This document shows, in pieces, positions 1 through 64,000 of a stretch of DNA of 64,000 bases. This stretch comes from an uncultured Prevotellaceae bacterium. GTDB lineage: Bacteria > Bacteroidota > Bacteroidia > Bacteroidales > Bacteroidaceae. Numbering within the stretch: position 1 is the stretch's first letter; each line of letters starts with the position of its first letter. A model generated the notes under the pieces. It was not told the origin of the DNA. It was given only the letters and a program-made list of their open reading frames with translations, and made no database searches. Made by a program: the position numbers and the translations under genes. The stretch lies in contig OMXS01000007.1 in the NCBI GenBank assembly GCA_900315095.1, positions 1 to 64,000 of the forward strand. The letters run 5' to 3'.

Positions 1-1
1 G

Positions 2-88
2 GACAAGAACGGCAAGCGCACCATCACCATGCTGCAGGACGTTACCGTCAAGGAGTTGCCGAAGAATGCGGTGGAGACGGAGCCGTAA
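2..88 (+). CDS. C-terminal end of an unidentified protein (partial)
   Basis: An open frame enters from the left edge and ends at TAA 86-88, giving 28 residues (DKNGKRTITMLQDVTVKELP then KNAVETEP). The piece is too short for me to assign a family. The clean stop followed by non-coding repeats suggests it is a real gene end, but this could be any reading frame that happens to stop here. Confidence 0.4.
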   Translation, partial: DKNGKRTITMLQDVTVKELPKNAVETEP

Positions 89-94
89 GACTTT

Positions 95-154
95 GAAGGA
101 AGAATTTTGAAGGTTGAATTTTGAAGGATGAAGCACTTCCTAATTCCTAATTCC
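95..154. repeat. Heptamer tandem repeat, GAAnnnn type plus TTCCTAA
   Basis: Six consecutive 7-nt units fill 95-136: GAAGGAA, GAATTTT, GAAGGTT, GAATTTT, GAAGGAT, GAAGCAC. They are followed at 137-154 by two and a half copies of TTCCTAA. The first three bases are fixed and the rest varies, and the 7-nt register is never broken. It starts 7 nt after the stop codon of the preceding gene. Confidence 0.85.
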
Positions 155-389
155 ACCATCCTCCTTTCCAAAAGCCTCTCAAAGCCTCTCCCCAGCCCCT
201 CCCCCGTAGGGAGGGGTTGAATCACACAATACGATACTGTATCTATTTGACTCTCACAAAAAATGCCTCTTCCTTTTGTTGGGAGGGGTGTTTTTGTTTT
301 TAATCCGCAACACTCTTCGAGACGGGCGCACACGGGGGAGCGCCCCTACAGGTCGAGCGGGCTGTTGGCTATTAGCTGTTGGGTGATGT

Positions 390-468
390 CCTCTATCTCC
401 TTTTATCTTCCTCTACCTTCTTCTATCTCCTTCTACTTTCTTCTCCCTCTATCTTCTTTCCCTTAATC
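390..468. repeat. G-free pyrimidine-rich tract with 10-bp period
   Basis: There is no G on the + strand from 390 to 468. Units of ten bases repeat in register from 391: CTCTATCTCC, TTTTATCTTC, CTCTACCTTC, TTCTATCTCC, TTCTACTTTC, TTCTCCCTCT. The single A falls at 395, 405, 415, 425 and 435, so its spacing matches about one helical turn. Confidence 0.8.
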
Positions 469-547
469 GCCGACCCCGCCCCTAGCCCCGCCCCTGCATG
501 GGTGGGGAATCTTTTTCCGTGTTTTCCGCGCAATCCGTGCCAAATTA

Positions 548-580
548 TAAAAAAGCCTCCCCTCGGGGAGGTTTCTTTGC
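548..580. terminator. Possible hairpin terminator
   Basis: AAGCCTCCCC and GGGGAGGTTT form a short-loop GC-rich hairpin followed by TTTCTTTG. It could end transcription in either direction, but it also belongs to the C/G-rich palindrome family scattered in this window, so a terminator role is uncertain. Confidence 0.4.
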
Positions 581-654
581 TGTGCAAAGCGGCAAAGCCG
601 AGCGGGTAGGGGCTTCAAGCCTCCCCTACGGGGGGAGGTGTGGTGGGGGGGTTC

Positions 655-2409
655 CTATTTCTTTAATGCCTTGAGGCGGCGCTTGGCCTCGGTGTGTTCG
701 GGGCAGATCTTGAGGGCTTTCTCGTAGTTGGCGATGGCGGCGTCGATGAGGTGCTCGTGCTCGCAGTCCTTGCCCATGATGACGTATTCGGTGGCGAGGC
801 GTCGGAGGAATTTCTGCTGGTCGGCGCGCTCTTTCTTGAGTTGTGCCACCTCGTTGCGCAGGGCTACTATCTCGTGGAGTTTATGTTGCAGGAGTCGGCG
901 TGGCGCAGGTTTCTCGATGTCGTAGCGGGCATGTATGGCGACGAAGAAATGGTCGAGGCATTCCTTTATGTTTCCCTCTTTGAGGCTCTGACTTGCGGCA
1001 TGATACTCGGCATCGGCTTTCGACTCGGCGAGGGCTCCTGAGAGTTGCCGCTGGTCGTTGAAGTGGCGTGCGAACTGCTGCACCTCGGCGCGCACGAATA
1101 TCTGGTCGAGGCGCAGGGGCTGTTGCATGGTGAGTCCTTCGAGCGACATGCATCGGCTGAGTGCCACATACGCCTGTCCGCCGGCGAAGACTCCGCCTGT
1201 GAAGTCGATGTTGGCGCGCTTGAAGGTGAGTCCCTGGCTTTTGTGTATGGTTATGGCCCATGCGAGTCGGATGGGGAACTGGACATACACTCCGATTTCC
1301 TCCTCCTCGATTTTCTTCTCCACCTCGTTGAAGGTGTAGCGCACGTTGCTCCATCGTTCCTGTTCCACCTCCTGTTCCTTTCCGTCGTCGGTGATGACGT
1401 ATATGATGCCCGCCTCCTCGTCGATGGCCTCGATGATGCCGAGGGTGCCGTTCACCCATCGCTTCTCCATATCGTTCTTTATGAATATCACCTGCGCTCC
1501 CACTTTCACGTTGAGTTCGATGGGCGTGGGGAGGCTCGACTCGGGGAAGTCGCCTTTTACTACGCCCGTGAATGTGGTTGGCTCGCCCGGCAGCTTATCG
1601 AGTTCTGCTTGGTTTATGTGGTCTACGGTATCGCGGCGGGCGGAGAGGGTTATTGAAGGTTGAGGGTTGAGGGTTGAAGGTTCTTTCTCTGCTTCGCTTT
1701 GAAAGCGCCCCTGCGGGTCGAGCGGGACGACGCGGGCGTTGAGGAGGTTGAGGTCTGCCTGCGAAGCGTGTGAGGTGCGTATATGGTCGAGTATGCTGAT
1801 GAATAGCGGGTCGGTCTGTCGGTACACCTTCCTCAGTTCGATGCTCAGCAGGGAGAACTCGCGGAACACGCGTGCGTGGAAGAAGAACGCGGAAGGGTAG
1901 AAGGGTTGCAGCAGCTGGCGGTCTTCCTCTTTGACTACCGGCTCCAGCTGATAGATATCGCCCACCACGAGCAGTTGCTTGCCCCCGAACGGCTGTCGCA
2001 TGTTGCGGCAGTAGATGCGCAGGATGCGGTCGATGAAGTCGATGATGTCTGCCCTCACCATTGAAATCTCGTCGATGATGATGAGTTCGAGTTCCTTAAT
2101 CAGCTTTATCTTCTCCGAGTTGTATCTGAGTGCCTCGCGTATGTTGCGTGCCGAATAGCGAGTGTCGTTGGGCAGCAGGGGGTGGAAGGGCAGTTTGAAG
2201 AAACTGTGGAGGGTTGCTCCTCCCGCGTTGATGGCGGCGATGCCTGTTGGCGCGAGCACCACATGTTTCTTCTTGGTATGTTCGCAGATGTAGCGCAGGA
2301 AGGTGCTCTTCCCCGTTCCGGCCTTGCCGGTGAGAAAGAGCGAGCGCTGCGTGTAGTTCACTATCTGCAGGGCCTGTTGGAATTCGGGGTTGCTGGTGTC
2401 GATGTTCAT
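655..2409 (-). CDS. Pif1-like DNA helicase with C-terminal TPR-like region
   Basis: 584 residues, superfamily 1B helicase of the Pif1/RecD type, expected to unwind DNA with ATP. Walker A (GKAGTGKST) lies near residue 28, the DEx motif (IIIDEISMV) near 110, VVGDIYQLEPV near 145, and the late motifs IHKSQGLTF and AYVALSRC near 390-420. The last 60 residues (AIANYEKALKICPEHTEAKRR) look like one TPR unit after a short coiled coil. Residues around 225-247 are encoded by a copy of an intergenic repeat and probably form a surface loop. The gene runs leftwards, and its stop lies in the repeat-rich spacer. I am confident of the family; the precise cellular role is not known. Confidence 0.9.
   Translation of the reverse strand: MNIDTSNPEFQQALQIVNYTQRSLFLTGKAGTGKSTFLRYICEHTKKKHVVLAPTGIAAINAGGATLHSFFKLPFHPLLPNDTRYSARNIREALRYNSEKIKLIKELELIIIDEISMVRADIIDFIDRILRIYCRNMRQPFGGKQLLVVGDIYQLEPVVKEEDRQLLQPFYPSAFFFHARVFREFSLLSIELRKVYRQTDPLFISILDHIRTSHASQADLNLLNARVVPLDPQGRFQSEAEKEPSTLNPQPSITLSARRDTVDHINQAELDKLPGEPTTFTGVVKGDFPESSLPTPIELNVKVGAQVIFIKNDMEKRWVNGTLGIIEAIDEEAGIIYVITDDGKEQEVEQERWSNVRYTFNEVEKKIEEEEIGVYVQFPIRLAWAITIHKSQGLTFKRANIDFTGGVFAGGQAYVALSRCMSLEGLTMQQPLRLDQIFVRAEVQQFARHFNDQRQLSGALAESKADAEYHAASQSLKEGNIKECLDHFFVAIHARYDIEKPAPRRLLQHKLHEIVALRNEVAQLKKERADQQKFLRRLATEYVIMGKDCEHEHLIDAAIANYEKALKICPEHTEAKRRLKALKK
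1653..1725 (-). repeat. Intergenic repeat module inside the Pif1-like gene
   Basis: 1653-1680 is four heptamers (TTGAAGG, TTGAGGG, TTGAGGG, TTGAAGG). 1681-1725 read on the minus strand (GCTCGACCC, GGGGCGCTTTCA, AGCGAAGC, GAGAAAGAAC) matches the non-coding element at 54018-54066 with few differences. The element lies in frame in the coding sequence and supplies about 23 residues. Confidence 0.8.
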
Positions 2410-2466
2410 GTGTTAAGGCTGCGATGGGGCTGCGATGGCATCGCAGCATACTGGACCGGCGGAGCG

Positions 2467-2508
2467 CAAAGCTCAATTTTCAAAGCTCAATTTTCAAAGT
2501 TCAATGTT
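2467..2508. repeat. Heptamer tandem repeat, CAAnnnn type
   Basis: Six 7-nt units in register: CAAAGCT, CAATTTT, CAAAGCT, CAATTTT, CAAAGTT, CAATGTT. It sits between the Pif1-like start (2409) and the penicillin-binding protein stop (2545), and is flanked on both sides by further direct repeats (GGCTGCGATG twice at 2416-2438; a GCTCGGC palindrome at 2511-2530). Confidence 0.9.
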
Positions 2509-2544
2509 CCGCTCGGCTCTGCCGCTCGGCATCGCCAAGAATGT

Positions 2545-5025
2545 TCAAAGATTATCGAGAATCACCTGGTCGTCGTTGGGGGGTGTTGGCTCCTCGGGGT
2601 TATCCTCGATGCCTTCGTTGTTAGGCGGCAACAGGGGGTAACCGTTCTCGTCGTATTCTATTTCTTCGCCTTCCTCGGCGGTGCTGTCGTTCACCTCCTC
2701 CTCAGTTGGAACCCATCCCGTGCAGTAGTACATGTCTTGCGTGATGCCGAGCGAAGAAGGTGGTGGGAAATGGGCGTGATACTGCTTGAAGGCGGGGTCG
2801 GCCAGCGCCTTCTGAAGGAACATTCCGCAGATGGGCAAAGCGGTGCGTGAGCCCTGTCCGAGGGCTCCTGTGCGGAAGTGGATGCTGCGGTACTCGCCGC
2901 CGACCCATGCTCCCACCACGAGTTTCGGCGACACTCCCATGAACCAGGCATCAGAGTGGTTGTTGGATGTTCCTGTCTTGCCTCCGAAGTCGGTGTCTTG
3001 GAAGTTGGCTACATACTGCCACAGAGACATTGAGGTGCCGCCAGGCTCGCGCATACCTCCCATGAGCAGTTGCTGGACGAGTCCTGCCGTCTTTCTTGGA
3101 ACCGCCTCGATGCCGTCTGACGGTGCCAGATATACCTCGTCGCCGTTGCGGTCGATGATGCGTGTTACGAGCACAGGCTCGACATGAGTGCCGTTGTTGG
3201 CGATGCACGAGTAGGCGTTAACCATCTCCAGCAGATTGACGTCGCTCGAGCCGAGAGCCAATGATGGCTGGTCGTCGAGCGGGCTTTTTATTCCCATCTT
3301 CTCTGCCGTTGCTATGATGTTCTTTATACCCATTTCCTGTCCAAGGCGCACGGCGATGGTGTTGATGCTTCGTGCGAATGCCGTCTTCAGGGGTATGCTG
3401 TCGCCCGAGAATCGGCCGTCGGCATTGTGCGGTGTCCAGATGTTTGTCTCGTGTTTCTTCTTATCGTAAACGCTCATGCGGATGTACTCGTCGCGCCGTT
3501 TGTCACAGGGTGTGAGTCCTTGGTTCATCGCCTCGGTGTAAACGAACAGCTTGAACGTAGAGCCCGGCTGGCGCATTGCCTCCACCTTGTCGTATTGCCA
3601 CGACTGGAAGTCGATGTCGCCCACCCATGCCTTGACGTGTCCTGTCTGCGGCTCCATAGCCACGAATCCGCAATGCATGAAACTCACCATATAGCGTATG
3701 GAGTCCATCGTTGACATCTCTTTCTCTATGTGCCCCTGCTCGTAGTCGAAGAGTCTCACCTTATGCGGCTTGTTGAGGTAGAACTTCACCGAGTCGGGAG
3801 AGTTGGGGAAGCGCGCCGTAAGACTCTCATAGACGGGCAGTTTCTGTGCTATTTTCTCTATGAAGTCGGGAATCACCTGCTGGTTCTCGTCGCGCCACGG
3901 TTCGGCTCCCTGCCAATGGTTGTTAAAGTTCTGCTGTATCTGCTTCATCTGCTTGAACGCAGCCTCCTCGGCGTATTTCTGCAGACGGGTGTCGATGGAG
4001 GTGTAGATCTTGAGACCGCTGGTATATAGGTCGTAGCCGTTGTAGTTGCACCATTCCTCGAGATGCTTTGCCACCGCCTCGCGGAAGTATGTCGCCTGTC
4101 CGTCGTATGGATTGTCCACCTTCACGTCGAGTTGCAACGGAATCTTTGAGATGGAGTCGTCCTGCGCTTGCGTGAGGTCGCCCAGTCTCACCATGTTGTC
4201 GAGCACCACATTGCGTCGTTCGATGCTGTTCTCGGGGTGAGAAATGGGGTTGTATGTCGTCGTTGCCTTCAACATTCCCACGAGAGTGGCCGCCTGTTCT
4301 ATGGTCATCCGTTGCGGGGTGGTGTTGAAGTATGTCTTGCATGCGGTCTTTATTCCAAAGGAATTTGCGCCGAAGTCCACGGTGTTGGCGTACATCGTGA
4401 GAATCTCGTCCTTGCTGTAGAGGAACTCCAGTTTGGCGGCGATAATCCACTCCTTGCTCTTCATTATGAGCATGCGTATGCCAGGGATGTTGCCCAGCAA
4501 TCCCGTGCTGTATTGTGTGCGCACGCGGAACATGTTCTTTGCCAACTGCTGGGTTATGGTGGACGCTCCGCGGGCGTCGCCGCCGAGAAGCATGTCCTTG
4601 ATGACGGCGAAGAAGCCGATTGGGTCGATGCCTGGATGCTTGTAGAAACGCTCGTCCTCGGTGTCGATGAGTGCTTTCCAGAAGGCTGGATTCACATCCT
4701 CGAACTTCACAGGCGTGCGGTTCTCGTTGTAGTAGCGGCCTATGAGCACGCCGTCGGCCGAGTATATCTCTGAAGCTTCGCTCGTCGCGGGGTTCTTTAT
4801 CTGAGCAAAGCCTGGCGACTTGCCGAAAAGCCACAGGAAATTGGTGTCCACCGCGCCAAGATACAAAAGTATGGCAACGATGAACGTGACGACGGCCGCC
4901 GTAGTCTTGACGTACCACGGGCGCTTGATATAAAGATGCTTATACCAATGGATTGCTGACGACAGTTTGTCTCTGAAGCGCCAGTATGAATAGTAGATTT
5001 GCTCTACAAGGGATTGTTTTGCCAT
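2545..5025 (-). CDS. mrcA: Class A penicillin-binding protein (PBP1A-type)
   Basis: 826 residues. Bifunctional peptidoglycan synthase that polymerises glycan strands and cross-links them at the inner membrane. A cytoplasmic stub is followed by one membrane anchor (about residues 38-58). The glycosyltransferase domain shows EDERFYKHPG (about 122-131) and GASTITQQLAKN (about 152-163). The transpeptidase domain shows the SxxK serine in RQPGSTFK, the SxN motif in ARSINTIAVR and the KTG motif in GKTGTSNNHSDAWF. The last 60 residues are acidic and proline-rich with no known domain. It follows miaA by 50 bp but has its own promoter at 5055-5062. The symbol is assigned by family resemblance; pbpC-type assignment is less likely given length and domain order. 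Confidence 0.93.
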   Translation of the reverse strand: MAKQSLVEQIYYSYWRFRDKLSSAIHWYKHLYIKRPWYVKTTAAVVTFIVAILLYLGAVDTNFLWLFGKSPGFAQIKNPATSEASEIYSADGVLIGRYYNENRTPVKFEDVNPAFWKALIDTEDERFYKHPGIDPIGFFAVIKDMLLGGDARGASTITQQLAKNMFRVRTQYSTGLLGNIPGIRMLIMKSKEWIIAAKLEFLYSKDEILTMYANTVDFGANSFGIKTACKTYFNTTPQRMTIEQAATLVGMLKATTTYNPISHPENSIERRNVVLDNMVRLGDLTQAQDDSISKIPLQLDVKVDNPYDGQATYFREAVAKHLEEWCNYNGYDLYTSGLKIYTSIDTRLQKYAEEAAFKQMKQIQQNFNNHWQGAEPWRDENQQVIPDFIEKIAQKLPVYESLTARFPNSPDSVKFYLNKPHKVRLFDYEQGHIEKEMSTMDSIRYMVSFMHCGFVAMEPQTGHVKAWVGDIDFQSWQYDKVEAMRQPGSTFKLFVYTEAMNQGLTPCDKRRDEYIRMSVYDKKKHETNIWTPHNADGRFSGDSIPLKTAFARSINTIAVRLGQEMGIKNIIATAEKMGIKSPLDDQPSLALGSSDVNLLEMVNAYSCIANNGTHVEPVLVTRIIDRNGDEVYLAPSDGIEAVPRKTAGLVQQLLMGGMREPGGTSMSLWQYVANFQDTDFGGKTGTSNNHSDAWFMGVSPKLVVGAWVGGEYRSIHFRTGALGQGSRTALPICGMFLQKALADPAFKQYHAHFPPPSSLGITQDMYYCTGWVPTEEEVNDSTAEEGEEIEYDENGYPLLPPNNEGIEDNPEEPTPPNDDQVILDNL

Positions 5026-5054
5026 CTTTGTCTTTTCTGCTCTCTAATTTTATG

Positions 5055-5086
5055 CAAAAGTACGAAAAAAGGTTGTCAACTGACAA
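5055..5086 (-). promoter_or_regulatory. Bacteroidetes-type promoter for the PBP gene
   Basis: On the minus strand TACTTTTG (5055-5062) fits the -7 consensus TAnnTTTG and TTG at 5084-5086 fits the -33 element with 21 nt between them. It lies just after the miaA stop, so the PBP gene can be expressed apart from the lpx operon. Confidence 0.65.
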
Positions 5087-5981
5087 CGCTTTCTATATAA
5101 TTTATGATTTCTTCAATATTGTTTGGTGAGAACCACTTTATCGTTTCGTCTCTTTTGAACCAAGTTAGTTGCTTGCGGCAATACCTGCGGGTGTTGCCCT
5201 TTATTCGCTCAACGGCCTCCTCGAGCGGCCAGATGCCGTCGAAGAAGGTGAACAGCTCCTTGTATCCCACGGTGTTCAGAGCATTCTCATTTCTGTGTGG
5301 AAGCATGGCGCGCGCCTCTTCAAGCATTCCGCTGGCCATCATCTGGTCGACGCGGAGGTTGATGCGCTCGTAGAGTTCCTCGCGGGGGCGGTTGAGACCG
5401 ATTTTTATGATGTTGAACGGCCGCTCCTTCTTCTCGTTTTTCCTGAACGAGGTGTATGTCTTGCCTGTCTGATGGCAAATCTCAAGTGCGTGAATCACGC
5501 GGCGGTAGTTCCGCTTGTCCACAATCTCGTAATGCTCGGGGTCGAGCTGCCGTAATTCTTCCACAAGGGCTTCGAGGCCTTCTTCGGCAAAGCGGCGCTT
5601 CATCTCCTCGCGTATGTCGTCGCGAATGGTGGGGATGTCGTCGATGCCGTTGCACACCGCGTCGATATACATCATGCTCCCGCCCGTGAGCAGGGCGATG
5701 CCTTTCTCTTTCAGTTCGGCGCTGATTACCTCCAGCGCGTCTTGCTCGTATGACGAGGCGCTGTAGTAGTCGCCTATGTTGTGGTTGCCCACGAAATAGT
5801 GTTTCACCCTTGCCTGCTGCTCTTGCGTTGGCGCTGCCGTTCCGATGGGTATTTCGCGGAATATCTGTCGCGAGTCGGCGTTTATTATAGGTATATGAAA
5901 ATGCTCGGCCACACTGAGGCAAAGTTCTGTCTTGCCGACGCCAGTGGGGCCGAGTATTACGATGAGGAATCCTTCCTTCAT
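5076..5981 (-). CDS. miaA: tRNA dimethylallyltransferase MiaA
   Basis: 301 residues, the normal length. It transfers a dimethylallyl group to A37 of tRNAs that read UNN codons. The P-loop GPTGVGKTEL (about 11-20), the substrate-site motif NADSRQIFREIPIGTA (about 35-50) and the later KRNYRRVIHALEI region are all present. Its start codon overlaps the lpxA stop by one base (TAATG), so it is translationally coupled to the lipid A genes. Confidence 0.95.
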   Translation of the reverse strand: MKEGFLIVILGPTGVGKTELCLSVAEHFHIPIINADSRQIFREIPIGTAAPTQEQQARVKHYFVGNHNIGDYYSASSYEQDALEVISAELKEKGIALLTGGSMMYIDAVCNGIDDIPTIRDDIREEMKRRFAEEGLEALVEELRQLDPEHYEIVDKRNYRRVIHALEICHQTGKTYTSFRKNEKKERPFNIIKIGLNRPREELYERINLRVDQMMASGMLEEARAMLPHRNENALNTVGYKELFTFFDGIWPLEEAVERIKGNTRRYCRKQLTWFKRDETIKWFSPNNIEEIINYIESVVS

Positions 5982-6754
5982 TATCTTATGATTCCGCGTT
6001 TTGAGGTCTCCACGAAATCAATGATATACTGTATTTCTGGTGTGAGCGGAAGGTTCTTCTTTATCTCCTCGATGCCTTCTGCAAGCACGCCCTTAGAGTA
6101 GAGCAGACGATAGGCGGTGTGAATCTGGTCTATCTGCTCGTTGGTATATCCGCGGCGGCGAAGTCCAATGAGGTTCACTCCAGCATAGCGGATGGGTTCC
6201 TTTCCAGCAATGATGTATGGAGGGATGTCTTGCGATGTGCGGCTTCCGCCCTGAATCATCACGAAACCTCCGATGCGGCAGAACTGGTGGATGAGAACCG
6301 TTGCAGAAATGATGGCATTGTCGTCAACGATAACCTCGCCGGCAAACTTCGTGGAGTTGCCGATGATGCAACCTGAGCCTACAACACAGTCGTGTGCGAT
6401 GTGCATGTTCTCCATCAGCAGGTTGTTGTTGCCCACGGTGGTTATGCCCTTGCTTGCTGTGCCTCTTGAGATAGTGACGTTCTCGCGTATAGAGTTGTTG
6501 TCGCCCACTTCGCACAGCGTTTCCTCGCCTCTGAACTTCAGGTCTTGCGGCTTTGTAGAGATGCTTGCGCCGGGGAAGAACTCATTGCCGTTGCCGATGC
6601 GCGCGCCAAAGTTTATGGTGACGCTGTTTTGCATCACGTTGTTGTCACCGATAACGGTGTTGCGGTCGATGTAGCAGAACGGTCCTATAATGTTCCCGTC
6701 GCCGAGTTTCGCCTCGGGGTGCACGAATGCTAAGGGACTTATTTGATTTGCCAT
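5981..6754 (-). CDS. lpxA: Acyl-ACP--UDP-GlcNAc O-acyltransferase LpxA
   Basis: 257 residues of left-handed beta-helix hexapeptide repeats. It performs the first step of lipid A synthesis, acylating UDP-GlcNAc at the 3-position. The region MHIAHDCVVGSGCIIG holds the expected catalytic histidine, followed by IHQFCRIGGFVMIQGGS. The C-terminal helices (GLRRRGYTNEQIDQIHTAYR) match LpxA rather than LpxD. It is the third gene of lpxD-lpxC/fabZ-lpxA-miaA, 37 nt after the lpxC/fabZ stop. Confidence 0.95.
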   Translation of the reverse strand: MANQISPLAFVHPEAKLGDGNIIGPFCYIDRNTVIGDNNVMQNSVTINFGARIGNGNEFFPGASISTKPQDLKFRGEETLCEVGDNNSIRENVTISRGTASKGITTVGNNNLLMENMHIAHDCVVGSGCIIGNSTKFAGEVIVDDNAIISATVLIHQFCRIGGFVMIQGGSRTSQDIPPYIIAGKEPIRYAGVNLIGLRRRGYTNEQIDQIHTAYRLLYSKGVLAEGIEEIKKNLPLTPEIQYIIDFVETSKRGIIR

Positions 6755-6791
6755 AGAGTATTATTTTAATGGTAGTTGTTGTTGCAATGCC

Positions 6792-8177
6792 TTATTTGTT
6801 CTTGATAATCTGTGCGGTGAATGTAGCCTCGCTCACCACTTGGTCGCCCACGAACATGTAACCCTTCATTGTGGAGATGCCGTGGCGTACAGGCGCCAGC
6901 AAGTCAACCTTGAAGAGGAGGGTGTCGCCCGGAACCACTTTCTGACGGAATTTCACGTCGTCAATCTTCAGGAAGTAGGTGCTCCATCGCTCTGGCTCTT
7001 CAACGGTGTTCAGCACGAGCAGACCTCCACATTGTGCCATTGCCTCAATCTGAAGCACGCCAGGCATTACGGGCTCTTGCGGGAAGTGTCCCTGGAAGAA
7101 CGGCTCGTTGGCGGTAATGTTCTTCAGTCCTACAATGCTTGTTGGTCCCAGAGAAATCACCTTGTCAACCAACTGCATAGGGTAGCGGTGGGGGAGCAGT
7201 TCGCGAATGCGGTTAACGTCCATCGCCGGTGCCTCGTTGGGGTCGTAGAATGGTGCCTGAATCTCATGCTTGCGTATGAGTTTTCTCATCAGGCGCGCAA
7301 ACTTGTTGTTTATGGTGTGTCCAGGACGTGTTGCGATGATGCGGCCCTTGATGGGTTTTCCAATGAGAGCCATGTCGCCGATTACGTCGAGCAACTTGTG
7401 GCGTGTACATTCGTTCTCCCATACCAGCGGCTTGTGCTGAATGTAACCGATGTTGTTGGCATCCATGTGAGCCACTCCGAGGAGGTCGGCCAGCTTGTCA
7501 AGTCGCTCTTGAGTGGTCTGACGCTCATAGATAACGATGGCGTTGTCGAGGTCGCCGCCCTTGATGAGGTTAAGGTTCAGCAGCGGTTCTATGTCTCTTA
7601 CGAATACGAAGGTGCGAGCGGCTGCAATCTCCTTGGTGTAGTCCTCCATATTGTCGAGCGAAGCAAACTGGCTGTTGATGAACTTCGACTCAAACGAGCA
7701 CATGGTGGTGATAGAGAACTCCTCGTCGGGCAGTATGGTGATAACAGAACCTGTTTCCTCGTCTTTCACCTCATGCTTGTGACGGATGACGTAGTAGTCT
7801 TTTGGCGCGTTCTGCTCTTCGATTCCTATCTCTTGAATCTTGTTGACATACATGATTGCGGAACCGTCGAGGATAGGGAACTCAGGACCGTTTACCTGCA
7901 TCAAGCAATTGTCTATCCCCATTGCGTAAAGTGCTGACATTGCGTGTTCTACGGTAGACACCTTAACGTCTCCTTTACCCAAAACGGTGCCTCGTGTGGT
8001 CTCAACTACATTCTCTGCCACAGCATCGATAACGGGCTGCCCTTCAACATCTATTCTCTGTATTTTGTAACCTGAGTTTTCTGGTGCGGGGTTGAAAGTG
8101 ACGGTAAGGCTCAACCCTGTGTGAAGTCCTTTTCCGCACAATGCAAAACTGCCCTTAAGAGTTGTTTGCTTTAACAT
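6792..8177 (-). CDS. lpxC-fabZ: Bifunctional LpxC deacetylase / FabZ dehydratase
   Basis: 461 residues, a natural fusion known from Bacteroidetes. Residues 1 to about 310 are the zinc-dependent UDP-3-O-acyl-GlcNAc deacetylase: VEHAMSAL holds a zinc histidine near 78, and HKLLDVIGD supplies the second His and Asp. Residues from about 320 are the hot-dog 3-hydroxyacyl-ACP dehydratase, with LLPHRYPMQLVDKV (catalytic His) and FFQGHFPQEPVMPGV followed by QIEAMAQ (catalytic Glu). The fusion ties lipid A commitment to fatty-acid elongation. It sits 33 nt downstream of lpxD. Confidence 0.96.
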   Translation of the reverse strand: MLKQTTLKGSFALCGKGLHTGLSLTVTFNPAPENSGYKIQRIDVEGQPVIDAVAENVVETTRGTVLGKGDVKVSTVEHAMSALYAMGIDNCLMQVNGPEFPILDGSAIMYVNKIQEIGIEEQNAPKDYYVIRHKHEVKDEETGSVITILPDEEFSITTMCSFESKFINSQFASLDNMEDYTKEIAAARTFVFVRDIEPLLNLNLIKGGDLDNAIVIYERQTTQERLDKLADLLGVAHMDANNIGYIQHKPLVWENECTRHKLLDVIGDMALIGKPIKGRIIATRPGHTINNKFARLMRKLIRKHEIQAPFYDPNEAPAMDVNRIRELLPHRYPMQLVDKVISLGPTSIVGLKNITANEPFFQGHFPQEPVMPGVLQIEAMAQCGGLLVLNTVEEPERWSTYFLKIDDVKFRQKVVPGDTLLFKVDLLAPVRHGISTMKGYMFVGDQVVSEATFTAQIIKNK

Positions 8178-8210
8178 ATATGATTTTATTATTTTGTTTC
8201 GTGACTGTTC

Positions 8211-9254
8211 TCATTCGTTGATTTTGGCCTTCAGCTGGTCAAGTTCTTTCTGCATCTGCGCCAGCTGGCGGTACATCTGAGGCAATTTCTTGTAAACGGC
8301 GAACGCGCGGAAATATTCCTTCGGGTCGGTGTGAGGGCTTCCGATGAGGCTCTCGCCGTTACCCTTCGTGTCGCTGATTACTCCGCATTGTGCTCCAACG
8401 AAAGTCTTGTCGGCAATGGTGATGTGGCCTGCAGCACCTGCCTGGCCTCCGAACATGCACCACTTGCCCACCTTTGTGCTGCCAGCAAGTCCTACCTGTG
8501 CAGACATCACGGTGTTTTCGCCCACCTCCACATTGTGGGCTATCTGTACGAGATTGTCCAGCTTGACGCCCTTGTGTATCACGGTGCTGCCCATTGTAGA
8601 GCGGTCAACACAGGTGTTAGCGCCAATCTCAACGTCGTCCTCGATGGTAACGATACCTATCTGCGGTATCTTGTCGTATCCGTTCTCGTTAGGTGCGAAC
8701 CCGAATCCGTCGGCACCGATAACACTTCCTGCATGTATTGTGACACGGTTGCCTAGACGGCAGTCGTGATAGATGGTCACGTTGGGGTAGATGAGACACT
8801 TGCTGCCTATCTTTGTTCCCTTGCAAACAACGCAATTTGGGTATATCTGTGTACCGTCGCCGATTTCGACGCCATCTTCAATCACAACGAATGGACCTAT
8901 GTAGCAACCCTCGCCAATCTTTGCGCTTTCGGCGATGTTAGCCTTGGGGTCGATGCCTGTGCGTCCTGGCTGCATCTGCTGATATAGTTGCAGCAGTTTG
9001 GCCACGCACTCATAGGCGTTTTCCACCCTGATGAGCGTGGTTTTCACGGGTTGCTCAAGCACTAGGTCGTTGTTTACCAGCACTATGCTCGATTCGGTGT
9101 CATAAAGAAAATGTGTGTATTTGGGATTGGAAAGAAAAGATATTGCTCCTTTCTTGCCATCTTCTATTTTTGCAAAAGTGTTAATGGTGGCGTTCTCGTC
9201 ACCCTCTACTTTTCCCTGAACGAATTCAGCAATTTGCTTTGCAGTAAATTCCAT
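8211..9254 (-). CDS. lpxD: UDP-3-O-acylglucosamine N-acyltransferase LpxD
   Basis: 347 residues, the usual length. An N-terminal uridine-binding domain ([15 protein letters not shown]) is followed by hexapeptide repeats. [20 protein letters not shown] is the LpxD-specific stretch, and [17 protein letters not shown] contains the catalytic histidine. A short coiled coil ends the protein ([18 protein letters not shown]). It is the first gene of the lipid A operon and has a promoter 30 nt upstream. Confidence 0.95.
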
Positions 9255-9283
9255 CTATTTCTTATTTATGCATAAAAACTTTG

Positions 9284-9291
9284 CAAAGATA
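9284..9291 (-). promoter_or_regulatory. Bacteroidetes -7 promoter element for the lpxD operon
   Basis: TATCTTTG on the minus strand, 30 nt before the lpxD start. It falls in the 48-bp gap between lpxD and the upstream HD gene, whose stop is at 9303. No clear -33 element was found. Confidence 0.6.
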
Positions 9292-9302
9292 ACAATTTTT
9301 CT

Positions 9303-10523
9303 TTAAAAACGTTGATAACATAGATAATATTTGCGAATTTTTTTCGAAAGAAGCCCAACATTGAGTATTTCAGACGATTCTGCTATGTCTTTTGTAGTGC
9401 CGTCTTTAAAGAGTATGCTGATGCGGTCGTCGTTCACATCGTACATGTCTTTCTGTATGGTGTTCACGCTGAAGAGGTAGTTAGTTTCTTCTTTGCTGAT
9501 GCCGAAAGCCTGTGAAAGTTGTTCGCGCAACGTCTCCTCGCGCTCGGCTGTTATCGGTTCGTTGCTCACCTCCACCTTGAAGATGTTGCGGTCGAGCATG
9601 TCTTTAGCGAGCATCGAGAGAATTTTGTCGTTGCTCTGCGCCCATACCTTCATGGCGCTCCAAATGTCGTTGTCGTCGAGTTGTCCGTAGTTGCTTAGCG
9701 CCTCGGGGTCGTTCCTGAACATCTCGCCGTTCACGTCGTTGTATAGGAAATATTTTAAGCATGGCGGTGCGAAAACATCCTTGCCCTCTCTTGCCAGATG
9801 CTTCGCCCTAAGCAGGGTGTTCACCAGCACTTTCTCGTATGCCACCGCTGTCTTGTGCAAGTACACCTGCCAGTACATCAGTCTTCGCGAAGTGAGGTAG
9901 TTCTCTATCGAGTAGATGCCTTTCGACTCCACGACGAGTTGGTCGTCAACCACGTTGAGCATCTTTATTATGCGCGCCGAGCCGATGTTGCCTTCGTTCA
10001 CGCCCGTGAAGAAACAGTCGCGTCGAAGGTAGTCGAGACGGTCCATGTCGAGTTGTGAACTTATAAGCTGGTGCAGGAAATGCTTAGGATATTCGTCCTT
10101 GAATATTTTCAGCGCAAGGTTCAGCGCCCCGTTCATCTCGCGGTTTATCTGCTCCATCATCATCAGCGAGATTTCCTCGTGAGAGATGCCTGTGATGAGG
10201 GTGTTCTCAAGAACGTGTGAAAACGGGCCGTGTCCGATGTCGTGCATCAATATTGCCGCTTCCACCGCCTCTGCCTCGGAATCGAAGATGAAGATACCCT
10301 TCTGCGTGAGGCTCGTTATGGCCTCGCTCATCAGGTGGAACGCTCCAATGGAATGCTGGAAGCGGGTGTGCTGTGCTGCCGGGTAGACGGCGTTGGCAAG
10401 ACCCAGTTGCTTAATCCTCGTAAGTCGTTGCATCAGCGGGTGTTGCACCACGTCGAGCAGCACGCCGTGGGGTATCTTGATGAACCCGAAAACGGGGTCG
10501 TTGATAATCTTTGCGTCAATCAT
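9303..10523 (-). CDS. HD-domain phosphohydrolase (dGTPase-like)
   Basis: 406 residues. The metal-binding motif set is present: RFQHSIGAFHL (His, about 55), LMHDIGHGPFSH (HD pair, about 95) and SSQLDMDRLDYLRRD (late Asp, about 160). This arrangement is typical of SAMHD1/dNTPase-like proteins of about 400 residues. The substrate cannot be read from sequence; a nucleotide triphosphohydrolase is the best guess. It precedes lpxD in the same direction. Confidence 0.8.
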   Translation of the reverse strand: MIDAKIINDPVFGFIKIPHGVLLDVVQHPLMQRLTRIKQLGLANAVYPAAQHTRFQHSIGAFHLMSEAITSLTQKGIFIFDSEAEAVEAAILMHDIGHGPFSHVLENTLITGISHEEISLMMMEQINREMNGALNLALKIFKDEYPKHFLHQLISSQLDMDRLDYLRRDCFFTGVNEGNIGSARIIKMLNVVDDQLVVESKGIYSIENYLTSRRLMYWQVYLHKTAVAYEKVLVNTLLRAKHLAREGKDVFAPPCLKYFLYNDVNGEMFRNDPEALSNYGQLDDNDIWSAMKVWAQSNDKILSMLAKDMLDRNIFKVEVSNEPITAEREETLREQLSQAFGISKEETNYLFSVNTIQKDMYDVNDDRISILFKDGTTKDIAESSEILNVGLLSKKIRKYYLCYQRF

Positions 10524-10551
10524 TCTTCAAACGTAAGAATACACTAGAAAC

Positions 10552-10637
10552 CACAAGTGAGGATGCCAAAAGCCACAAGTGAGGATGTCAAAAAGCCACA
10601 AGTGAGGAGGTCAAAAGCCACAAGTGAGGATGCATGG
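10552..10637. repeat. 22-bp tandem repeat array 1
   Basis: Four contiguous units begin at 10558, 10580, 10603 and 10625 (22, 23 and 22 nt, then a partial). Each starts TGAGGATG or TGAGGAGG, continues with CCAAAAG or TCAAAAG, and ends with the array-specific CCACAAG. It lies between the start of the HD gene and the pyrF stop. Related arrays are at 22029-22186 and 37871-37968. Confidence 0.85.
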
Positions 10638-10655
10638 AGCAGGGTGGTGCGAGAA

Positions 10656-11477
10656 TCATATCTTTGCAAGCTCGTATTTCATCTGCTGCTGCAGCTCCTT
10701 AGCTTTCTGTGCAGCCACTTCAGCAAAGTCTTCGCCTTGAGAGGCGTAAATTATTCCGCGTGATGAGTTTACGAGAAGTCCGCAGTCGTCAGTAAGTCCG
10801 AAGCGGCACACCTCTTCAAGCGAGCCGCCCTGTGCTCCTACACCTGGCACGAGGAGGAAACTGCGCGGTGCTATGCGGCGAACATCCTCGAACATGCGGC
10901 CTTGTGTGGCGCCAACCACGAACATCAGGTTGTCCTCGTCACCCCATTTCTGCGACTTGCGAAGCACTTTCTCAAACAGTTTCTCGCCGTTCTTGTCCTC
11001 TGTGAGCTGGAAGTCATAACTGCCCTTGTTGCTCGTAAGTGCCAGCAGCACCACCCATTTGCCCTCGTATCCGAGGAAAGGCATCACGCTGTCGTCGCCC
11101 ATGTAAGGTGCTACGGTCAACGCGTCAACGTCATATTCCTCGAAGAACGTGCGTGCATACATGGCGCTGGTGTTGCCGATATCTCCGCGCTTGGCGTCGG
11201 CAATAACGAAGTGTTTGGGATAATTCTCTTTGAGGTATTTCACCGTCTTCTCGAATGCTATGATGCCCTTCACTCCGAAGGCTTCATAGAAGGCGAGATT
11301 TGGTTTATATGAGACACAGTAGGGTGCTGTGGCGTCTATTATTGCCTTGTTGAAGGCGAAGATGGGGTCTTCTTCGTTCAGCAGGTGCTGCGGTATCTTC
11401 TTGATGTCTGTGTCGAGTCCTACACACAGAAACGATTGTTTCTCCTTGATTTGTTGTACCAGTTCTTGTCTGTTCAT
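10656..11477 (-). CDS. pyrF: Orotidine 5'-phosphate decarboxylase
   Basis: 273 residues, the longer (type 2) bacterial form. It decarboxylates OMP to UMP at the end of pyrimidine synthesis. The catalytic Asp-Lys-Asp set appears in [17 protein letters not shown] (about 93-110), and the phosphate-binding loop in [15 protein letters not shown] (about 211-225). Its start is 2 nt after the stop of a 72-codon gene, so it is co-transcribed with prfA. Confidence 0.94.
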
Positions 11478-11479
11478 AA

Positions 11480-11698
11480 TTATTTCTTATTGTATAAATA
11501 CACGAGATATACGAAATAGACAATCAAACACCAGATCAAAAAAAGTCCTGCACAAGCCCAGAAACTACCAATCTCTTTGGCAAATATGCAACACGGAAGA
11601 ATACCACATGCAGAGAAATATAGTGGCCATGTGAAGGACCACTTCTGCTCTTCCTTCCTCTTTTGGCGCATTGGTGCCCAAAACTTTTTCCAATCCAT
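11480..11698 (-). CDS. Small two-helix membrane protein of unknown function
   Basis: 72 residues. A charged start ([20 protein letters not shown]) is followed by two hydrophobic stretches (about 22-40 and 47-68) and a basic end (NKK), which suggests a hairpin membrane protein. It lies 17 nt after prfA and 2 nt before pyrF in the same direction. Such tight packing argues that it is a real gene. I do not recognise the family. Confidence 0.6.
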
Positions 11699-11715
11699 AG
11701 TCCTATTGTCTTTTG

Positions 11716-12825
11716 TTATAGTTCCGCTTCTTTCATACGTTCTGCATTCTCAGCAACGGTGAGGGCGTCAATCATCGGCTGTATGTCGCCGCCGAGGAAT
11801 CCCTGCAGGTCGTGAGTGGTATATCCGATGCGGTGGTCGGTAACTCGTCCTTGCGGGAAGTTGTATGTACGAATCTTTGCCGAGCGGTCGCCTGTTGATA
11901 CAAGACTCTTTCGGCGGTTGGCGATGTCATCGACATACTTCTGATGTTCCTTGTCGTAAATGAATGTGTACAGGCGTGAGAGCGCGCGCTCCTTGTTCTT
12001 CGGCTGGTCGCGAGTCTCGGTACACTCTATAAGAATCTCCTCTGTCTCGCCCGTGTTGGGGTTCTTCCACATGTAGCGCAGGCGAACGCCTGACTCCACC
12101 TTGTTCACATTTTGGCCGCCGGCACCTGATGAGCGGAACGTATCCCACTTTATCTCACCCTCGTTGATGTTTACCTCGAACTTGTCTGCCTCGGGAAGCA
12201 CAGCAACTGTGGCTGCTGATGTCTGCATTCGGCCATTCGACTCGGTTACGGGCACTCGCTGAACGCGGTGAACACCGCTCTCATATTTCAACGTGCCATA
12301 GACGTCGGCACCGCTCACGGCAAAGTCTATCTCCTTGTATCCTCCCACGGCACCTTCATTGAAGTCGGTGATGCTAAGTTGCCAGCCCTTCGACTCGCAG
12401 AAACGCTTGTACATCTGGAACAGGTCACCAGCGAAGAGACAAGCCTCGTCACCTCCAGTTCCCGCGCGAATCTCCATCTGCACGTTCTTGGCGTCCTCAG
12501 GGTCTTTCGGAATCAGAGCAATCTTTATCTCTTCCTCCAGTTTCGGCTGCAGTTCTTCGTTCATTGCCAGCTCCTCGCGAGCCATCTCTCTCATCTCGGG
12601 ATCGCTCTCGTTGGCGAGAATGTCCTTTGCCTCCTTGATGCCTTCGAGGCATGCTATATATCGCTTCCTTGCGTCCATGATGTCGCCCAGGTCTTTGTAT
12701 TCCTTGGTCAGTTTCACAAAGCGCTGCTGGTCGGCAATCACGCTGGGGTTGGTAATTAGCGTTGTCACCTCCTCGTATCGGGCTTCTAGCCCGTCAAGTT
12801 TCTGTAGTATGCTGTTGTTGTCCAT
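11716..12825 (-). CDS. prfA: Peptide chain release factor 1
   Basis: 369 residues. It releases the polypeptide at UAA and UAG codons. The GGQ motif (SSGAGGQNVNKVESG, about 231-245) and the RF1-type recognition loop (RVPVTESNGRMQTSA, PVT about 190) are present, which separates it from RF2. There is a full N-terminal coiled domain. The start codon directly follows the stop of the 58-codon gene at 12826-13002. Confidence 0.96.
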   Translation of the reverse strand: MDNNSILQKLDGLEARYEEVTTLITNPSVIADQQRFVKLTKEYKDLGDIMDARKRYIACLEGIKEAKDILANESDPEMREMAREELAMNEELQPKLEEEIKIALIPKDPEDAKNVQMEIRAGTGGDEACLFAGDLFQMYKRFCESKGWQLSITDFNEGAVGGYKEIDFAVSGADVYGTLKYESGVHRVQRVPVTESNGRMQTSAATVAVLPEADKFEVNINEGEIKWDTFRSSGAGGQNVNKVESGVRLRYMWKNPNTGETEEILIECTETRDQPKNKERALSRLYTFIYDKEHQKYVDDIANRRKSLVSTGDRSAKIRTYNFPQGRVTDHRIGYTTHDLQGFLGGDIQPMIDALTVAENAERMKEAEL

Positions 12826-13002
12826 TTATTTGTATTTCTTGTATGATATGTATGATGAATAGGCTGTGGCAGACGTGGCGATGCTTAGAAGGACACTACT
12901 CCATATGGATAGATCATGGCTCCAGTTGTAGTATATCATGAATAGACTGACTATCAATAGTATAACGCTGCCAATAGAGATGAAAAGGGCGAAGTGTTTC
13001 AT
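12826..13002 (-). CDS. Tiny membrane protein between purM and prfA
   Basis: 58 codons starting at ATG 13002-13000 (MKHFALFISIGSVILLIVSL) and stopping at 12826, exactly one base before the prfA start. Two hydrophobic helices (about 4-24 and 35-52) are followed by a basic tail (SYKKYK). It lies 15 nt after purM in the same direction. The perfect fit between two housekeeping genes supports a real gene. The family is not recognised. Confidence 0.55.
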   Translation of the reverse strand: MKHFALFISIGSVILLIVSLFMIYYNWSHDLSIWSSVLLSIATSATAYSSYISYKKYK

Positions 13003-13017
13003 GAAACCTGACCGCTT

Positions 13018-14181
13018 TTAATAGTTAAATTCTCCGTACTCTGACCGAATCGTAAGACTTTTGGGACCTTCCTCGATGTGTCCAATAACTTGAGCATCAA
13101 TGTTGAACGACTTCGAGATGGCGATAATCTGCTCTGCCACTTCGGCTGGAACGTAGATTTCCATGCGGTGTCCCATGTTGAACACCTGGTACATCTCTTT
13201 CCAGTCGGTGCCGCTACAGTCGTGAATGGCTCGGAAGAGTGGGGGAACGGGGAACATGTTGTCCTTCACCACTCGGCAGTTGTCGCTCACGAAGTGGAGC
13301 ACCTTTGTCTGTGCCCCGCCCGTGCAATGCACCATACCGTGAATATCTTTGCGATGATTGTCTAAGATTTTCTTGATAACAGGCGCGTATGTCCTTGTCG
13401 GAGACAGAACCAACTGACCTGCATCTATCGGAGAACCTTCTACATCGTCGGTAAGTTTATATTTGCCGCTATACACGAGTTCTTCGGGCACGGCATGGTC
13501 GTAACTCTCTGGATATTTCTCTGCTAGATATTTAGCGAATACATCGTGGCGGGCAGAGGTAAGTCCGTTAGAACCCATTCCGCCGTTGTATCGTTTCTCG
13601 TATGTTGCCTGTCCTGTTGAGGAGAGTCCTACGATGACATCGCCAGGGCGAATGTTCGCGTTGTCAATGACATCGCTTCGGCGCATACGGCATGTCACGG
13701 TAGAATCGACGATGATGGTGCGCACAAGGTCGCCCACATCGGCAGTCTCACCGCCAGTAGGGTAGATTCCGATGCCCATGTTACGCAGTTCTTCAAGCAG
13801 TTCATCGGTGCCGTTAATGATGGCGGAGATTACTTCGCCGGGAACGAGCATCTTGTTGCGGCCAATGGTGCTGCTTACGAGTATGTTGTCAACTGCTCCA
13901 ACGCACAGCAGGTCGTCGGTGTTCATCACTATGGCATCTTGCGCGATACCTTTCCACACGCTCAGGTCGCCAGTCTCTCGCCAGTACATGTAAGCGAGGC
14001 TCGACTTTGTACCTGCGCCGTCAGCATGCATTATGTTGCAATACTCAGGGTCGCCGCCAAGAATGTCGGGAATTATCTTGCAGAATGCCTGCGGGAATAT
14101 ACCCTTGTCGATGTTCTTTATGGCGTTGTGAACGTCTTCTTTCGCTGCGCTCACGCCGCGCATCATATATCTGTTGTCCAT
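13018..14181 (-). CDS. purM: Phosphoribosylformylglycinamidine cyclo-ligase (AIR synthase)
   Basis: 387 residues. It closes the imidazole ring in purine synthesis. The N-terminal half carries HADGAGTKSSLAY and MNTDDLLCVGA, followed by GGETADVGDLV, typical of PurM. The later NGLTSARHDVF and the end of the ATP-grasp-like fold are intact. It is longer than the roughly 345-residue enterobacterial form, consistent with a Bacteroidetes-type PurM. It groups with purC 1.6 kb upstream in the same block. Confidence 0.92.
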   Translation of the reverse strand: MDNRYMMRGVSAAKEDVHNAIKNIDKGIFPQAFCKIIPDILGGDPEYCNIMHADGAGTKSSLAYMYWRETGDLSVWKGIAQDAIVMNTDDLLCVGAVDNILVSSTIGRNKMLVPGEVISAIINGTDELLEELRNMGIGIYPTGGETADVGDLVRTIIVDSTVTCRMRRSDVIDNANIRPGDVIVGLSSTGQATYEKRYNGGMGSNGLTSARHDVFAKYLAEKYPESYDHAVPEELVYSGKYKLTDDVEGSPIDAGQLVLSPTRTYAPVIKKILDNHRKDIHGMVHCTGGAQTKVLHFVSDNCRVVKDNMFPVPPLFRAIHDCSGTDWKEMYQVFNMGHRMEIYVPAEVAEQIIAISKSFNIDAQVIGHIEEGPKSLTIRSEYGEFNY

Positions 14182-14235
14182 TATTCTTGTTTGTGAGTTT
14201 TTAGTTTAGGAGTTTGCAAGTTTTTTCATTCAACA

Positions 14236-14982
14236 TTATCTCTCTCCATGCCAGAACTCCCATGAGGCAAAAGCCTGCAGGAGAAGCATTTCAAGACCGT
14301 TCTTTATCGTCGCTCCACGTGCCGCACCTTTCTCGAGGAACAGCGTCTCGTCTGGGTTGTAGATGAGGTCGTAGAGTATGTTGTGTTCGTCCATTGCTTC
14401 GTATGGCAACTTTGGGCACTCGTTTGTGTGCGGGTACATTCCGCAAGGCGTGCAGTTGACTATCACGTTATACTCCTTCACCACGTCGGCCGTAATCTTG
14501 TCATACTGTATTGTGCCTGGTCGCTCGTATCTGCTCACGAACACCGTCTCGAGTCCTAAAGAACGCAATCCGTAGTCGATGGCCTTCGATGCGCCGCCCG
14601 TTCCTAAAACAAGTGCTTTCTTGTGACAATCCTCCAGCATGGGCTCGATGCTTCTGGTGAACCCTATTACATCGCTGTTGAAACCCTTCAGAATGGTCTT
14701 TGAACCCTTGTGCTCCACGCTAATGACATTTACGGCTCCGATGGCTCTTGCTTCAGGACTGATATAGTCGAGAAACTCCATCACTTTCTCCTTATAAGGT
14801 ATTGTGACGTTGAGCCCGCGAAGTTCGGGATTTCTCGCCAATACTTCGGGCAGTTCATCAATTGAGGGAATCTCAAAGTTGATGTAGCGCGCATTGATTT
14901 TCTCGTTGGCGAACTTCTCGTTGAAGTAACTTATCGAGAAGGAGTGTCCCAAAGGGAAGCCTATCAAACCGTACTTGTCCAT
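14236..14982 (-). CDS. aroE: Shikimate dehydrogenase
   Basis: 248 residues. It reduces 3-dehydroshikimate with NADPH. The substrate site is seen as GHSFSISYFNEKF (about 13-25) and NVTIPYKEKVMEFLD (about 59-73, catalytic Lys). The nucleotide fold shows LGTGGASKAIDYGL, and GFNSDVIGF carries the conserved Asp. It is slightly shorter than the roughly 270-residue enterobacterial enzyme. Confidence 0.93.
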   Translation of the reverse strand: MDKYGLIGFPLGHSFSISYFNEKFANEKINARYINFEIPSIDELPEVLARNPELRGLNVTIPYKEKVMEFLDYISPEARAIGAVNVISVEHKGSKTILKGFNSDVIGFTRSIEPMLEDCHKKALVLGTGGASKAIDYGLRSLGLETVFVSRYERPGTIQYDKITADVVKEYNVIVNCTPCGMYPHTNECPKLPYEAMDEHNILYDLIYNPDETLFLEKGAARGATIKNGLEMLLLQAFASWEFWHGER

Positions 14983-15021
14983 AATGTTTATTGTTTGTAT
15001 TTTATTTATCTCCTTATTCTT

Positions 15022-15756
15022 CTACTTGGAGGCCAAATATAGCGTGCAAATGCCGAAGGTGAGTCGGCGGAATTGTGCATTGCTGAACCCAGCCTTCTTG
15101 AGTATTTCCATCATCGTTTCTCCTTGCGGGAATGCCTCTATGGTGGCGGTGAGGTATCGGTATGCACTCTTGTCTTTAGAGATGAACTTTCCGTAGAGCG
15201 GAAGGAAGGTGTGACTGTATATCCAGAACAGTTGTTTCATGGGGAAACTTACCGGCTGTGTCAGTTCCACGATGCTCAGATGTCCGCCGGGTTTCAGCAC
15301 GCGGCACATCTCGCTGAGACCTTTGTCGAGGTCCTGGAAATTCCTTATCCCGAAGGCAGCCGTCACGGCATCGAAGGTGTTGTCGGCAAAGGTGAGGTTC
15401 AGACAGTCTTCTTTCTTGAACGATATAATGTTGTCGAGTGAGGCCTGTTTCACCTTCTTGCGTCCGATCTCCATCATTCCTTCGGAAATGTCTGCGCCTA
15501 TGAGTTCCTCTGGCGAGAGCATTTGTGCGGCGAGAATGGCGAAATCGCCCGTACCTGTAGCTATGTCGAGCATCTTCTTAGGCTTGAACGCCATGAGTTG
15601 CGCTATTGCCTTGCGTCTCCACCCTTTGTCGATGTCCCACGAGAGGCGATGGTTCAGCGTGTCATAGTTGGGGGCGATGTTGTCAAACATCTCCTCCACC
15701 TGCTTCGCTTTTTCCTCGCCTTCCTCGTAAGGCTTTATCGTTTCCTGCTTATACAT
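15022..15756 (-). CDS. menG: Demethylmenaquinone methyltransferase (MenG/UbiE)
   Basis: 244 residues, a class I SAM methyltransferase. [14 protein letters not shown] and the SAM-binding [14 protein letters not shown] (about 62-75) are UbiE/MenG signatures, and [20 protein letters not shown] is the family's later motif. It catalyses the last step of menaquinone synthesis. menA (28.7 kb) and menE (50.0 kb) in the same window indicate a menaquinone pathway, so menG is preferred over ubiE. Confidence 0.92.
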
Positions 15757-15789
15757 TATTAATAGAGTACGGATGAACGTGAACTGCTG

Positions 15790-16737
15790 TTAGAGAGATG
15801 CCAGATAGTCCTTGACATTCTTCTCTATGCGTGCAGCAATGTCGCCCTCTTCGGTCGCCTTGTCGAACTTCTCGCCAGTAATATGCTCGTAGAGCTCGAT
15901 GTAGCGGTCGCTCACGCTTTCAGCATATTCGTCGGTGATTTCGGGCATTACTTGTCCTGGTTCGTTCATGAAGTTGTGCTCGATGAGCCATTGACGTACG
16001 AACTCCTTTGAGAGTTGTCTTTGTGGCTCGCCCTTAGCCAGTTTCTCCTCATAACCGTCAGCATAGAAATAGCGGCTGGAGTCGGGTGTGTGAATCTCGT
16101 CTATGAGATATACCTTTCCGTCGCGTTTGCCGAACTCGTATTTTGTGTCAACGAGAATGAGTCCCTGCTTGGCAGCGATTTCCTGTCCACGAGCAAATAT
16201 CTTGCGGGTATAGTCTTCCATTACCTCGTAGTCTTCCTTCGACACGATGCCCTGGGCGATAATCTCTTCCTTTGAGATGTTCATGTCGTGACCTTCATCA
16301 GCCTTAGTTGTCGGTGTGATGATAGGCTCTGGGAAACGCTCGTTCTCACGCATGCCGTCGGGCAGTTTCATACCACACAGTTCGCGGCAGCCGTTCTTGT
16401 ATTCGCGCCAAGCCGAACCGGTGAGTATAGAGCGGATGATCATCTCCACGCGGAATCCCTCGCATTTAAGTCCCACGGTGACCATTGGGTCGGGAGTTGC
16501 AAGTTTCCAGTTAGGGCAGATGTCGGTTGTGGTGTCAAGGAACTTGGCAGCAATCTGGTTCAACACTTGTCCCTTGAACGGGATTCCCTTAGGCAGAACC
16601 ACGTCGAATGCCGAGATTCTGTCGGTAGCCACCATTACCAGAAGGTCGTCGTTGATGTCATAGACATCGCGCACCTTACCATGATAAACACTCTTCTGTC
16701 CTTCGAAATGAAAATCAGTCTTTGTTAATGCTTTCAT
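15790..16737 (-). CDS. purC: SAICAR synthase
   Basis: 315 residues, the longer form of the enzyme. It joins aspartate to CAIR in purine synthesis. [20 protein letters not shown] (about 15-34) forms the ATP site, [10 protein letters not shown] follows, and [20 protein letters not shown] (about 196-215) and HTPDSSRYF complete the active site. It is 18 nt downstream of phoH and in the same block as purM. Confidence 0.94.
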
Positions 16738-16754
16738 CTTATATTATTTTTAAT

Positions 16755-17738
16755 CTATTTATCTTCTTTCGGATTGCTTTCTTCTGCCTTGCTATGGGCT
16801 TTCTCCTTATCGTACGCCTCGTAAGCATTCACTATTCGCGTCACCAGTTTATGTCGCACGATGTCTTTTTTGTTCAGTTCGATGAACGAAATGCCCTCCA
16901 CGCCGTTCAGGATTCTCCTTGCCTCGCGCAAACCGCTGCGGGTGTCGTTGGGCAGGTCTATCTGAGTCATGTCGCCAGTAATAATCATCTTGGTGTTCCA
17001 TCCCATTCGGGTGAGGAACATTCGCAGTTGCGCCGATGTCGTGTTCTGCGCCTCGTCAAGAATGACTACGGCATCGCTAAGTGTGCGTCCGCGCATGAAG
17101 GCGAGCGGTGCAATTTGTATGATGTGCTTCTCCATCATGTCTTGAAGCTTCACCGCAGGTATCATGTCCTCAAGCGCATCGTAAAGCGGCTGCAGATAGG
17201 GGTCTATCTTGTCCTTCATGTCGCCCGGCAGGAAACCCAGTTTCTCGCCAGCCTCCACGGCAGGTCTTGACAGAATGATTTTCTTTGCCTGCTTCTCTTT
17301 CATCGCTTTCACAGCAAGGGCAATGCTCAGGTAGGTCTTTCCCGTTCCGGCAGGCCCCACCGCGAATATCATGTCGTCTCTCTCGAAGGCGTCGATGAGT
17401 TTCTGCTGGTTCTCGCTTCGTGCCTTTATCGGGCGGCCGGAGATGCTGTAAACCACCACGTCTTTCACGGCATCGTCCTTCGTTTTCCTTCCGTTTGCGA
17501 TGTCAAGAATGTCTTCCTCGCTTATGGAGTTGTATTTTAGAACGTGACGGCGCATTGCCTCAATACACTCTTCGAAATGCCCCATCTGCTCGTTGTCGCC
17601 GATGACGCGCAGCACATTGTCGCGGGCCACGACGCGCAACTTGGGAAAGAGCGCCTTAATCATTTGAAGGTGGTTGTTTCCAACGCCATAGAACACCACG
17701 GGGTCTATGTCTTCGAGTACTATATGCTTCTCTGTCAC
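16755..17738 (-). CDS. PhoH-family ATPase
   Basis: 327 residues. Walker A AVGPAGTGKTYLSIALA (about 130-146) and Walker B DEAQNTTSAQLRMFLTRMG (about 225-243) are typical of PhoH/YbeZ proteins. An N-terminal KH-like segment precedes them. In other bacteria YbeZ acts with the endoribonuclease YbeY in rRNA processing, but ybeY is not in this window. The C-terminus is charged (KEKAHSKAEESNPKEDK). It is the first gene of the purC-menG-aroE-purM block. Confidence 0.9.
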   Translation of the reverse strand: MTEKHIVLEDIDPVVFYGVGNNHLQMIKALFPKLRVVARDNVLRVIGDNEQMGHFEECIEAMRRHVLKYNSISEEDILDIANGRKTKDDAVKDVVVYSISGRPIKARSENQQKLIDAFERDDMIFAVGPAGTGKTYLSIALAVKAMKEKQAKKIILSRPAVEAGEKLGFLPGDMKDKIDPYLQPLYDALEDMIPAVKLQDMMEKHIIQIAPLAFMRGRTLSDAVVILDEAQNTTSAQLRMFLTRMGWNTKMIITGDMTQIDLPNDTRSGLREARRILNGVEGISFIELNKKDIVRHKLVTRIVNAYEAYDKEKAHSKAEESNPKEDK

Positions 17739-17799
17739 GATGTCTCTTTTGATATTTCTTGCTAAGAACGGTTATTTCTTTATATATATAAATCACGTG

Positions 17800-17807
17800 C
17801 AAAAGTA
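17800..17807 (-). promoter_or_regulatory. Bacteroidetes -7 element for the phoH-purC-menG block
   Basis: TACTTTTG on the minus strand, 62 nt upstream of the phoH start, in an AT-rich gap. No -33 element with standard spacing was identified. Confidence 0.5.
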
Positions 17808-17902
17808 CAAAAATAATTCGATAATCCACTTCCTTTCTTTCTATTTTATGCTTAAACTTACATCTTTTGACTGAAAATGGGAAAAATGTCGGAAAAAACT
17901 AT

Positions 17903-17910
17903 TAACTTTG
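17903..17910 (+). promoter_or_regulatory. Bacteroidetes -7 element for the DUF5715-type gene
   Basis: TAACTTTG, 20 nt before the ATG at 17930, so the transcript leader would be very short. Confidence 0.6.
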
Positions 17911-17929
17911 CCACTCGAATACGACTTTT

Positions 17930-18730
17930 ATGAAGTTTAAGATAACAAAGAATAGATACTTGGAAGGGTTCGGCATTATAGTTATCCTGCTGGCTCTGGT
18001 GCGTTGTTTCTTCCCCTCGGTGGCCGAGAAAAGGGTGGCCATGCAGGGCGAGGTGGCAGCAGACAGCACCATTCTGGCAGAACCCAAAGCCTCAGAAGAT
18101 GCTTCCCTAAAACAAGAACCTGCCTCCAAGCCTTTAAATATAAAGCCTTCGAAGTTCTTTGATTCGGCAGGAAACATCATTAAAAACAAGATACAGAGTG
18201 TGAACAACTATAAGGAGGCCTTCCCCGATACCAACGACTTGCAGATGATAGCGGCTCAGAAGTATGGTGTTAAGCCAGTTGAGCATCGTGCTGATGCGGA
18301 GAACAGCAAGACATCTCTTGTGTATATCGGCGCAAATCCTTATTATGACATCGACCCGATGAAACGAAGCATACCTTATCTTGTGCCGCGTGCAGCAACG
18401 CTTCTTAACGACATAGGCAGGGCTTTTTTTGACAGTCTTCAAGTGAAGGGAATTCCGTTGAACCGCTTCATCGTGACTAGCGCCACCAGAACGCGTGAGG
18501 ACGTGGCCATCCTGCGTCGTCACAACAGGAATGCAACGGAGAACAGCTGCCACATGTATGGCACCACTTTCGATATTTCATATACAAGGTATAATCCTGT
18601 TTCAACTCCCGCCCGTGACGACCAGTTGAAATGGATATTGAGCGAGGTGCTTCGCGATATGCGTGTAAACGAACGTTGCTATGTGAAATATGAAGTAAAG
18701 CAAAGTTGCTTCCACATAACAACCAGATAA
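17930..18730 (+). CDS. DUF5715-type envelope protein with M15-peptidase-like motifs
   Basis: 266 residues with one N-terminal membrane anchor (about 12-28). The C-terminal half resembles the M15/VanX-like zinc peptidase fold: SATRTREDVAILRR, then NSCHMYGTTFDISY (His-x6-Asp spacing, about 204-217), then a final KQSCFHITTR that would supply the third ligand histidine. From memory this matches the Bacteroidetes DUF5715 family. A peptidoglycan peptide hydrolase is a reasonable inference, not proven. It ends before an inverted-repeat terminator and stands alone. Confidence 0.6.
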   Translation: MKFKITKNRYLEGFGIIVILLALVRCFFPSVAEKRVAMQGEVAADSTILAEPKASEDASLKQEPASKPLNIKPSKFFDSAGNIIKNKIQSVNNYKEAFPDTNDLQMIAAQKYGVKPVEHRADAENSKTSLVYIGANPYYDIDPMKRSIPYLVPRAATLLNDIGRAFFDSLQVKGIPLNRFIVTSATRTREDVAILRRHNRNATENSCHMYGTTFDISYTRYNPVSTPARDDQLKWILSEVLRDMRVNERCYVKYEVKQSCFHITTR

Positions 18731-18734
18731 AACA

Positions 18735-18776
18735 ATTACGAATGTTGAATTTCAATCTTAATTCAACATTCGTAAT
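18735..18776. terminator. Bidirectional hairpin between convergent genes
   Basis: ATTACGAATGTTGAATT (18735-18751) pairs perfectly with AATTCAACATTCGTAAT (18760-18776), a 17-bp stem with an 8-nt loop. It lies between the ends of two convergent genes. The right arm continues in 7-nt steps (CGTAATT, TGTAATT), linking it to the heptamer repeats of this genome. It lacks a long T-tract, so the terminator role is inferred from position. Confidence 0.5.
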
Positions 18777-18826
18777 TTGTAATTGACGAGGCATATCTTC
18801 GTGATTCAGCCTCGATATTATTAATT

Positions 18827-19633
18827 CTAATAGTCTTCTTCATCAACGATGTCGGCAGCCTCGAGTGAGAGCGAGTCGGGGTCTTCCTCTATTGTCGTGC
18901 GATAACTTTCCTCTGTCAGCTTGTCCTCGTCGAAATCGTCGTCTTCATCGTCGTTGTTGTAGTTGTCAACGATTTCCTCTTCTTCATCGTAGTTCTCATC
19001 ATCGAGTATATCTTCTTCGTCATCGTTGACTTCGAACTTGGTGCGCTGACGCTCTACTTTTGGTTTCTCTTTTGCAAAGATGGCCTCTGTCCAGCTGCCT
19101 TTCTGTATCTCGAGAACCTCATAACCATCGGCCACCTTTTTCTCATACATTCCGCCCTTCTTGTGAAGACGGTCGGATGGCAGGGTAGTGGTGCTGATAT
19201 CGAAACCGTGCTGTATGATGTCCTGAATGCTCTGAGACAAAGAATCCCATCCCCCGCCAAAGTTGCGGTCGAGCACTTCAATGAGCTTGGCAGCCGAAAT
19301 ATGGCCGATGTTCTCGTAGGTGAGGTCGGTAACACGCGTAATAGGATGCTTCTTAATAGCCCATTTAACCTTCTCGTTGTCGTCAGTTTTTATTTGGGCG
19401 ACCTTGAAACCTCTTGCTTCGTATTTCTTAATAACCTCTGGTTTGTCAATCTTCACTTCCTCAATGTCGAAAGCGCTCTTGATGATATCTAAGTAATGGC
19501 GCATGTTGTCTTTCAGGTCAGCATCTTTCTGTGCAGATTCTACCATGCGGAAGATGTCGTTCTCCTGAATGTCCCATACGTTGCTTTTGTTAAGTGTTTT
19601 CAGCGTCAAAGTTTTACTTGCCGTATCTTTCAT
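18827..19633 (-). CDS. Conserved-looking protein with long acidic tail, unknown function
   Basis: 268 residues. Residues 1-190 look globular and contain KTLNKSNVWDIQENDIFRM and a segment HISAAKLIEVLDRNFGGGWD. Residues from about 200 are an acidic, disordered run (DDEEDILDDENYDEEEEIVD and more). No signal peptide or membrane segment is seen, so it is probably cytoplasmic. The acidic tail could bind a basic partner or nucleic-acid protein; this is only inference. I do not recognise the family. It has its own promoter at 19659-19666. Confidence 0.7.
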   Translation of the reverse strand: MKDTASKTLTLKTLNKSNVWDIQENDIFRMVESAQKDADLKDNMRHYLDIIKSAFDIEEVKIDKPEVIKKYEARGFKVAQIKTDDNEKVKWAIKKHPITRVTDLTYENIGHISAAKLIEVLDRNFGGGWDSLSQSIQDIIQHGFDISTTTLPSDRLHKKGGMYEKKVADGYEVLEIQKGSWTEAIFAKEKPKVERQRTKFEVNDDEEDILDDENYDEEEEIVDNYNNDDEDDDFDEDKLTEESYRTTIEEDPDSLSLEAADIVDEEDY

Positions 19634-19658
19634 ATGATTAATTGTTTTTATTCGCTTG

Positions 19659-19666
19659 CAAAAATA
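19659..19666 (-). promoter_or_regulatory. Bacteroidetes -7 element for the acidic protein gene
   Basis: TATTTTTG on the minus strand, 26 nt upstream of the start codon. Confidence 0.55.
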
Positions 19667-19736
19667 CTATATTAAATCTTATTTCCAAGTTTTTAAATGA
19701 AAAATTTTGCTAACAATGAAAAAAAACTCAATCACC

Positions 19737-19768
19737 TTGCATTTTTACATTTTAAATCTTTAATTTTG
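19737..19768 (+). promoter_or_regulatory. rarA promoter
   Basis: TTG at 19737-19739 and TAATTTTG at 19761-19768 with 21 nt between. It lies 9 nt before ATG 19778, which shows that the upstream in-frame ATG at 19697 cannot be the normal start. Confidence 0.65.
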
Positions 19769-19777
19769 CAACATAAT

Positions 19778-21055
19778 ATGGCTGAGCCGTTAGCAGAAAG
19801 AATGAGACCTCGCACGCTCGACGACTATATCGGGCAGAAACACTTGGTGGGCGAGGGTGCCGTCTTGCGTGGAATGATTGACGCAGGGCGCATCTCCTCT
19901 TTTATATTGTGGGGACCTCCAGGAGTGGGAAAGACCACTTTGGCGCAGATTATTGCAAACAAGCTAGAGACTCCTTTCTATACTCTGAGCGCTGTGACAA
20001 GCGGTGTTAAGGATGTGCGAGAGGTGATTGAGAGGGCGAAGAACGGCCGTTTCTTCAATTCCGCAAGCCCCATTCTCTTCATAGACGAGATACATCGCTT
20101 CAGCAAAAGCCAGCAAGACTCGCTTCTCGGGGCGGTAGAGAGAGGCATAGTGACGCTTATTGGCGCCACAACAGAGAATCCCTCGTTCGAGGTGATTCGC
20201 CCTTTGCTCTCGCGATGCCAGCTTTATGTGCTTAAACCTCTCGACAAGGATGACCTCATGCAACTGCTTCAGCGTGCCATAGAGAATGATGTGGAACTGA
20301 AGAAACGCCACATCGAACTGCGCGAAACTTCGGCAATGTTGCGTTATAGCGGTGGAGACGCCCGCAAGTTGCTCAACATTCTGGAACTCGTTGTTGAGGC
20401 GACGCCAGCAGGCGATGATGTCGTGGTGACCGATGATGTTGTGGTTAACCGCCTGCAGCAGAACCCTCTTGCATACGATAAGGATGGAGAGATGCATTAT
20501 GACATCATATCTGCCTTCATAAAAAGTATCCGGGGGAGCGACCCTGACGCCGCTCTGTACTGGATGGCACGAATGATTGAGGGTGGCGAAGACCCTCAGT
20601 TCATTGCCCGCCGCATGGTTATTAGTGCGGCAGAGGACATCGGTCTTGCCAATCCTAATGCTCTCTTGCTTGCTAATGCTGCCTTTGACGCCGTGATGAA
20701 GATAGGATGGCCTGAGGGCAGGATTCCCCTTGCCGAATGTGCTGTTTATCTTGCAACGTCGCCAAAGAGCAACTCTGCATATATGGGTATTGGCAAAGCG
20801 CTCGAGGTGGTTAAGCAAACGGGCAACCAACCCGTGCCTCTCCATCTCCGCAATGCGCCAACAAAGCTTATGGCAGACCTCGGTTATAGCGACGGTTATA
20901 AGTATGCTCACGACTATCCTGGCAACTTCGTTGTTCAGCAGTTCCTTCCCGATGAGTTGCAGAACGAGCGTTTCTGGCATGCACAGCACTCTCCTTCGGA
21001 GGAAAAACTATACCAGCGAATGCTCCAATGCTGGGGAGAGCGCTTCAAGAAATAG
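19778..21055 (+). CDS. rarA: Replication-associated recombination protein RarA (MgsA)
   Basis: 425 residues from ATG 19778. AAA+ ATPase related to clamp-loader subunits that acts at stalled forks. [16 protein letters not shown] opens the protein. Walker [15 protein letters not shown], Walker [16 protein letters not shown] and sensor 1 [11 protein letters not shown] are intact. The C-terminal tetramerisation region contains [20 protein letters not shown] and [21 protein letters not shown] longer frame from 19697 exists, but the promoter lies inside that extension. Confidence 0.94.
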
Positions 21056-21073
21056 TATCTTGTCCGAAATATC

Positions 21074-21694
21074 ATGGAAACATTCATCTTCATCATAGAG
21101 TTTTTGGGAACATTTGCAGCCGCTATCTCGGGCATCAGACTTGCTGCTGCCAAGCAATTCGACTGGTTTGGCGGTTATGTTGTAGGTCTTGCAACTGCTA
21201 TCGGCGGCGGAACACTTCGTGACCTCATGATAGATGCCACTCCGTTCTGGATGACCAAGAGTATATATATAATATGTACGGGAATTGCGCTTGTGGTAGT
21301 CATTATCTTCAAGCGATACCTTGTGAGACTCAACAACACATGGTTTATCTTCGATACTCTTGGGCTTGCATTCTTTACTGTTGCCGGAATACAGAAGTCG
21401 CTCATGTACGGTTTCCCCTTCTGGGTAGCCATTATAATGGGTTGCATCACAGGAGCGGCGGGCGGAGTGGTGCGCGATGTGCTGATAAACGAGGAGCCTT
21501 TAATATTCCGAAAGGAGATTTATGCACTCGCAAGCATCATCGGCGGAGTGATATTTCAGGTGCTTTCGTGGCTCAATGTGGGCGATGCTGTTTGCGCGGT
21601 AGTGTGCTTTGTAAGCGTTGTGGCTATGCGCATCCTTGCCGTGAAATATCACATTAGTTTGCCGCATTTGAAGGCTGAAGACATAGAGAGATAG
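21074..21694 (+). CDS. TRIC/YicG-type membrane channel protein
   Basis: 206 residues with about seven hydrophobic helices in two repeated halves. Each half carries the glycine-rich signature: IGGGTLRDLMID near residue 48 and GAAGGVVRDVLINEEPLIF near 133. This matches the UPF0126/YicG family, which is related to trimeric intracellular cation channels. It starts 18 nt after rarA and is probably co-transcribed. The transported ion is not known. Confidence 0.88.
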   Translation: METFIFIIEFLGTFAAAISGIRLAAAKQFDWFGGYVVGLATAIGGGTLRDLMIDATPFWMTKSIYIICTGIALVVVIIFKRYLVRLNNTWFIFDTLGLAFFTVAGIQKSLMYGFPFWVAIIMGCITGAAGGVVRDVLINEEPLIFRKEIYALASIIGGVIFQVLSWLNVGDAVCAVVCFVSVVAMRILAVKYHISLPHLKAEDIER

Positions 21695-21745
21695 CCTTTG
21701 AAAACCGCTTTTTGCCACTTTTTCACAAAAAAACGCTCGAAATAT

Positions 21746-21776
21746 TTTGCGGTTAGCAAAAAACTATGTACCTTTG
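21746..21776 (+). promoter_or_regulatory. Promoter of tRNA-Arg
   Basis: TTTG at 21746-21749 and TACCTTTG at 21769-21776 with 19 nt between, a near-ideal Bacteroidetes promoter. It is 20 nt upstream of the mature tRNA. Confidence 0.75.
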
Positions 21777-21796
21777 CACTCGCAATTCAGAAATGA

Positions 21797-21870
21797 GGCT
21801 CCGTAGCTCAACTGAATAGAGCATCTGACTACGGATCAGAAGGTTGTGGGTTTGAATCCCGCCGGAGTCA
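21797..21870 (+). tRNA. tRNA-Arg (ACG)
   Basis: 74 nt fold into a full cloverleaf. The acceptor arm GGCTCCG pairs with CGGAGTC (one G-U), followed by discriminator A. The D-stem is GCTC/GAGC. The anticodon stem TCTGA/TCAGA encloses loop CTACGGA, giving anticodon ACG. The T-arm GTGGG/CCCGC encloses TTTGAAT. CCA is not encoded. Confidence 0.95.
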
Positions 21871-21878
21871 CGCAAGGA

Positions 21879-21919
21879 AGAAGGACAGAACCAAATTCGT
21901 TTGAGTTTTGTCCTTTTTT
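21879..21919 (+). terminator. tRNA-Arg terminator
   Basis: AAGGACAGAAC pairs with GTTTTGTCCTT (one G-U) and is followed by a run of T. It lies 8 nt beyond the tRNA. Confidence 0.8.
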
Positions 21920-21970
21920 CATGCGTAAAACTGAGCCCGTGGCAGGGGCGGGATGGACGTTAGTCAATTC

Positions 21971-22016
21971 GCCGGAGTCACGAAACGAGGTTGATAATTG
22001 TCAATCTCGTTTTCAT
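21971..22016 (+). other. Second copy of the tRNA-Arg 3' end with its own terminator
   Basis: GCCGGAGTCACG at 21971-21982 repeats the tRNA 3' end and its 2-nt flank (21861-21872) exactly, 110 bp downstream. It is followed at 21983-22012 by a new hairpin (AAACGAGGTTGA with TCAATCTCGTTT). The 100 bp between the copies hold no gene. It could be an attachment-site scar or the remains of a second tRNA gene. Confidence 0.65.
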
Positions 22017-22028
22017 TTTATGTCTTCT

Positions 22029-22186
22029 TGTAATGCGAAAGATGCCCAGTTGCATTGCAAAAGGGCATCTCTTGGAGGGTAAAAGATATACCTTTGAGGA
22101 TACGAAAGGTATACAATTGAGGATTCAAAAGATATACCTTTGGGATTCGAATGGTATACTTCTTGGAATGAAATGTTATCTTTCTA
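22029..22186. repeat. 22-23-bp tandem repeat array 2 (seven units)
   Basis: Contiguous units begin at 22029, 22051, 22073, 22095, 22118, 22141 and 22164. The clearest two start TGAGGATACGAAAGG and TGAGGATTCAAAAGA and end TATACAAT or TATACCTT. Outer units are more diverged but keep the length and the AAAG core. The last unit overlaps the final codons of the esterase gene. It shares its core with arrays 1 and 3. Confidence 0.8.
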
Positions 22187-23282
22187 TCTGCTTAGAACTT
22201 TCTGTGCCATCGATGGCGGTGACTACGAAGATGAGAACCCGCTCTTTTTCAAGACCTTTGAGGTTGACCATCATCTTGTTGTCAGATATCCCCATCGTGA
22301 CAAATTCTGCCACTTTCTTGCCGCTATAACTTACGACTGAGACTTTCACTATTGGCTTTTCGCTCGTTATGGTGGCACGAGTGCCTTTCTTATTCATCTT
22401 CACGTCAACGCCGAATTGCTCAACGGCATCGTTATTGTCGTCAAGAGTGTCGTCTTTAACTTTTATTCCTAAGGCATCGAGAGCGGCATAGGCATAGCGC
22501 TTGCCAATCTTCCGGTAGCCCTCGGTGGAGAAATGCACGTTGTCGCTAAGTGGCGAACAACCCTTGCTGCTAACTACATAACTGTTGTTAATCCATTCTG
22601 GCAATTGTCTGATAGTTGGCAGAGCATGTGCGCATACGCCGTTGTATGTGCTGTCGACGGTTTCTCCTGCTATCAGCGGACATTCATCTGCCTTGAGGTT
22701 CAGTTCGTTAAGCAGGTTGTCATAGAGTTCTTTCACCATTCTCAACCATGTGTCGTTGTAGGCGTCTGTCTCGCCTTGATGTAGCAGGATGCCTTTAATA
22801 ACGCCGTCGTTTTGTGCTTGCTTTGCCAGCGTGATGAGCCTTTTCAACGGCTCTCCGCCGTAACAGTTCACTTCGTTTCTTTGCCAGTCGGGCAGGTTGC
22901 CGGCTGTCCATTTGGCGCAAGAGTCAGGATGGAAGAGGCGTATCGAACATCCGTCAACAGCCACGATGATAGTTCCCACGCGCACATCCTTCGGCAAATG
23001 CTGAACCATAGTGCGTCCAAAGTAGTCGGTAGGACCAATCTTGGTGTATTGACGCGCAAGTGGCGGTATGGCCTTGCGCCATTTCCCTGTCTCGTGGATG
23101 TCGCAATCGGAGGCCGTCATATTCAGAAAACGGTCGTCGACTATGGAGTCTTGATGCTCTATCGGACCCTGTCCCACCATGTTTGATTGTCCAATAGCAA
23201 GGTAGATGTAGAAGTTTGGGTCTTGTGCGTGGCACACATTGACTGCCAGCAACATAAGTAAAGTAAGTGCAAAATGTTTCAT
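22176..23282 (-). CDS. Secreted carbohydrate acetylesterase (CE6 / sialate O-acetylesterase-like)
   Basis: 368 residues with a signal peptide (MKHFALTLLMLLAVNVCHAQ). The SGNH/CE6 fold is shown by the nucleophile block LAIGQSNMVGQGP (about 29-41), LLHQGETDAY (about 166-175) and the catalytic Asp-His pair in SDNVHFSTEGYRKIGKRYA (about 247-265). CE6 enzymes remove acetyl groups from xylan and related glycans. The last 80 residues (VSVVSYSGKKVAEF) resemble a small C-terminal beta domain. No SusCD pair or other polysaccharide gene flanks it. Confidence 0.82.
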   Translation of the reverse strand: MKHFALTLLMLLAVNVCHAQDPNFYIYLAIGQSNMVGQGPIEHQDSIVDDRFLNMTASDCDIHETGKWRKAIPPLARQYTKIGPTDYFGRTMVQHLPKDVRVGTIIVAVDGCSIRLFHPDSCAKWTAGNLPDWQRNEVNCYGGEPLKRLITLAKQAQNDGVIKGILLHQGETDAYNDTWLRMVKELYDNLLNELNLKADECPLIAGETVDSTYNGVCAHALPTIRQLPEWINNSYVVSSKGCSPLSDNVHFSTEGYRKIGKRYAYAALDALGIKVKDDTLDDNNDAVEQFGVDVKMNKKGTRATITSEKPIVKVSVVSYSGKKVAEFVTMGISDNKMMVNLKGLEKERVLIFVVTAIDGTESSKQIER

Positions 23283-23306
23283 TGTAGTTGTGCAATTAAT
23301 TCGTTA

Positions 23307-23314
23307 CAAAGTTA
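23307..23314 (-). promoter_or_regulatory. Bacteroidetes -7 element for the esterase gene
   Basis: TAACTTTG on the minus strand, 25 nt upstream of the start codon. Confidence 0.5.
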
Positions 23315-23366
23315 ATGTTTATTTTCGTAACAATGAAAGAAATTAGAATAATTGGAATAAATTTAT

Positions 23367-23374
23367 TAATTTTG
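23367..23374 (+). promoter_or_regulatory. Bacteroidetes -7 element for the helicase-exonuclease gene
   Basis: TAATTTTG, 11 nt before the ATG at 23385, which implies a leaderless or nearly leaderless mRNA. Confidence 0.6.
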
Positions 23375-23384
23375 CCCTCTGTAT

Positions 23385-26024
23385 ATGGAGAAAAGAGAAT
23401 ATGACGAACGCCAGAGAGAGGTGATTGATGCTGGCGAAGGTTATCATCTGGTGCTTGCGCCGCCTGGATGTGGCAAGACCGAGGTGCTGGCTGAGCGCAT
23501 CTTGCGGGCTCATCAGCGCGGTGTGGCCTATGGCGACATGCTATGTCTTACATTCACAAACCGTGCCTCGCGCAGCATGCGGGAAAGAATAGAGCAGATG
23601 GCAGGCGACAGCGTCGATGAACTTTACGTCGGTAACATCCATCGCTTCTGCTCCAAGTTCCTCTTCGATAATGAGGTGCTGCCTATGGAGACGTCAATTC
23701 TCGACGAGGATGACAGCGCCAGCATTATCGCCGACTACCTTCAGCAGGACGAACTGTCAATAATGGGCGATGCGAAGGTGCGCCATCAGTATTCCAAGAT
23801 TGTTAACCTTCAGCATTTCATGCATCAGTATGCTGGCGGTTATCCGCGCGAACTGATGGTACACGGCGAGGATGTCAACGCCAAGGCCTTGCGGCAGATA
23901 TGCTCGATAATGATGAAGGACTTCACGCGCGGCAATATCTCAGAATTCTACCATAATATTGACGACTATGGACGGCTTGCCGAACTCAACCGAAACGGCG
24001 AGTTGCAGAACTTCATTCGCATGATGTCGGCAGCACGGCATTATGAGAGATACAAGCAGCAACATAATCTTGTGGACTTTGCCGACTTGCTTCTTATGGC
24101 ATACGACACGCTGGTTAACGGTTACGAAGGCAAGCGTTACAGTTGGATACAGATAGACGAAATACAGGACTTGAGCCCCTTGCAACTCGAGATTGTCAAC
24201 CTCATTACGGCCAAGGAGTCGCCAACAGTAATGTATTTGGGCGACAGTCAGCAGGCCATCTATTCGTTTATGGGTGCCAAAAGCGAGACACTTAACCAAC
24301 TCGCCAGCCGCTGCACGATACACAACTTATACACGAACTATCGCTCACCAAAGTATCTTCTCGATGTGTTTAATACCTATGGACACGATATGCTCGGGCT
24401 TGACGAACGCTTGTTGCCGCAGACAAGCAAGATGGTTGAGGCGGAGAGGGGTGACCTCTTGATAGGATGTTCACAGAATAATATCGACGAGCAGCAAGAC
24501 GTGGCAGAACTCGTGAAGCGCATACATGCACGATATCCGGAGGAAACTATTGCCGTTGTGGTGAGTTATAACTCGGAGGCAGACGATATCAGCGCGCGAC
24601 TGACAAACCTTGGTGTAAGCCATTTCAAGGTATCCGGGCATGACCTGTTTTCCGAGCCAGCCGTGAAATTGCTGTTGGCGCACTTTAGCGTGGCGATGGG
24701 CGACCACGATTTCCTCGCATGGTCGCGACTTGTGGCTGGCATAAAGGCGGCAGGGTCGAATGCGGCGGCACGCGAAATGGTTCGCGACCTCGCCCTGAAC
24801 GGTATGACACCAGCCGACCTTATGCGTGACGACGGTATAACATCGTTGCAGGAGTTCTTGCAGGCTTATTCTCATGAAGACATAGTTGTGTTCGACACCG
24901 AGACAACAGGACTGTTTGTCGAAGAGGATGATGTGGTTCAGATAGCGGCAATCAAACTTCATAAGGGGGAGTTTGTGGAGGGCTCAGAGTTTAATGTGTT
25001 CATCCGAACCGAGCGCGAAATCCCCGAGATGCTTGGCGACTTGAAGAATCCCCTGATAGAGGAGTGTCAGCGGCAGACGTTGCTTGAGGCTACAGATGCC
25101 TTGCAGCGGTTCATGGATTATGCCGAAGGATGTGTGTTGCTCGGGCACAATGCGCAGTACGACTATCACATCATGGACAATAACATGCGGCGAAGGTGCG
25201 GACGCAAGGACTTCAAACAGCATTTCCCTCGATGTCTCGACACGTTGCATATAGCAAGAATCATCAACCCCAGGTTGCGCTCTCATAAGCTGAAAGACCT
25301 TATCGTGGAGTTCGGTCTTGAAGGCGAGAACTCTCATCTTGCCAACGACGACATCATGGCAACATGGCATTTGGCGGATTATTGCTTCCGTGAGGGTTTG
25401 CAAAAGGCCGAGCGTCAGGTGGATATTCCTATAAAGTACAGCCGTGCGATGAAACGTCTGCGTGATACATACAAGCCTCTGTACGACCACACTCGAGGCT
25501 TGATGTATGAGCAGCGGGGTGGGGAAGAGCAGGCGCTTCTTGCCGAATGGCGTTATGCATACGACTTCCTAACGGCACAGAACCGTGTGGAGCCGATAAA
25601 GAAGATGAATTATGTTGAGCGTTATCTTCAACATGATGTTATCGGAGACGACCATAGTCCACTCCATGTGCAACTGGAACAGCACATGAACATGCTTAAC
25701 ACCCTGAAAGAGGCAGACCTCTGCGGAAGCGAGAGCATGCAAGAGCGTGTGTTCGTTTCGACTGTGCATAAAGCAAAGGGGCTGGAGTTCGATAACGTGA
25801 TAGTTTATGAGGTGAGCGATGGCAACTATCCTGGATTCTTTGCCCGCGACGATGCTCAACGCCAGCAAGAAGAAATGCGTCGTTTGTATGTTGCCCTCTC
25901 GCGTGCAAAGCGCCGCCTTATACTGATGTGGAGCCTTAAGCGCATTACTCAATGGGGCAGAGTGTTCGACCAGAAATTGTCTCCCTTCGTTGCTTGTATC
26001 GTGCGTTTCTTCCAAAAGATGTAA
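23385..26024 (+). CDS. UvrD-family helicase with embedded DEDDh exonuclease domain
   Basis: 879 residues. Helicase motifs flank an exonuclease. N-terminal motifs: I APPGCGKTEVLAERI (about 25-39), Ia LTFTNRASRSMRER, II QIDEIQDLSPLQ, III YLGDSQQAIYSFMGAK and IV YRSPKYLL. From about 499 a DnaQ-like domain begins: ExoI VVFDTETTG (Asp504, Glu506), ExoII GHNAQYD (about 587-593), ExoIII HLANDD (about 651-656). Helicase motifs then resume with STVHKAKGLEFDNVI (about 790) and RRLYVALSRAKRR (about 830). All key residues of both activities appear intact. This suggests coupled unwinding and 3'-5' DNA trimming. The gene stands alone with its own promoter. Confidence 0.88.
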   Translation: MEKREYDERQREVIDAGEGYHLVLAPPGCGKTEVLAERILRAHQRGVAYGDMLCLTFTNRASRSMRERIEQMAGDSVDELYVGNIHRFCSKFLFDNEVLPMETSILDEDDSASIIADYLQQDELSIMGDAKVRHQYSKIVNLQHFMHQYAGGYPRELMVHGEDVNAKALRQICSIMMKDFTRGNISEFYHNIDDYGRLAELNRNGELQNFIRMMSAARHYERYKQQHNLVDFADLLLMAYDTLVNGYEGKRYSWIQIDEIQDLSPLQLEIVNLITAKESPTVMYLGDSQQAIYSFMGAKSETLNQLASRCTIHNLYTNYRSPKYLLDVFNTYGHDMLGLDERLLPQTSKMVEAERGDLLIGCSQNNIDEQQDVAELVKRIHARYPEETIAVVVSYNSEADDISARLTNLGVSHFKVSGHDLFSEPAVKLLLAHFSVAMGDHDFLAWSRLVAGIKAAGSNAAAREMVRDLALNGMTPADLMRDDGITSLQEFLQAYSHEDIVVFDTETTGLFVEEDDVVQIAAIKLHKGEFVEGSEFNVFIRTEREIPEMLGDLKNPLIEECQRQTLLEATDALQRFMDYAEGCVLLGHNAQYDYHIMDNNMRRRCGRKDFKQHFPRCLDTLHIARIINPRLRSHKLKDLIVEFGLEGENSHLANDDIMATWHLADYCFREGLQKAERQVDIPIKYSRAMKRLRDTYKPLYDHTRGLMYEQRGGEEQALLAEWRYAYDFLTAQNRVEPIKKMNYVERYLQHDVIGDDHSPLHVQLEQHMNMLNTLKEADLCGSESMQERVFVSTVHKAKGLEFDNVIVYEVSDGNYPGFFARDDAQRQQEEMRRLYVALSRAKRRLILMWSLKRITQWGRVFDQKLSPFVACIVRFFQKM

Positions 26025-26058
26025 CAATAGAGAGTTGAACAAGAAGTTTTTCTTTTAT

Positions 26059-26089
26059 TTTGTTGTTCTCTCTTTTTTCTGTAATTTTG
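26059..26089 (+). promoter_or_regulatory. Promoter for the pseudouridine synthase gene
   Basis: TTTG at 26059-26062 and TAATTTTG at 26082-26089, with 19 nt between. The start codon follows 7 nt later. Confidence 0.7.
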
Positions 26090-26096
26090 CACCGAA

Positions 26097-26984
26097 ATGA
26101 AGAGGAATGTTATTAAACAAGGCGGCGACTACCAGTATTTTGAAGTCACGAAGGAACAGCCGTTGCTGGATTTTCTGCTCGAGCATCTTCAGGGACAAAG
26201 TCGCACGAAGATAAAGGCCACATTGCAAGGTCACGGCGTGCTTGTCGGCAAGACATGCCAGACGCGTCACGACTTTCCGCTTGTGCCTGGCATGCGCGTG
26301 GCTGTGAGCAAGACAAAACGCAACTTGAATATTCTGCGGAGTCGCTATGTCAAGATAGTTTATGAAGACCAGTATCTTGTTGTCGTTGACAAGGCCGTGG
26401 GCATTCTCTCAATGGCTGCTGGTCATTCGTCATTGAACGTCAAGGCTGTGCTCGACGACTATTTCCACAAGTCGCGGCAGCGGTGTCATGCTCATGTTGT
26501 GCATCGCTTAGACAGAGACACGAGTGGCTTGATGATTTACGCCAAGGACATGCAGACGGAACAGGCGCTTGAGCGTGATTGGCACGGATGTGTTTATGAC
26601 CGCCGCTATGTTGCCTTGCTCTCTGGCAGGATGGAGCAAAGCGAGGGCACTATTGCCAACTGGTTGAAGGACAATGCAGCCTACGTCACCTATTCCTCGC
26701 CCGTTGACAATGGTGGCAAGTATGCCGTGACGCATTTCAGGACATTGGAGGAGCTGGGTGATAGGTCGCTTGTGGAATTCCGTCTTGAGACGGGAAGAAA
26801 GAACCAGATACGTGTGCATGCTGCCGACATGGGCCATCCCGTGTGTGGAGATGTGAAGTATGGCAACGGCGATGACCCGATAGGTCGTTTGTGCCTGCAC
26901 GCTTATGTGCTGTGCTTCTACCATCCCGTGACTCGAGAGCGCATGGAGTTCTCCACGCCTGTGCCGAGGAACTTCTTTGTTTAG
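26097..26984 (+). CDS. RluA-family pseudouridine synthase
   Basis: 295 residues. An S4-like N-terminal region (LLDFLLEHLQGQSRTKIKAT) precedes the catalytic domain. Motif II HVVHRLDRDTSGLMIYAK (about 137-154) holds the catalytic Asp. The later LETGRKNQIRVHAADMGHPV is motif III. It modifies uridine in rRNA or tRNA; the target position cannot be told from sequence. Confidence 0.92.
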   Translation: MKRNVIKQGGDYQYFEVTKEQPLLDFLLEHLQGQSRTKIKATLQGHGVLVGKTCQTRHDFPLVPGMRVAVSKTKRNLNILRSRYVKIVYEDQYLVVVDKAVGILSMAAGHSSLNVKAVLDDYFHKSRQRCHAHVVHRLDRDTSGLMIYAKDMQTEQALERDWHGCVYDRRYVALLSGRMEQSEGTIANWLKDNAAYVTYSSPVDNGGKYAVTHFRTLEELGDRSLVEFRLETGRKNQIRVHAADMGHPVCGDVKYGNGDDPIGRLCLHAYVLCFYHPVTRERMEFSTPVPRNFFV

Positions 26985-27026
26985 AGTTTATATATTATAG
27001 TATTCAATTTTAGTTATTTGTGTTTA

Positions 27027-27203
27027 ATGAATATGGATAATTTTATATATAGTGATTTCCTATACTATCTGTTCGGCATTGTCGTTTTGGTAGTGGTGTT
27101 TCTTCTGATGAAGAAAGTAGCCAGTTGTCTGATTAAGAGCATCGTTATGCTTGTTATAATGGCGATACTTGGTGCGGTTTATTACATCTACTTCTTGTCA
27201 TGA
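27027..27203 (+). CDS. Small hydrophobic membrane protein
   Basis: 58 residues from ATG 27027 (a frame extended to TTG 27018 is possible). Two hydrophobic segments (about 7-27 and 35-55) are separated by MKKVASCLIKS. It is followed by a strong terminator at 27229-27291, which supports transcription up to this point. The family is not recognised. Confidence 0.5.
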   Translation: MNMDNFIYSDFLYYLFGIVVLVVVFLLMKKVASCLIKSIVMLVIMAILGAVYYIYFLS

Positions 27204-27228
27204 GAAGCAATTAAGGGGAAAAGAGAAA

Positions 27229-27291
27229 AGAGGAAGGAGAACACCTTAAAGAGCTTGTTTATAGCATCTCAAGAAGTGTTCTCCTTCCTCT
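27229..27291. terminator. Strong bidirectional terminator
   Basis: AGAGGAAGGAGAACAC (27229-27244) pairs perfectly with GTGTTCTCCTTCCTCT (27276-27291), a 16-bp stem. T-rich sequence follows on the + strand (CGTTTTATTTTC) and on the minus strand (TTTTCTCTTTTCC). It lies between the convergent genes 27027-27203 and 27316-27960. Confidence 0.8.
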
Positions 27292-27315
27292 CTCGTTTTA
27301 TTTTCTTTTTCAGAA

Positions 27316-27960
27316 TTATCTTCTCAAGTCGAATCCCAGTCGAACTCCATCATAGTTCTTGCTCAGGTCGCCGATGGTGGAGAGCGTGCTGTTGCCGCTT
27401 ACTGATGCCAGCATTTGCAGAACGCTGAGAAGTTTCTTCGACTCAAAAACAAGACTTACGCCCTTCGCGTTACGCGTTACATATCCCGTTGTGGAGAGCA
27501 GCAGGGTCTTGAACTTTATCGAGCTGTCCGATTTGTTGTAAACGTATGTGCCGCTGATTTTCTTGCCTCCGATGTTAGCGCTGAACGTTTTGTCTTGGTT
27601 GAATGTGAATGAGGTGTTCCCGCCGTTGATGCCAAGTTTAGTGTAGGTCTGCTGCAGTTCGTCTTCAATGCGCTTTGCTGCCACTTCGCCACCAGCCTGA
27701 GCCAGCAACTTGTCACTTGTGAATGCGCATCCCGGCGACTCGTATGACCATGTTCCATAGAGGTCTTGCTCGTTCAACTTCGACAAGCCGATAACATTAT
27801 AGATAATGTTAGATATCGTCTCGCCGTCGGTTGCAGCCCCGAGAATGCCGCCCAAAATGTCTGTACCACCCTGGTTTGTTGTTCCCATTCCTGTAAGTCC
27901 ACCGCAGCTGCTAAGCAGCATTGTGGCGGAGAGTGTCAAAATGCTAAAAATCTTTTTCAT
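27316..27960 (-). CDS. DUF4923-type lipoprotein
   Basis: 214 residues with a lipoprotein signal (LTLSATMLLSSCGG, lipid-bearing Cys19). The body contains LYGTWSYESPGCAFTSDKLL and repeated KTFSANIGGKKISGTYVYN-type beta strands. From memory this matches the Bacteroidetes DUF4923 family of lipocalin-like lipoproteins. The function is unknown. It is probably in the outer or inner membrane facing the periplasm. It is 8 nt downstream of an HD-domain gene. Confidence 0.7.
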   Translation of the reverse strand: MKKIFSILTLSATMLLSSCGGLTGMGTTNQGGTDILGGILGAATDGETISNIIYNVIGLSKLNEQDLYGTWSYESPGCAFTSDKLLAQAGGEVAAKRIEDELQQTYTKLGINGGNTSFTFNQDKTFSANIGGKKISGTYVYNKSDSSIKFKTLLLSTTGYVTRNAKGVSLVFESKKLLSVLQMLASVSGNSTLSTIGDLSKNYDGVRLGFDLRR

Positions 27961-27968
27961 ATCATTGT

Positions 27969-28607
27969 TTATTTAATAGGTTTTTCTTCTTCGTAAATTC
28001 TGATGAACACCTCGCGCAGCCGTTTCTTGTCCTCTATTGTCTCCCGTATCGCCTTAAGACTCTGCTCGTTTGGCGAGCCAGGAATCCATAGTTTGATATA
28101 TCCGTTCTGCGAGTATTTCTGCTCCATGTGTTCGCAGAAACGTTTCCATTGCTGCTCTTTGTCCATTTCCGCATAGTTGGAGAGCCCGAACTGCACCGTG
28201 CGACGGAACACCTTCTCAGGTTCTAGGTCGCGGTCTGCCTCAGCCACTATCTTTCCGTAGATGCTGCGAGGAGCGTGGCTTGCCGATGCGCGGTGATCTT
28301 CAACAGCCTCTTTCATTATTTTCATCTGGTCTTGCGAGAACCAGCGCTTGAGTCGTGCGTCTGCTATAAGAATCTTTCCGCTTGTAAGATGATGGACAGC
28401 ACGCGGTCCTGAAAGTCCAAGGTCGTGATATGCCGCAACGGTATATGCCATGTTGAGGTTGGCACCCAGTTTGCGTGCAATCTCGAGCGAGCGCCTCACG
28501 ACACGCGTTACATGCTCCATGTTGTGAGCCTTGTCAAACTCGCTGTAACGCGGAAGAATGTTCTTCTCAATGAACTCCATTAAATCAAGACTGACGCTGT
28601 TCTCCAT
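27969..28607 (-). CDS. HD-domain hydrolase
   Basis: 212 residues. The motif set is HNMEHVTRVVRR (His, about 30), VAAYHDLGL (HD, about 63) and AEADRDLEP (late Asp, about 122). VEDHRASASHAP adds further His ligands. This fits the small HD phosphohydrolase group. The substrate is unknown. It is divergent from menA, with interlocked promoters at 28627-28660. Confidence 0.75.
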   Translation of the reverse strand: MENSVSLDLMEFIEKNILPRYSEFDKAHNMEHVTRVVRRSLEIARKLGANLNMAYTVAAYHDLGLSGPRAVHHLTSGKILIADARLKRWFSQDQMKIMKEAVEDHRASASHAPRSIYGKIVAEADRDLEPEKVFRRTVQFGLSNYAEMDKEQQWKRFCEHMEQKYSQNGYIKLWIPGSPNEQSLKAIRETIEDKKRLREVFIRIYEEEKPIK

Positions 28608-28626
28608 GCAAAAAACGTTTTATTGC

Positions 28627-28660
28627 TTGCAAATATACGTATTTATGTTTAATTTTGCAA
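28627..28660. promoter_or_regulatory. Interlocked divergent promoters of the HD gene and menA
   Basis: Plus strand: TTG 28627-28629, 20-nt gap, TAATTTTG 28650-28657 towards menA. Minus strand: TTG (CAA at 28658-28660), 20-nt gap, TATATTTG (28630-28637) towards the HD gene. The -33 box of each directly abuts the -7 box of the other through TTGCAA palindromes, so both polymerases would occupy the same 34 bp. Confidence 0.75.
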
Positions 28661-28678
28661 CGTTTATCACAAAAGATT

Positions 28679-29578
28679 ATGGAAGAAAATGTAAAAAAGA
28701 ACTCGTCACGCGCCTGGATGCTCGCCGCCAGACCCAAGACACTTACGGGCGCTGCAGTCCCCGTGATGATTGGCTTGTCGCTTGCCTATGCCGACTTGCG
28801 CGCAAGTGGTTCTTTCTGTTGGTTCCCCGCTGTTCTATGCATGCTCTTTGCTTTTGTCATGCAGATAGACGCAAACTTCATAAATGACTATTTCGACTTC
28901 ATCCGTGGCAATGATGACGAGACGCGCCTTGGACCGAAACGCGCTTGTGCACAAGGATGGGTGAGCAGCGATGCAATGCGTCTGGCTATAATTGTCACTA
29001 CCAGCCTCGCATGCATTATCGGTCTGCCATTGGTTTATTATGGTGGTCTTGAGATGATTCTTATCGGTTTGATATGTGTTGTTTTCTGTTTCCTCTACAC
29101 CACCAGTCTCAGTTATCTCGGTTTGGGAGATGTTCTTGTTATAGTCTTTTTCGGTGTCGTCCCTGTGTGTATTCCTTATTATATAGAGACGCATAGAATG
29201 ACAGTACAGGTGATTGTGGCATCTCTTGCATGTGGCTTGGTAATTGACACTCTGCTTGTTGTGAACAACTACCGCGACATTGACAACGACCGCCGTGCCA
29301 AGAAGAACACACTCTGCGTGCGCATGGGAGCAGATCTAAGCCGTTATTTCTATCTTGCACTTGGAGTCTTGGCGTTTCTTATGGGAGCGATTTATGCCTT
29401 TGGCGGCCATTTCTTGGCGTTTGCTCTGCCTGCCATCTATCTCTTGTTGCATTATACCGCGTACAGGAAAATGGTAAGGATAGACCGTGGTTCAGAACTT
29501 AACAGCGTACTTGGAGACACGGCACGCAACATGTTCATTTATGGCTTGCTTGTTTCAATAGGTATTTTGATGTCTTGA
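28679..29578 (+). CDS. menA: 1,4-dihydroxy-2-naphthoate prenyltransferase MenA
   Basis: 299 residues from ATG 28679. UbiA-family integral membrane enzyme with about eight helices that attaches the isoprenoid tail to DHNA in menaquinone synthesis. RPKTLTGAAVPVMIGLSLAY opens it, and the two Asp-rich sites are QIDANFINDYFDFIRGNDDE and NNYRDIDNDRRAKKNTLCVR. An upstream in-frame ATG at 28655 lies inside the promoter, so 28679 is preferred. It is immediately followed by an accessory relic. Confidence 0.9.
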   Translation: MEENVKKNSSRAWMLAARPKTLTGAAVPVMIGLSLAYADLRASGSFCWFPAVLCMLFAFVMQIDANFINDYFDFIRGNDDETRLGPKRACAQGWVSSDAMRLAIIVTTSLACIIGLPLVYYGGLEMILIGLICVVFCFLYTTSLSYLGLGDVLVIVFFGVVPVCIPYYIETHRMTVQVIVASLACGLVIDTLLVVNNYRDIDNDRRAKKNTLCVRMGADLSRYFYLALGVLAFLMGAIYAFGGHFLAFALPAIYLLLHYTAYRKMVRIDRGSELNSVLGDTARNMFIYGLLVSIGILMS

Positions 29579-29583
29579 AATAA

Positions 29584-29769
29584 GGGAACTATATACTATT
29601 TGACCTTTACGATATCAGCGGGTTGCTCATGGCAGAATTATGCCAAGAGCTGCGCCCTAACTTCAAGCCAATAAAGACAGGAAAGGGCTTCGACGTGGTG
29701 CGCTATGCGATGGCCGTGAGCAACGAACTCCTCTGGGCACTCGATGGCCTGGTAGAGGAAAGTGAGTGA
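29584..29769 (+). pseudogene. C-terminal fragment of an unidentified accessory protein
   Basis: An open frame starts right after TAA 29581-29583 and ends at TGA 29767-29769. The only internal ATG is at 29629. It encodes LFDLYDISGLLMAELCQELR and then NFKPIKTGKGFDVVRYAMAV to a clean stop. It has protein-like composition but no start context or promoter, so it looks like the tail of a longer gene cut off at the menA junction. I do not recognise the family. Confidence 0.45.
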
Positions 29770-29773
29770 ACAA

Positions 29774-29945
29774 AATATCAGATATCAGTTATATCAGTTA
29801 TAATTTGAGGTTATGACTTGCCCTGAACCTCCCTGTTATTTATCTATAACTAATTAATAATCAATAAGTTATATATATAATATATAATAATAAAGAAAGA
29901 AGGGTACCCTTCGAAAACTAACTGATATAACTGATATTGATATTG
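29774..29945. repeat. Inverted short repeats around an AT-rich core (element A)
   Basis: The left arm at about 29774-29800 contains ATATCAG repeats followed by TTATATCAGTTAT. The right arm at 29917-29945 is its inverse (AACTGATATAACTGATATTG). Between them is a strongly AT-rich core (TTATATATATAATATATAAT, about 29871-29890) and a perfect 14-bp palindrome GAAGGGTACCCTTC at 29899-29912. The architecture matches element B at 57840-58094. Confidence 0.75.
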
Positions 29946-29982
29946 AAGAAATGTTAATTTTCATCTAAAAAGCAGAATATCA

Positions 29983-30250
29983 ATGATTTACGACATTACA
30001 AAGAAGACTGCCCCCACCATGCCAAGGCTGGGAAAGGGCACAGAATGTATCAAAATCCTGCTCTCGCAGGCCTCAAAATTCATGTACGAACCCCTCGTTC
30101 CGGTACTTTTTCCTTCACTTGGCGCTCACGTAAGCGGCGCGGAATTTCGCTATCCTGACCGCACATGGAAGGAATTATGCGGCCAAATGGCAAATCTCGT
30201 TGCTGAAAGTGGGGTAACAAGAGCCAATTGTCACATATTGTAGAGGCAAA
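29983..30250 (+). pseudogene. Truncated, frameshifted DUF3987-like (primase/helicase-associated) gene
   Basis: The frame starts at ATG 29983 (MIYDITKKTAPTMPRLGKGT) and reads LVPVLFPSLGAHVSGAEFRY then PDRTWKELCGQMANLVAESG. At about 30212 one base is missing: the next frame continues NKSQLSHIVEA, which completes the pattern I remember for N-terminal parts of DUF3987 proteins of Bacteroidales accessory loci (MANLVAESGGNKGQL...VEA). Similarity ends near 30249. The remainder of the gene is absent, and the porin stop is at 30285. Confidence 0.6.
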
Positions 30251-30284
30251 AATAACTCTTCTTTTCTCCTATGCTATTTCTAAA

Positions 30285-32618
30285 TCAATTGAAGAAGTTC
30301 CACGAAACGCCAAATCGCAGAATCCGTTCGTTCAGAGGGTAGTGTGGAGTGAAGAAGTAGTTGATCTTGCCGGAGCCTGCGTTCACGTGACTCATCATCA
30401 CAAAAAACCTCGCATGCTTCAGGTGAAGGTTCGCATAAACGTTTACTATCGGGTAATTGCCCAGTTCTACACGGCTCGTCTCGTTTTCCTGTACTGTAAA
30501 CTGTCCAATTGCGGGGCAGTAGTCTGGAGCGTAATATTTCGTGAAATAGCGAAGGTCGGCACCAAGGTCGCAACGTAGCACACGTGCAATCCTGAAGTTC
30601 AGGAATAAGTTTGTGTAGATGTTAAGCGCAGGTACTGGCAGCACATCCTTGTTGCTCGAGTTCTGATAAGTCAAGACTGTTTCCCAACAGAGAGGTCCAA
30701 ATTTCAAGTCTTGACTCAGTTGCGCTGTCAGAAGGCTAATGTTGCCGCTGTGTTGTCTTACCGCAACATCGTTTCCTGTCTTCAGGAAATCCTCTGTGAC
30801 GGTATACTGTTGTCCGAAATACGTGTAGTTCTTTAGCGTTTCGGCCACTACACGCAGCGTTGTCTTAGTCTTTTTAAGTGTCAGACAACCTTCTATTCGC
30901 GTGCGAATCTCTTGTGAAAGGTCATCGTTGTCCCACCAAATATGGCGAGCGTGGTAGTGACGGAAGTAGAAAGTGGGTTTAAGCCTATGCAGATAGGCCC
31001 TTGCCGCCAGCCGCACAGTATCCCCCAGCAATGGGAAGTTGAAGTCTGCTGTCGCATCAAGTTTCAGCTGACCTGCGTCCTCGCCCATAACCCATGTTTC
31101 GGCAGTAACGTTATAGTGAAGTGCGCGGCCTTCCGTTTTGCTAAGTTGTCCTCCGATGCTCAACGTATGCTCGTTATAAACACAGTCTCTTGCCTCCAAA
31201 TCAGGCAGCACGAAGTGTCTCATGTCTGACGTCACGAATGCTTTCAGTCCTGCTTTTGCCCACTTGTTGAATCCCTCAAGGAGTGCTACGGCAAGTGTGT
31301 TCTTCAGTTCGTAATGCCTTGTCTTGTCATAAATGGAGTCGCCAGTCAGCCTGCCAAGGTTGTAATATGTGTTCGCATAGAAGTCCTTAGGCGTCTGGTA
31401 AGCCTCATAAATGCGCTTGTAGTTGTCGAAATGAAGCGTATGAATGAAACTTGTAACGGGCACATACTCGTTTTTAAGCCATGATGTGTCTTCTTTTTCT
31501 TTGAGTTCTGCCGCAATAAGACTATCGGCCATTGCCTTGTCTGTAACCGTAATACGCCCTTCTTGTGCAGTAGATAGAGAATCCACCGGCTCGTCGCCTG
31601 CAATTTTTGCATCATCAGGACGTCCGGCGTACACCTTCTGGTTGTCGTAAGCATTCTCATCGAAGTCCTGGCCGGCGCGCATCGCTCTTCTGCGTTCCTG
31701 TTCCTTTGCTTTAGCGGCATCGTTCTCCTTCCTTGACTCCATAGCAAATTTCTTTGCCTTTATCTCATCTTCGGTCATGGGAACTTTACGATTGAATCCC
31801 ACATTATACCGATGCGAAAGGAAAATGTGCTGGTTGTCGTTGCGATTCCAGTTCTGTTTGAGTACTGTAGGAATCTCATTAGAGCGGTAGTTGTCGTTGA
31901 AAATCTCTGGGTGAGTGATATACCTGTCATCGGTAATACCGCCACTCTCAGTCACTTTTTCGTGATTAGTTGAAAATATAAAGTGTGCCTGATAACGTTC
32001 GCCAAGATATGAGCCGAACAAAGTATAGTTAAAATGGCTCGTACTTTGCTCTTGGTAATAACCGCGACCATATATGTAGTCGAACTTGAAACCTAATCCT
32101 AGTTTCTTTCCTGCATTTATGGCAAACAATGCTTTCAGATGGTCCTCGCCGTTGGTTCTGTTTCCTGCCGTGTTGAAGGAAACATTTGTTATTGGCGATA
32201 AAGTGTTTGTGAAATGCAGTTGTTCTGGATGTGTGAAGAAATAGTCGTAGGGATTAATGAAAATGAAATGCCCCTTCTCGTTGCGGTCGGTAACGATGCG
32301 GTTCTGACGTGGTGAGCCTACATTACCTAAAGAGTTGTATTCGCCGCGCAATCCAGTATTGAAGATAGAGTTCATGTACATGTGCGGCATTGTGTCAGGC
32401 TCGGCCATATACCTGTCGCCGAAACGCTCGTCAACGGTCCACACTTTCAGGCCTCTTGGTATCTCCTTATGCCCGTTTCCCAGCGAGTCGCTTCTGCTTC
32501 TTCTTTGCGAAGCGTTCATTATTTCTCCGTCTTCGTTAATGGAGGTATAGTCTTCTTGTGCCATTACTGTTGTCGTAATGGCTATGAGCAGATATAAGAT
32601 AGAGAGGACTTTCTTCAT
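30285..32618 (-). CDS. Putative outer-membrane porin (Porin_10-like)
   Basis: 777 residues with a signal peptide (MKKVLSILYLLIAITTTVMA). It is rich in alternating aromatic beta strands (NYTLFGSYLGERYQAHFIFS; HFVLPDLEARDCVYNEHTLS) and ends in Phe (FGVSWNFFN), as expected for a BAM-inserted barrel. A charged, Ala/Lys-rich insert at about 280-360 may be a periplasmic or surface loop. From memory this matches the Bacteroidetes putative porin family. The substrate is unknown. Its start directly follows the stop of the 86-residue gene. Confidence 0.75.
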   Translation of the reverse strand: MKKVLSILYLLIAITTTVMAQEDYTSINEDGEIMNASQRRSRSDSLGNGHKEIPRGLKVWTVDERFGDRYMAEPDTMPHMYMNSIFNTGLRGEYNSLGNVGSPRQNRIVTDRNEKGHFIFINPYDYFFTHPEQLHFTNTLSPITNVSFNTAGNRTNGEDHLKALFAINAGKKLGLGFKFDYIYGRGYYQEQSTSHFNYTLFGSYLGERYQAHFIFSTNHEKVTESGGITDDRYITHPEIFNDNYRSNEIPTVLKQNWNRNDNQHIFLSHRYNVGFNRKVPMTEDEIKAKKFAMESRKENDAAKAKEQERRRAMRAGQDFDENAYDNQKVYAGRPDDAKIAGDEPVDSLSTAQEGRITVTDKAMADSLIAAELKEKEDTSWLKNEYVPVTSFIHTLHFDNYKRIYEAYQTPKDFYANTYYNLGRLTGDSIYDKTRHYELKNTLAVALLEGFNKWAKAGLKAFVTSDMRHFVLPDLEARDCVYNEHTLSIGGQLSKTEGRALHYNVTAETWVMGEDAGQLKLDATADFNFPLLGDTVRLAARAYLHRLKPTFYFRHYHARHIWWDNDDLSQEIRTRIEGCLTLKKTKTTLRVVAETLKNYTYFGQQYTVTEDFLKTGNDVAVRQHSGNISLLTAQLSQDLKFGPLCWETVLTYQNSSNKDVLPVPALNIYTNLFLNFRIARVLRCDLGADLRYFTKYYAPDYCPAIGQFTVQENETSRVELGNYPIVNVYANLHLKHARFFVMMSHVNAGSGKINYFFTPHYPLNERILRFGVSWNFFN

Positions 32619-32879
32619 TTATTTCATTACTCTGAAGATGCATTCAACAAATTTAAGAACCATAGACCCCATTACAATATATGTGCCGACGTCGCGATTG
32701 CCAAAGAAATAAACGCACATGCCAACGATAGCCCCAAGAATGAAGAATGTGTTCAGCCAGTTGCGCAACACGAAATAGCGGTTTGGGTCTTTCTCCTTGC
32801 GGTGTGTTCTGTGGTCAGGGCGTTTAACAAGCACTTCTTGTTCCTGATTGTCTATGTTTGTATCTTCGTAATTATCCAT
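32619..32879 (-). CDS. Small membrane protein upstream of the porin
   Basis: 86 residues. A charged cytoplasmic stretch (about 1-40) is followed by two hydrophobic helices (NTFFILGAIVGMCVYFF and GTYIVMGSMVLKFVECIF). The stop abuts the porin start codon, so translation is coupled. The function is unknown, but the coupling to a porin gene is suggestive. Confidence 0.65.
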   Translation of the reverse strand: MDNYEDTNIDNQEQEVLVKRPDHRTHRKEKDPNRYFVLRNWLNTFFILGAIVGMCVYFFGNRDVGTYIVMGSMVLKFVECIFRVMK

Positions 32880-32922
32880 CTGCTATAAAAATACTTTTGA
32901 TGTCTTTTATAAAACTCTTGGT

Positions 32923-33591
32923 TTATCCATTGATTCCCGTCAGGCAAGCCTTAATCTTATCGAACACTTCGTCCTTGCGGTCAATGGTCTTGCGGCGGAA
33001 CTTTGCTCCTGGCCTTACAAGTTTTGTCCTTGCCTTGTTCATTGCCTCCTTGTCGATTATCAGTTCCTCTGCCTTGAAAACAGTAGTCTTGTTAGGCCGC
33101 TCGTCATAGAAATACTTTAAGCGGCTCATAGTAACATTGACATGATTGTCAAAACATTCTACAAGTAGGGTGTACTGGAATTGAGTACGGTCAATGGAGA
33201 AGAAATTGGAGTTGAACACGAGCCATTCTCTTATTGAAGCAGCAATCTTGTACTCCTGCTTGTTCACAATTGACACATTGCTTTCTTCCAGTTGGTTTTT
33301 CTCTTTGACAAAATCGTTGAGGAAGGCAAGCATTTTGTCGTAATTGCTCTGTGCCGTAGAGCCGGGTACGTCGAAATCCATTACCCATTCCACCTTGCCG
33401 TCAACCTCTGGCACGGCGTTTTTCACCATATATTTCTCGTCGGCAATTGCTTTCTTGGTCTTTGCCGGTTTCTCCTTTACCTCTTTATTTTGAGTGTTCT
33501 GCTGAGTAACGGGACGTTCCCAGTTTCCTTGTGCCATCAAACCCATTGGAAGGATAAATGACAGGACGGCGATTATTATTTTCCTCTTCAT
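32923..33591 (-). CDS. DUF4468-type periplasmic protein
   Basis: 222 residues from ATG 33591 (an upstream ATG at 33630 would spoil the signal peptide MKRKIIIAVLSFILPMGLMA). The mature part has a short Lys/Thr-rich linker, then a compact domain with KVEWVMDFDVPGSTAQSNYD and FQYTLLVECFDNHVNVTMSR, which I associate with DUF4468 (TBP-like fold). The function is unknown. It is 43 nt upstream of the small membrane protein and porin and probably in the same operon. Confidence 0.7.
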   Translation of the reverse strand: MKRKIIIAVLSFILPMGLMAQGNWERPVTQQNTQNKEVKEKPAKTKKAIADEKYMVKNAVPEVDGKVEWVMDFDVPGSTAQSNYDKMLAFLNDFVKEKNQLEESNVSIVNKQEYKIAASIREWLVFNSNFFSIDRTQFQYTLLVECFDNHVNVTMSRLKYFYDERPNKTTVFKAEELIIDKEAMNKARTKLVRPGAKFRRKTIDRKDEVFDKIKACLTGING

Positions 33592-33685
33592 AGTCTTTTT
33601 GTTATTAATAATTTTCCGCAAAGGTAGCAAATAAAGTTGGTTGTTAGTTGTTTTTCCTTGATTTTTTACGGATTTTTTATATAAC

Positions 33686-35725
33686 TCAACTTCTTGCTTC
33701 TAACTCCTCCTGCAGTCGGATAATCTCGTCGCGATATTGCGCAGCCTGCAAGAAATCGAGTTCTTTTGCCGCTTTCTTCATAAGTGCTGTGGTGTTGGCG
33801 ATGCTCTTTTCTATCTGTTCCCTGCTCATCTTCTCGATTATCGGGTCAGCCACCATCTCCATCTTGTCAGGTTCGATATATGGCCTGTATGTCAGGTCTT
33901 TAGCAGGTTTCGTTGCAGCATCACTTTCACCCTTAACGAGAGAGTTGGTGTCTATCTTCTTTATGATTTGCTGTGGCGTGATTCCATGCTCCTCGTTATA
34001 TTTCAACTGCTTCGTTCGACGCCGCAAAGTTTCGTCTATCGTCAGCTGCATGCTTTGGGTTATGGTGTCAGCATACATTATTACCTTGCCGTTAACATTT
34101 CGGGCAGCGCGTCCTGCTGTCTGTGTAAGCGAGCGGTGAGAACGCAGGAATCCTTCCTTGTCGGCATCGATGATGGCAACGAGCGAAACCTCAGGCAGGT
34201 CAAGTCCTTCGCGCAGAAGATTGACGCCTACAAGAACATCAAATACTCCTTGCCGAAGGTCGGTCATTATCTTCACGCGGTCGAGTGTTGCCACATCGCT
34301 ATGAATATAGTTTGCCCGCACGCCGTTGTTAAGCAGATATTCTGTCAACTCTTCTGCCATTCGCTTTGTAAGAGTGGTGACAAGCACTCGCTCGTTGCGC
34401 TCTGAGCGTTCTACAATTTCGTTCAAGAGGTCGTCAATCTGGTTCTCACTCGGACGCACCTCTATCTCCGGGTCGAGCAGTCCTGTTGGACGTATAACCT
34501 GCTCAACCACAACACCTTCCGCCTCGTTCAGTTCGTAGTCGGCAGGAGTGGCAGAGACATATATAACTTGGTTGACCATCTGCTGAAACTCCTCGAATTT
34601 CAACGGACGGTTATCGAATGCTGCAGGCAGGCGGAATCCATACTCCACGAGGTTCTTCTTACGGGCGCGATCGCCACCATACATGGCACTTATCTGCGGA
34701 ACGCTTACATGACTCTCGTCGACAACGAGCAGGAAGTCGTCTGGGAAGAAATCGAACAGACAATAAGGCCGTTCGCCTGCGTTTCTGCCATCGAAGTAAC
34801 GGCTGTAGTTTTCGATGCCGGAGCAATGTCCAAGTTCCTTAATCATCTCCATGTCATACTCCACGCGCTCCTTTATTCTTTGCGCTTTCAGCGTGTCGCC
34901 GAGGTCGTTGAAAAACTCCACTTGCTTCAAGAGGTCATCTTGAATCATGCGTATTGCCGACTCCGTCTGCTCCTTTGATGTTACGAAAAGGTTGGCGGGA
35001 TATATCTGATACTCCTCAAACTGCGCTAGGCGATGATAGGTGATGGAGTCGAGTTCTTCTATTGCGTCAATCTCGTCGTCCCACCATGAAACACGAAGGA
35101 CATTGTCGCTATAGGCCATGAAAATGTCAACAGTATCGCCCTTTACACGGAAGTTGCCGCGTTTCAGTTCAATATCATTCCTTACGTATAGGGCGTTGAC
35201 CAACTGGCGCAAGAACATGTTGCGGTCGAGTCGTTGCCCTTTCTTTATGGTTATGACGCTGTTGGCCATTGCCACAGGTCCACCCATACCGTAGATGCAT
35301 GAGACCGAAGACACCACAACGACATCTTTTCTTCCCGAAAGCAGAGAAGAAACAGCCGAAAGCCTAAGCCTGTCAATCTCGTCGTTTATGGCGAGGTCTT
35401 TCTCGATATAAGTGTCTGTCTGCGGAATATAAGCTTCAGGCTGGTAGTAGTCATAATAACTGACATAATACTCCACAGCATTTTCAGGGAAAAAGCCCTT
35501 CATCTCCTGGTAGAGCTGTGCCGCCAAGGTCTTGTTGTGACTAAGTATCAGGGTAGGGCGTTGCACGTTGGCAATGACGTTAGCCACCGTGAAAGTCTTG
35601 CCTGAACCGGTTACACCAAGAAGCACCTGACTCCTGTCGCCTCTCATGATGCCTGCAGTCAGTTGTTCTATCGCTTCCGGCTGGTCGCCTGTGGGTTTAT
35701 ATTGTGATGTTAGCTTAAATTCCAT
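33686..35725 (-). CDS. uvrB: Excinuclease ABC subunit B
   Basis: 679 residues. The damage-verifying helicase of nucleotide excision repair. Walker A GVTGSGKTFTVANV (about 39-52), the beta-hairpin YYDYYQPEAYIPQTDTYIEK (about 92-111), DEx motif LLVVDESHVS and C-terminal motif QTAGRAARNVNGKVIMYAD are intact. The C-terminal UVR domain (MKKAAKELDFLQAAQYRDEI) is present. The promoter lies almost at the start codon. Confidence 0.97.
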   Translation of the reverse strand: MEFKLTSQYKPTGDQPEAIEQLTAGIMRGDRSQVLLGVTGSGKTFTVANVIANVQRPTLILSHNKTLAAQLYQEMKGFFPENAVEYYVSYYDYYQPEAYIPQTDTYIEKDLAINDEIDRLRLSAVSSLLSGRKDVVVVSSVSCIYGMGGPVAMANSVITIKKGQRLDRNMFLRQLVNALYVRNDIELKRGNFRVKGDTVDIFMAYSDNVLRVSWWDDEIDAIEELDSITYHRLAQFEEYQIYPANLFVTSKEQTESAIRMIQDDLLKQVEFFNDLGDTLKAQRIKERVEYDMEMIKELGHCSGIENYSRYFDGRNAGERPYCLFDFFPDDFLLVVDESHVSVPQISAMYGGDRARKKNLVEYGFRLPAAFDNRPLKFEEFQQMVNQVIYVSATPADYELNEAEGVVVEQVIRPTGLLDPEIEVRPSENQIDDLLNEIVERSERNERVLVTTLTKRMAEELTEYLLNNGVRANYIHSDVATLDRVKIMTDLRQGVFDVLVGVNLLREGLDLPEVSLVAIIDADKEGFLRSHRSLTQTAGRAARNVNGKVIMYADTITQSMQLTIDETLRRRTKQLKYNEEHGITPQQIIKKIDTNSLVKGESDAATKPAKDLTYRPYIEPDKMEMVADPIIEKMSREQIEKSIANTTALMKKAAKELDFLQAAQYRDEIIRLQEELEARS

Positions 35726-35729
35726 TCTG

Positions 35730-35737
35730 CAAATTTA
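35730..35737 (-). promoter_or_regulatory. Bacteroidetes -7 element for uvrB
   Basis: TAAATTTG on the minus strand, only 4 nt from the start codon, so the uvrB mRNA would be essentially leaderless if this is the promoter. Confidence 0.55.
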
Positions 35738-35830
35738 CTGATTATTTCTGACAGCAGCATAAAAAACGACTAAAAAAAACTAATAAAGCGCTGATATTGG
35801 CAATTTTTTACTAAAAAAAGCATTATGCGT

Positions 35831-35861
35831 TTTGCCATTAATGGAAATATGTGTAATTTTG
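35831..35861 (+). promoter_or_regulatory. bamD promoter
   Basis: TTTG at 35831-35834 and TAATTTTG at 35854-35861, with 19 nt between. It lies 18 nt upstream of ATG 35880 and inside the longer open frame, which rules out the earlier ATG. Confidence 0.7.
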
Positions 35862-35879
35862 CACCTAAATTTCGGAATA

Positions 35880-36719
35880 ATGAAGAAGAATGTCCTTTTG
35901 GCTTTGGTTTCACTCTTGTTGCTCAGCGGTTGCGCTGGAGAGTTCAACAAAGTGTACAAGTCAAGCAATATAGATTACAGATACGAATATGCCAAGGAGT
36001 GTTTTGCTATGGGCAAATATGTCCGTGCTGCCACGCTCCTTCAGGAACTTGTCACCATTGAGAAGGGTACAGACAACGGTGAGGAGTGTCTTTATATGCT
36101 TGCAATGTCTGAGTACATGTCAAGGGATTACGAGACAGCGGCAGAGTATTTCAAAAAGTATTTCCAAGCATATCCACGCGGACAGTACGCAGAGATGGCT
36201 GCATTCTATATTGGTGAAAGCCTCTATATGAGCACCCCAGAGCCAAGACTTGACCAGACGCCTACTTACGCCGCAATTTCTGCTTATCAGGAGTATCTCG
36301 ACCTCTTCCCCGATGCACAAAAGAAGAACGAGGCGCAGCAGAAGATGATGGAGTTGCAGGACAAGCTTATTCAGAAAGAACTCGCCACATCACAACTATA
36401 CTATAACCTCGGCACATACTTCGGCAACTGCACAAGTGGCGGCAGCAACTACGAGGCATGCGTGATTACGGCAGAGAATGCACTTAAGGATTATCCTTTC
36501 TGTCAGGAGAGAGAGAAGTTTGCGCTGCTGATAATGAAGAGCAAGTTCGAGCTGGCCGAGCAGAGTGTGGACGAGAAGAAGGTGGAGCGTTTCCGCGATG
36601 CCGAGGATGAATGCTATGGTTTCATCAACGAGTATCCCGACTCGAAAGAACGTGCTACGGCAGAGAAATACATCGCTCGATGCAAGAAATTCACGGGAAC
36701 AAGTGAGGAGAACAATTAA
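35880..36719 (+). CDS. bamD: Outer-membrane assembly lipoprotein BamD
   Basis: 279 residues from ATG 35880. The lipoprotein signal is NVLLALVSLLLLSGCAG (lipidated Cys18). TPR repeats follow: YEYAKECFAMGKYVRAATLL, YETAAEYFKKYFQAYPRGQY and AAISAYQEYLDLFPDAQKKN. Length and repeat number match BamD, a partner of BamA in barrel insertion. rpoZ follows at 26 nt. Confidence 0.9.
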   Translation: MKKNVLLALVSLLLLSGCAGEFNKVYKSSNIDYRYEYAKECFAMGKYVRAATLLQELVTIEKGTDNGEECLYMLAMSEYMSRDYETAAEYFKKYFQAYPRGQYAEMAAFYIGESLYMSTPEPRLDQTPTYAAISAYQEYLDLFPDAQKKNEAQQKMMELQDKLIQKELATSQLYYNLGTYFGNCTSGGSNYEACVITAENALKDYPFCQEREKFALLIMKSKFELAEQSVDEKKVERFRDAEDECYGFINEYPDSKERATAEKYIARCKKFTGTSEENN

Positions 36720-36745
36720 AAAAGAATAAAAACTCATATAAAAAC

Positions 36746-37084
36746 ATGGATTACAAGAAGTCAAAAGCACCAGTAAACACAGTAACTCGTAACATCATGG
36801 ACCTTTGCGAGGACACAGGCAACATCTATGAGAGCGTTGCAATTATCGCAAAGAGGGCCAACCAGATTTCAGCAGAGATAAAGCAGGACCTCAGCAAGAA
36901 ACTGGCTGAGTTCGCTTCATATAACGATAGTCTTGAGGAGGTATTTGAGAACCGCGAGCAGATAGAAATCTCTCGCTACTACGAGAAGCTTCCTAAGGCA
37001 ACATTGTTGGCAACAGAGGAGTTTATAGAAGGTAACGTCGTTTGGCGCGACCTGAACAAAGAGGCTCAAAAAGAGGAAGAGTAA
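36746..37084 (+). CDS. rpoZ: RNA polymerase omega subunit, Bacteroidetes type
   Basis: 112 residues. It is related to Rpb6/omega: NIMDLCEDTGNIYESVAIIA (about 12-31) and the helix RANQISAEIKQDLSKKLAEF match the Bacteroidetes form, which is longer than the enterobacterial one. It ends with an acidic tail (KEAQKEEE). Its stop overlaps the next start by one base (TAATG). Confidence 0.85.
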   Translation: MDYKKSKAPVNTVTRNIMDLCEDTGNIYESVAIIAKRANQISAEIKQDLSKKLAEFASYNDSLEEVFENREQIEISRYYEKLPKATLLATEEFIEGNVVWRDLNKEAQKEEE

Positions 37085-37542
37085 TGCTGCAGCGCAAACA
37101 GACAGTATTCTTGCTTCTGGCACTCATACTCACAGTAGTCTGCCTTTGCTTGCCAGTAGGCTTGTTCACTCCGGAGAACATGCAGCCAACATCGCTGATG
37201 GTAAACCTCTGGGTAAACATGCCCGATGGCGCGCACGACTATTCGGTATGGCCTTTGTTCGCCGTGCTGTTGCTGTCGTGCCCAATAACAATAGCGGCTA
37301 TCTTTGCCTATCGCAACCGCATTTTCCAGAGTCGCCTATGCCTCTTGTCAATGCTCTTGATGCTTGCATGGTATGCTGCATACGCCGTGTTCGGCTATGC
37401 CGTGCCGCGTGTAGAGAACGCTGCTTTCACACCTTCTTTAGCAGCAGCATTCCCGTTGGTTAATGTCATCCTTCTCCTTATGGCTCGTCACGGCATACTT
37501 GCAGACGAGGCTTTGGTGAGGGCAGCAGACAGAATCAGGTAA
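37084..37542 (+). CDS. DUF4293-type four-helix membrane protein
   Basis: 152 residues from ATG 37084, overlapping the rpoZ stop. Four hydrophobic segments (VFLLLALILTVVCLCLPVG; PLFAVLLLSCPITIAAIFAY; LCLLSMLLMLAWYAAYAVF; LAAAFPLVNVILLLMARHG) with a periplasmic loop after helix 1. In Bacteroidetes this family often follows rpoZ. The function is unknown. It is the last gene before a strong terminator. Confidence 0.75.
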   Translation: MLQRKQTVFLLLALILTVVCLCLPVGLFTPENMQPTSLMVNLWVNMPDGAHDYSVWPLFAVLLLSCPITIAAIFAYRNRIFQSRLCLLSMLLMLAWYAAYAVFGYAVPRVENAAFTPSLAAAFPLVNVILLLMARHGILADEALVRAADRIR

Positions 37543-37564
37543 TACATTATATATAAATAAGGTA

Positions 37565-37597
37565 AGCGCAACGATATATACTCGTTGCGCTTTTTTG
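37565..37597 (+). terminator. Terminator of the bamD-rpoZ-DUF4293 operon
   Basis: AGCGCAACGA (37565-37574) pairs with TCGTTGCGCT (37582-37591), followed by TTTTTTG. This is a classical intrinsic terminator 23 nt after the last stop. Confidence 0.85.
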
Positions 37598-37692
37598 TTT
37601 AGGCAATTATTACTTTTAGACCCTACATGGATGGTTTTCCGTAAAATGACCTGATGACGCAAGCCTTTCCCTTTAGCCATTGACCGTTGGTT

Positions 37693-37819
37693 CCCCGCCC
37701 CTGTAGGGGAGGGGTAGGGGTGGGGTCAGTAATTAAAGGAAAGAGATAAGGGAGATAAGTTGAGTTGTGTGTGGAAAGGCACTGACCCCACCCTCAACCC
37801 CTCCCCTACAGGGGCGGGG
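37693..37819. repeat. Inverted pair of GC-rich REP-like modules
   Basis: The left arm (37693-37730) and right arm (37781-37819) are near-perfect inverses of about 38 bp. Each contains its own small palindrome (CCCCTGTAGGGG or CCCCTACAGGGG) and ends at GGGTCAGT or ACTGACCC. The loop is 50 bp. The same palindrome type recurs at 182-216, 548-575 and 613-650. Confidence 0.85.
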
Positions 37820-37870
37820 AGTCATTAGCATGGGGCCTAGTAGTACATAATTACCTTTGTTTATATACAT

Positions 37871-37968
37871 TTGACGGTCTCACTAAGCACATCTGACATC
37901 CTCAGGAGGCACATCTGAGCGTCTCACTAAGCACATCTGACACCCTCGCTTGTGCCTTTTGAGAAGCC
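37871..37968. repeat. 22-bp tandem repeat array 3
   Basis: Three exact 22-nt units lie at 37883-37904, 37905-37926 and 37927-37948, each ending TGACATCCTCA or a close variant, with partial units at both ends. Read on the minus strand they begin TGAGGATGTCA like array 1. The final partial unit (CTTGTGCCTTTTGA, 37949-37962) carries the array-1 variable half. Confidence 0.85.
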
Positions 37969-38017
37969 CAAAAACCATCAATCGACGATTCATTATTTGT
38001 TCTGAAGACATAAAAAG

Positions 38018-38050
38018 AAAGGACATCGAGAAAACCCGATGTCCTTTTAT
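38018..38050 (-). terminator. Terminator for the Ala-rich lipoprotein gene
   Basis: AAAGGACATCG (38018-38028) pairs with CGATGTCCTTT (38037-38047). On the minus strand TTTCTTTTTATG follows. It is 53 nt beyond the stop codon. Confidence 0.7.
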
Positions 38051-38102
38051 TGTTTAATGAAGATGAGAGTGCTTTTGAATTATGAACTCTCGCATTTCTT
38101 AA

Positions 38103-38678
38103 TTAGAGTCCCAGACCTTTAATTGCCTTGTCGGCAGCCTTGTCAGCAGCCTCGTTGATCTTGTCAGCAGCCTTCTGCTTAGCAGCGTCAACAGCCTCGT
38201 TTGTCTTCTGCTTAGCAGCGTCTACAGCAGCGTCAGCCTTATCCTTTGCAGCATCAGCAGCAGCCTTTGCACCTTCTACAGCCTGCTCGCCAGCGCCGAG
38301 AGCCTCAACAGGAATAGCCTTAACACCCTCAACAAGCTTGTTCAAAGTCTCATTCTCACCTACAACGCTCTTTACAGTCTCAGCATTGGTTGTGAGCCAA
38401 TCCTGTACCTGCTTTACGAGAGCCTTAGCCTCTTCGAGCTTGCCCTCTTTCTTCAGAGCCTCAATCTTCTCGTTGATAGTTGCAAGAGCAGCCTGCATAC
38501 CGTTAGCGTCCTTAGCGTCGAGTTTCGACTGGAGGTCCTTTGTTACGTCTTCAGCAACATTCTCAACAGCTGGAGTAGCAGTAGAGTCAGCAGCGTTAGC
38601 GTCACCCTTAGCAGAGTTTGTACAACTTGCAAATGAAATTGCAACGGCAGCAACTGCCATAAACAATACTTTCTTCAT
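38103..38678 (-). CDS. Ala/Lys-rich lipoprotein with apolipoprotein-like repeats
   Basis: 191 residues from ATG 38678, giving a lipoprotein signal (VLFMAVAAVAISFASC). The C-terminal third is a run of 11-residue-like helical repeats (AAADAAKDKADAAVDAAKQK; TNEAVDAAKQKAADKINEAA), resembling YtxH/LEA-like amphipathic helices. The middle is a helical stretch with no known motif. It probably lies on the periplasmic side of a membrane and may have a stabilising role (inference). Its own promoter and terminator make it monocistronic. Confidence 0.75.
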   Translation of the reverse strand: MKKVLFMAVAAVAISFASCTNSAKGDANAADSTATPAVENVAEDVTKDLQSKLDAKDANGMQAALATINEKIEALKKEGKLEEAKALVKQVQDWLTTNAETVKSVVGENETLNKLVEGVKAIPVEALGAGEQAVEGAKAAADAAKDKADAAVDAAKQKTNEAVDAAKQKAADKINEAADKAADKAIKGLGL

Positions 38679-38720
38679 AATCATGTTTGTTTTAAAGGTT
38701 GAATAAATACTAAATCGGGT

Positions 38721-38728
38721 GCAAATAT
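38721..38728 (-). promoter_or_regulatory. Bacteroidetes -7 element for the Ala-rich lipoprotein gene
   Basis: TATATTTG on the minus strand, 43 nt upstream of the start codon. Confidence 0.55.
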
Positions 38729-38829
38729 AAATCAAATAAATGTTCGTTGTCATTTTTGTTTAGAACGTTTAACATTTAATTTTGAGGTATAGGAGTCTTG
38801 AAAGCAGTTAGTAGTGTAGAGAAAAAAGT

Positions 38830-38871
38830 AAGGAGTCAAGACTCAGAATAGCTCTGTTGTCTTGACTCCTT
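38830..38871 (-). terminator. ribH terminator
   Basis: AAGGAGTCAAGAC (38830-38842) pairs perfectly with GTCTTGACTCCTT (38859-38871). On the minus strand the stem is followed by ACTTTTTTC. It lies 24 nt beyond the ribH stop. Confidence 0.8.
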
Positions 38872-38894
38872 AATATTTTTATCTATAAAGAATA

Positions 38895-39371
38895 TTAGAA
38901 TTTCGCCATCTTAATAGCAACTACTGCACATTCGTCACCTTTGTTTCCGAGTCTGCCACCTGCACGGTCCTTAGCTTGCTGAAAGTCGTTGGTGGTCAGA
39001 AGTCCGTAGATTACTGGCACCTGACTTGTGGCATTCAGTTGTGCGATGCCTTGTGTCACTCCCTGACAGATATAGTCGAAGTGTGGTGTCTCGCCTCTGA
39101 TTACGCTTCCAAGTATTATCACGGCGTCGTAACCGTCGTTGAGTGTCATCTGATGAGCGCCGTAGATAAGCTCGAAACTGCCTGGAACGGTCTTCACATG
39201 AATGTTTTCAGGCAAAGCGCCATGCTTTTCGAGTGTGCTTACTGCGCCTTCAAGGAGTGCGCCTGTAATCTCTGGGTTCCATTCTGCAACAACTATGCCG
39301 AAGCACATGTTCGATGCATCAGGCACTTGGCTGCTGTCGTAGTCAGAGAGGTTGTGGAGTGCTGTTGCCAT
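38895..39371 (-). CDS. ribH: 6,7-dimethyl-8-ribityllumazine synthase
   Basis: 158 residues, the usual size. It makes the riboflavin precursor lumazine. [17 protein letters not shown] (about 28-44), VPGSFEL (about 63) and [17 protein letters not shown] (about 85-101, catalytic His) are the family motifs, followed by [20 protein letters not shown]. It starts 4 nt after the TPR gene and is co-transcribed with it. Confidence 0.96.
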
Positions 39372-39375
39372 GTTG

Positions 39376-40074
39376 TTATTTAACTGATGCGCGCTCTATG
39401 TACTTGTCAATCTCCTGCTGAACATTAGAGTTGACATACTTCTCCTTTATCTCCTGATAAATCTTCAGAGCCTCGTCCTTCTTGCCCTGCTGGTTCAGTA
39501 TGTCAGCAGCGTAGAGAAGGAACTGTGGAGAGAGTGAGTTGTTCACTCCGTCCTGTGCACGCTTGTCTGCAACGCTTGCTGCTTTCTTGTATGTGTCAAC
39601 GGCCTTGTCCAACTGGTTGGTGTTAGCGTATGCTGCTGCCAGCGCGTTGATTGCTGCAGGTGCAACGAGAGCATCATCTGCGGTAGAATAAGACTCGAAG
39701 CATTTCAGAGCCTCGTTCCATTTCTTCTGCTGTGCGTAGCAGATGCCTGCATAAAGTTTTGCAAGGTTTCCTGCGTCTGTGTTGCTGTACTCGTCAGCAA
39801 TCTTCAGGAATCCAGCGAAACTTGCCTTGTCACCGTTAAGAGCCTTGTCATACTGCTCTGTATCGAGGTACTGCTGACCCTTGGCCAGTTCGGTGCTTGC
39901 CTTCTGTGCGCGTGGCTCCAGATAGTAGTTCTTGAAGAGGAAAATGCCTAAAACAACCACGATGAGGGCTGCTACAGCATAAAGAATAGGCTTGCGATAC
40001 TTCAGAAACAAAGCCTCTTTCTTGTTCAGAGCGTCGTCTTCAACAACACTCTTCTTAATGTCTTTTTTTGCCAT
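39376..40074 (-). CDS. Membrane-anchored TPR protein (YfgM-like)
   Basis: 232 residues from ATG 40074. A charged N-terminus precedes one transmembrane helix ([20 protein letters not shown], about 26-45). The periplasmic part holds TPR-like repeats ([60 protein letters not shown]). The layout resembles YfgM, a chaperone-associated periplasmic protein, but this is a resemblance only. It is divergent from recF. Confidence 0.75.
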
Positions 40075-40113
40075 TATTTTATTGTTTTGTTTAATCGAAT
40101 AGAATTCGGGATG

Positions 40114-40121
40114 CAAAATTA
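40114..40121 (-). promoter_or_regulatory. Bacteroidetes -7 element for the TPR-ribH operon
   Basis: TAATTTTG on the minus strand, 40 nt upstream of ATG 40074. Confidence 0.55.
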
Positions 40122-40201
40122 CTCATTTTATCTCACATACTGAAAACTTTTGCTCGTTTTTTTTCCCTATCTCCAAAATAATTACGAAATTTGCAAGCGG
40201 A

Positions 40202-41305
40202 ATGATACTTAAGAAACTCTCAATACTCAACTATAAGAACATCGGCGAGGCGGAACTTGAACTCTCGCCAAAACTGAATTGTCTCGTGGGAAATAACGGC
40301 GAGGGCAAGACTAATTTGCTTGATGCCGTGTATTACTTGTCGTTTTGTCATAGTGCCAGCACGAATATCGATTCGCAGGTGATACGTCACGATGAGGATT
40401 TCTTCATGCTGCAAGGTACTTATGAAAGTGAAAAGGGTGACGAGGAATCGGTATACTGCGGTATGAAAAGAGGAACGAAAAAGCATTTCAAGCGTAACAA
40501 AAAAGAGTACCGCCGACTGTCGGAACACATCGGGTTGCTTCCGCTGATTATGGTGTCGCCTGCAGATACCGCTTTGATAGAGGGTGGCAGCGAGGAACGC
40601 AGGAAGCTGATGGACGTGGTTATATCGCAGTATGACCGCAACTATCTTGATTCTCTCAACCGTTATAACAAGGCATTACAGCAGCGCAACTCTCTGCTGA
40701 AACTCGAAGAAGAACCAGACGTCGCGCTTCTTGAGATATGGGAGGAGCAGATGGCACGAGAAGGGGAGTTTCTTTACGGTAAACGTGACGAGTTTATTAA
40801 TCTTCTGTCGCCGCTGTTCCAGCAAATATATCAGCGCATTTCAGAAGACAAGGAGAAGGTAAGTCTTCGATACGTCTCTCATTGTCAGCGTGGACCGCTG
40901 CTCGAAGTGATACAACGTGACCGCGCAAAGGACCGCATCATGGGTTACTCGCTGCATGGTGTTCATCGTGATGACCTTGAGATGATGCTAGGTGATTATC
41001 CTATGAAACGTGAGGGCAGTCAAGGGCAGAACAAGACCTTTGTTGCTGCGCTGAAACTTGCACAACTGCAATTCTTAAAGACGAAAGTTGGCACGGCGCC
41101 TTTGCTTCTTCTCGACGATATCTTTGACAAACTCGACGCTCATCGTGTGGAACAAATTATACGCCTTGTGGGCACAGAGGATTTCGGGCAGATTTTCATC
41201 ACCGACACCAACCGCAGCCATATAGACAAGATTCTTCAAGGCAGCGGGGCAGACTACCGTTTATTTGAGGTGGCACAAGGGAAAATCAGCGATGCGAGGA
41301 ATTAG
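40202..41305 (+). CDS. recF: DNA replication and repair protein RecF
   Basis: 367 residues. SMC-like ATPase that helps load RecA at gaps with RecO and RecR. Walker A GNNGEGKTNLLDAVYYLS (about 30-47), the signature EGSQGQNKTFVAALKLAQ (about 274-291) and Walker B LLLLDDIFDKLD (about 300-311) are intact. It is followed after 41 nt by a DUF721 gene, a pairing seen in many bacteria. Confidence 0.95.
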   Translation: MILKKLSILNYKNIGEAELELSPKLNCLVGNNGEGKTNLLDAVYYLSFCHSASTNIDSQVIRHDEDFFMLQGTYESEKGDEESVYCGMKRGTKKHFKRNKKEYRRLSEHIGLLPLIMVSPADTALIEGGSEERRKLMDVVISQYDRNYLDSLNRYNKALQQRNSLLKLEEEPDVALLEIWEEQMAREGEFLYGKRDEFINLLSPLFQQIYQRISEDKEKVSLRYVSHCQRGPLLEVIQRDRAKDRIMGYSLHGVHRDDLEMMLGDYPMKREGSQGQNKTFVAALKLAQLQFLKTKVGTAPLLLLDDIFDKLDAHRVEQIIRLVGTEDFGQIFITDTNRSHIDKILQGSGADYRLFEVAQGKISDARN

Positions 41306-41346
41306 AAGTTGATAAAGTGAAGTAATTGCAAATATTTTAGAAAGTA

Positions 41347-41637
41347 ATGTTTAAGAGAGAAGTATTATCGTTGTCAGATGTTCTGAATCGTACTTTGCGG
41401 CAGGAGGGACTCGAAACCCCCATGCTGCAATACCGCCTCATTGACTCATGGGAGTCGGTGGTGGGGAAGACTGTGGCACGTTACACAGGCGAGAAATACA
41501 TCCGCAACCAGATACTTCACGTGAAAATCCTTAACCCTGCTTTGCGCTCAGACCTCAATATGATGCGCACCGACATCGCCAATCGCCTGAATCAAGCGGT
41601 AGGCTCTCGTATTATTATAGACATTCGCATTTACTGA
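41347..41637 (+). CDS. DUF721 (DciA-like) protein
   Basis: 96 residues. SLSDVLNRTLRQEGLETPML and YRLIDSWESVVGKTVARYTG are the DUF721 core, followed by the KH-like strand ILHVKILNPALRSDLNMM. DciA proteins with this domain recruit the replicative helicase in bacteria that lack DnaC. The helicase link is known for the family; here it is inferred. It is downstream of recF. Confidence 0.85.
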   Translation: MFKREVLSLSDVLNRTLRQEGLETPMLQYRLIDSWESVVGKTVARYTGEKYIRNQILHVKILNPALRSDLNMMRTDIANRLNQAVGSRIIIDIRIY

Positions 41638-41652
41638 TAATCACCTCTTTCT

Positions 41653-43227
41653 TTAGAACTCGTAGTTGTACGAGATGAACAGTCCTTTCATAGGAGGGTC
41701 AAGGTGGCACAAACCGTCAACGCAGAGATATGCGCTAGAGACGCGGCCATAGCCAACAGATAGTTCATGACTGCCCGCTGTGAATCCCACCTCACCATAC
41801 CAGTAATGTAATTTCGTCATTCCGCAGTTCCACTCGTCGCTAACAGCAAAGGTCCAATGTGGAGACACAGTTAGCGATAGTTTTCCGTATAGCCAGTCGC
41901 CCTCGTAGTATGTTGATGTGAGATATTCAAGGTCGGCATTTAGCGAAAGCCGTTCGTTAAGGTCATATGTGGCATCAGCAACGAATATGTTGTTATGTAC
42001 CTTCTCATCACCGTCATCAAGTATCGTGGCGTTGTATATTTGGTTGATATAAAGGAACTTCAACGAAAACGCTTCATTTATTTTCTTATCAATTATGGCG
42101 CTGATATCTTGATAAAAAGTGCCTCCTTCATCCTTGTGTAATGACCTTGCATGCGAGAAGTCCAGCGTGAGTGATGTGCCGTATTTTCCTCCTAGCATGG
42201 TGCCTTCGGGGAAGTTGTATGTCATCTTCGCTTGATATGCCTGTTCACTTTCTAGTTGTGGTGCAGGAAAGGATGATGACAAGTCATAATCGGCGTAAAA
42301 CTCAGAAAATGAAGGCATGAAATTTACTCTTGCTGCAAGTCCTGCCTGCGTACGTTCCGATCTGGCGAGAAGGTTCTCGGTACGTTTTGTTCGCAACAGT
42401 AAAGAGAAGTTGTCTTTCTCGTATTTTGCCGAGAAGATGTATGCTTTTCCACTTCCTCCTTGATAACCGTTGGTCGCCGAGGGGTCATCGCTTTTATGTG
42501 CATATTCAGCGTATAAGGTTATAGGCGCGAGGTATAAGGTTGAGCGTAAAGAGAAGAGATTGACGTTTCTCTTCAATTTTTCTCCTTCTAGGGTTTCCTG
42601 CGATGGATGGTGGATGTTCACGTAAGATGCGCCGAGGGTAAGGGACGGGTGGTTGTCGTCAATCGAACGAGTGAGAGGGAATGTGTGTTGCGCGTCTACT
42701 CCTGTTAGCAGGGCATCGGAGTGCCCCCAGTAACGTCTTTGCTTTCCTGTGAGAGCCTTAATGGTCATTCCCTTCAAGGGATTTAATACCAGGCGTGCGC
42801 CTAGAATAGAGTTGTCTATTCCGAGTGTGCGTTCTTCGTATGTCCGTAGAGTAAGTCCTGAACCGAACTGCTCGTAAAATGTGCCGAGAGTGAGTTCTGC
42901 ACCTTTTATCTTCCCTTTGATGTAGTAGTATGGGACTCCCCATCCGCGGAACTGTTCTTCATATCCTGGCAGAGGATGCTTGAGGAACTCAAAGCGTGCA
43001 CCTGCATCTATATATCGACTCTCCACATCTACGTTGGCATAAGTGTTTGTCAGAGCCCATTCGCCGTAGCGTTCTGTCCCTATCGCTTCGTCGTATTGCG
43101 GAATATAAATGTTGCTCTCGATGCTCCCCGATACGGAGATGCCCGAAGAGTCTGCTTCCTCCTGCGCATATAGCGCGAGAGGGAAGAGAGCAATTAGTAT
43201 TGTTAGTTTCTTGTTCGCTATAGTCAT
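41653..43227 (-). CDS. Predicted outer-membrane beta-barrel (DUF6029-like)
   Basis: 524 residues from ATG 43227 with a signal peptide (LTILIALFPLALYAQ). The body is alternating beta strands (AELTLGTFYEQFGSGLTLRT; SLNADLEYLTSTYYEGDWLY), ending in an aromatic strand LFISYNYEF as expected for a barrel. FGSGLTLRTYEERTLGIDNS is the most distinctive stretch. I associate it tentatively with DUF6029. It is the last gene of the MacAB-like/dsbD run, 26 nt after dsbD. An outer-membrane role in that system is inference. Confidence 0.65.
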   Translation of the reverse strand: MTIANKKLTILIALFPLALYAQEEADSSGISVSGSIESNIYIPQYDEAIGTERYGEWALTNTYANVDVESRYIDAGARFEFLKHPLPGYEEQFRGWGVPYYYIKGKIKGAELTLGTFYEQFGSGLTLRTYEERTLGIDNSILGARLVLNPLKGMTIKALTGKQRRYWGHSDALLTGVDAQHTFPLTRSIDDNHPSLTLGASYVNIHHPSQETLEGEKLKRNVNLFSLRSTLYLAPITLYAEYAHKSDDPSATNGYQGGSGKAYIFSAKYEKDNFSLLLRTKRTENLLARSERTQAGLAARVNFMPSFSEFYADYDLSSSFPAPQLESEQAYQAKMTYNFPEGTMLGGKYGTSLTLDFSHARSLHKDEGGTFYQDISAIIDKKINEAFSLKFLYINQIYNATILDDGDEKVHNNIFVADATYDLNERLSLNADLEYLTSTYYEGDWLYGKLSLTVSPHWTFAVSDEWNCGMTKLHYWYGEVGFTAGSHELSVGYGRVSSAYLCVDGLCHLDPPMKGLFISYNYEF

Positions 43228-43253
43228 TAATATGTCTTGTAATAATCCAAACG

Positions 43254-45314
43254 TCAATGCTTAAAGTTCGCTAGTCCTTCTTTCAGGAACTTGAGATAAG
43301 CACGCGGGTCTTCCTTATATGCGAAGGAGCCAGAGAGAGGCTCGCCTTTCGAGTTTACAGCAACGTAGAAGGGTTGTGCCAGATAGCCGAATTTTGTCTC
43401 TTGCAGATAACTCCACTTGTCACCTACCGTGCGCAGAGTCTTCTTCGTACCGTTAGGCATTGTCACCTCGATGTTCTTTTCCAATGGCGTCTTGTCGTCA
43501 ACATAGAGTGATACGAGAATATAGTTGTTGTTAAGGGCCTCTGCCACTTGAGGGTCGGTCCATACTGCAGCCTCCATTTTACGGCAGTTCACGCAGCCGT
43601 AGCCAGTGAAGTCAAGCAGCATGGGTTTTCCTGTACGTATAGCCTCTGCCATTCCCTCGTCGTAGTCGAAGAATGCAGCCTTTACCTCCTTGCTGTTGAG
43701 ATTGAAGTCTTGTGTGCTCATCGGCGGAGTGAAAGCGCTGATGGCCTTGCAAGGTGCACCCCAAAGCCCTGGTATCATGTATATGGCGAAAGCGATAGAT
43801 ATAAGTCCTCCCATAATTGCGATGACGGGTTTAGGTTTTATCGTACCGTCTGCTTGTGCGTCGCTCTGGAAGTGGAGCATGCCGCAAAGGTAAAGGCCGA
43901 GTAGCAGGAATATCGCAATCCACAGGCAAAGGAACACTTCGCGGTCGAGCAGGTGCCATCCGTAGGCAAGGTCGGCAACGGAGAAGAACTTGAGTGCAAA
44001 AGCCAGCTCGATGAATCCAAGCGTCACCTTTATGATGTTCATCCATGCGCCGCTCTTTGGAGCCTGTTTAAGCCATGATGGGAAGAGGGCGAAGAGCGTG
44101 AATGGCAATGCCAGAGCAAGGGCAAAACCGAGCATTCCAATGGCCGGTGCCACGATATTGCCCGATGTTGAGAAATCTACGAGCAGGAATCCTATGATGG
44201 GGCCTGTGCAGGAGAAGGATACAATGGCGAGAGTGAATGCCATGAGGAATATGCCGAGCAGTCCGCCTGTCTTGCTTGCCTTGCTGTCAAGTTTGTTGCC
44301 CCATGATGACGGCAGCGTTATCTCGAACCATCCGAAGAAGGATAGCGCGAAGACCACGAGCAACGCAAAGAAGAATAAATTAACATAGGCATTAGTGGCG
44401 AGTTCGTTAAGACTTTGCGCACCATAGATGGCTGTGACGGCGAGTCCCAGCGTAAGATAGATAACTACGATGGAAAGACCGTAAGTTATAGCATCGCTAA
44501 CTGCCTTTCGCTTGTTGTCTTTTGCACGCTTGAGGAAGAAACTCACAGTCATTGGGATTATGGGCCAAACACATGGTGTGAGGAGTGCCACAAAACCTCC
44601 GAGGAGTCCCATGAGGAAGATAGAGAGCAGACCTCCGTTGTTGCCTTCCTTTGATGTTGGTGGGGTGGTGGTTAGTTGCTGTATGCTTGCGGAGTCTGGG
44701 GCTACAAACGCTGTGTCCTGTATGTTTGCGGAGTCTTGGGTGAGAGATTCTGGCTGATTGGCGTCAGCCTGCTCCTCAGCCTCCTCTTTAGGTGTTGAGG
44801 CCTCTTCCTTTTTCTTGTCTTCTTCCTTTTCTTTCTCCTTCATCTTAGGTGCTTCGCCGCTGTAATCGAAGTCTACTGAGGTTGGCGGAAGGCACATCTG
44901 GTCGTTGCAAGAACCATAAACGAGACGGCCGCTGACGTCATATTTCCCTCCTTTTGCATGGAAGCGTTGCGAGAAGGTCACGGCATCCTCGAAGTAACGT
45001 ACGTTCATTCCGAACATCTCGTCATACACATTACGCTCGTTACCGATGGCCTTGAGTGGTCCCTCTGCCTCTGCGCCCTCGCTCTTGTCAATGGTGATTG
45101 ATGCCGAGACGGGACCTCCTGCCGGCAGTCCTGGGCTGTAAACATGCCATCCCTTATCTATTGTGGCAGAGAAAAGCACGTCGAAGGTGTTGTCGTTCAC
45201 CTGTTTCTTCTCAACCTTGAATCGTACGGGCTTTGGCGTCGTCAAGCGTTGTGCCGATGCTGTCGCTGAGAATATTGTGGCAATTAATGCCAGTATCAAT
45301 AGTCTTGTTTTCAT
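43254..45314 (-). CDS. dsbD: DsbD-type thiol:disulfide interchange protein
   Basis: 686 residues from ATG 45314. The signal peptide is followed by the N-terminal domain with cysteine pair GSCNDQMCLPPTSVDF (about 135). A Glu/Lys-rich linker leads to the eight-helix membrane domain with cysteines in LTPCVWPIIPMTVSFF and VSFSCTGPIIGF. The C-terminal thioredoxin-like domain has the active site FTGYGCVNCRKMEAAVW (about 580). It passes electrons from cytoplasmic thioredoxin to periplasmic proteins. All six expected cysteines are visible. It follows the MacA-like gene by 45 nt. Confidence 0.92.
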   Translation of the reverse strand: MKTRLLILALIATIFSATASAQRLTTPKPVRFKVEKKQVNDNTFDVLFSATIDKGWHVYSPGLPAGGPVSASITIDKSEGAEAEGPLKAIGNERNVYDEMFGMNVRYFEDAVTFSQRFHAKGGKYDVSGRLVYGSCNDQMCLPPTSVDFDYSGEAPKMKEKEKEEDKKKEEASTPKEEAEEQADANQPESLTQDSANIQDTAFVAPDSASIQQLTTTPPTSKEGNNGGLLSIFLMGLLGGFVALLTPCVWPIIPMTVSFFLKRAKDNKRKAVSDAITYGLSIVVIYLTLGLAVTAIYGAQSLNELATNAYVNLFFFALLVVFALSFFGWFEITLPSSWGNKLDSKASKTGGLLGIFLMAFTLAIVSFSCTGPIIGFLLVDFSTSGNIVAPAIGMLGFALALALPFTLFALFPSWLKQAPKSGAWMNIIKVTLGFIELAFALKFFSVADLAYGWHLLDREVFLCLWIAIFLLLGLYLCGMLHFQSDAQADGTIKPKPVIAIMGGLISIAFAIYMIPGLWGAPCKAISAFTPPMSTQDFNLNSKEVKAAFFDYDEGMAEAIRTGKPMLLDFTGYGCVNCRKMEAAVWTDPQVAEALNNNYILVSLYVDDKTPLEKNIEVTMPNGTKKTLRTVGDKWSYLQETKFGYLAQPFYVAVNSKGEPLSGSFAYKEDPRAYLKFLKEGLANFKH

Positions 45315-45359
45315 ATTATATCCTTCAATGTTCATCTTTCAATACTTTGTCTTCAAGAA

Positions 45360-46472
45360 TTATCCTTCTTTATCTTCTTCTACGACCTTCGGTCCTCTCA
45401 CCTTGTCTATTTTCTGCAGTCCTGAGCGTATCTCGATGTTCACACCATCGCTAAGTCCTGTCACCACCTTCTTGCGTTCATAGGTTTTGTTTCTGCCTTC
45501 ACCCTTTACGACATACACATAGGTGTCGTCGCCCTCAAACTCTATGGCACTCTCAGGTACGCAGAGCGCACCCTTGGCACTCTGCAGTTCTATCTCGGCA
45601 TTGGCGCTGTAACCCGAGCGAAGGTTGCTTCCTGCAGGAACGCTCACAGCCGCCTTTAGCTCGAACTGGTTGGCGCCGTTTGTCTCTGTTGCTTTTGGCG
45701 AGATATACTCTAGATGAGCGTCGAAGCGCAGGTCTTGCAATGCTCCGATGGTTATTTTCATGAGCATTCCCTCATGCAATTGTCCCACCTCTGTCTCGTC
45801 GATGTTTCCACGGAATATGAGGTCGCGCATGTCGGCAACGCTTGCTATCGTGGTACCGTCGTTGAAGGTGTTGCTGAGGATTACAGAGTTACCCACCTTC
45901 ACGGGGATGTCTAGTATCACTCCGCTGATGGTGGAGCGTATTAGAGTGCTGCTGGCGCTGGCATTGCTTGCCGAGACACCATCGCGCACCACCTGCAGGT
46001 TGTCCGTGGCTGCCTTCTTCTCTTCCTGTGCCTGCTTCAGGGCCTGGTGCACCTTATCGTACTCATCGGCACTCACTAGTCCCTTGTCGAAGAGCATCTT
46101 CTCGCGTTCATGGTCCACCTGCGCCTGCTTGAGATTGACGTCAGCAAGTCGCAAACGGCTCTGTGCAGAACTTAGTTGTCCCATATCGGGTATCACCTTC
46201 ACTTTGGCAATCACCTCGCCGGCGGTGACATTCTCGCCCGCCACCTTGTATATTGCAGTTATGATACCGCTTATCTGTGGCTTCACGTTCACCTCGTCGC
46301 GCGGTTCTATTTTTCCTGTGATGACAGTTGACTTGCTAAGGTCCATTACTTTCGGCTGAAACTCCTCGTACACTTCCTCCTTGGGAAGTGACTTCATGTA
46401 GAGAAACACGAAAGTACCGAGAAATACTAGGGCAATCAGAGCTGCCACGATGATTTTAGAATAACGTTTCAT
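45360..46472 (-). CDS. MacA-like efflux periplasmic adaptor (HlyD/RND family)
   Basis: 370 residues with an N-terminal anchor (IIVAALIALVFLGTFVFLYM). The adaptor layout is complete: barrel-sandwich strand NVKPQISGIITAIYKVAGENVTAGEVIAKV split by a coiled hairpin (LSSAQSRLRLADVNLKQAQV; DEYDKVHQALKQAQEEKKAA), then a beta-barrel and membrane-proximal end. It joins an inner-membrane ABC exporter to an outer-membrane channel. No TolC-like gene is present in the window; the dsbD and barrel genes occupy the place downstream. Confidence 0.88.
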   Translation of the reverse strand: MKRYSKIIVAALIALVFLGTFVFLYMKSLPKEEVYEEFQPKVMDLSKSTVITGKIEPRDEVNVKPQISGIITAIYKVAGENVTAGEVIAKVKVIPDMGQLSSAQSRLRLADVNLKQAQVDHEREKMLFDKGLVSADEYDKVHQALKQAQEEKKAATDNLQVVRDGVSASNASASSTLIRSTISGVILDIPVKVGNSVILSNTFNDGTTIASVADMRDLIFRGNIDETEVGQLHEGMLMKITIGALQDLRFDAHLEYISPKATETNGANQFELKAAVSVPAGSNLRSGYSANAEIELQSAKGALCVPESAIEFEGDDTYVYVVKGEGRNKTYERKKVVTGLSDGVNIEIRSGLQKIDKVRGPKVVEEDKEG

Positions 46473-46499
46473 ATCTATATTATATCTTTCCTTTATTGT

Positions 46500-47747
46500 T
46501 TATTCGTCGCGCATGGCATCGACGGGTTTTATGCTCATGGCCCTGAGTGCAGGCGCAAGCCCCGCGAGAACGCCGAGAACGCTAAGCAATGCTAGGGCTG
46601 CAATGGCTGCCCAGAAACTTATCTGAAAATGTGCTGTGAGCACACCGTCGGTGGTGGAGCCCAGTTCAAGCATCTCGAGAACGAACACCGTGAAGAGTAT
46701 GCCCATCATCCCAGCCACTATTGTAAGCACCACACTCTCGGCAATTATCTGCGAGAGTATGTTCGACGGTGTTGCCCCTATGGCTCGCCGTATTCCTATC
46801 TCCGTTGTTCGCTCCTTCACCGTCACCATCATGATGTTGCTCACGCCTATGGCACCAGCGAGAAGTGTGCCAATGCCCACGAGCATGATGAGGAAGTTCA
46901 CTCCCGAGAACAGGTTGTCGAGCATTCCGAACATCACCTCAGAGTTGAACACGCTGATGGCTTTCTCGTCGGTGGGGTCTATATGGTGTGCGTTTGCTAT
47001 GACGCGCCGCATCTTTGATGTTATGTCGCTCATTGCCACCCCTCGCTTTGCTGTCACGGCTATGAGATGCACCGTATCGCCCCTGTTGTATGCTTGTTGC
47101 ATTATAGAGAGCGGCACAGATATTGACTCGTCGGCGCTGCCGTTGATGTTTATGTTACCGCTAGAGTAGTCCACTCCCACCACGTTATAGTATATCTTGT
47201 CTATGCACAACCGCTTGCCGCAGGGGTCGCCTCCTCCAGGGAACAGTTCCTTGTATATTTTCTTCCCGATGACACACACCTTACGGTTCTGCTGGATGTC
47301 CATGTCGTTGAGATACCTGCCGTAGTGTATTCTCGGTTGCTCCACGTTCTGGTATCCCGCAAGCAGTCCTTTTACTGTGGCGGTGCTCTTTTTGTCGCCT
47401 ACGGTGACCACGCGTCCCCATTCAGATATCATTGGCTGCACCTCGTCCAGTTCTGGCACCTGTTCCTTCAACCGCACCACGTCGTTGTAGTTCATGCTCC
47501 ACCAACGTCCCTTGCGCAGTCCGTTGTATGGCTTTGTTGTCGATTGCGCCCATATCATTGCGGAGTTGGTTGCAAAACCGTCGAAATTTCGTGCCAGAAG
47601 TTCGCGCAGTCCATTGCCGCCTCCGAGAAGTGCCACGAGCATGAAGATGCCCCAGAACACTCCGAAGCCAGTAAGCAGCGAGCGGCTCTTGTTTCTCGTT
47701 ATCGTGTCGAGAATCTCGCGATGGCGGTCAATGTCAAATAACAGCAT
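46500..47747 (-). CDS. MacB-type ABC transporter permease 2
   Basis: 415 residues. The N-terminal helix (SRSLLTGFGVFWGIFMLVAL) is followed by a large periplasmic MacB_PCD domain and the FtsX triple-helix end (MLVGIGTLLAGAIGVSNIMM, VKERTTEIGIRRAIGATPSN, ALRAMSIKPVDAMRDE). It has no ATPase domain. It is paired with a second permease upstream, suggesting a heterodimeric FtsX-like exporter driven by the ATPase at 49195-49872. The leader just before its start codon is a 119-nt heptamer array. Confidence 0.9.
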   Translation of the reverse strand: MLLFDIDRHREILDTITRNKSRSLLTGFGVFWGIFMLVALLGGGNGLRELLARNFDGFATNSAMIWAQSTTKPYNGLRKGRWWSMNYNDVVRLKEQVPELDEVQPMISEWGRVVTVGDKKSTATVKGLLAGYQNVEQPRIHYGRYLNDMDIQQNRKVCVIGKKIYKELFPGGGDPCGKRLCIDKIYYNVVGVDYSSGNININGSADESISVPLSIMQQAYNRGDTVHLIAVTAKRGVAMSDITSKMRRVIANAHHIDPTDEKAISVFNSEVMFGMLDNLFSGVNFLIMLVGIGTLLAGAIGVSNIMMVTVKERTTEIGIRRAIGATPSNILSQIIAESVVLTIVAGMMGILFTVFVLEMLELGSTTDGVLTAHFQISFWAAIAALALLSVLGVLAGLAPALRAMSIKPVDAMRDE

Positions 47748-47866
47748 AACTCCTAACTTCTAACTTCTAACTCCTAACTTCTAACTCCTAACTCCTAACT
47801 CCTAACTCCTAACTTCTAACTTCTAACTCCTAACTTCTAACTTCTAACTCCTAACTCCTAACTTCC
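47748..47866. repeat. Seventeen-copy heptamer array between the two permease genes
   Basis: Seventeen 7-nt units in perfect register: nine AACTCCT, seven AACTTCT and one AACTTCC. On the transcribed (minus) strand this reads AGGAGTT or AGAAGTT, so each AACTCCT unit offers a Shine-Dalgarno-like AGGAG and the last one sits a few nt before the permease-2 ATG. It completely fills the gap between the upstream stop (47868) and the start codon (47747). Confidence 0.95.
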
Positions 47867-47867
47867 C

Positions 47868-49127
47868 TCACTCCGCTCTCAGCGCCTCGATAGGTCTTAT
47901 CTTTGCCGCTTTCCTTGCGGGAATGAGGCCTGCGATGGTACCTGCGATAATCATCACCAGAGTTGCTTCTATGCACACATCTATGCCCACGGTGGGGTTG
48001 AGGAACATTGTGGCTTCGAAGACACCCGAGTTAACGGTTGTGTGTCCTATGGTGGCATCCATATATTCGTTTGCCGCCACTCCGAGGAGCATTCCCACAT
48101 ATCCGAAGAAAGTGGTGATGATTACACTCTCTATTATTATCAGTTTCAGTATAGACCACGGTGTGGCACCTATCGCCTTGCGTATGCCGAACTCCCTTGT
48201 GCGCTCCTTCACGGTAATGAGCATGATGTTAGACACTCCCACGATGCCGCTGAGCAGAGTGAAGAGTCCTATTATCCACAGGGCTGTCTGTATTATGCCT
48301 ATGCCGGTGTTCATCTGCATGCTCTGTGTGAAGCGGTTCCATATCCATATTGCTCCCTCGTCGTCGGGTGCTGCGCGGTGGTTGCCGTTGAGGCGTGCGA
48401 GATAGTTCTTCTCAAATTCCTCGTTGGCCTTCTCTGTGGGCAGTCCGTGGAACGAGAACACTATGCGGTCTGTCTTGTCGCCTTTGTTGTATATGGTGCG
48501 GAATGTGGTGAACGGAGTGTAGATGCTAGTGTTTCTTCCGCTCTTGTCCGACTTGTATATTCCCACCACCATGAACGCCATCTTTCCAACGTTGACATGC
48601 TTCCCGATGAAGTCTTTTATGTTTCCTTCCCACAGTTCCTTGGCGTCGTCGCTGCCCATCACTATCACCTTGCGCCTCTCCTTGAGGTCGATGTCATTGA
48701 TGAAGCGCCCGTGCAGCATCTCCTTCTTGTTTATGCGTATCTCGTTGGGATAAACGCCCTGCATCTGTGTGCTTACATAGTTCTCACCGAGGCTCACGGC
48801 GTTTCCCTGTTGTTGTATCGTGGCTCCCACATCATCAACGATGTTTGGATACTCGTTAGACGTCACGTCGATGTCTTTGTCGTTCAGTTGTATTTCTCTT
48901 CCTTCCTTCAGACCGTCGTAGGCTTTGGTAGTCATTCCGCCTCCCACCATCATGGAGTTGTCCATGAAACGGTTGCTCTGCTGCATCTGCGCGTTAATCA
49001 GTCCGTTGCCGGCGCCAAGCAGAAATATAATCATAAAGATGCCCCACGCCACCGAAAATCCCGTCAGTGCCGTACGTAACTTATTCCTTTTGGCTGTCGC
49101 CAATATCTCTGCAAATATATCGTGCAT
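47868..49127 (-). CDS. MacB-type ABC transporter permease 1
   Basis: 419 residues. The first helix (LRTALTGFSVAWGIFMIIFL) and the FtsX end (LFTLLSGIVGVSNIMLITV, KERTREFGIRKAIGATPWS, AGLIPARKAAKIRPIEALRAE) mark a MacB_PCD/FtsX permease. It is closely similar in layout to permease 2 and probably arose from it by duplication. The start codon is preceded by TTAGGAGTTAA from the heptamer family. Confidence 0.9.
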   Translation of the reverse strand: MHDIFAEILATAKRNKLRTALTGFSVAWGIFMIIFLLGAGNGLINAQMQQSNRFMDNSMMVGGGMTTKAYDGLKEGREIQLNDKDIDVTSNEYPNIVDDVGATIQQQGNAVSLGENYVSTQMQGVYPNEIRINKKEMLHGRFINDIDLKERRKVIVMGSDDAKELWEGNIKDFIGKHVNVGKMAFMVVGIYKSDKSGRNTSIYTPFTTFRTIYNKGDKTDRIVFSFHGLPTEKANEEFEKNYLARLNGNHRAAPDDEGAIWIWNRFTQSMQMNTGIGIIQTALWIIGLFTLLSGIVGVSNIMLITVKERTREFGIRKAIGATPWSILKLIIIESVIITTFFGYVGMLLGVAANEYMDATIGHTTVNSGVFEATMFLNPTVGIDVCIEATLVMIIAGTIAGLIPARKAAKIRPIEALRAE

Positions 49128-49134
49128 TTAACTC

Positions 49135-49206
49135 CTAACACTTCGCTAGACGGACGTACACAGGGGAACGCCACTACAAATTAACTTCTAACTCCTAACT
49201 CCTAAC
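49135..49206. repeat. Composite repeat between ATPase and permease 1
   Basis: A diverged copy of the stem module (GACGGACGTACACAGGGG then AACGCCACTACAA, 49151-49180) lies between AACTCCT heptamers on the left and AACTTCT, AACTCCT, AACTCCT, AACTTC on the right (49182-49209). The latter run into the last codons of the ATPase gene. The same composite occurs at 53936-54089. Confidence 0.8.
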
Positions 49207-49872
49207 TTCAATCACTCCGTCCTTAATCCTTATTATTCGGTCCGTCTGCTCAGCCACTCCAGGATCGTGAGTCACTATTATCATGGTCATTCCTTCCTTG
49301 CGGTTGAGGTCTTTCAGCAGTTGCATCACCTCCACGCTTGTCTTCGAGTCAAGTGCTCCCGTTGGCTCGTCGGCAAGAATAATGCGTGGGTTAGTTATCA
49401 GGGCCCTTGCTGTTGCCACTCGCTGCTTCTGACCTCCTGAGAGTTCGTTAGGGTAGTGGTCTGCCCATGCTTTCAGTCCCAGTTTGTCGAGATACTCAAG
49501 AGCCATCTGGTGCCGTTTCTTACGGCTCACGCCCTGATAGAACAGCGGCAACTCCACGTTCTCCACAGCAGTCTTGAACGAAATAAGGTTGAATGACTGG
49601 AATATAAAACCAATCATCCTGTTCCTGTATTCCGCTGCCTTGCGCTCGCTGAGGTTCTTTATGAGTGTTCCGCCGAGCAGATACTCGCCAGAGTCGTAGT
49701 TGTCAAGGATTCCGAGGATATTGAGCAGGGTGGATTTTCCCGAACCCGAAGCACCCATGATGCTGACAAACTCCCCTTGCGAGATGTCGAGGTCTATGCC
49801 CTTCAGCACATGCAGCGGCTGCGCGCCCTGGTAAGTTTTGTTGACTCCGCTCAGATGTATAATATTTTCCAT
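49195..49872 (-). CDS. ABC transporter ATP-binding protein (MacB/LolD class)
   Basis: 225 residues. Walker A GASGSGKSTLLNILG (about 39-53), signature LSGGQKQRVATARAL (about 143-157), Walker B RIILADEPTGALDSKT (about 162-177) and the switch His in IIVTHDPGVAE are all intact. The sequence class matches MacB/LolD exporters, which use mechanotransmission rather than substrate passage through the membrane. It is the first gene of the six-gene leftward run. Confidence 0.94.
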   Translation of the reverse strand: MENIIHLSGVNKTYQGAQPLHVLKGIDLDISQGEFVSIMGASGSGKSTLLNILGILDNYDSGEYLLGGTLIKNLSERKAAEYRNRMIGFIFQSFNLISFKTAVENVELPLFYQGVSRKKRHQMALEYLDKLGLKAWADHYPNELSGGQKQRVATARALITNPRIILADEPTGALDSKTSVEVMQLLKDLNRKEGMTMIIVTHDPGVAEQTDRIIRIKDGVIEVRS

Positions 49873-49890
49873 TATTTAATTTTCGGGAAG

Positions 49891-49920
49891 CAAAGGTAAT
49901 GAAAAACATTAACATTACAA
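49891..49920 (-). promoter_or_regulatory. Promoter of the MacAB-like/dsbD operon
   Basis: TACCTTTG (49891-49898) with TTG (CAA at 49918-49920) 19 nt upstream on the minus strand, 19 nt before the ATPase start codon. Confidence 0.7.
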
Positions 49921-50002
49921 ACAAAACGCGCCATTTTTATGATAACGTTACATTTATGCGTTATTTGTTTTGTTGCTCTTGATGTGTTACGGAATATTTT
50001 TG

Positions 50003-50010
50003 TAATTTTG
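50003..50010 (+). promoter_or_regulatory. Bacteroidetes -7 element for menE
   Basis: TAATTTTG, 15 nt before ATG 50026. No well-spaced -33 element was seen. Confidence 0.55.
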
Positions 50011-50025
50011 CAGGGCGCATAAGAT

Positions 50026-51003
50026 ATGCATAAAAAGAAAACGATGGATATAAAAGAATTCTTGTCGGAGTGGAACAATGACGACGACAGCATCGAGGTA
50101 AAGACAAGCGGCTCCACAGGCACGCCAAAGAAGATGAGGGTGAAGAAGAGTCGTATGCTGGCATCTGCGCGCCGCACTAACGACTTCTTTGGCTTGAAGA
50201 AAGGTGACCGCACCCTGCTGTGCATGAGTCTTGACTATATAGCAGGCAAGATGATGGCGGTGAGGGCTATAGAGCGCGGTTTTCAGATGGACGTTATTGA
50301 GCCGTGTGGCCATCCTTTGGCCCATCTTCCCTCATTAGGGGGAACTGAGAGGGGGTATGACTTCATCGCAATGGTGCCCATGCAGGTGTGGAATTCCCTT
50401 CACGATGAGAAAGAGCGTGCGCGACTGTGTGAGACAAAGCAACTGCTCATCGGAGGCGGTGAGATAAGTCGTGAGATGGAGTCGTTGCTGGCACCGTTGC
50501 CTTGTCGTTCATGGAGTTCCTACGGCATGACCGAGACTCTCTCGCATATCGCATTACGGCGCATTGGCAGCGGATTATGGTATGAACCGCTATCTCAAGT
50601 AAACCTTTCGCTTGCAGATGATGGCTGCCTTATAGTTAACGACGAGGCTACAGGGGCGTTAAACATGAAGACTAACGATATCGCAGAGTTTGATGCCGAT
50701 GGCATTCGCTTTCGCATACTGGGAAGAAAGGACAATGTCATCTGCTCTGGCGGAATAAAGATTCAGGCGGAGGAGGTGGAGCGCATCATCGCCGACCACT
50801 TCACGTTGCCTTTCATGATTACCCGCAAGAAGGACGAGAAGTTCGGCGAGGTGGTGGTGATGGTTATCGAGAGCATCGAACGCGCGGCAATAGACACTGC
50901 CCGAAAAGTGTGCCAAGACTTCCTCCCAAAATACTGGCAGCCACGAGATTACATGACTGTGGAGAAACTGCCGAGAACAGAGACTGGAAAGGTTAAACGC
51001 TAA
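50026..51003 (+). CDS. menE: o-Succinylbenzoate--CoA ligase MenE (short form)
   Basis: 325 residues, shorter than most MenE proteins because the N-terminal region is reduced. The AMP-binding motif KTSGSTGTPKKMRV (about 26-39), SSYGMTETLSHIALR (about 165-179), GRKDNVICSGGIKI (about 233-246) and the C-terminal lysine in PRTETGKVKR are present. It activates o-succinylbenzoate for menaquinone synthesis. Residues about 101-109 (PSLGGTERG) look like an insertion from a GC-rich repeat. ATG 50044 is a possible alternative start. Confidence 0.85.
   Translation: MHKKKTMDIKEFLSEWNNDDDSIEVKTSGSTGTPKKMRVKKSRMLASARRTNDFFGLKKGDRTLLCMSLDYIAGKMMAVRAIERGFQMDVIEPCGHPLAHLPSLGGTERGYDFIAMVPMQVWNSLHDEKERARLCETKQLLIGGGEISREMESLLAPLPCRSWSSYGMTETLSHIALRRIGSGLWYEPLSQVNLSLADDGCLIVNDEATGALNMKTNDIAEFDADGIRFRILGRKDNVICSGGIKIQAEEVERIIADHFTLPFMITRKKDEKFGEVVVMVIESIERAAIDTARKVCQDFLPKYWQPRDYMTVEKLPRTETGKVKR
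50327..50355 (+). repeat. GC-rich palindromic repeat inside menE
   Basis: CCCTCATTAGGGGGA followed by ACTGAGAGGGGG resembles the C/G-rich palindromic repeats that Bacteroidetes genomes carry between genes. Here it encodes PSLGGTERG in frame between two well-conserved parts of MenE. Confidence 0.5.
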
Positions 51004-51006
51004 GAG

Positions 51007-51042
51007 TCCTTTCATAGCGAAGGTAGAAAGAACTCTCAACCT
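51007..51042. repeat. Partial copy of the GCTTTCATAGCGAAG repeat
   Basis: CCTTTCATAGCGAAGG then TAGAAAGAACTCTCAACC matches the middle of the element at 54018-54066 and the copy in the Pif1-like gene. It occupies the entire gap between the menE stop and the AddB-like stop. Confidence 0.7.
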
Positions 51043-53934
51043 TTAAAGCCAGCACATTTTACTGTATGGGCATAGCGAGCAGCGGTCGGTAACTTCCGTT
51101 GGAACGAAGGTTGTCTTGGTGTCCAGCATTTCGCTTATTGTTCTTTTCATGTTTTCGAGGAATTCCGTCTCGAGAGTTGCAATGTCATCGATATACTCCC
51201 TGTTGCTTTTCGTTCCGAAGAAGAGTACAGGATTGGTGTCCTCTGCCTGCGAGAACTGTATGAACAGCAATGCCGGCGATACGGGCTTGCTGTGTTTCTT
51301 CTGACGACTTATCAGCAGCGAGTAAAGCATCGACTGCAGGTAATAGTCGCGATGTCCCTTGCCGCTGATGCTTGTACTGAACACCTCGTCAACACCTTTA
51401 AGTGGAGTGTCAATTTTTGTGGCGCTTGTCTTGTAGTCGATGACGCGAATCACCTCACCATTGCCGTTGTTCACCATGTCTAGACGGTCGATGCGGCCTC
51501 CCACCTTTATCTTTCTTGTGCCGTCGGGGGTGTTGATGTCAAAGTCCTCAAAGACGTCTGTCTCGAGATCGATGATGGTGAATGGTGCCAGACGAATGTC
51601 CAGTTTTATCAGCGTCTCGATGTATTTCCTTATCACCTCGCGGTTTATCAGTTGTATGCCGTTGTATTTCGGCTTGAAGGCAGAGTTCTTGTCCACCTTG
51701 AACAGTTCTATCTTGAATGCCTCGTCAATGGCGCGGTAGATGGCGGCCTTGTCTTTCAGCATCTTTTCAAGGATGTCGCGGGTTATTATCTTGCCTTTCA
51801 GAGGCGTGTAGAGAATCTCCGAAGCATCGTGGAACACCAGTCCGAAGATGCGGTTGTCCATGCTGTCGTCGTCGGCGATATCGTTCTCCTTCAGCCGTGC
51901 CACATAGTTGTAGAAGAATCTCAGCTGGCAATAGATATAGGTGTTTATTGCTGTGGGCGACAGTTTCCCTATCTTGCCCAGGGCAGCAGCCACCTCACCC
52001 GTCTTGCTAATCTCCTTGGGATGTGTCGTCTGTGTGTGCTGTCCAGCCGAAAGCGCCTCCCTTGTTATTGTCCACGACTCTGGCTTCTCCACGAGCAACT
52101 GCAGCATGAATCGCGACATCTCTCCCGACTGCACTCCGTCGGTGGAGTTGTTGTATACGATGGTCACGTCTTTGCACCGTTGTATTATGCTGTTGAAGTA
52201 ATAGGCATAGACCGACACCTTGTTCTCTACCGTTGTCAGTTCGTGTCCGTAGCGAATGGAGTGGGGTATGAACGACGAGTCGCTGACGCCTTTAGGCATT
52301 TTTCCCTCGTTGCACGACAGCAGCAGAACATGGTCGAAGTCGAGGTTACGCGTCTCCAGCACTCCCATTATCTGCACTCCTTCTGCCGGTTCTCCGTGGA
52401 ACGGTATTGACGTGGAGTCGATTATCTGCATCGTCAGTCGTTTGAGTGTGTCAAATCCCACCACGAGGTCGCCCTCAGTTATCAGGGTATCTATTCTCGT
52501 GAGCAGAGTGTACATCCTGAACAACGACTCCACGGCGAAACTGTTCTCCTGTTCGTTGCTCTTCGGGAATCGTTGCGCTATGTATTTAACTATATCTGCT
52601 AATCTTCTTATTAGCAATGCGTTATAGTCTTTTGCTGTAATATCAAAAGGAGCGAAAAGCAGAGATAATCCCTCGTCTGTTGCCAGTTCTTCTGCCGTTG
52701 GGAAATAGCGGTGTTTCTCGTTGAGGTTCTTGCGCAGTTGCGTTGCATTTTCAGAGATATAGCGAGCGTAAGGATGTGTCAGCATGTTGTTGATGAAGTG
52801 CAGTCGGAACACCTTGCCGTCTGCCACATATCCCTCGCTTTGCAGAGAGAAGAAACTGTTTACGAGTGTTGTTATTGGAGCCTGCGAGAGAGGGTAGCCT
52901 GTTGTCACGTTCACGGCAGGGATGTCTTCGGGCAGGCAATGTATGATGGTTTTCAGTAACGACTCGTCGCACATCACCACGGCAGTCCTGCGCCCGTCTG
53001 CCATGCGGTTGTTCTCCTTGAACCATTGACTTACATATCGTGCCTGGATGTTCTCCGTCGGAGCGCTGATATACTTCACCTGCTTTGCCTCCTTCATGGT
53101 ATCGAAGACATCGGTGCGCGTGTCATCGAGTTCGTTGGGGAACTTCTCCTTCAACCGCTTGATGTACTTGCTTGCTTCGTTGGCGACATTGTCTCGGCCG
53201 TGCATGAAGAACTCGTCGTAATCCCAGTAGAACAGCGCCTTGCCTTCGTCCTTGAGCATGTTGAAGAGGCGTGTCTCCACCTTCTGCACCACGTTGAATC
53301 CCACGAAGATGTACTTCCCGCTGTCAGTCCTGAACTGTCCGCTCTCCACTACCTTCCTGTATAGCGCTCCTTCGTATGCCAGCCCCTGGCTCTCGAGGTT
53401 CTCGTTGAACTTATGGTAAATCTCCGCAAGACTGTTCCATATCTTCAAGAAGTTGTCTTTCAGTTTAGAGTTGTCGGAGACAACAACATTGAAGAACCTC
53501 TCTATGGCGGTCTTCTGCTCAGGCGTGAACTCTATGCTGCTCTCCATTTCGTGGAATGCCTTGATGTTCGAGAACACCGCGTCGGCATCGGCCATGTTCT
53601 TGTCGATGTCGTCGAAGTCGGCAATCATCAGTTGTCCCCATCCGAAGAACTTGTCGAGCGTGAGGTCTGCCGTGTCGTGGTAAACGGAGTACACTTTGAA
53701 TAGTTCGCACACTAGTTTCACGGTGTCTGCCACCACGGTGCTTGTCTGCTGGCGGAACAGTTCGCTGATGGTGATGTAGCGCGGGCTCCATATCGGTTTG
53801 TCGCACTTTGAGGCGAGTATCTCGTTAAGGAAGAGAGACGCGCGCTTGTTAGGGAAAACGATGGTGATGTCCGACAGGTCGCTGCCGTGTTTCTTCAATA
53901 TGTCTTCTGCTATATGCTCTAAAAACTGCTTCAT
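51043..53934 (-). CDS. AddB-like nuclease subunit (PD-(D/E)XK)
   Basis: 963 residues from ATG 53934. The N-terminal part has a helicase-like fold but no Walker A lysine (ITIVFPNKRASLFLNEILA), as expected for a structural subunit. The C-terminal nuclease domain shows KVGGRIDRLDMV and VIRVIDYKTS (Asp...Asp-x-Lys). One cysteine in NTYIYCQLRFFYNY and three in RCSLCPYSKMCWL at the end fit an iron-sulfur staple like that of AddB and Cas4-type nucleases. It pairs with the AddA-like gene immediately upstream. An open frame extends to 53988 but is encoded by repeat sequence. Confidence 0.85.
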   Translation of the reverse strand: MKQFLEHIAEDILKKHGSDLSDITIVFPNKRASLFLNEILASKCDKPIWSPRYITISELFRQQTSTVVADTVKLVCELFKVYSVYHDTADLTLDKFFGWGQLMIADFDDIDKNMADADAVFSNIKAFHEMESSIEFTPEQKTAIERFFNVVVSDNSKLKDNFLKIWNSLAEIYHKFNENLESQGLAYEGALYRKVVESGQFRTDSGKYIFVGFNVVQKVETRLFNMLKDEGKALFYWDYDEFFMHGRDNVANEASKYIKRLKEKFPNELDDTRTDVFDTMKEAKQVKYISAPTENIQARYVSQWFKENNRMADGRRTAVVMCDESLLKTIIHCLPEDIPAVNVTTGYPLSQAPITTLVNSFFSLQSEGYVADGKVFRLHFINNMLTHPYARYISENATQLRKNLNEKHRYFPTAEELATDEGLSLLFAPFDITAKDYNALLIRRLADIVKYIAQRFPKSNEQENSFAVESLFRMYTLLTRIDTLITEGDLVVGFDTLKRLTMQIIDSTSIPFHGEPAEGVQIMGVLETRNLDFDHVLLLSCNEGKMPKGVSDSSFIPHSIRYGHELTTVENKVSVYAYYFNSIIQRCKDVTIVYNNSTDGVQSGEMSRFMLQLLVEKPESWTITREALSAGQHTQTTHPKEISKTGEVAAALGKIGKLSPTAINTYIYCQLRFFYNYVARLKENDIADDDSMDNRIFGLVFHDASEILYTPLKGKIITRDILEKMLKDKAAIYRAIDEAFKIELFKVDKNSAFKPKYNGIQLINREVIRKYIETLIKLDIRLAPFTIIDLETDVFEDFDINTPDGTRKIKVGGRIDRLDMVNNGNGEVIRVIDYKTSATKIDTPLKGVDEVFSTSISGKGHRDYYLQSMLYSLLISRQKKHSKPVSPALLFIQFSQAEDTNPVLFFGTKSNREYIDDIATLETEFLENMKRTISEMLDTKTTFVPTEVTDRCSLCPYSKMCWL

Positions 53935-53935
53935 T

Positions 53936-54089
53936 ATAATTGATAATTTACAATTGAAAATTGATAACTCCTCGCGACGGGCGCACACGGGGGTACGCCC
54001 CTACAACTTCTAACTCCTCGCTCGACCCTGAAAGGGGCGCTTTCATAGCGAAGCGGAGAAAGAACTTCTAACTTCTAACTCCTAACTCC
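53936..54089. repeat. Composite repeat element between addA-like and addB-like genes
   Basis: In order: heptamers ATAATTG, ATAATTT, ACAATTG, AAAATTG, ATAACTC (53936-53970), the stem module GACGGGCGCACACGGGGG with its partner ACGCCCCTACAA (53976-54006), one AACTTCTAACTCC pair, the GCTCGACCC...GCTTTCATAGCGAAGC module (54018-54066) and four more AACTYCT heptamers. The last units overlap the end of the AddA-like gene (stop at 54075). Confidence 0.85.
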
Positions 54090-57000
54090 AATGATTTCGT
54101 TTTTATCTACATACCAGAGGTAGCCCTCGATGTTCTGATGCCCCATGTCGTCCAGCAGTCGCATGTAGCGGCGCACCTGCTCACGGTGTCCGTCCTTTGG
54201 AGTGCCGAACTTATAGTCAACCACTATGGTGGTGGTGCCGTCGGTCATCACGCGGTCGGGGCGGTGTTCCCTCATCTTGCCGTCCACGTTCTCCAGTATG
54301 GTGCACTCTCTGAATGTCTTCCATTTTCCTGAGAACCACTCTGCAGCGACGGGGTTGTCAAGGCATTTGTTAACTGCCGCTGTGAGGTCGTCGTGAGTCA
54401 CCTCGTCATAGAGTATGCCGTCTTGCTCCATCTCTTTCATCACACGTTGCACGTCGTCTTTAGTGTCTATCTGCGAGAAGATGTTGTGCAGGATGTTGCC
54501 TCGCTTGATGTATGACGCGTGTTTCAGAGCCTCGTCTTCTTCGTCGAGGGTGAACTCTATGCTCTTGTTGCTCTGCCTGAAAGTTACGGGCACGGGGAAC
54601 GACTTCACGTCCACCATCACCTTCTCGGTGTCTTGTGTGAACACGTTCTTGGTGGTGTTCTCCTCCTTCTCCTTGCACTCCTTGAAACTGCCGTAATGGA
54701 ACACCAGCGTCTCTTCGTCCTCTTCAAGCGTTGCCCCATCGAGCATGTCTTTCACCTCGTCGAGCGACTGCTGTAATATGGCTGAACGCCCTGCGTTGCC
54801 GCTGTTCTGGCCTATAACGTATAGGTTGTTTGCTGCGCGTGTGAATGCCACATATAGCAGGTTCATGTTGTCCACGGTGGTCTGCAGGTGCTCGAACTTG
54901 TAGTCTTCGGCGAAATAACTGTCGCCCATCTCCTTGTTGCACCTGACGGGTATCAGCGGCATCTGGCAGAACGGTTCCTTGTCGGTGTGGCACCATAGCA
55001 TGTCGTTGCCGCCAGTCTTCCAGTTGGCGAAGGGCAGAATCACGTTGTCGAACTCCAGTCCCTTGCTCTTGTGTATGGTAAGCAGTCGGATGCCGTCTAT
55101 CTCGTCGCTCTTGATAGTCTTCTTGTGGAAGTCCTCGTCCCATTGTTGCAGCAGAGCGTCAATGCCGGGAGAACATTCGTCAGCAAACTCGCTTGCTGCG
55201 TCGTAGAAAGCACAGACGTATGCACTCTGGTCGCTCAGGCGGTCGATACCTAACACATTATAAATATGTTCTATGAGGTCGGCAAGCGGCATCTCTGTCA
55301 TAGTGTCGAAGCCGTTGACAAACTCCTCGGGCAACAGGGCGTTAACGCTTTCCTCGGTGGCATTGCATAACTCATGGCTTAGGGATGACGTGCCAGGGTT
55401 GCTGATTCCTGCATAGTGCATTGCCAGAGTGGCGCGCATGAGCAGGTCGTCGGGGTGGAGCAGCAGCGAGAGCGCCTCTATAATCATGTTCACCGCAAGC
55501 GATGCATCCAGTCGGAAAGCCTCGTCGCTCACGATATGTATCTCGGGGCGCTCCTTCATGAATGTGTCTGCAATGAGCGCTATCTCCTTGTTCGACCTCA
55601 GCAGTATTGCAATCTTGTTTTGCGGCACGCCTCTGCCCAGCAGGGTGTCAACGGTGGATATTATCTTGTCGAGCGTGTTCTGCTGTAAGTCAGCCTGCGG
55701 GAATAGTGTTATCTCCACCTCGCCGCCGTCTTCACCTGTCGGTTTTTGCATAACGTTGCTGTATGCCGTTTCCAGTTGCTTTGCCATGTCGCCGCTTGTC
55801 TCTCTCTCCGTGTCTGCCTCATTCTTCACAGCCACATCGAAGAAAACGTTGTTGAACGTCACGATGTTTCTGGCAGATCGGCGGTTTTCTTCCATCGGCA
55901 CAACATCGAGTTCTTCTTTCTTGAAAATGCTTTTGATGTTGTTCAGCAGTCGCCAGTCGCCCGAGCGCCACCGGTAGATGCTCTGCTTCACGTCGCCCAC
56001 GATGAGGTTCTGTGCCACATCCTCCACGGCGGGGTTGGCTCGGCTCATGCAGTCGCGCAGCAGCACGAGGAAATTGCCCCATTGCACGGTGCTTGTGTCC
56101 TGGAACTCGTCTATCATGATGTGGTTCACCTGCGTGCCTATCTTCTCGTAGATGAATGGCGAGTCGCTGTCCTTGATGAACTCTGCCAGCAGTTGCTGAG
56201 TGTCGCTGAGCAGGAAGCGGTTGGCGTCGGCGTTCATCTCTCCTACCTTTTTCTCTATCGCCCCCAGCAGTCGCAGCTGGTTGATGTATCTTAGCGACAT
56301 TCGCGCGGTGTTATACTTTGGCAGATTGCTTTTGAAATTCTTTGCAGCCTCTTTGTATAGCGGTGCCAGGTGTTGCTCAGCCATGTCGAGCAGTTCGGGG
56401 CGTTTCTTCGCTGCACCCTTCAATACCCATACGGTGTGGTCGTCGAGGGCATCTGTGTAGGTCTTTGCGCCCATGTCCTTCTGAGAGAACTTGCCTTCAG
56501 CCAACTTCTTGAAGTATCCGCACATGGTCTTGTTCAGGTCTGCCGTGTCAATGCCTTTCTCTTCAAGAATCTTTTGGAACCGCGGTTCGTAACTTGCCAT
56601 CGTGGTCTCAAAATCGTTTACAATCTTGTACATGCTGGCGGAGAAACTCTCGAAGCGTTCGTCGTCGTTTACTACTTTGTTTATCTCGTCACGCTTCTCT
56701 TTATATACATCCTTGAAGATGGTCTTTCCGAACGACTTGATGTTCTTTGTCACGTTCCAGCTTTTGTTGTCGGCAATGTTCTTCGAGATGAAGTCGATGA
56801 TCCATGCCAGTTCGCGGTCGTCAGAAGACAGTTCCTCTATCATCTGGTCCACCGCCAGTTCCTCCACATCCGAGTCGTTGAGCCCCACGCGCAGGTTGGC
56901 TGCCAGTCCCAGTTCGTGAGCGAGATTGCGCAGCACGCCCTGGAAGAACTTGTCTATCGTCTGCACCTTGAAGTGGTCGAAGTCGTGGATGAGGTGGGTG

Positions 57001-57281
57001 AGTGCTATGCCTGCCCTGCGGCTCACCTCGGCGCTGTCCATCTTCAGTTCCGTGCACACCTTCTCTGCGTAACTGTTAGAGTCGGGCAACTGTTTCCAGA
57101 TACCGTACAACTGCGACATTATGCGCTGCTTCATCTCCTCCGTCGCCTTGTTGGTGAATGTCACAGCGAGAATCCCCTTGTGGGCCCATTCGGGATTCTT
57201 TATCATCAGTTTTATGTATTCCACCGCCAGGCGGAATGTCTTGCCGCTGCCGGCACTCGCGTTATATACTTTCAGTTGCAT
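54075..57281 (-). CDS. AddA-like helicase-nuclease (UvrD family with PD-(D/E)XK domain)
   Basis: 1068 residues. RecB/AddA-type motor of double-strand break resection. Walker A ASAGSGKTFRLAVEY (about 9-23), motif II MIDEFQDTSTVQW (about 393), III VGDVKQSIYRWRSGDW, V LTIHKSKGLEFDNVI and VI LLYVAFTRAANNLYV are intact. The C-terminal nuclease domain carries LHNIFSQ, HRPDRVM and TTIVVDYKFGTP. Together with the AddB-like protein it should form an AddAB complex. Its own promoter is at 57302-57309. Confidence 0.9.
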   Translation of the reverse strand: MQLKVYNASAGSGKTFRLAVEYIKLMIKNPEWAHKGILAVTFTNKATEEMKQRIMSQLYGIWKQLPDSNSYAEKVCTELKMDSAEVSRRAGIALTHLIHDFDHFKVQTIDKFFQGVLRNLAHELGLAANLRVGLNDSDVEELAVDQMIEELSSDDRELAWIIDFISKNIADNKSWNVTKNIKSFGKTIFKDVYKEKRDEINKVVNDDERFESFSASMYKIVNDFETTMASYEPRFQKILEEKGIDTADLNKTMCGYFKKLAEGKFSQKDMGAKTYTDALDDHTVWVLKGAAKKRPELLDMAEQHLAPLYKEAAKNFKSNLPKYNTARMSLRYINQLRLLGAIEKKVGEMNADANRFLLSDTQQLLAEFIKDSDSPFIYEKIGTQVNHIMIDEFQDTSTVQWGNFLVLLRDCMSRANPAVEDVAQNLIVGDVKQSIYRWRSGDWRLLNNIKSIFKKEELDVVPMEENRRSARNIVTFNNVFFDVAVKNEADTERETSGDMAKQLETAYSNVMQKPTGEDGGEVEITLFPQADLQQNTLDKIISTVDTLLGRGVPQNKIAILLRSNKEIALIADTFMKERPEIHIVSDEAFRLDASLAVNMIIEALSLLLHPDDLLMRATLAMHYAGISNPGTSSLSHELCNATEESVNALLPEEFVNGFDTMTEMPLADLIEHIYNVLGIDRLSDQSAYVCAFYDAASEFADECSPGIDALLQQWDEDFHKKTIKSDEIDGIRLLTIHKSKGLEFDNVILPFANWKTGGNDMLWCHTDKEPFCQMPLIPVRCNKEMGDSYFAEDYKFEHLQTTVDNMNLLYVAFTRAANNLYVIGQNSGNAGRSAILQQSLDEVKDMLDGATLEEDEETLVFHYGSFKECKEKEENTTKNVFTQDTEKVMVDVKSFPVPVTFRQSNKSIEFTLDEEDEALKHASYIKRGNILHNIFSQIDTKDDVQRVMKEMEQDGILYDEVTHDDLTAAVNKCLDNPVAAEWFSGKWKTFRECTILENVDGKMREHRPDRVMTDGTTTIVVDYKFGTPKDGHREQVRRYMRLLDDMGHQNIEGYLWYVDKNEIIGVRS

Positions 57282-57301
57282 AGGCTAATCAATTTTACAT
57301 G

Positions 57302-57309
57302 CAAAGATA
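57302..57309 (-). promoter_or_regulatory. Bacteroidetes -7 element for the addAB-like operon
   Basis: TATCTTTG on the minus strand, 21 nt upstream of the start codon. Confidence 0.6.
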
Positions 57310-57587
57310 ATGAAAAAATCTGAGAAAGGCGAAAGATTCATACCTATAAATTCCCATTTTTATCCATTCTGCCGCCATCGCTATGGCGACTGGTATATGT
57401 TTCGCGGTGCCGAGGCGCGTCATTGGGGCGATTAGAGGTGCCTTCTGGCGGTGCTGTTGATGATGAGTGGCGGTCTCGCGGAGCATCTCTGCTGCGCTCT
57501 GTCAGGGCTGTTGCGGTGCGGAGCATCTCTGCTGCGCGGTGGGGTGGTGGAGCCCTGTGTGACTATGTATCGCGCGTTATGAAGAAC

Positions 57588-57836
57588 AATACAAAGATAC
57601 AAAATGAAAGGGCTTTTTGCAAGAAAAAACGCGAATTTCTTCCGACCATTTAAGGTCGGAAAATTTTGCCCTAAAAGTGGCGAAACCCTTTGTTTCAGGG
57701 CGTTTCAGCCAAGGTCGGAAAGGGTCGGAAATAGGTCGGAAAAAAGTTGGGTGATGGGTGTAGGTTGTTTGGTGTTGGTGGTCGCAAGGGCGAGCGGGTG
57801 GTCAGAACTATTAGCAATTAGCCAACACCCATCACT
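57588..57836 (-). repeat. Promoter-bearing intergenic element, copy L
   Basis: Read on the minus strand it holds heptamers (57746-57836), three TTCCGACC boxes (57718-57743), a conserved stretch (GGCTGAAAC, AAACAAAGGGTTTCGCCA), a hairpin TTTTCCGACC/GGTCGGAA (57640-57663), and a promoter (TTG at 57620-57622, 20-nt gap, TATCTTTG at 57592-57599). About 160 nt align to copy R (60295-60457) at roughly four of five positions by eye. Confidence 0.85.
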
Positions 57837-57839
57837 TTT

Positions 57840-58094
57840 AACAGAGTCAACAGAGTCAACAAAGTCAACAAAGTCAACAGTCAACAAAAGGGGTTTTTGA
57901 GATTTGCATGGTGATAGACATCTGGCTGTGGTGGATGTTATGAAAATATATGTATATATATTTTATATTATATATATATTATAATATATATATAATATAA
58001 GAAATGAGACACATAAAATCCTGAACCCCGAAAAGGGCTTTTGTTGACTGTTGACTTTGTTGACTTTGTTGACTTTGTTGACTTTTGTTGACTC
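57840..58094. repeat. Inverted 9-bp tandem repeats around an AT-rich core (element B)
   Basis: The left arm (57845-57890) has AGTCAACAG, AGTCAACAA, AGTCAACAA, AGTCAACAG, TCAACAAAAG. The right arm (58038-58094) is its inverse built from TTGTTGACT units (five copies). Between them lies about 150 bp whose centre (57945-58000) is almost pure A/T with TATATA palindromes. Confidence 0.9.
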
Positions 58095-58188
58095 TCCGCG
58101 TCTTTCCCTGATTATGGTTCTTTGCAAGCAAGACGGGCTCTTTACAATCCCATAATGTGATGATTGTCATGATTTTGTACAAGTTTTT

Positions 58189-58219
58189 TTTGCACGTATG
58201 TAAAAAATGTGTAAATTTG
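58189..58219 (+). promoter_or_regulatory. Promoter of the 58.2-kb lipoprotein gene
   Basis: TTTG at 58189-58192 and TAAATTTG at 58212-58219 with 19 nt between, 20 nt before the ATG. Confidence 0.7.
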
Positions 58220-58239
58220 CGGACAATTAATCGGAGTTT

Positions 58240-58782
58240 ATGAGAAAAATACTGATTATTATGGGGATATTATCCTTGACTTCGTGCGTCATCACATTTC
58301 CAGGAACAAGATACAAGCACCTTACAGAAGACCAAAAGAAAAGAGTCGTGGTCTGCAATGCGCCTATCGATAGCCTTACCAATGATGGCAATGTTTATCT
58401 GGTCACGATAGAACAGATGCAGAAGTTCTTAAAATCCAAAGACAGAGTACTCATTTACGAATATGCGTCCTTTTGTCAATCTGATTATTGTCTGAATCCT
58501 GCTGCAATAGAAAATGAATGCACAAAGGCTGGTGTCCAGTGTTGCATAGTTTCAGTAAGTTATGAAGATGTTTTCAATATTTCAGTTCGGAATACTCCAA
58601 TACTGGCAATTGAACCCGCCACGCTAGGAAAGAAAATCGGCAAAGATTGCAGTAAGGTTTTCTTTGACAAATTAACAGGTACAACATGGAAGACCCGGGG
58701 CTATGGCAGGTACTACTATTACATAAAAGGCGAATTCAAAGGGTGCTATGATAATTATGCTGATGCCCTGACAGGTAATTAA
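58240..58782 (+). CDS. Lipoprotein of unknown function
   Basis: 180 residues with a lipoprotein signal (ILIIMGILSLTSCVITFPG, lipidated Cys16). The body has a possible thioredoxin-like pattern: RVLIYEYASFCQSDYC contains Cys-x4-Cys, and NTPILAIEP could be a cis-proline strand. I cannot assign a family. It appears more AT-rich than the core genes and starts a four-gene rightward pocket. A GNAT gene follows at 12 nt. Confidence 0.65.
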   Translation: MRKILIIMGILSLTSCVITFPGTRYKHLTEDQKKRVVVCNAPIDSLTNDGNVYLVTIEQMQKFLKSKDRVLIYEYASFCQSDYCLNPAAIENECTKAGVQCCIVSVSYEDVFNISVRNTPILAIEPATLGKKIGKDCSKVFFDKLTGTTWKTRGYGRYYYYIKGEFKGCYDNYADALTGN

Positions 58783-58794
58783 ATTCTAGTTTAT

Positions 58795-59358
58795 ATGTGT
58801 GATAAAAAACCTTATGTTTCCCTTGCCCTCTTACAAGAGGATGACACAGAACAGTTCATCAAGGACAATCAATGGGCGTTCAAATATGGAGCCCAAATAG
58901 AATTTGGCATGCGTGATGACCGAACAGAAGAAGGTTCGGAGGTAATATCACGAAGTACAATAGAGCTGTGCATTAACGGGGAGAACGCCGAGGCATACCG
59001 TATCGTGCAGAATGGCAAGCATGTGGGCGGTGTGGTGTTAAGTATTGATAAAGAAGCAGGAAAGGGTGAGTTGGAGTTGCTTTTTGTGACTCCAGAATCC
59101 CACAGTAAGGGTATCGGAAAGGCAGCATGGCAGGCCGTAGAGACATTACATCCTGAAATCCATATTTGGGAAACCATCACGCCTTATTTTGAGAAACGTA
59201 ACATCCATTTCTACGTCAACTGCTGCGGATTTCACATCGTGGAGTTTTGGAACAAGCATCATCACGGGCCTGTTGTGCCAGAAGAAGAAAGCGGAAACTG
59301 GGGCGAGGAGGATGAAATGTTCGTTTTCAGAAAGATAATGGATTCTTCTAATAAGTAA
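58795..59358 (+). CDS. GNAT-family N-acetyltransferase
   Basis: 187 residues. The acetyl-CoA motif is LELLFVTPESHSKGIGKAAW (about 97-116, with the pyrophosphate loop SKGIGKA). The fold order (GGVVLSIDKEAGKGELELLF before it and YFEKRNIHFYVNCCGFHIVE after it) is typical of GNAT. The end is acidic (EEESGNWGEEDEMF). The substrate is unknown. It probably shares a transcript with the preceding lipoprotein gene. Confidence 0.82.
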   Translation: MCDKKPYVSLALLQEDDTEQFIKDNQWAFKYGAQIEFGMRDDRTEEGSEVISRSTIELCINGENAEAYRIVQNGKHVGGVVLSIDKEAGKGELELLFVTPESHSKGIGKAAWQAVETLHPEIHIWETITPYFEKRNIHFYVNCCGFHIVEFWNKHHHGPVVPEEESGNWGEEDEMFVFRKIMDSSNK

Positions 59359-59472
59359 ATCCCGTTTAACCAAGACGTGATATGAAGATAAATTTGACGG
59401 AAGATGCTACTCTAGAAGTGGCTGCCAAATAGTAAGATACATATTGACATATACAAATATAATTAAATTAGT

Positions 59473-59835
59473 ATGAAGAAAATTTTTGTTACAACATTCA
59501 TGTTTGCAGTTTTGCTTCTATGCTCATGCTGCCACAGCGTCCAGAAAGGCGCGATAACGGCGGAGATGGCATACGAAGGAGTGAATAACTATTGTCATAG
59601 CGCGTATGACTGGAGTAAGGCGGAGACCGATTCGGTCACGATGTACCTGTCTATGGGGGATGAGACGCCAACGGAGTATCAAGTGGTGTTCCGCAGTTAT
59701 ACAGGAGCAAAAGTGTATTTCCATGTAGACAAGAAAAGCGGCACCACGCGCATAGTGGAACATGCTCCGGTTATTGATGTCGAGGAAGAAACGGGAACCA
59801 TTAATCTTTACGATTATTTGAAAAAGGATAAATGA
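59473..59835 (+). CDS. Small lipoprotein of unknown function
   Basis: 120 residues with a lipoprotein signal (FAVLLLCSCCHS). The mature part contains YQVVFRSYTGAKVYFHVDKK and ends in an acidic NLYDYLKKDK. No family is recognised. It is 114 bp after the GNAT gene and 48 bp before the SMR gene. Confidence 0.6.
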   Translation: MKKIFVTTFMFAVLLLCSCCHSVQKGAITAEMAYEGVNNYCHSAYDWSKAETDSVTMYLSMGDETPTEYQVVFRSYTGAKVYFHVDKKSGTTRIVEHAPVIDVEEETGTINLYDYLKKDK

Positions 59836-59883
59836 CCGGCATTGAGGCTGTAACTTCATGTTGTCCCGCATAAATATCAAGCA

Positions 59884-60216
59884 ATGAAAGAATGGATGTT
59901 TCTGATTGGTGCCATCGTCGCTGAGACGTTTGCCACCTCGATGCTCAAACTCTCCGAGCAGTTTACCCGTCCTTTGCCAACCATTGCCATGTTGGCGGGC
60001 TATGTGCTGTCTTTCTATCTCCTTTCGCATGCTCTGCGCACAGTGCCCATCGGCATAGCATATGCCATATGGAGCGCCCTCGGCATTGTGCTCATCACGC
60101 TCATCGGCATCTTCGTGTTCAAGCAGGTGCCCGACGTGCCTGCTTATATCGGACTGGCTCTGATTATGGCTGGTGTCATTGTCATAAACCTTTTCTCGAA
60201 GATGGAGGTACGTTAG
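59884..60216 (+). CDS. SMR-family small multidrug/cation exporter
   Basis: 110 residues, four transmembrane helices. The membrane-embedded glutamate lies in LIGAIVAETFATSMLKLSEQ (Glu14), and the family motif PIGIAYAIWSALGIVLIT (about 55-72) holds the conserved Trp. Length is typical of EmrE/QacE proteins, which swap protons for drugs or guanidinium. Its stop codon lies inside the heptamer array of element copy R. Confidence 0.88.
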   Translation: MKEWMFLIGAIVAETFATSMLKLSEQFTRPLPTIAMLAGYVLSFYLLSHALRTVPIGIAYAIWSALGIVLITLIGIFVFKQVPDVPAYIGLALIMAGVIVINLFSKMEVR

Positions 60217-60457
60217 GTGTTGGATGTTGGTTGTTAGGTGTTTGTTGTTAATAGTTCATAGTTCTGACCACTAACACCTAATAACTAACACCCATCAACA
60301 AAAATCTTCCGACCTATTTCCGACCTTTTCCGACCTTGGCTGAAACACCTTAAAACAAAGGGTTTCGCCATTTTCGGGGCAAGATTTTCCGACCTCAATA
60401 TGGTCGGAAATTTTTTGCCCTTTTTCTTGCAATAAACTCTTTTATTTTGTATCTTTG
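60212..60457 (+). repeat. Promoter-bearing intergenic element, copy R
   Basis: Eight GTTnnnn heptamers run in unbroken register (60212-60267), followed by nnnCTAA heptamers (60268-60288). Three TTCCGACC boxes (60307-60335), a hairpin TTTTCCGACC/GGTCGGAAA (60386-60410) and a promoter (TTG 60427-60429, 20-nt gap, TATCTTTG 60450-60457) follow. It is the inverse of copy L and drives the LOG-family gene. Confidence 0.85.
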
Positions 60458-60485
60458 CAGTATGAAGAACTAAACACAAACGACT

Positions 60486-61442
60486 ATGTATAAGATACCG
60501 AGCAAAGAAGAACAACAAAGGGTGTATGCGTACATGCAGAAAGTGCCATACGACGTGATGCCAGAGAGGCTTTATTCAGCCGAGATGCTGTACGACCAGA
60601 TGGGGCTGGGAGGTACAGGAAGGTATGAGGACTGCTTCGACAAGAAAGTGTACGACCACTATATAGCATGTGGCAAGCACGCCAAGACAGAGGAGGAGAT
60701 GCTGGCACGAGCTCTGCACGACTACGCCATAGGCAAGCATCTCGACAAGTATCTTGCAAACTACGACCAGCGACGCGTAGTGGGCGTGATGGGAGGACAT
60801 GCGCTGCTGCGCACAGATTCGAAGTTCCGTGAGGTGGTGCTGCTGAGCAAGATGCTCACCGAGCATGACTCGCTGATGGTTACTGGCGGCGGTCCCGGCG
60901 CTATGGAGGCGACACACCTCGGTGCATGGCTTGCAGGAAGGACAACGGAGGAGGTTGACGAGGCGCTGGCGATACTTGCTGCCGCTCCCTCGTTCAAGGA
61001 TGAAGGGTGGTGTAACGCGGCCTTCGAGGTGATACGCCGCTTCCCGCAAGAGCGTTACCGCAGTCTCGGACTTCCCACATGGCTCTACGGTCACGAGCCT
61101 TCAACACCTTTTGCAACGGACATTGCGAAGTGGTTCGACAACAGCATACGCGAAGACTCCATCCTCACCATAGCCTTCGGTGGTATCGTGTTCACGCCAG
61201 GCAGCGCGGGAACGATGCAAGAGGTGTTCCAAGAGGCGGTGCAGAACCACTACCTCAGTTTCGGACTCTCGTCGCCAATGATATTCTTCGGGAAGCATTT
61301 CTGGAACGAGGAAATGCCTGTCTATCCGTTCATTCAGGACCTCGTGAGAAAGGGCAAGTACAAGAATCTTCTCCTCACCCTCACCGACTCGTCAGAAGAG
61401 GCGGTGGCACAACTGCTGGAATTCAGAAAAAGCGGTTGTTAA
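60486..61442 (+). CDS. LOG-family nucleotide-binding protein
   Basis: 318 residues. The Rossmann-like core shows VVGVMGGHALLR (about 98), MVTGGGPGAMEATHLGAW (about 136-153) and TPGSAGTMQEVFQEAVQN (about 238-255), in which the family's PGGxGTxxE motif reads PGSAGTMQE. LOG proteins release cytokinin-like bases from nucleotides in some organisms; the larger bacterial members are less understood, so the substrate is not assigned. It is monocistronic, with its promoter inside copy R. Confidence 0.8.
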   Translation: MYKIPSKEEQQRVYAYMQKVPYDVMPERLYSAEMLYDQMGLGGTGRYEDCFDKKVYDHYIACGKHAKTEEEMLARALHDYAIGKHLDKYLANYDQRRVVGVMGGHALLRTDSKFREVVLLSKMLTEHDSLMVTGGGPGAMEATHLGAWLAGRTTEEVDEALAILAAAPSFKDEGWCNAAFEVIRRFPQERYRSLGLPTWLYGHEPSTPFATDIAKWFDNSIREDSILTIAFGGIVFTPGSAGTMQEVFQEAVQNHYLSFGLSSPMIFFGKHFWNEEMPVYPFIQDLVRKGKYKNLLLTLTDSSEEAVAQLLEFRKSGC

Positions 61443-61558
61443 TGTAGAATGTATAATGGAAAATGTAGAATGTAGAATTATGATTACAACTATGAGACAT
61501 GCCCTTGCGCCTGTACTTGAAATGTAATCATAATTCTACATTCTACAATCTACATTAA
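61441..61558. repeat. Heptamer arrays forming a 25-bp perfect inverted repeat
   Basis: AATGTAG, AATGTAT, AATGGAA, AATGTAG, AATGTAG units start at 61441, and the inverse CTACATT, CTACAAT, CTACATT units end near 61556. 61464-61488 and 61523-61547 are perfect inverses of 25 bp, with a 34-nt loop. It lies between two convergent genes and probably acts as a bidirectional terminator. Confidence 0.85.
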
Positions 61559-61562
61559 TACA

Positions 61563-63890
61563 TTAAAAAGTTTGTTTCTTCACGTTCTTCTTTCCGTCAT
61601 TCATGGTAGTGACAACGATGCATACACCATGTCCGGGCTTGCTGATTTCCTGTCCTTGCAGGTTATAGTAGCGTACGCTCTTAACGATACCGTTGCCTGT
61701 AGGATTGCTGATGGCTGTGGTGCTTTCGATTACCTTGCCGTTAATCTGAATGTTCGCCAGCGCCAGATACTTGGTGTTGGTAGTCTCTGGAATGTCGTAG
61801 GCATGGATAATGAGACGGTTCGTGCCGCTTGTGGCCTTGACATTGCTCATCTTCTTGTTCACCAAGGTGTAGAAGCCGCCAGCCTCGTTGTTGCGGTTGG
61901 CTGCCTGACCAGGTGCCACCTCATAGCGTGTGCCCTCGCTGTTCTCCCAGTAAGCGTCGAAAGAGCCGTGGTCGGTGCCTATTCTTGAGGCGTAGAAACT
62001 GATGTTGGTTGGCATGAACTTCATGTTCTCGGCCATTGTAATCTCGTATGTGATGGCGTTGCCGTCAACGGGCTCTGCGTGTGTCTGTCCGTCGTTGTTT
62101 GTCACCTGCGTCATCACCACGCCCTCTACTGTTCTGGTGCCGCCGTACTTCAGCAGACTGCCCAGAGTCATATTGTCTGAGGTTATCGATGTCGCTACGT
62201 CAGATGTTATCACGGCAGCCTCTGCTGCGCCTGTGTTGAAGTTCCATACAATCTGTGCACTGGTGCCTTCCTCCTCAATGGGGTCGTCGGGTGTGTTGCC
62301 GTTGACGTCAACCATCACGCACTCGGGGTAATACTCATCCACGGGTGTCTCGGCATCGGCGTTGCCGTCCTTCATGATGTCCTCCACGAGACTGTTGCAG
62401 TAAACCTCGATATTGGTGTACCATCCCCTCGGGTCAAGGTCGTAGCCGCCAGGTGTGAGATTGCCTCCGTTGGCTGTCTCCCATTCGTCTGCCATACCGT
62501 CATTATCTGCGTCGAAGTCAGCGCCGCGCACATTGCTCTCGAGTTCATAAGTGCCCTGGTCTCTCACGAAGTCGATGATGCCAGGACGGTGGGTGACGCT
62601 GCCGCCAGTTCCCGTCTGGGTTGCTGTGCCGATGTATGTGGTGGTGCCGTTCTCTGCCTCGTCCATGTAGCGGGCATCAACAGCGTCGCGGAAGAGTGAT
62701 GCGCCACCGTTGCCGAGCACCTTCTGGAATGCTGTCTGTGCGGTGTGTGTGGTCACCGTTCCTGTCTCTATCGGATTGTCCATTTTCACGCGTATGCAGG
62801 CTGTGCCGTTATAGTCCTCATATGTCTCCGACTCTCCGTATTTATGGTCTGCATCAGGGATGTATTTCTCGCCGTTGATGGTCACAAGACCGTTGTCATA
62901 GATCACGCCTTTCCAGTCATAGTTTTCCGCGCTTCTACCTGCTGCTGTAACGTAGTTGCCGTTGATGTAGTAGCGGCTGGCATATCCCATGAAAGGAGAG
63001 CCCGAAGCGTTGTCGCTTGTTGCCACAGACACCTGTGTCACGCGTGTTTTGTTAACTGTGGCAGGGCCTGCTTTGTAGTAGTTGTTCACGATGTTTATCT
63101 GACCGCCGCCAGTGCCTCCGTAGCATCCGTTGCCGTTGCCCCAGTTGTACATCACGCAGTTGCGGAAGTCCACGCGCTCTGCCTGAATGGTGTTGCCGTA
63201 TGTGCTCTGGTCGTAGCCTGCCCAGTTGTAGCGTGCTCCGCAGAATCGTGGCGCACGGTTCTGAACATGTGCTATGAAGTTGTGGTGGAACGAGGCGTTC
63301 TTTCCTCCCCAGATGCCACCAAAACTATGCTCGTTCTTTGTGTGTCCGGCATTAGCAAGAGCCTCGCCGAGGGTGCACCATTGCATGGTGAAGTTCAGGT
63401 TGTCATAGAACGATGCTATCTCGTCGATGCTCCATGAGAACGAGCAATGGTCGAGAATAAGGTTCTGCTTGTTGGAGTTCCATATAGCGTCGGCACCGTC
63501 GTTCACATCCTTCTCCTCTCCGCGTCTTACGCGAATGAAACGAATGATGTTGTTGTTGCCTGGGCGCACGGTCCTGTAGCGCAGAGTTATGCCAGGGTAG
63601 GGTGCTGTCTGTCCCTCGATGGTTGTGTTGTCGCCGATGGAGAGGTCGCTTTGAAGTTCAATAATTCCCGATACATCGAAGACCACAATCTTCTTGCTGC
63701 TGCCGCTTACTGCTGCTCTGAGCGAGCCGGTACCGCTGTTGTTGAGGTTTGTCACATGTATGACTGTTCCCCCGCGTCCTCCAGTAACGTTACGTCCGAA
63801 ACCTTCTGCTCCAGGGAATGCCGGTGTCTGTGCCAGCGCAACGGCAGAGCACAGCATAGCGGCAAATAATGATAGTAAACTTTTTCTCAT
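61563..63890 (-). CDS. Secreted pectate lyase (PL1-like) with C-terminal sorting-type tail
   Basis: 775 residues with a signal peptide (LLSLFAAMLCSAVALAQ). The parallel beta-helix opens with FPGAEGFGRNVTGGRGGTVI and carries LDHCSFSWSIDEIASFYDNL, NFTMQWCTLGEAL and HHNFIAHVQNRAPRF, as in bacterial PL1 pectate lyases. DFDADNDGMADEWE (about 455) is a thrombospondin-3-like calcium loop. A later beta domain and a tail with YYNLQGQEISKPGHG resemble Prevotella secreted proteins and could be a surface-export signal. It should cleave polygalacturonate. No SusCD pair is within the window. Confidence 0.85.
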   Translation of the reverse strand: MRKSLLSLFAAMLCSAVALAQTPAFPGAEGFGRNVTGGRGGTVIHVTNLNNSGTGSLRAAVSGSSKKIVVFDVSGIIELQSDLSIGDNTTIEGQTAPYPGITLRYRTVRPGNNNIIRFIRVRRGEEKDVNDGADAIWNSNKQNLILDHCSFSWSIDEIASFYDNLNFTMQWCTLGEALANAGHTKNEHSFGGIWGGKNASFHHNFIAHVQNRAPRFCGARYNWAGYDQSTYGNTIQAERVDFRNCVMYNWGNGNGCYGGTGGGQINIVNNYYKAGPATVNKTRVTQVSVATSDNASGSPFMGYASRYYINGNYVTAAGRSAENYDWKGVIYDNGLVTINGEKYIPDADHKYGESETYEDYNGTACIRVKMDNPIETGTVTTHTAQTAFQKVLGNGGASLFRDAVDARYMDEAENGTTTYIGTATQTGTGGSVTHRPGIIDFVRDQGTYELESNVRGADFDADNDGMADEWETANGGNLTPGGYDLDPRGWYTNIEVYCNSLVEDIMKDGNADAETPVDEYYPECVMVDVNGNTPDDPIEEEGTSAQIVWNFNTGAAEAAVITSDVATSITSDNMTLGSLLKYGGTRTVEGVVMTQVTNNDGQTHAEPVDGNAITYEITMAENMKFMPTNISFYASRIGTDHGSFDAYWENSEGTRYEVAPGQAANRNNEAGGFYTLVNKKMSNVKATSGTNRLIIHAYDIPETTNTKYLALANIQINGKVIESTTAISNPTGNGIVKSVRYYNLQGQEISKPGHGVCIVVTTMNDGKKNVKKQTF

Positions 63891-63941
63891 ATTTTTTTTC
63901 GTTTTAGTAGTTTCCTTTGCTTTTAGTTATTTCGTAATGTT

Positions 63942-63973
63942 GTTATTCCGTTATTCCGTAATCCCGATATTCC
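63942..63973. repeat. 8-bp tandem repeat upstream of the pectate lyase gene
   Basis: Four units in register: GTTATTCC, GTTATTCC, GTAATCCC, GATATTCC. It is 52 nt upstream of the pectate lyase start and may lie in its promoter region. I could not place a standard -7 box here. Confidence 0.75.
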
Positions 63974-64000
63974 GACATTTTTTATAAATTATAAGTCCCG

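What the first reader, a model, noticed from the sequence alone, without database searches (positions are those of the whole stretch)
22029..22186. A family of 22-23-bp tandem arrays with a shared core and an array-specific half
Seven contiguous 22-23-nt units lie here. The core TGAGGAT followed by AAAAG also heads every unit of arrays 10552-10637 and 37871-37968 (minus strand), while the remaining 7-10 nt are uniform inside an array but differ between arrays. The final partial unit of array 3 carries the array-1 half, which ties the arrays together. Units are contiguous without spacers, so this is not CRISPR. A 22-bp period puts the A-tract on the same helix face each turn pair and suggests a protein-binding or DNA-bending role, or a concerted-evolution repeat of unknown origin.
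Basis: seen in the sequence. Interest (0 to 1): 0.78.

Follow-up and report, generated by a model that had tools for sequence, protein, structure and literature searches.

The report
Genome-wide 22-base intergenic repeat arrays
The three arrays belong to a large set of short repeat arrays between genes in Prevotella genomes, where unit lengths pile up at exactly 22 bases even in arrays of unrelated sequence, which hints at an unknown process that measures 22 bases.

Summary
The arrays are real and part of something larger. A profile built only from arrays outside the window scores all three. The same genome has 60 further places at E<=0.01. Units alternate an 11-nt module A (TGA-N5-TCA) with a variable 11-12-nt module B. 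Module orientation is mixed within many arrays. The claim that TGAGGAT plus AAAAG heads every unit is wrong; the prediction of lineage-specific halves and changing copy number holds.

The surprise is the period. In 1.26 Mb of this genome and its relative Prevotella sp. UBA4330, intergenic tandem arrays peak at exactly 22 bp (21: 14, 22: 71, 23: 6), against one coding array of period 22. The peak spans several sequence families. In stretches of 20 kb or less from 20 family genomes, 14 of 41 intergenic arrays have period 22. Some orthologous spaces hold 22-bp arrays of different sequence in the two species.

Best reading: hairpin-prone, BIME-like minisatellites remodelled by template switching, with an unexplained 22-bp ruler. 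BrickBuilt and tagged-REP membership fail; it is not CRISPR. No function was shown.

The parts
10546..10645 (+). array 1: about four units TGAGG + NNG[T/C]CA + AAAGCCACAAG (22, 23, 22 bp), between two same-strand genes (9303-10523 and 10656-11477, both minus)
   Evidence: 61 of 65 aligned columns match the array at G000:C26:274223; no array seen at the orthologous site in three relatives
22029..22186 (+). array 2 (the finding): about seven degenerate 22-23-bp units, best part 22082-22159; convergent intergenic between tRNA-Arg (21797-21871 +) and gene 22176-23255 (-); its end overlaps the 3' end of that gene call
   Evidence: fold z -4.7/-6.0 on the two strands
37867..37968 (-). array 3: about four to five units of period 22, convergent intergenic between 37084-37542 (+) and 38103-38684 (-)
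   Evidence: fold z -2.3/-2.0; orthologous space in RGIG7809 has no array
21982..22013 (+). terminator-like hairpin just before array 2, so array 2 lies beyond it
   Evidence: pattern match only: 1 found in the region, 0.6 on average in shuffles
38017..38048 (.). terminator-like hairpin with T tails on both strands, between array 3 and the minus-strand gene
   Evidence: pattern match only: 4 found in the region, 0.5 on average in shuffles

Best explanation
These are dispersed, hairpin-prone 22-bp minisatellite arrays, BIME-like in layout. Each unit is two 11-bp half-units with statistical dyad symmetry. Arrays gain and lose units, are homogenised within a site, share units with distant sites, and sit in intergenic DNA, mostly away from gene starts. 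Shown: dispersion, intergenic confinement, a sharp 22-bp period peak across several sequence families, mixed module orientation, excess folding, unit swap and copy-number change at orthologous sites. Inferred: polymerase template switching at short inverted repeats inverts modules in place and evens out arms; slippage or recombination changes copy number; a ruler of two helical turns (a DNA-handling enzyme, or phasing for a bound protein) fixes the unit at 22 bp. The ruler is not identified.
For: Intergenic period counts 21:14, 22:71, 23:6 against 1 coding array of period 22 (parts); several families at period 22; 14 of 41 intergenic and 0 of 10 coding arrays in a 20-genome sample. A orientation mixed in 26 and B orientation in 17 of 49 parsed arrays. 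Fold z, mean of both strands, -3.8 against -0.9 for other intergenic DNA, n=77 each, p=1.7e-9. Orthologous sites. Between same-strand genes 37 of 43 arrays lie nearer the upstream stop, against 48 of 100 arrays of period below 15 (Fisher p=1.5e-5). Template switching between short inverted repeats is described as homogenising arms and inverting spacers (PMC8604942, start of abstract seen in the listing).
Against: B-arm complementarity is weak: 3-nt arms in 18.3% of 115 unique modules against 10.1% expected (4 of 2000 shuffles), but 4-nt arms not (254 of 2000) and all 177 modules not clearly (150 of 2000). Consensus reflection symmetry reaches p<0.05 in only 26% of 77 arrays (9% of 94 other-period arrays). 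Array 1 does not fold (z +1.8/-0.3). The 3'-end bias is largely shared by other long-period arrays (37 of 54 nearer the stop, p=0.056), and the convergent excess over intergenic bases (26 of 77, p=3.6e-5) is not above that of other-period arrays (69 of 263, p=0.20). Hairpin slippage alone would not explain the same 22 bp in families with different arms. No mutation was observed directly; all is inferred from draft genomes.
Confidence: 0.5

Rival explanations
1. Protein-binding arrays: a dimeric DNA-binding protein recognises dyads spaced one helical turn apart and binds cooperatively along one face, as Rep proteins do on plasmid iterons; selection keeps the 22-bp spacing while the recognised word drifts.
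For: Exact 22-bp (two-turn) spacing; TGA-N5-TCA framework kept, by eye, at orthologous arrays while B modules change; terminator-like hairpins stand between stop and array on 39 of 95 stop-facing sides against 6 in shuffled sequence, which favours DNA over RNA level there. 22-bp repeats on plasmids appear in the listing (context not read); iteron behaviour is recalled.
Against: Several unrelated unit sequences coexist in one genome, which one sequence-specific protein would not read; no candidate protein was sought or tested. The kept framework was seen mostly at loci fetched because they match the profile.
Confidence: 0.2
2. RNA elements: arrays are transcribed in 3' UTRs, and chains of small hairpins stabilise or terminate messages.
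For: Position nearer stops than starts and folding excess; 23 of 95 stop-facing sides have a terminator-like pattern at the array or in the 40 bases before it (no shuffled control for this count).
Against: Folding is similar on the two strands in arrays 2 and 3; arrays 2 and 3 lie beyond terminator-like hairpins, as do many others (39 of 95); array 1 does not fold.
Confidence: 0.15
3. Non-autonomous mobile element (MITE) carrying a minisatellite, like BrickBuilt of Porphyromonas gingivalis.
For: L148 and L155 share several hundred bp around the array, with further copies in UBA4330; some arrays share a tail by eye; array 1 is not seen at the orthologous site in three relatives.
Against: Only 7 of 60 parsed arrays share 100 bp or more of flank with another, and three of these (array 3, L166, L184) probably through a neighbouring palindromic repeat; no IS5-type end excess near arrays (5 of 60 against 4 shuffled); no clean insertion junction at array 1 by eye.
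Confidence: 0.1
4. Ordinary neutral replication slippage of resident sequence with no special ruler.
For: Copy number varies and arrays decay at the edges.
Against: Slippage gives no reason for 71 arrays of 22 against 14 of 21 and 6 of 23, for the same period in unrelated families, or for different families in the same space.
Confidence: 0.05

Closest known systems
BrickBuilt, 23-nt minisatellite in a MITE of Porphyromonas gingivalis (PMC4596501; abstract, sections 5, 7 part 1 and 8, and found passages read)
   Same: Same phylum; 23-nt units without spacers; intergenic; many dispersed copies with varying unit number; one half of the unit less conserved; predicted stem-loops; terminators predicted nearby in about half the cases.
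   Different: Units not similar beyond chance in 7 of 8 consensus units tested (shuffled fraction 0.25-0.99; 0.027 for array 1); no IS5-like ends; several unrelated families instead of one; mixed module orientation not described in the parts read.
REP / BIME elements with RAYT transposases (PMC3733652, found passages; PMC2817692 and PMC3116915, start of abstract in the listing)
   Same: Short palindromic repeats, alternating orientation in BIMEs, intergenic, high copy.
   Different: GTAG or CGTC is present in few units (7 and 16 of 249, either strand); the genome's one Y1 transposase gene found (C26:61492) has a different, GTAG-ended inverted pair upstream, not a 22-bp array (by eye); arrays here are strictly periodic.
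Plasmid replication iterons of 22 bp (listing; details recalled)
   Same: Two-turn tandem spacing.
   Different: Here chromosomal, dispersed at tens of loci and of many sequences.
22- and 23-nt tandem repeats noted in P. gingivalis W83 (mentioned in PMC4596501 section 7)
   Same: Same period in a related bacterium.
   Different: Mentioned there without places; relation to these arrays unknown.

Membership tests
BrickBuilt | 23-nt unit AGAYCATARTATCCTCTCRTRTG | tested here: not met
   7 of 8 consensus units at chance; array 1 reached by 0.027 of shuffles
BrickBuilt | IS5-like terminal inverted repeat GAGACCTTTGCA near the array | tested here: not met
   5 of 60 arrays within 350 bp at up to 2 mismatches, 4 in shuffled flanks
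BrickBuilt | common leader and tail around the repeats | tested here: inconclusive
   7 of 60 arrays share 100 bp or more of flank with another; short shared tails seen by eye
REP/BIME (RAYT-mobilised) | GTAG or CGTC tag on each palindrome | tested here: not met
   GTAG in 7 and CGTC in 16 of 249 TGAGG-family units, either strand; other families not counted (one, CAGTCCGAACGTCACGTACTG, contains CGTC)
REP/BIME (RAYT-mobilised) | RAYT gene flanked by the same repeat | tested here: not met
   one PF01797 gene; the inverted pair upstream of it is a different sequence
REP/BIME (layout only) | alternating orientation of short palindromes in intergenic DNA | tested here: met
   (26 of 49 arrays with mixed A orientation)
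CRISPR | unique spacers between repeats | tested here: not met
   units contiguous
Intrinsic terminator | hairpin followed by a T run at the array | tested here: inconclusive
   23 of 95 stop-facing sides at or just before the array, 39 of 95 between stop and array; none listed inside arrays 2 or 3
Known Rfam RNA | match at gathering score | tested here: not met
   only tRNA-Arg in the window

The most novel reading that the evidence does not exclude
Prevotella and related bacteria have an enzymatic activity, or a structural DNA protein, that builds or maintains tandem arrays with a fixed 22-bp unit whatever the sequence. Arrays sit in intergenic DNA away from gene starts, and their sequence family can be replaced at the same site while the 22-bp measure stays. 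This would be a sequence-independent ruler for making repeats in bacteria.
Probability: 0.3. Interest if true: 0.9.

Novelty: new variant of a known kind. Interest (0 to 1): 0.7.

Why it matters
If the 22-bp measure is real and sequence-independent, it points to an unrecognised process that writes short repeats into bacterial chromosomes, comparable in kind to RAYT-driven REP spread but with a ruler instead of a tag. It would also give a fast-evolving strain marker in abundant gut and rumen bacteria, and a natural system for studying template switching at short inverted repeats.

Tried and rejected
RAYT link: one Y1 transposase gene was found; the inverted pair beside it is a different sequence, so it was set aside as the maker of these arrays on position alone. 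BrickBuilt kinship: rejected by sequence and ends. Strict B-module hairpins: weak, so I claim no conserved hairpin. Terminator role for arrays 2 and 3: not supported. A conservation test of TGA/TCA positions against flanks was considered and left out, because most ortholog loci had been fetched through matches to the same motif. Flank orthology: of 60 parsed arrays, 10 had both flanks in the UBA4330 blocks held; 8 were aligned and 2 (L155, L159) were too long and were dropped. Whole-genome match list: 150 of 1391 first-look candidates were scored, so counts are lower bounds; five weak places (E 0.12-0.47) were not printed. The parser scores loosely and a few of its 60 arrays (for example L201 at 1227, the far part of L202) look spurious; they stayed in the counts. 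Arrays straddling gene ends were dropped (12 of 180; 8 of 280). Gene calls for context come from my own simple ORF scorer, not a standard tool. Literature: ten searches; no paper in the listings shown describes a sequence-independent 22-bp peak; two searches listed only 15 of 57 and 10 of 212, and most subscription journals are not held. Structure prediction and fold searches were not used, as no protein is part of the finding.

Full report
What is there. TRF reports period-22/23 arrays at 10551-10632, 22082-22159 and 37867-37942; raw sequence was read. One hundred dinucleotide-preserving shuffles of the window gave 96 TRF rows, 5 of period 20-24, none with a score of 89 or more (maximum 73), against real scores of 141, 100 and 89. 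To test relatedness without circularity, I built a sequence-only profile from 21 segments of other arrays, none from the window. It matched all three: E 9.5e-9 (array 1), 4.2e-6 (array 3), 0.0089 (array 2). Array 2, the one in the finding, is the weakest and is not listed at E<=1 genome-wide. The stated core is not in every unit: TGAGGAT heads 3 of 4 units in array 1, 2 of 7 in array 2 and 1 of 4 in array 3 (by eye).

Genome-wide. The genome (3.24 Mb, 58 contigs) has 13 copies of TGAGGATGTCAAAAG within one mismatch against 0 of the backward control. A loose GAGG three-unit pattern hits 40 times against 16 in its control, a strict one 24 times against 0. The profile gives 129 matches at E<=1 (150 of 1391 candidates were scored, so this is a lower bound). 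I printed 70 of them, 69 places outside the window's three, of which 60 places have E<=0.01. The strict pattern was found in 3 of 400 family genomes, the own genome being one, and in 0 of 33 other same-genus genomes. Many come from Prevotella or Prevotellaceae metagenome genomes, above all Prevotella sp. UBA4330, whose longer matches to the window are 81-89% identical. Of 12 genomes chosen from that scan, 10 had profile matches at E<=0.01 (68 in UBA4330).

Anatomy. Units split into A, 11 nt, TGA-N5-TCA, and B, 11 or 12 nt, variable. B-12 modules carry TATA-like centres (GATGTATACAAG), B-11 modules GC-richer ones (GGAAGCACTCC). Both modules occur in both orientations inside arrays: A orientation was mixed in 26 of 49 arrays with at least three oriented A modules, B in 17 of 49 (A judged from G against C in the loop, edge and a few spurious modules included). 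B arms are self-complementary only slightly more than expected. Across families, consensus units show more reflection symmetry than shuffled ones on average (0.61 against 0.51; 26% of 77 at p<0.05, against 9% of 94 arrays of other periods from 15 to 60 and 5% of 44 coding arrays).

The period. In 464 kb of the own genome (contig C26, four stretches of C37, the window), TRF gave 131 intergenic and 37 coding arrays (12 of 180 straddling ones dropped); periods 22-23 made 19 and 0. In 793 kb of UBA4330 it gave 205 intergenic and 67 coding (8 of 280 dropped); period 22 made 53 and 1. Together, intergenic arrays of period 21, 22 and 23 number 14, 71 and 6, and coding arrays 5, 1 and 0. C26 and C37 were chosen for size and earlier hits, not at random. 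Clustering the 77 intergenic 22/23 consensus units at a shuffled-score threshold gave 17 groups. The largest are AGTAAAATAGCCTATTTTACTC (17 arrays, all UBA4330), AACAAAGTTATTAACTTTGTTC (12), the TGAGG family (10 plus smaller groups) and CAGTACGTGACGTTCGGACTGC (6, all UBA4330); some groups are probably related to each other. A sample of 20 stretches from 20 genomes of the family (348 kb; three stretches shorter than 4 kb and without gene calls) gave 41 intergenic and 10 coding arrays; 14 and 0 have period 22, in 10 of the 20 genomes. The 14 units are not all unrelated: 7 of 91 pairs exceed the shuffled threshold. Outside the family the sample is small and sits beside conserved genes: 0 of 30 arrays in 209 kb across the phylum and 1 of 12 in 104 kb across the order. 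One E. coli stretch of 50 kb had a single array, period 21.

Place and folding. Of the 77 arrays, 43 lie between same-strand genes, 26 in convergent and 8 in divergent spaces; convergent spaces make up 15% of intergenic bases (p=3.6e-5), but arrays of other periods show a similar excess (69 of 263; difference p=0.20). Between same-strand genes, 37 of 43 are nearer the upstream stop, against 37 of 54 for other periods of 15-60 (p=0.056) and 48 of 100 for periods below 15 (p=1.5e-5). So the place is only partly special to 22 bp. Mean fold z over both strands is -3.8 against -0.9 for length-matched intergenic controls (n=77 each, p=1.7e-9). Array 1 does not fold; arrays 2 and 3 do. Terminator-like hairpins stand between stop codon and array on 39 of 95 stop-facing sides (6 in shuffled sequence) and at the array or in the 40 bases before it on 23 of 95. 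Arrays 2 and 3 lie beyond such hairpins (for array 2 the count of one is near the 0.6 expected by chance). That makes an RNA role less likely for them.

Evolution. At array 1, three relatives show no array in the same space, while a nearly identical array (61 of 65 aligned columns) sits at C26:274223, so units are shared between distant sites. At array 3, RGIG7809 has a short space without an array; in UBA4330 the region is rearranged and both ends carry the unrelated CAGTACGTGACG family. At array 2 the two flanks lie on different contigs in UBA4330 and in RGIG7809 with other sequence beside them (in UBA4330 the left flank is at a contig end), so the site cannot be compared. Among 8 aligned own arrays with flanks in the UBA4330 blocks, 2 are the same array, 2 spaces have a 22-bp array with another unit, 2 have an unrelated 22-bp family, 1 lacks the TGAGG array but has the AACAAAG family beside it, and array 1 is absent. 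Other shared sites, found through profile matches in both genomes and so biased, show swapped B modules and, at one, about 3 against 7 units (by eye). Among 75 orthologous intergenic spaces, 4 have 22/23-bp arrays in both genomes, 5 in one and 66 in neither (Fisher p=4e-4; length-binned permutation p about 0.004); in 2 of the 4 the two units fall in one cluster, in 2 they do not. Numbers are small.

Reading. Template switching between short inverted repeats is known to even out arms and invert spacers (PMC8604942, listing abstract); that fits mixed module orientation and dyads. It does not fix the unit at 22 bp. A sharp 22 across families of different arm lengths asks for a ruler: two turns of DNA as seen by a bound protein, or an enzyme. 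I cannot tell which. Layout is REP/BIME-like and closest in size to BrickBuilt, but defining features of both were tested and not met.

Noticed in passing
window 37691-37830: A separate palindromic repeat pair (CCCCGCCCCTGTAGGGGAGGGG ... CCCCTCCCCTACAGGGGCGGGG) beside array 3, with dozens of matches in UBA4330, REPIN-like.
   Followed up: partly
G000:C26:61492-61794 (L217): Y1 transposase gene (PF01797, one match, 180-aa frame) with an inverted pair GGGCGCACACGGTGGTACGCCCCTAC / GTAGGGGCGTACCACCGTGTGCGCCCG just upstream: looks like a REP/RAYT pair in a Prevotella.
   Followed up: partly
window 47747-47865: Heptamer array TAACTCC, about 17 copies; arrays of period 7 and 14 are common in intergenic DNA.
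   Followed up: no
UBA4330 blocks (L295-L334): The AGTAAAATAGCCTATTTTACTC family has 17 arrays in 793 kb of UBA4330 and none among the arrays of 464 kb of the own genome: a recent bloom or loss.
   Followed up: partly
L048, L049, L050, L056 and other Gordonia araii loci: Gordonia araii (Actinomycetes) holds many 22-bp arrays of TGAGGTGCCCACTCGGCGNGG, again with short inverted repeats by eye; found by a 22-23-bp pattern, so the period is not independent evidence.
   Followed up: no
L148, L155, L159, L166, L170, L172, L190, L192: Several TGAGG arrays end in variants of a common tail, GAGTGATTAGnnnCTAATCACT; others end in copies of the AACAAAGTTATTAACTTTGTT family, so families are often joined (by eye).
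   Followed up: no
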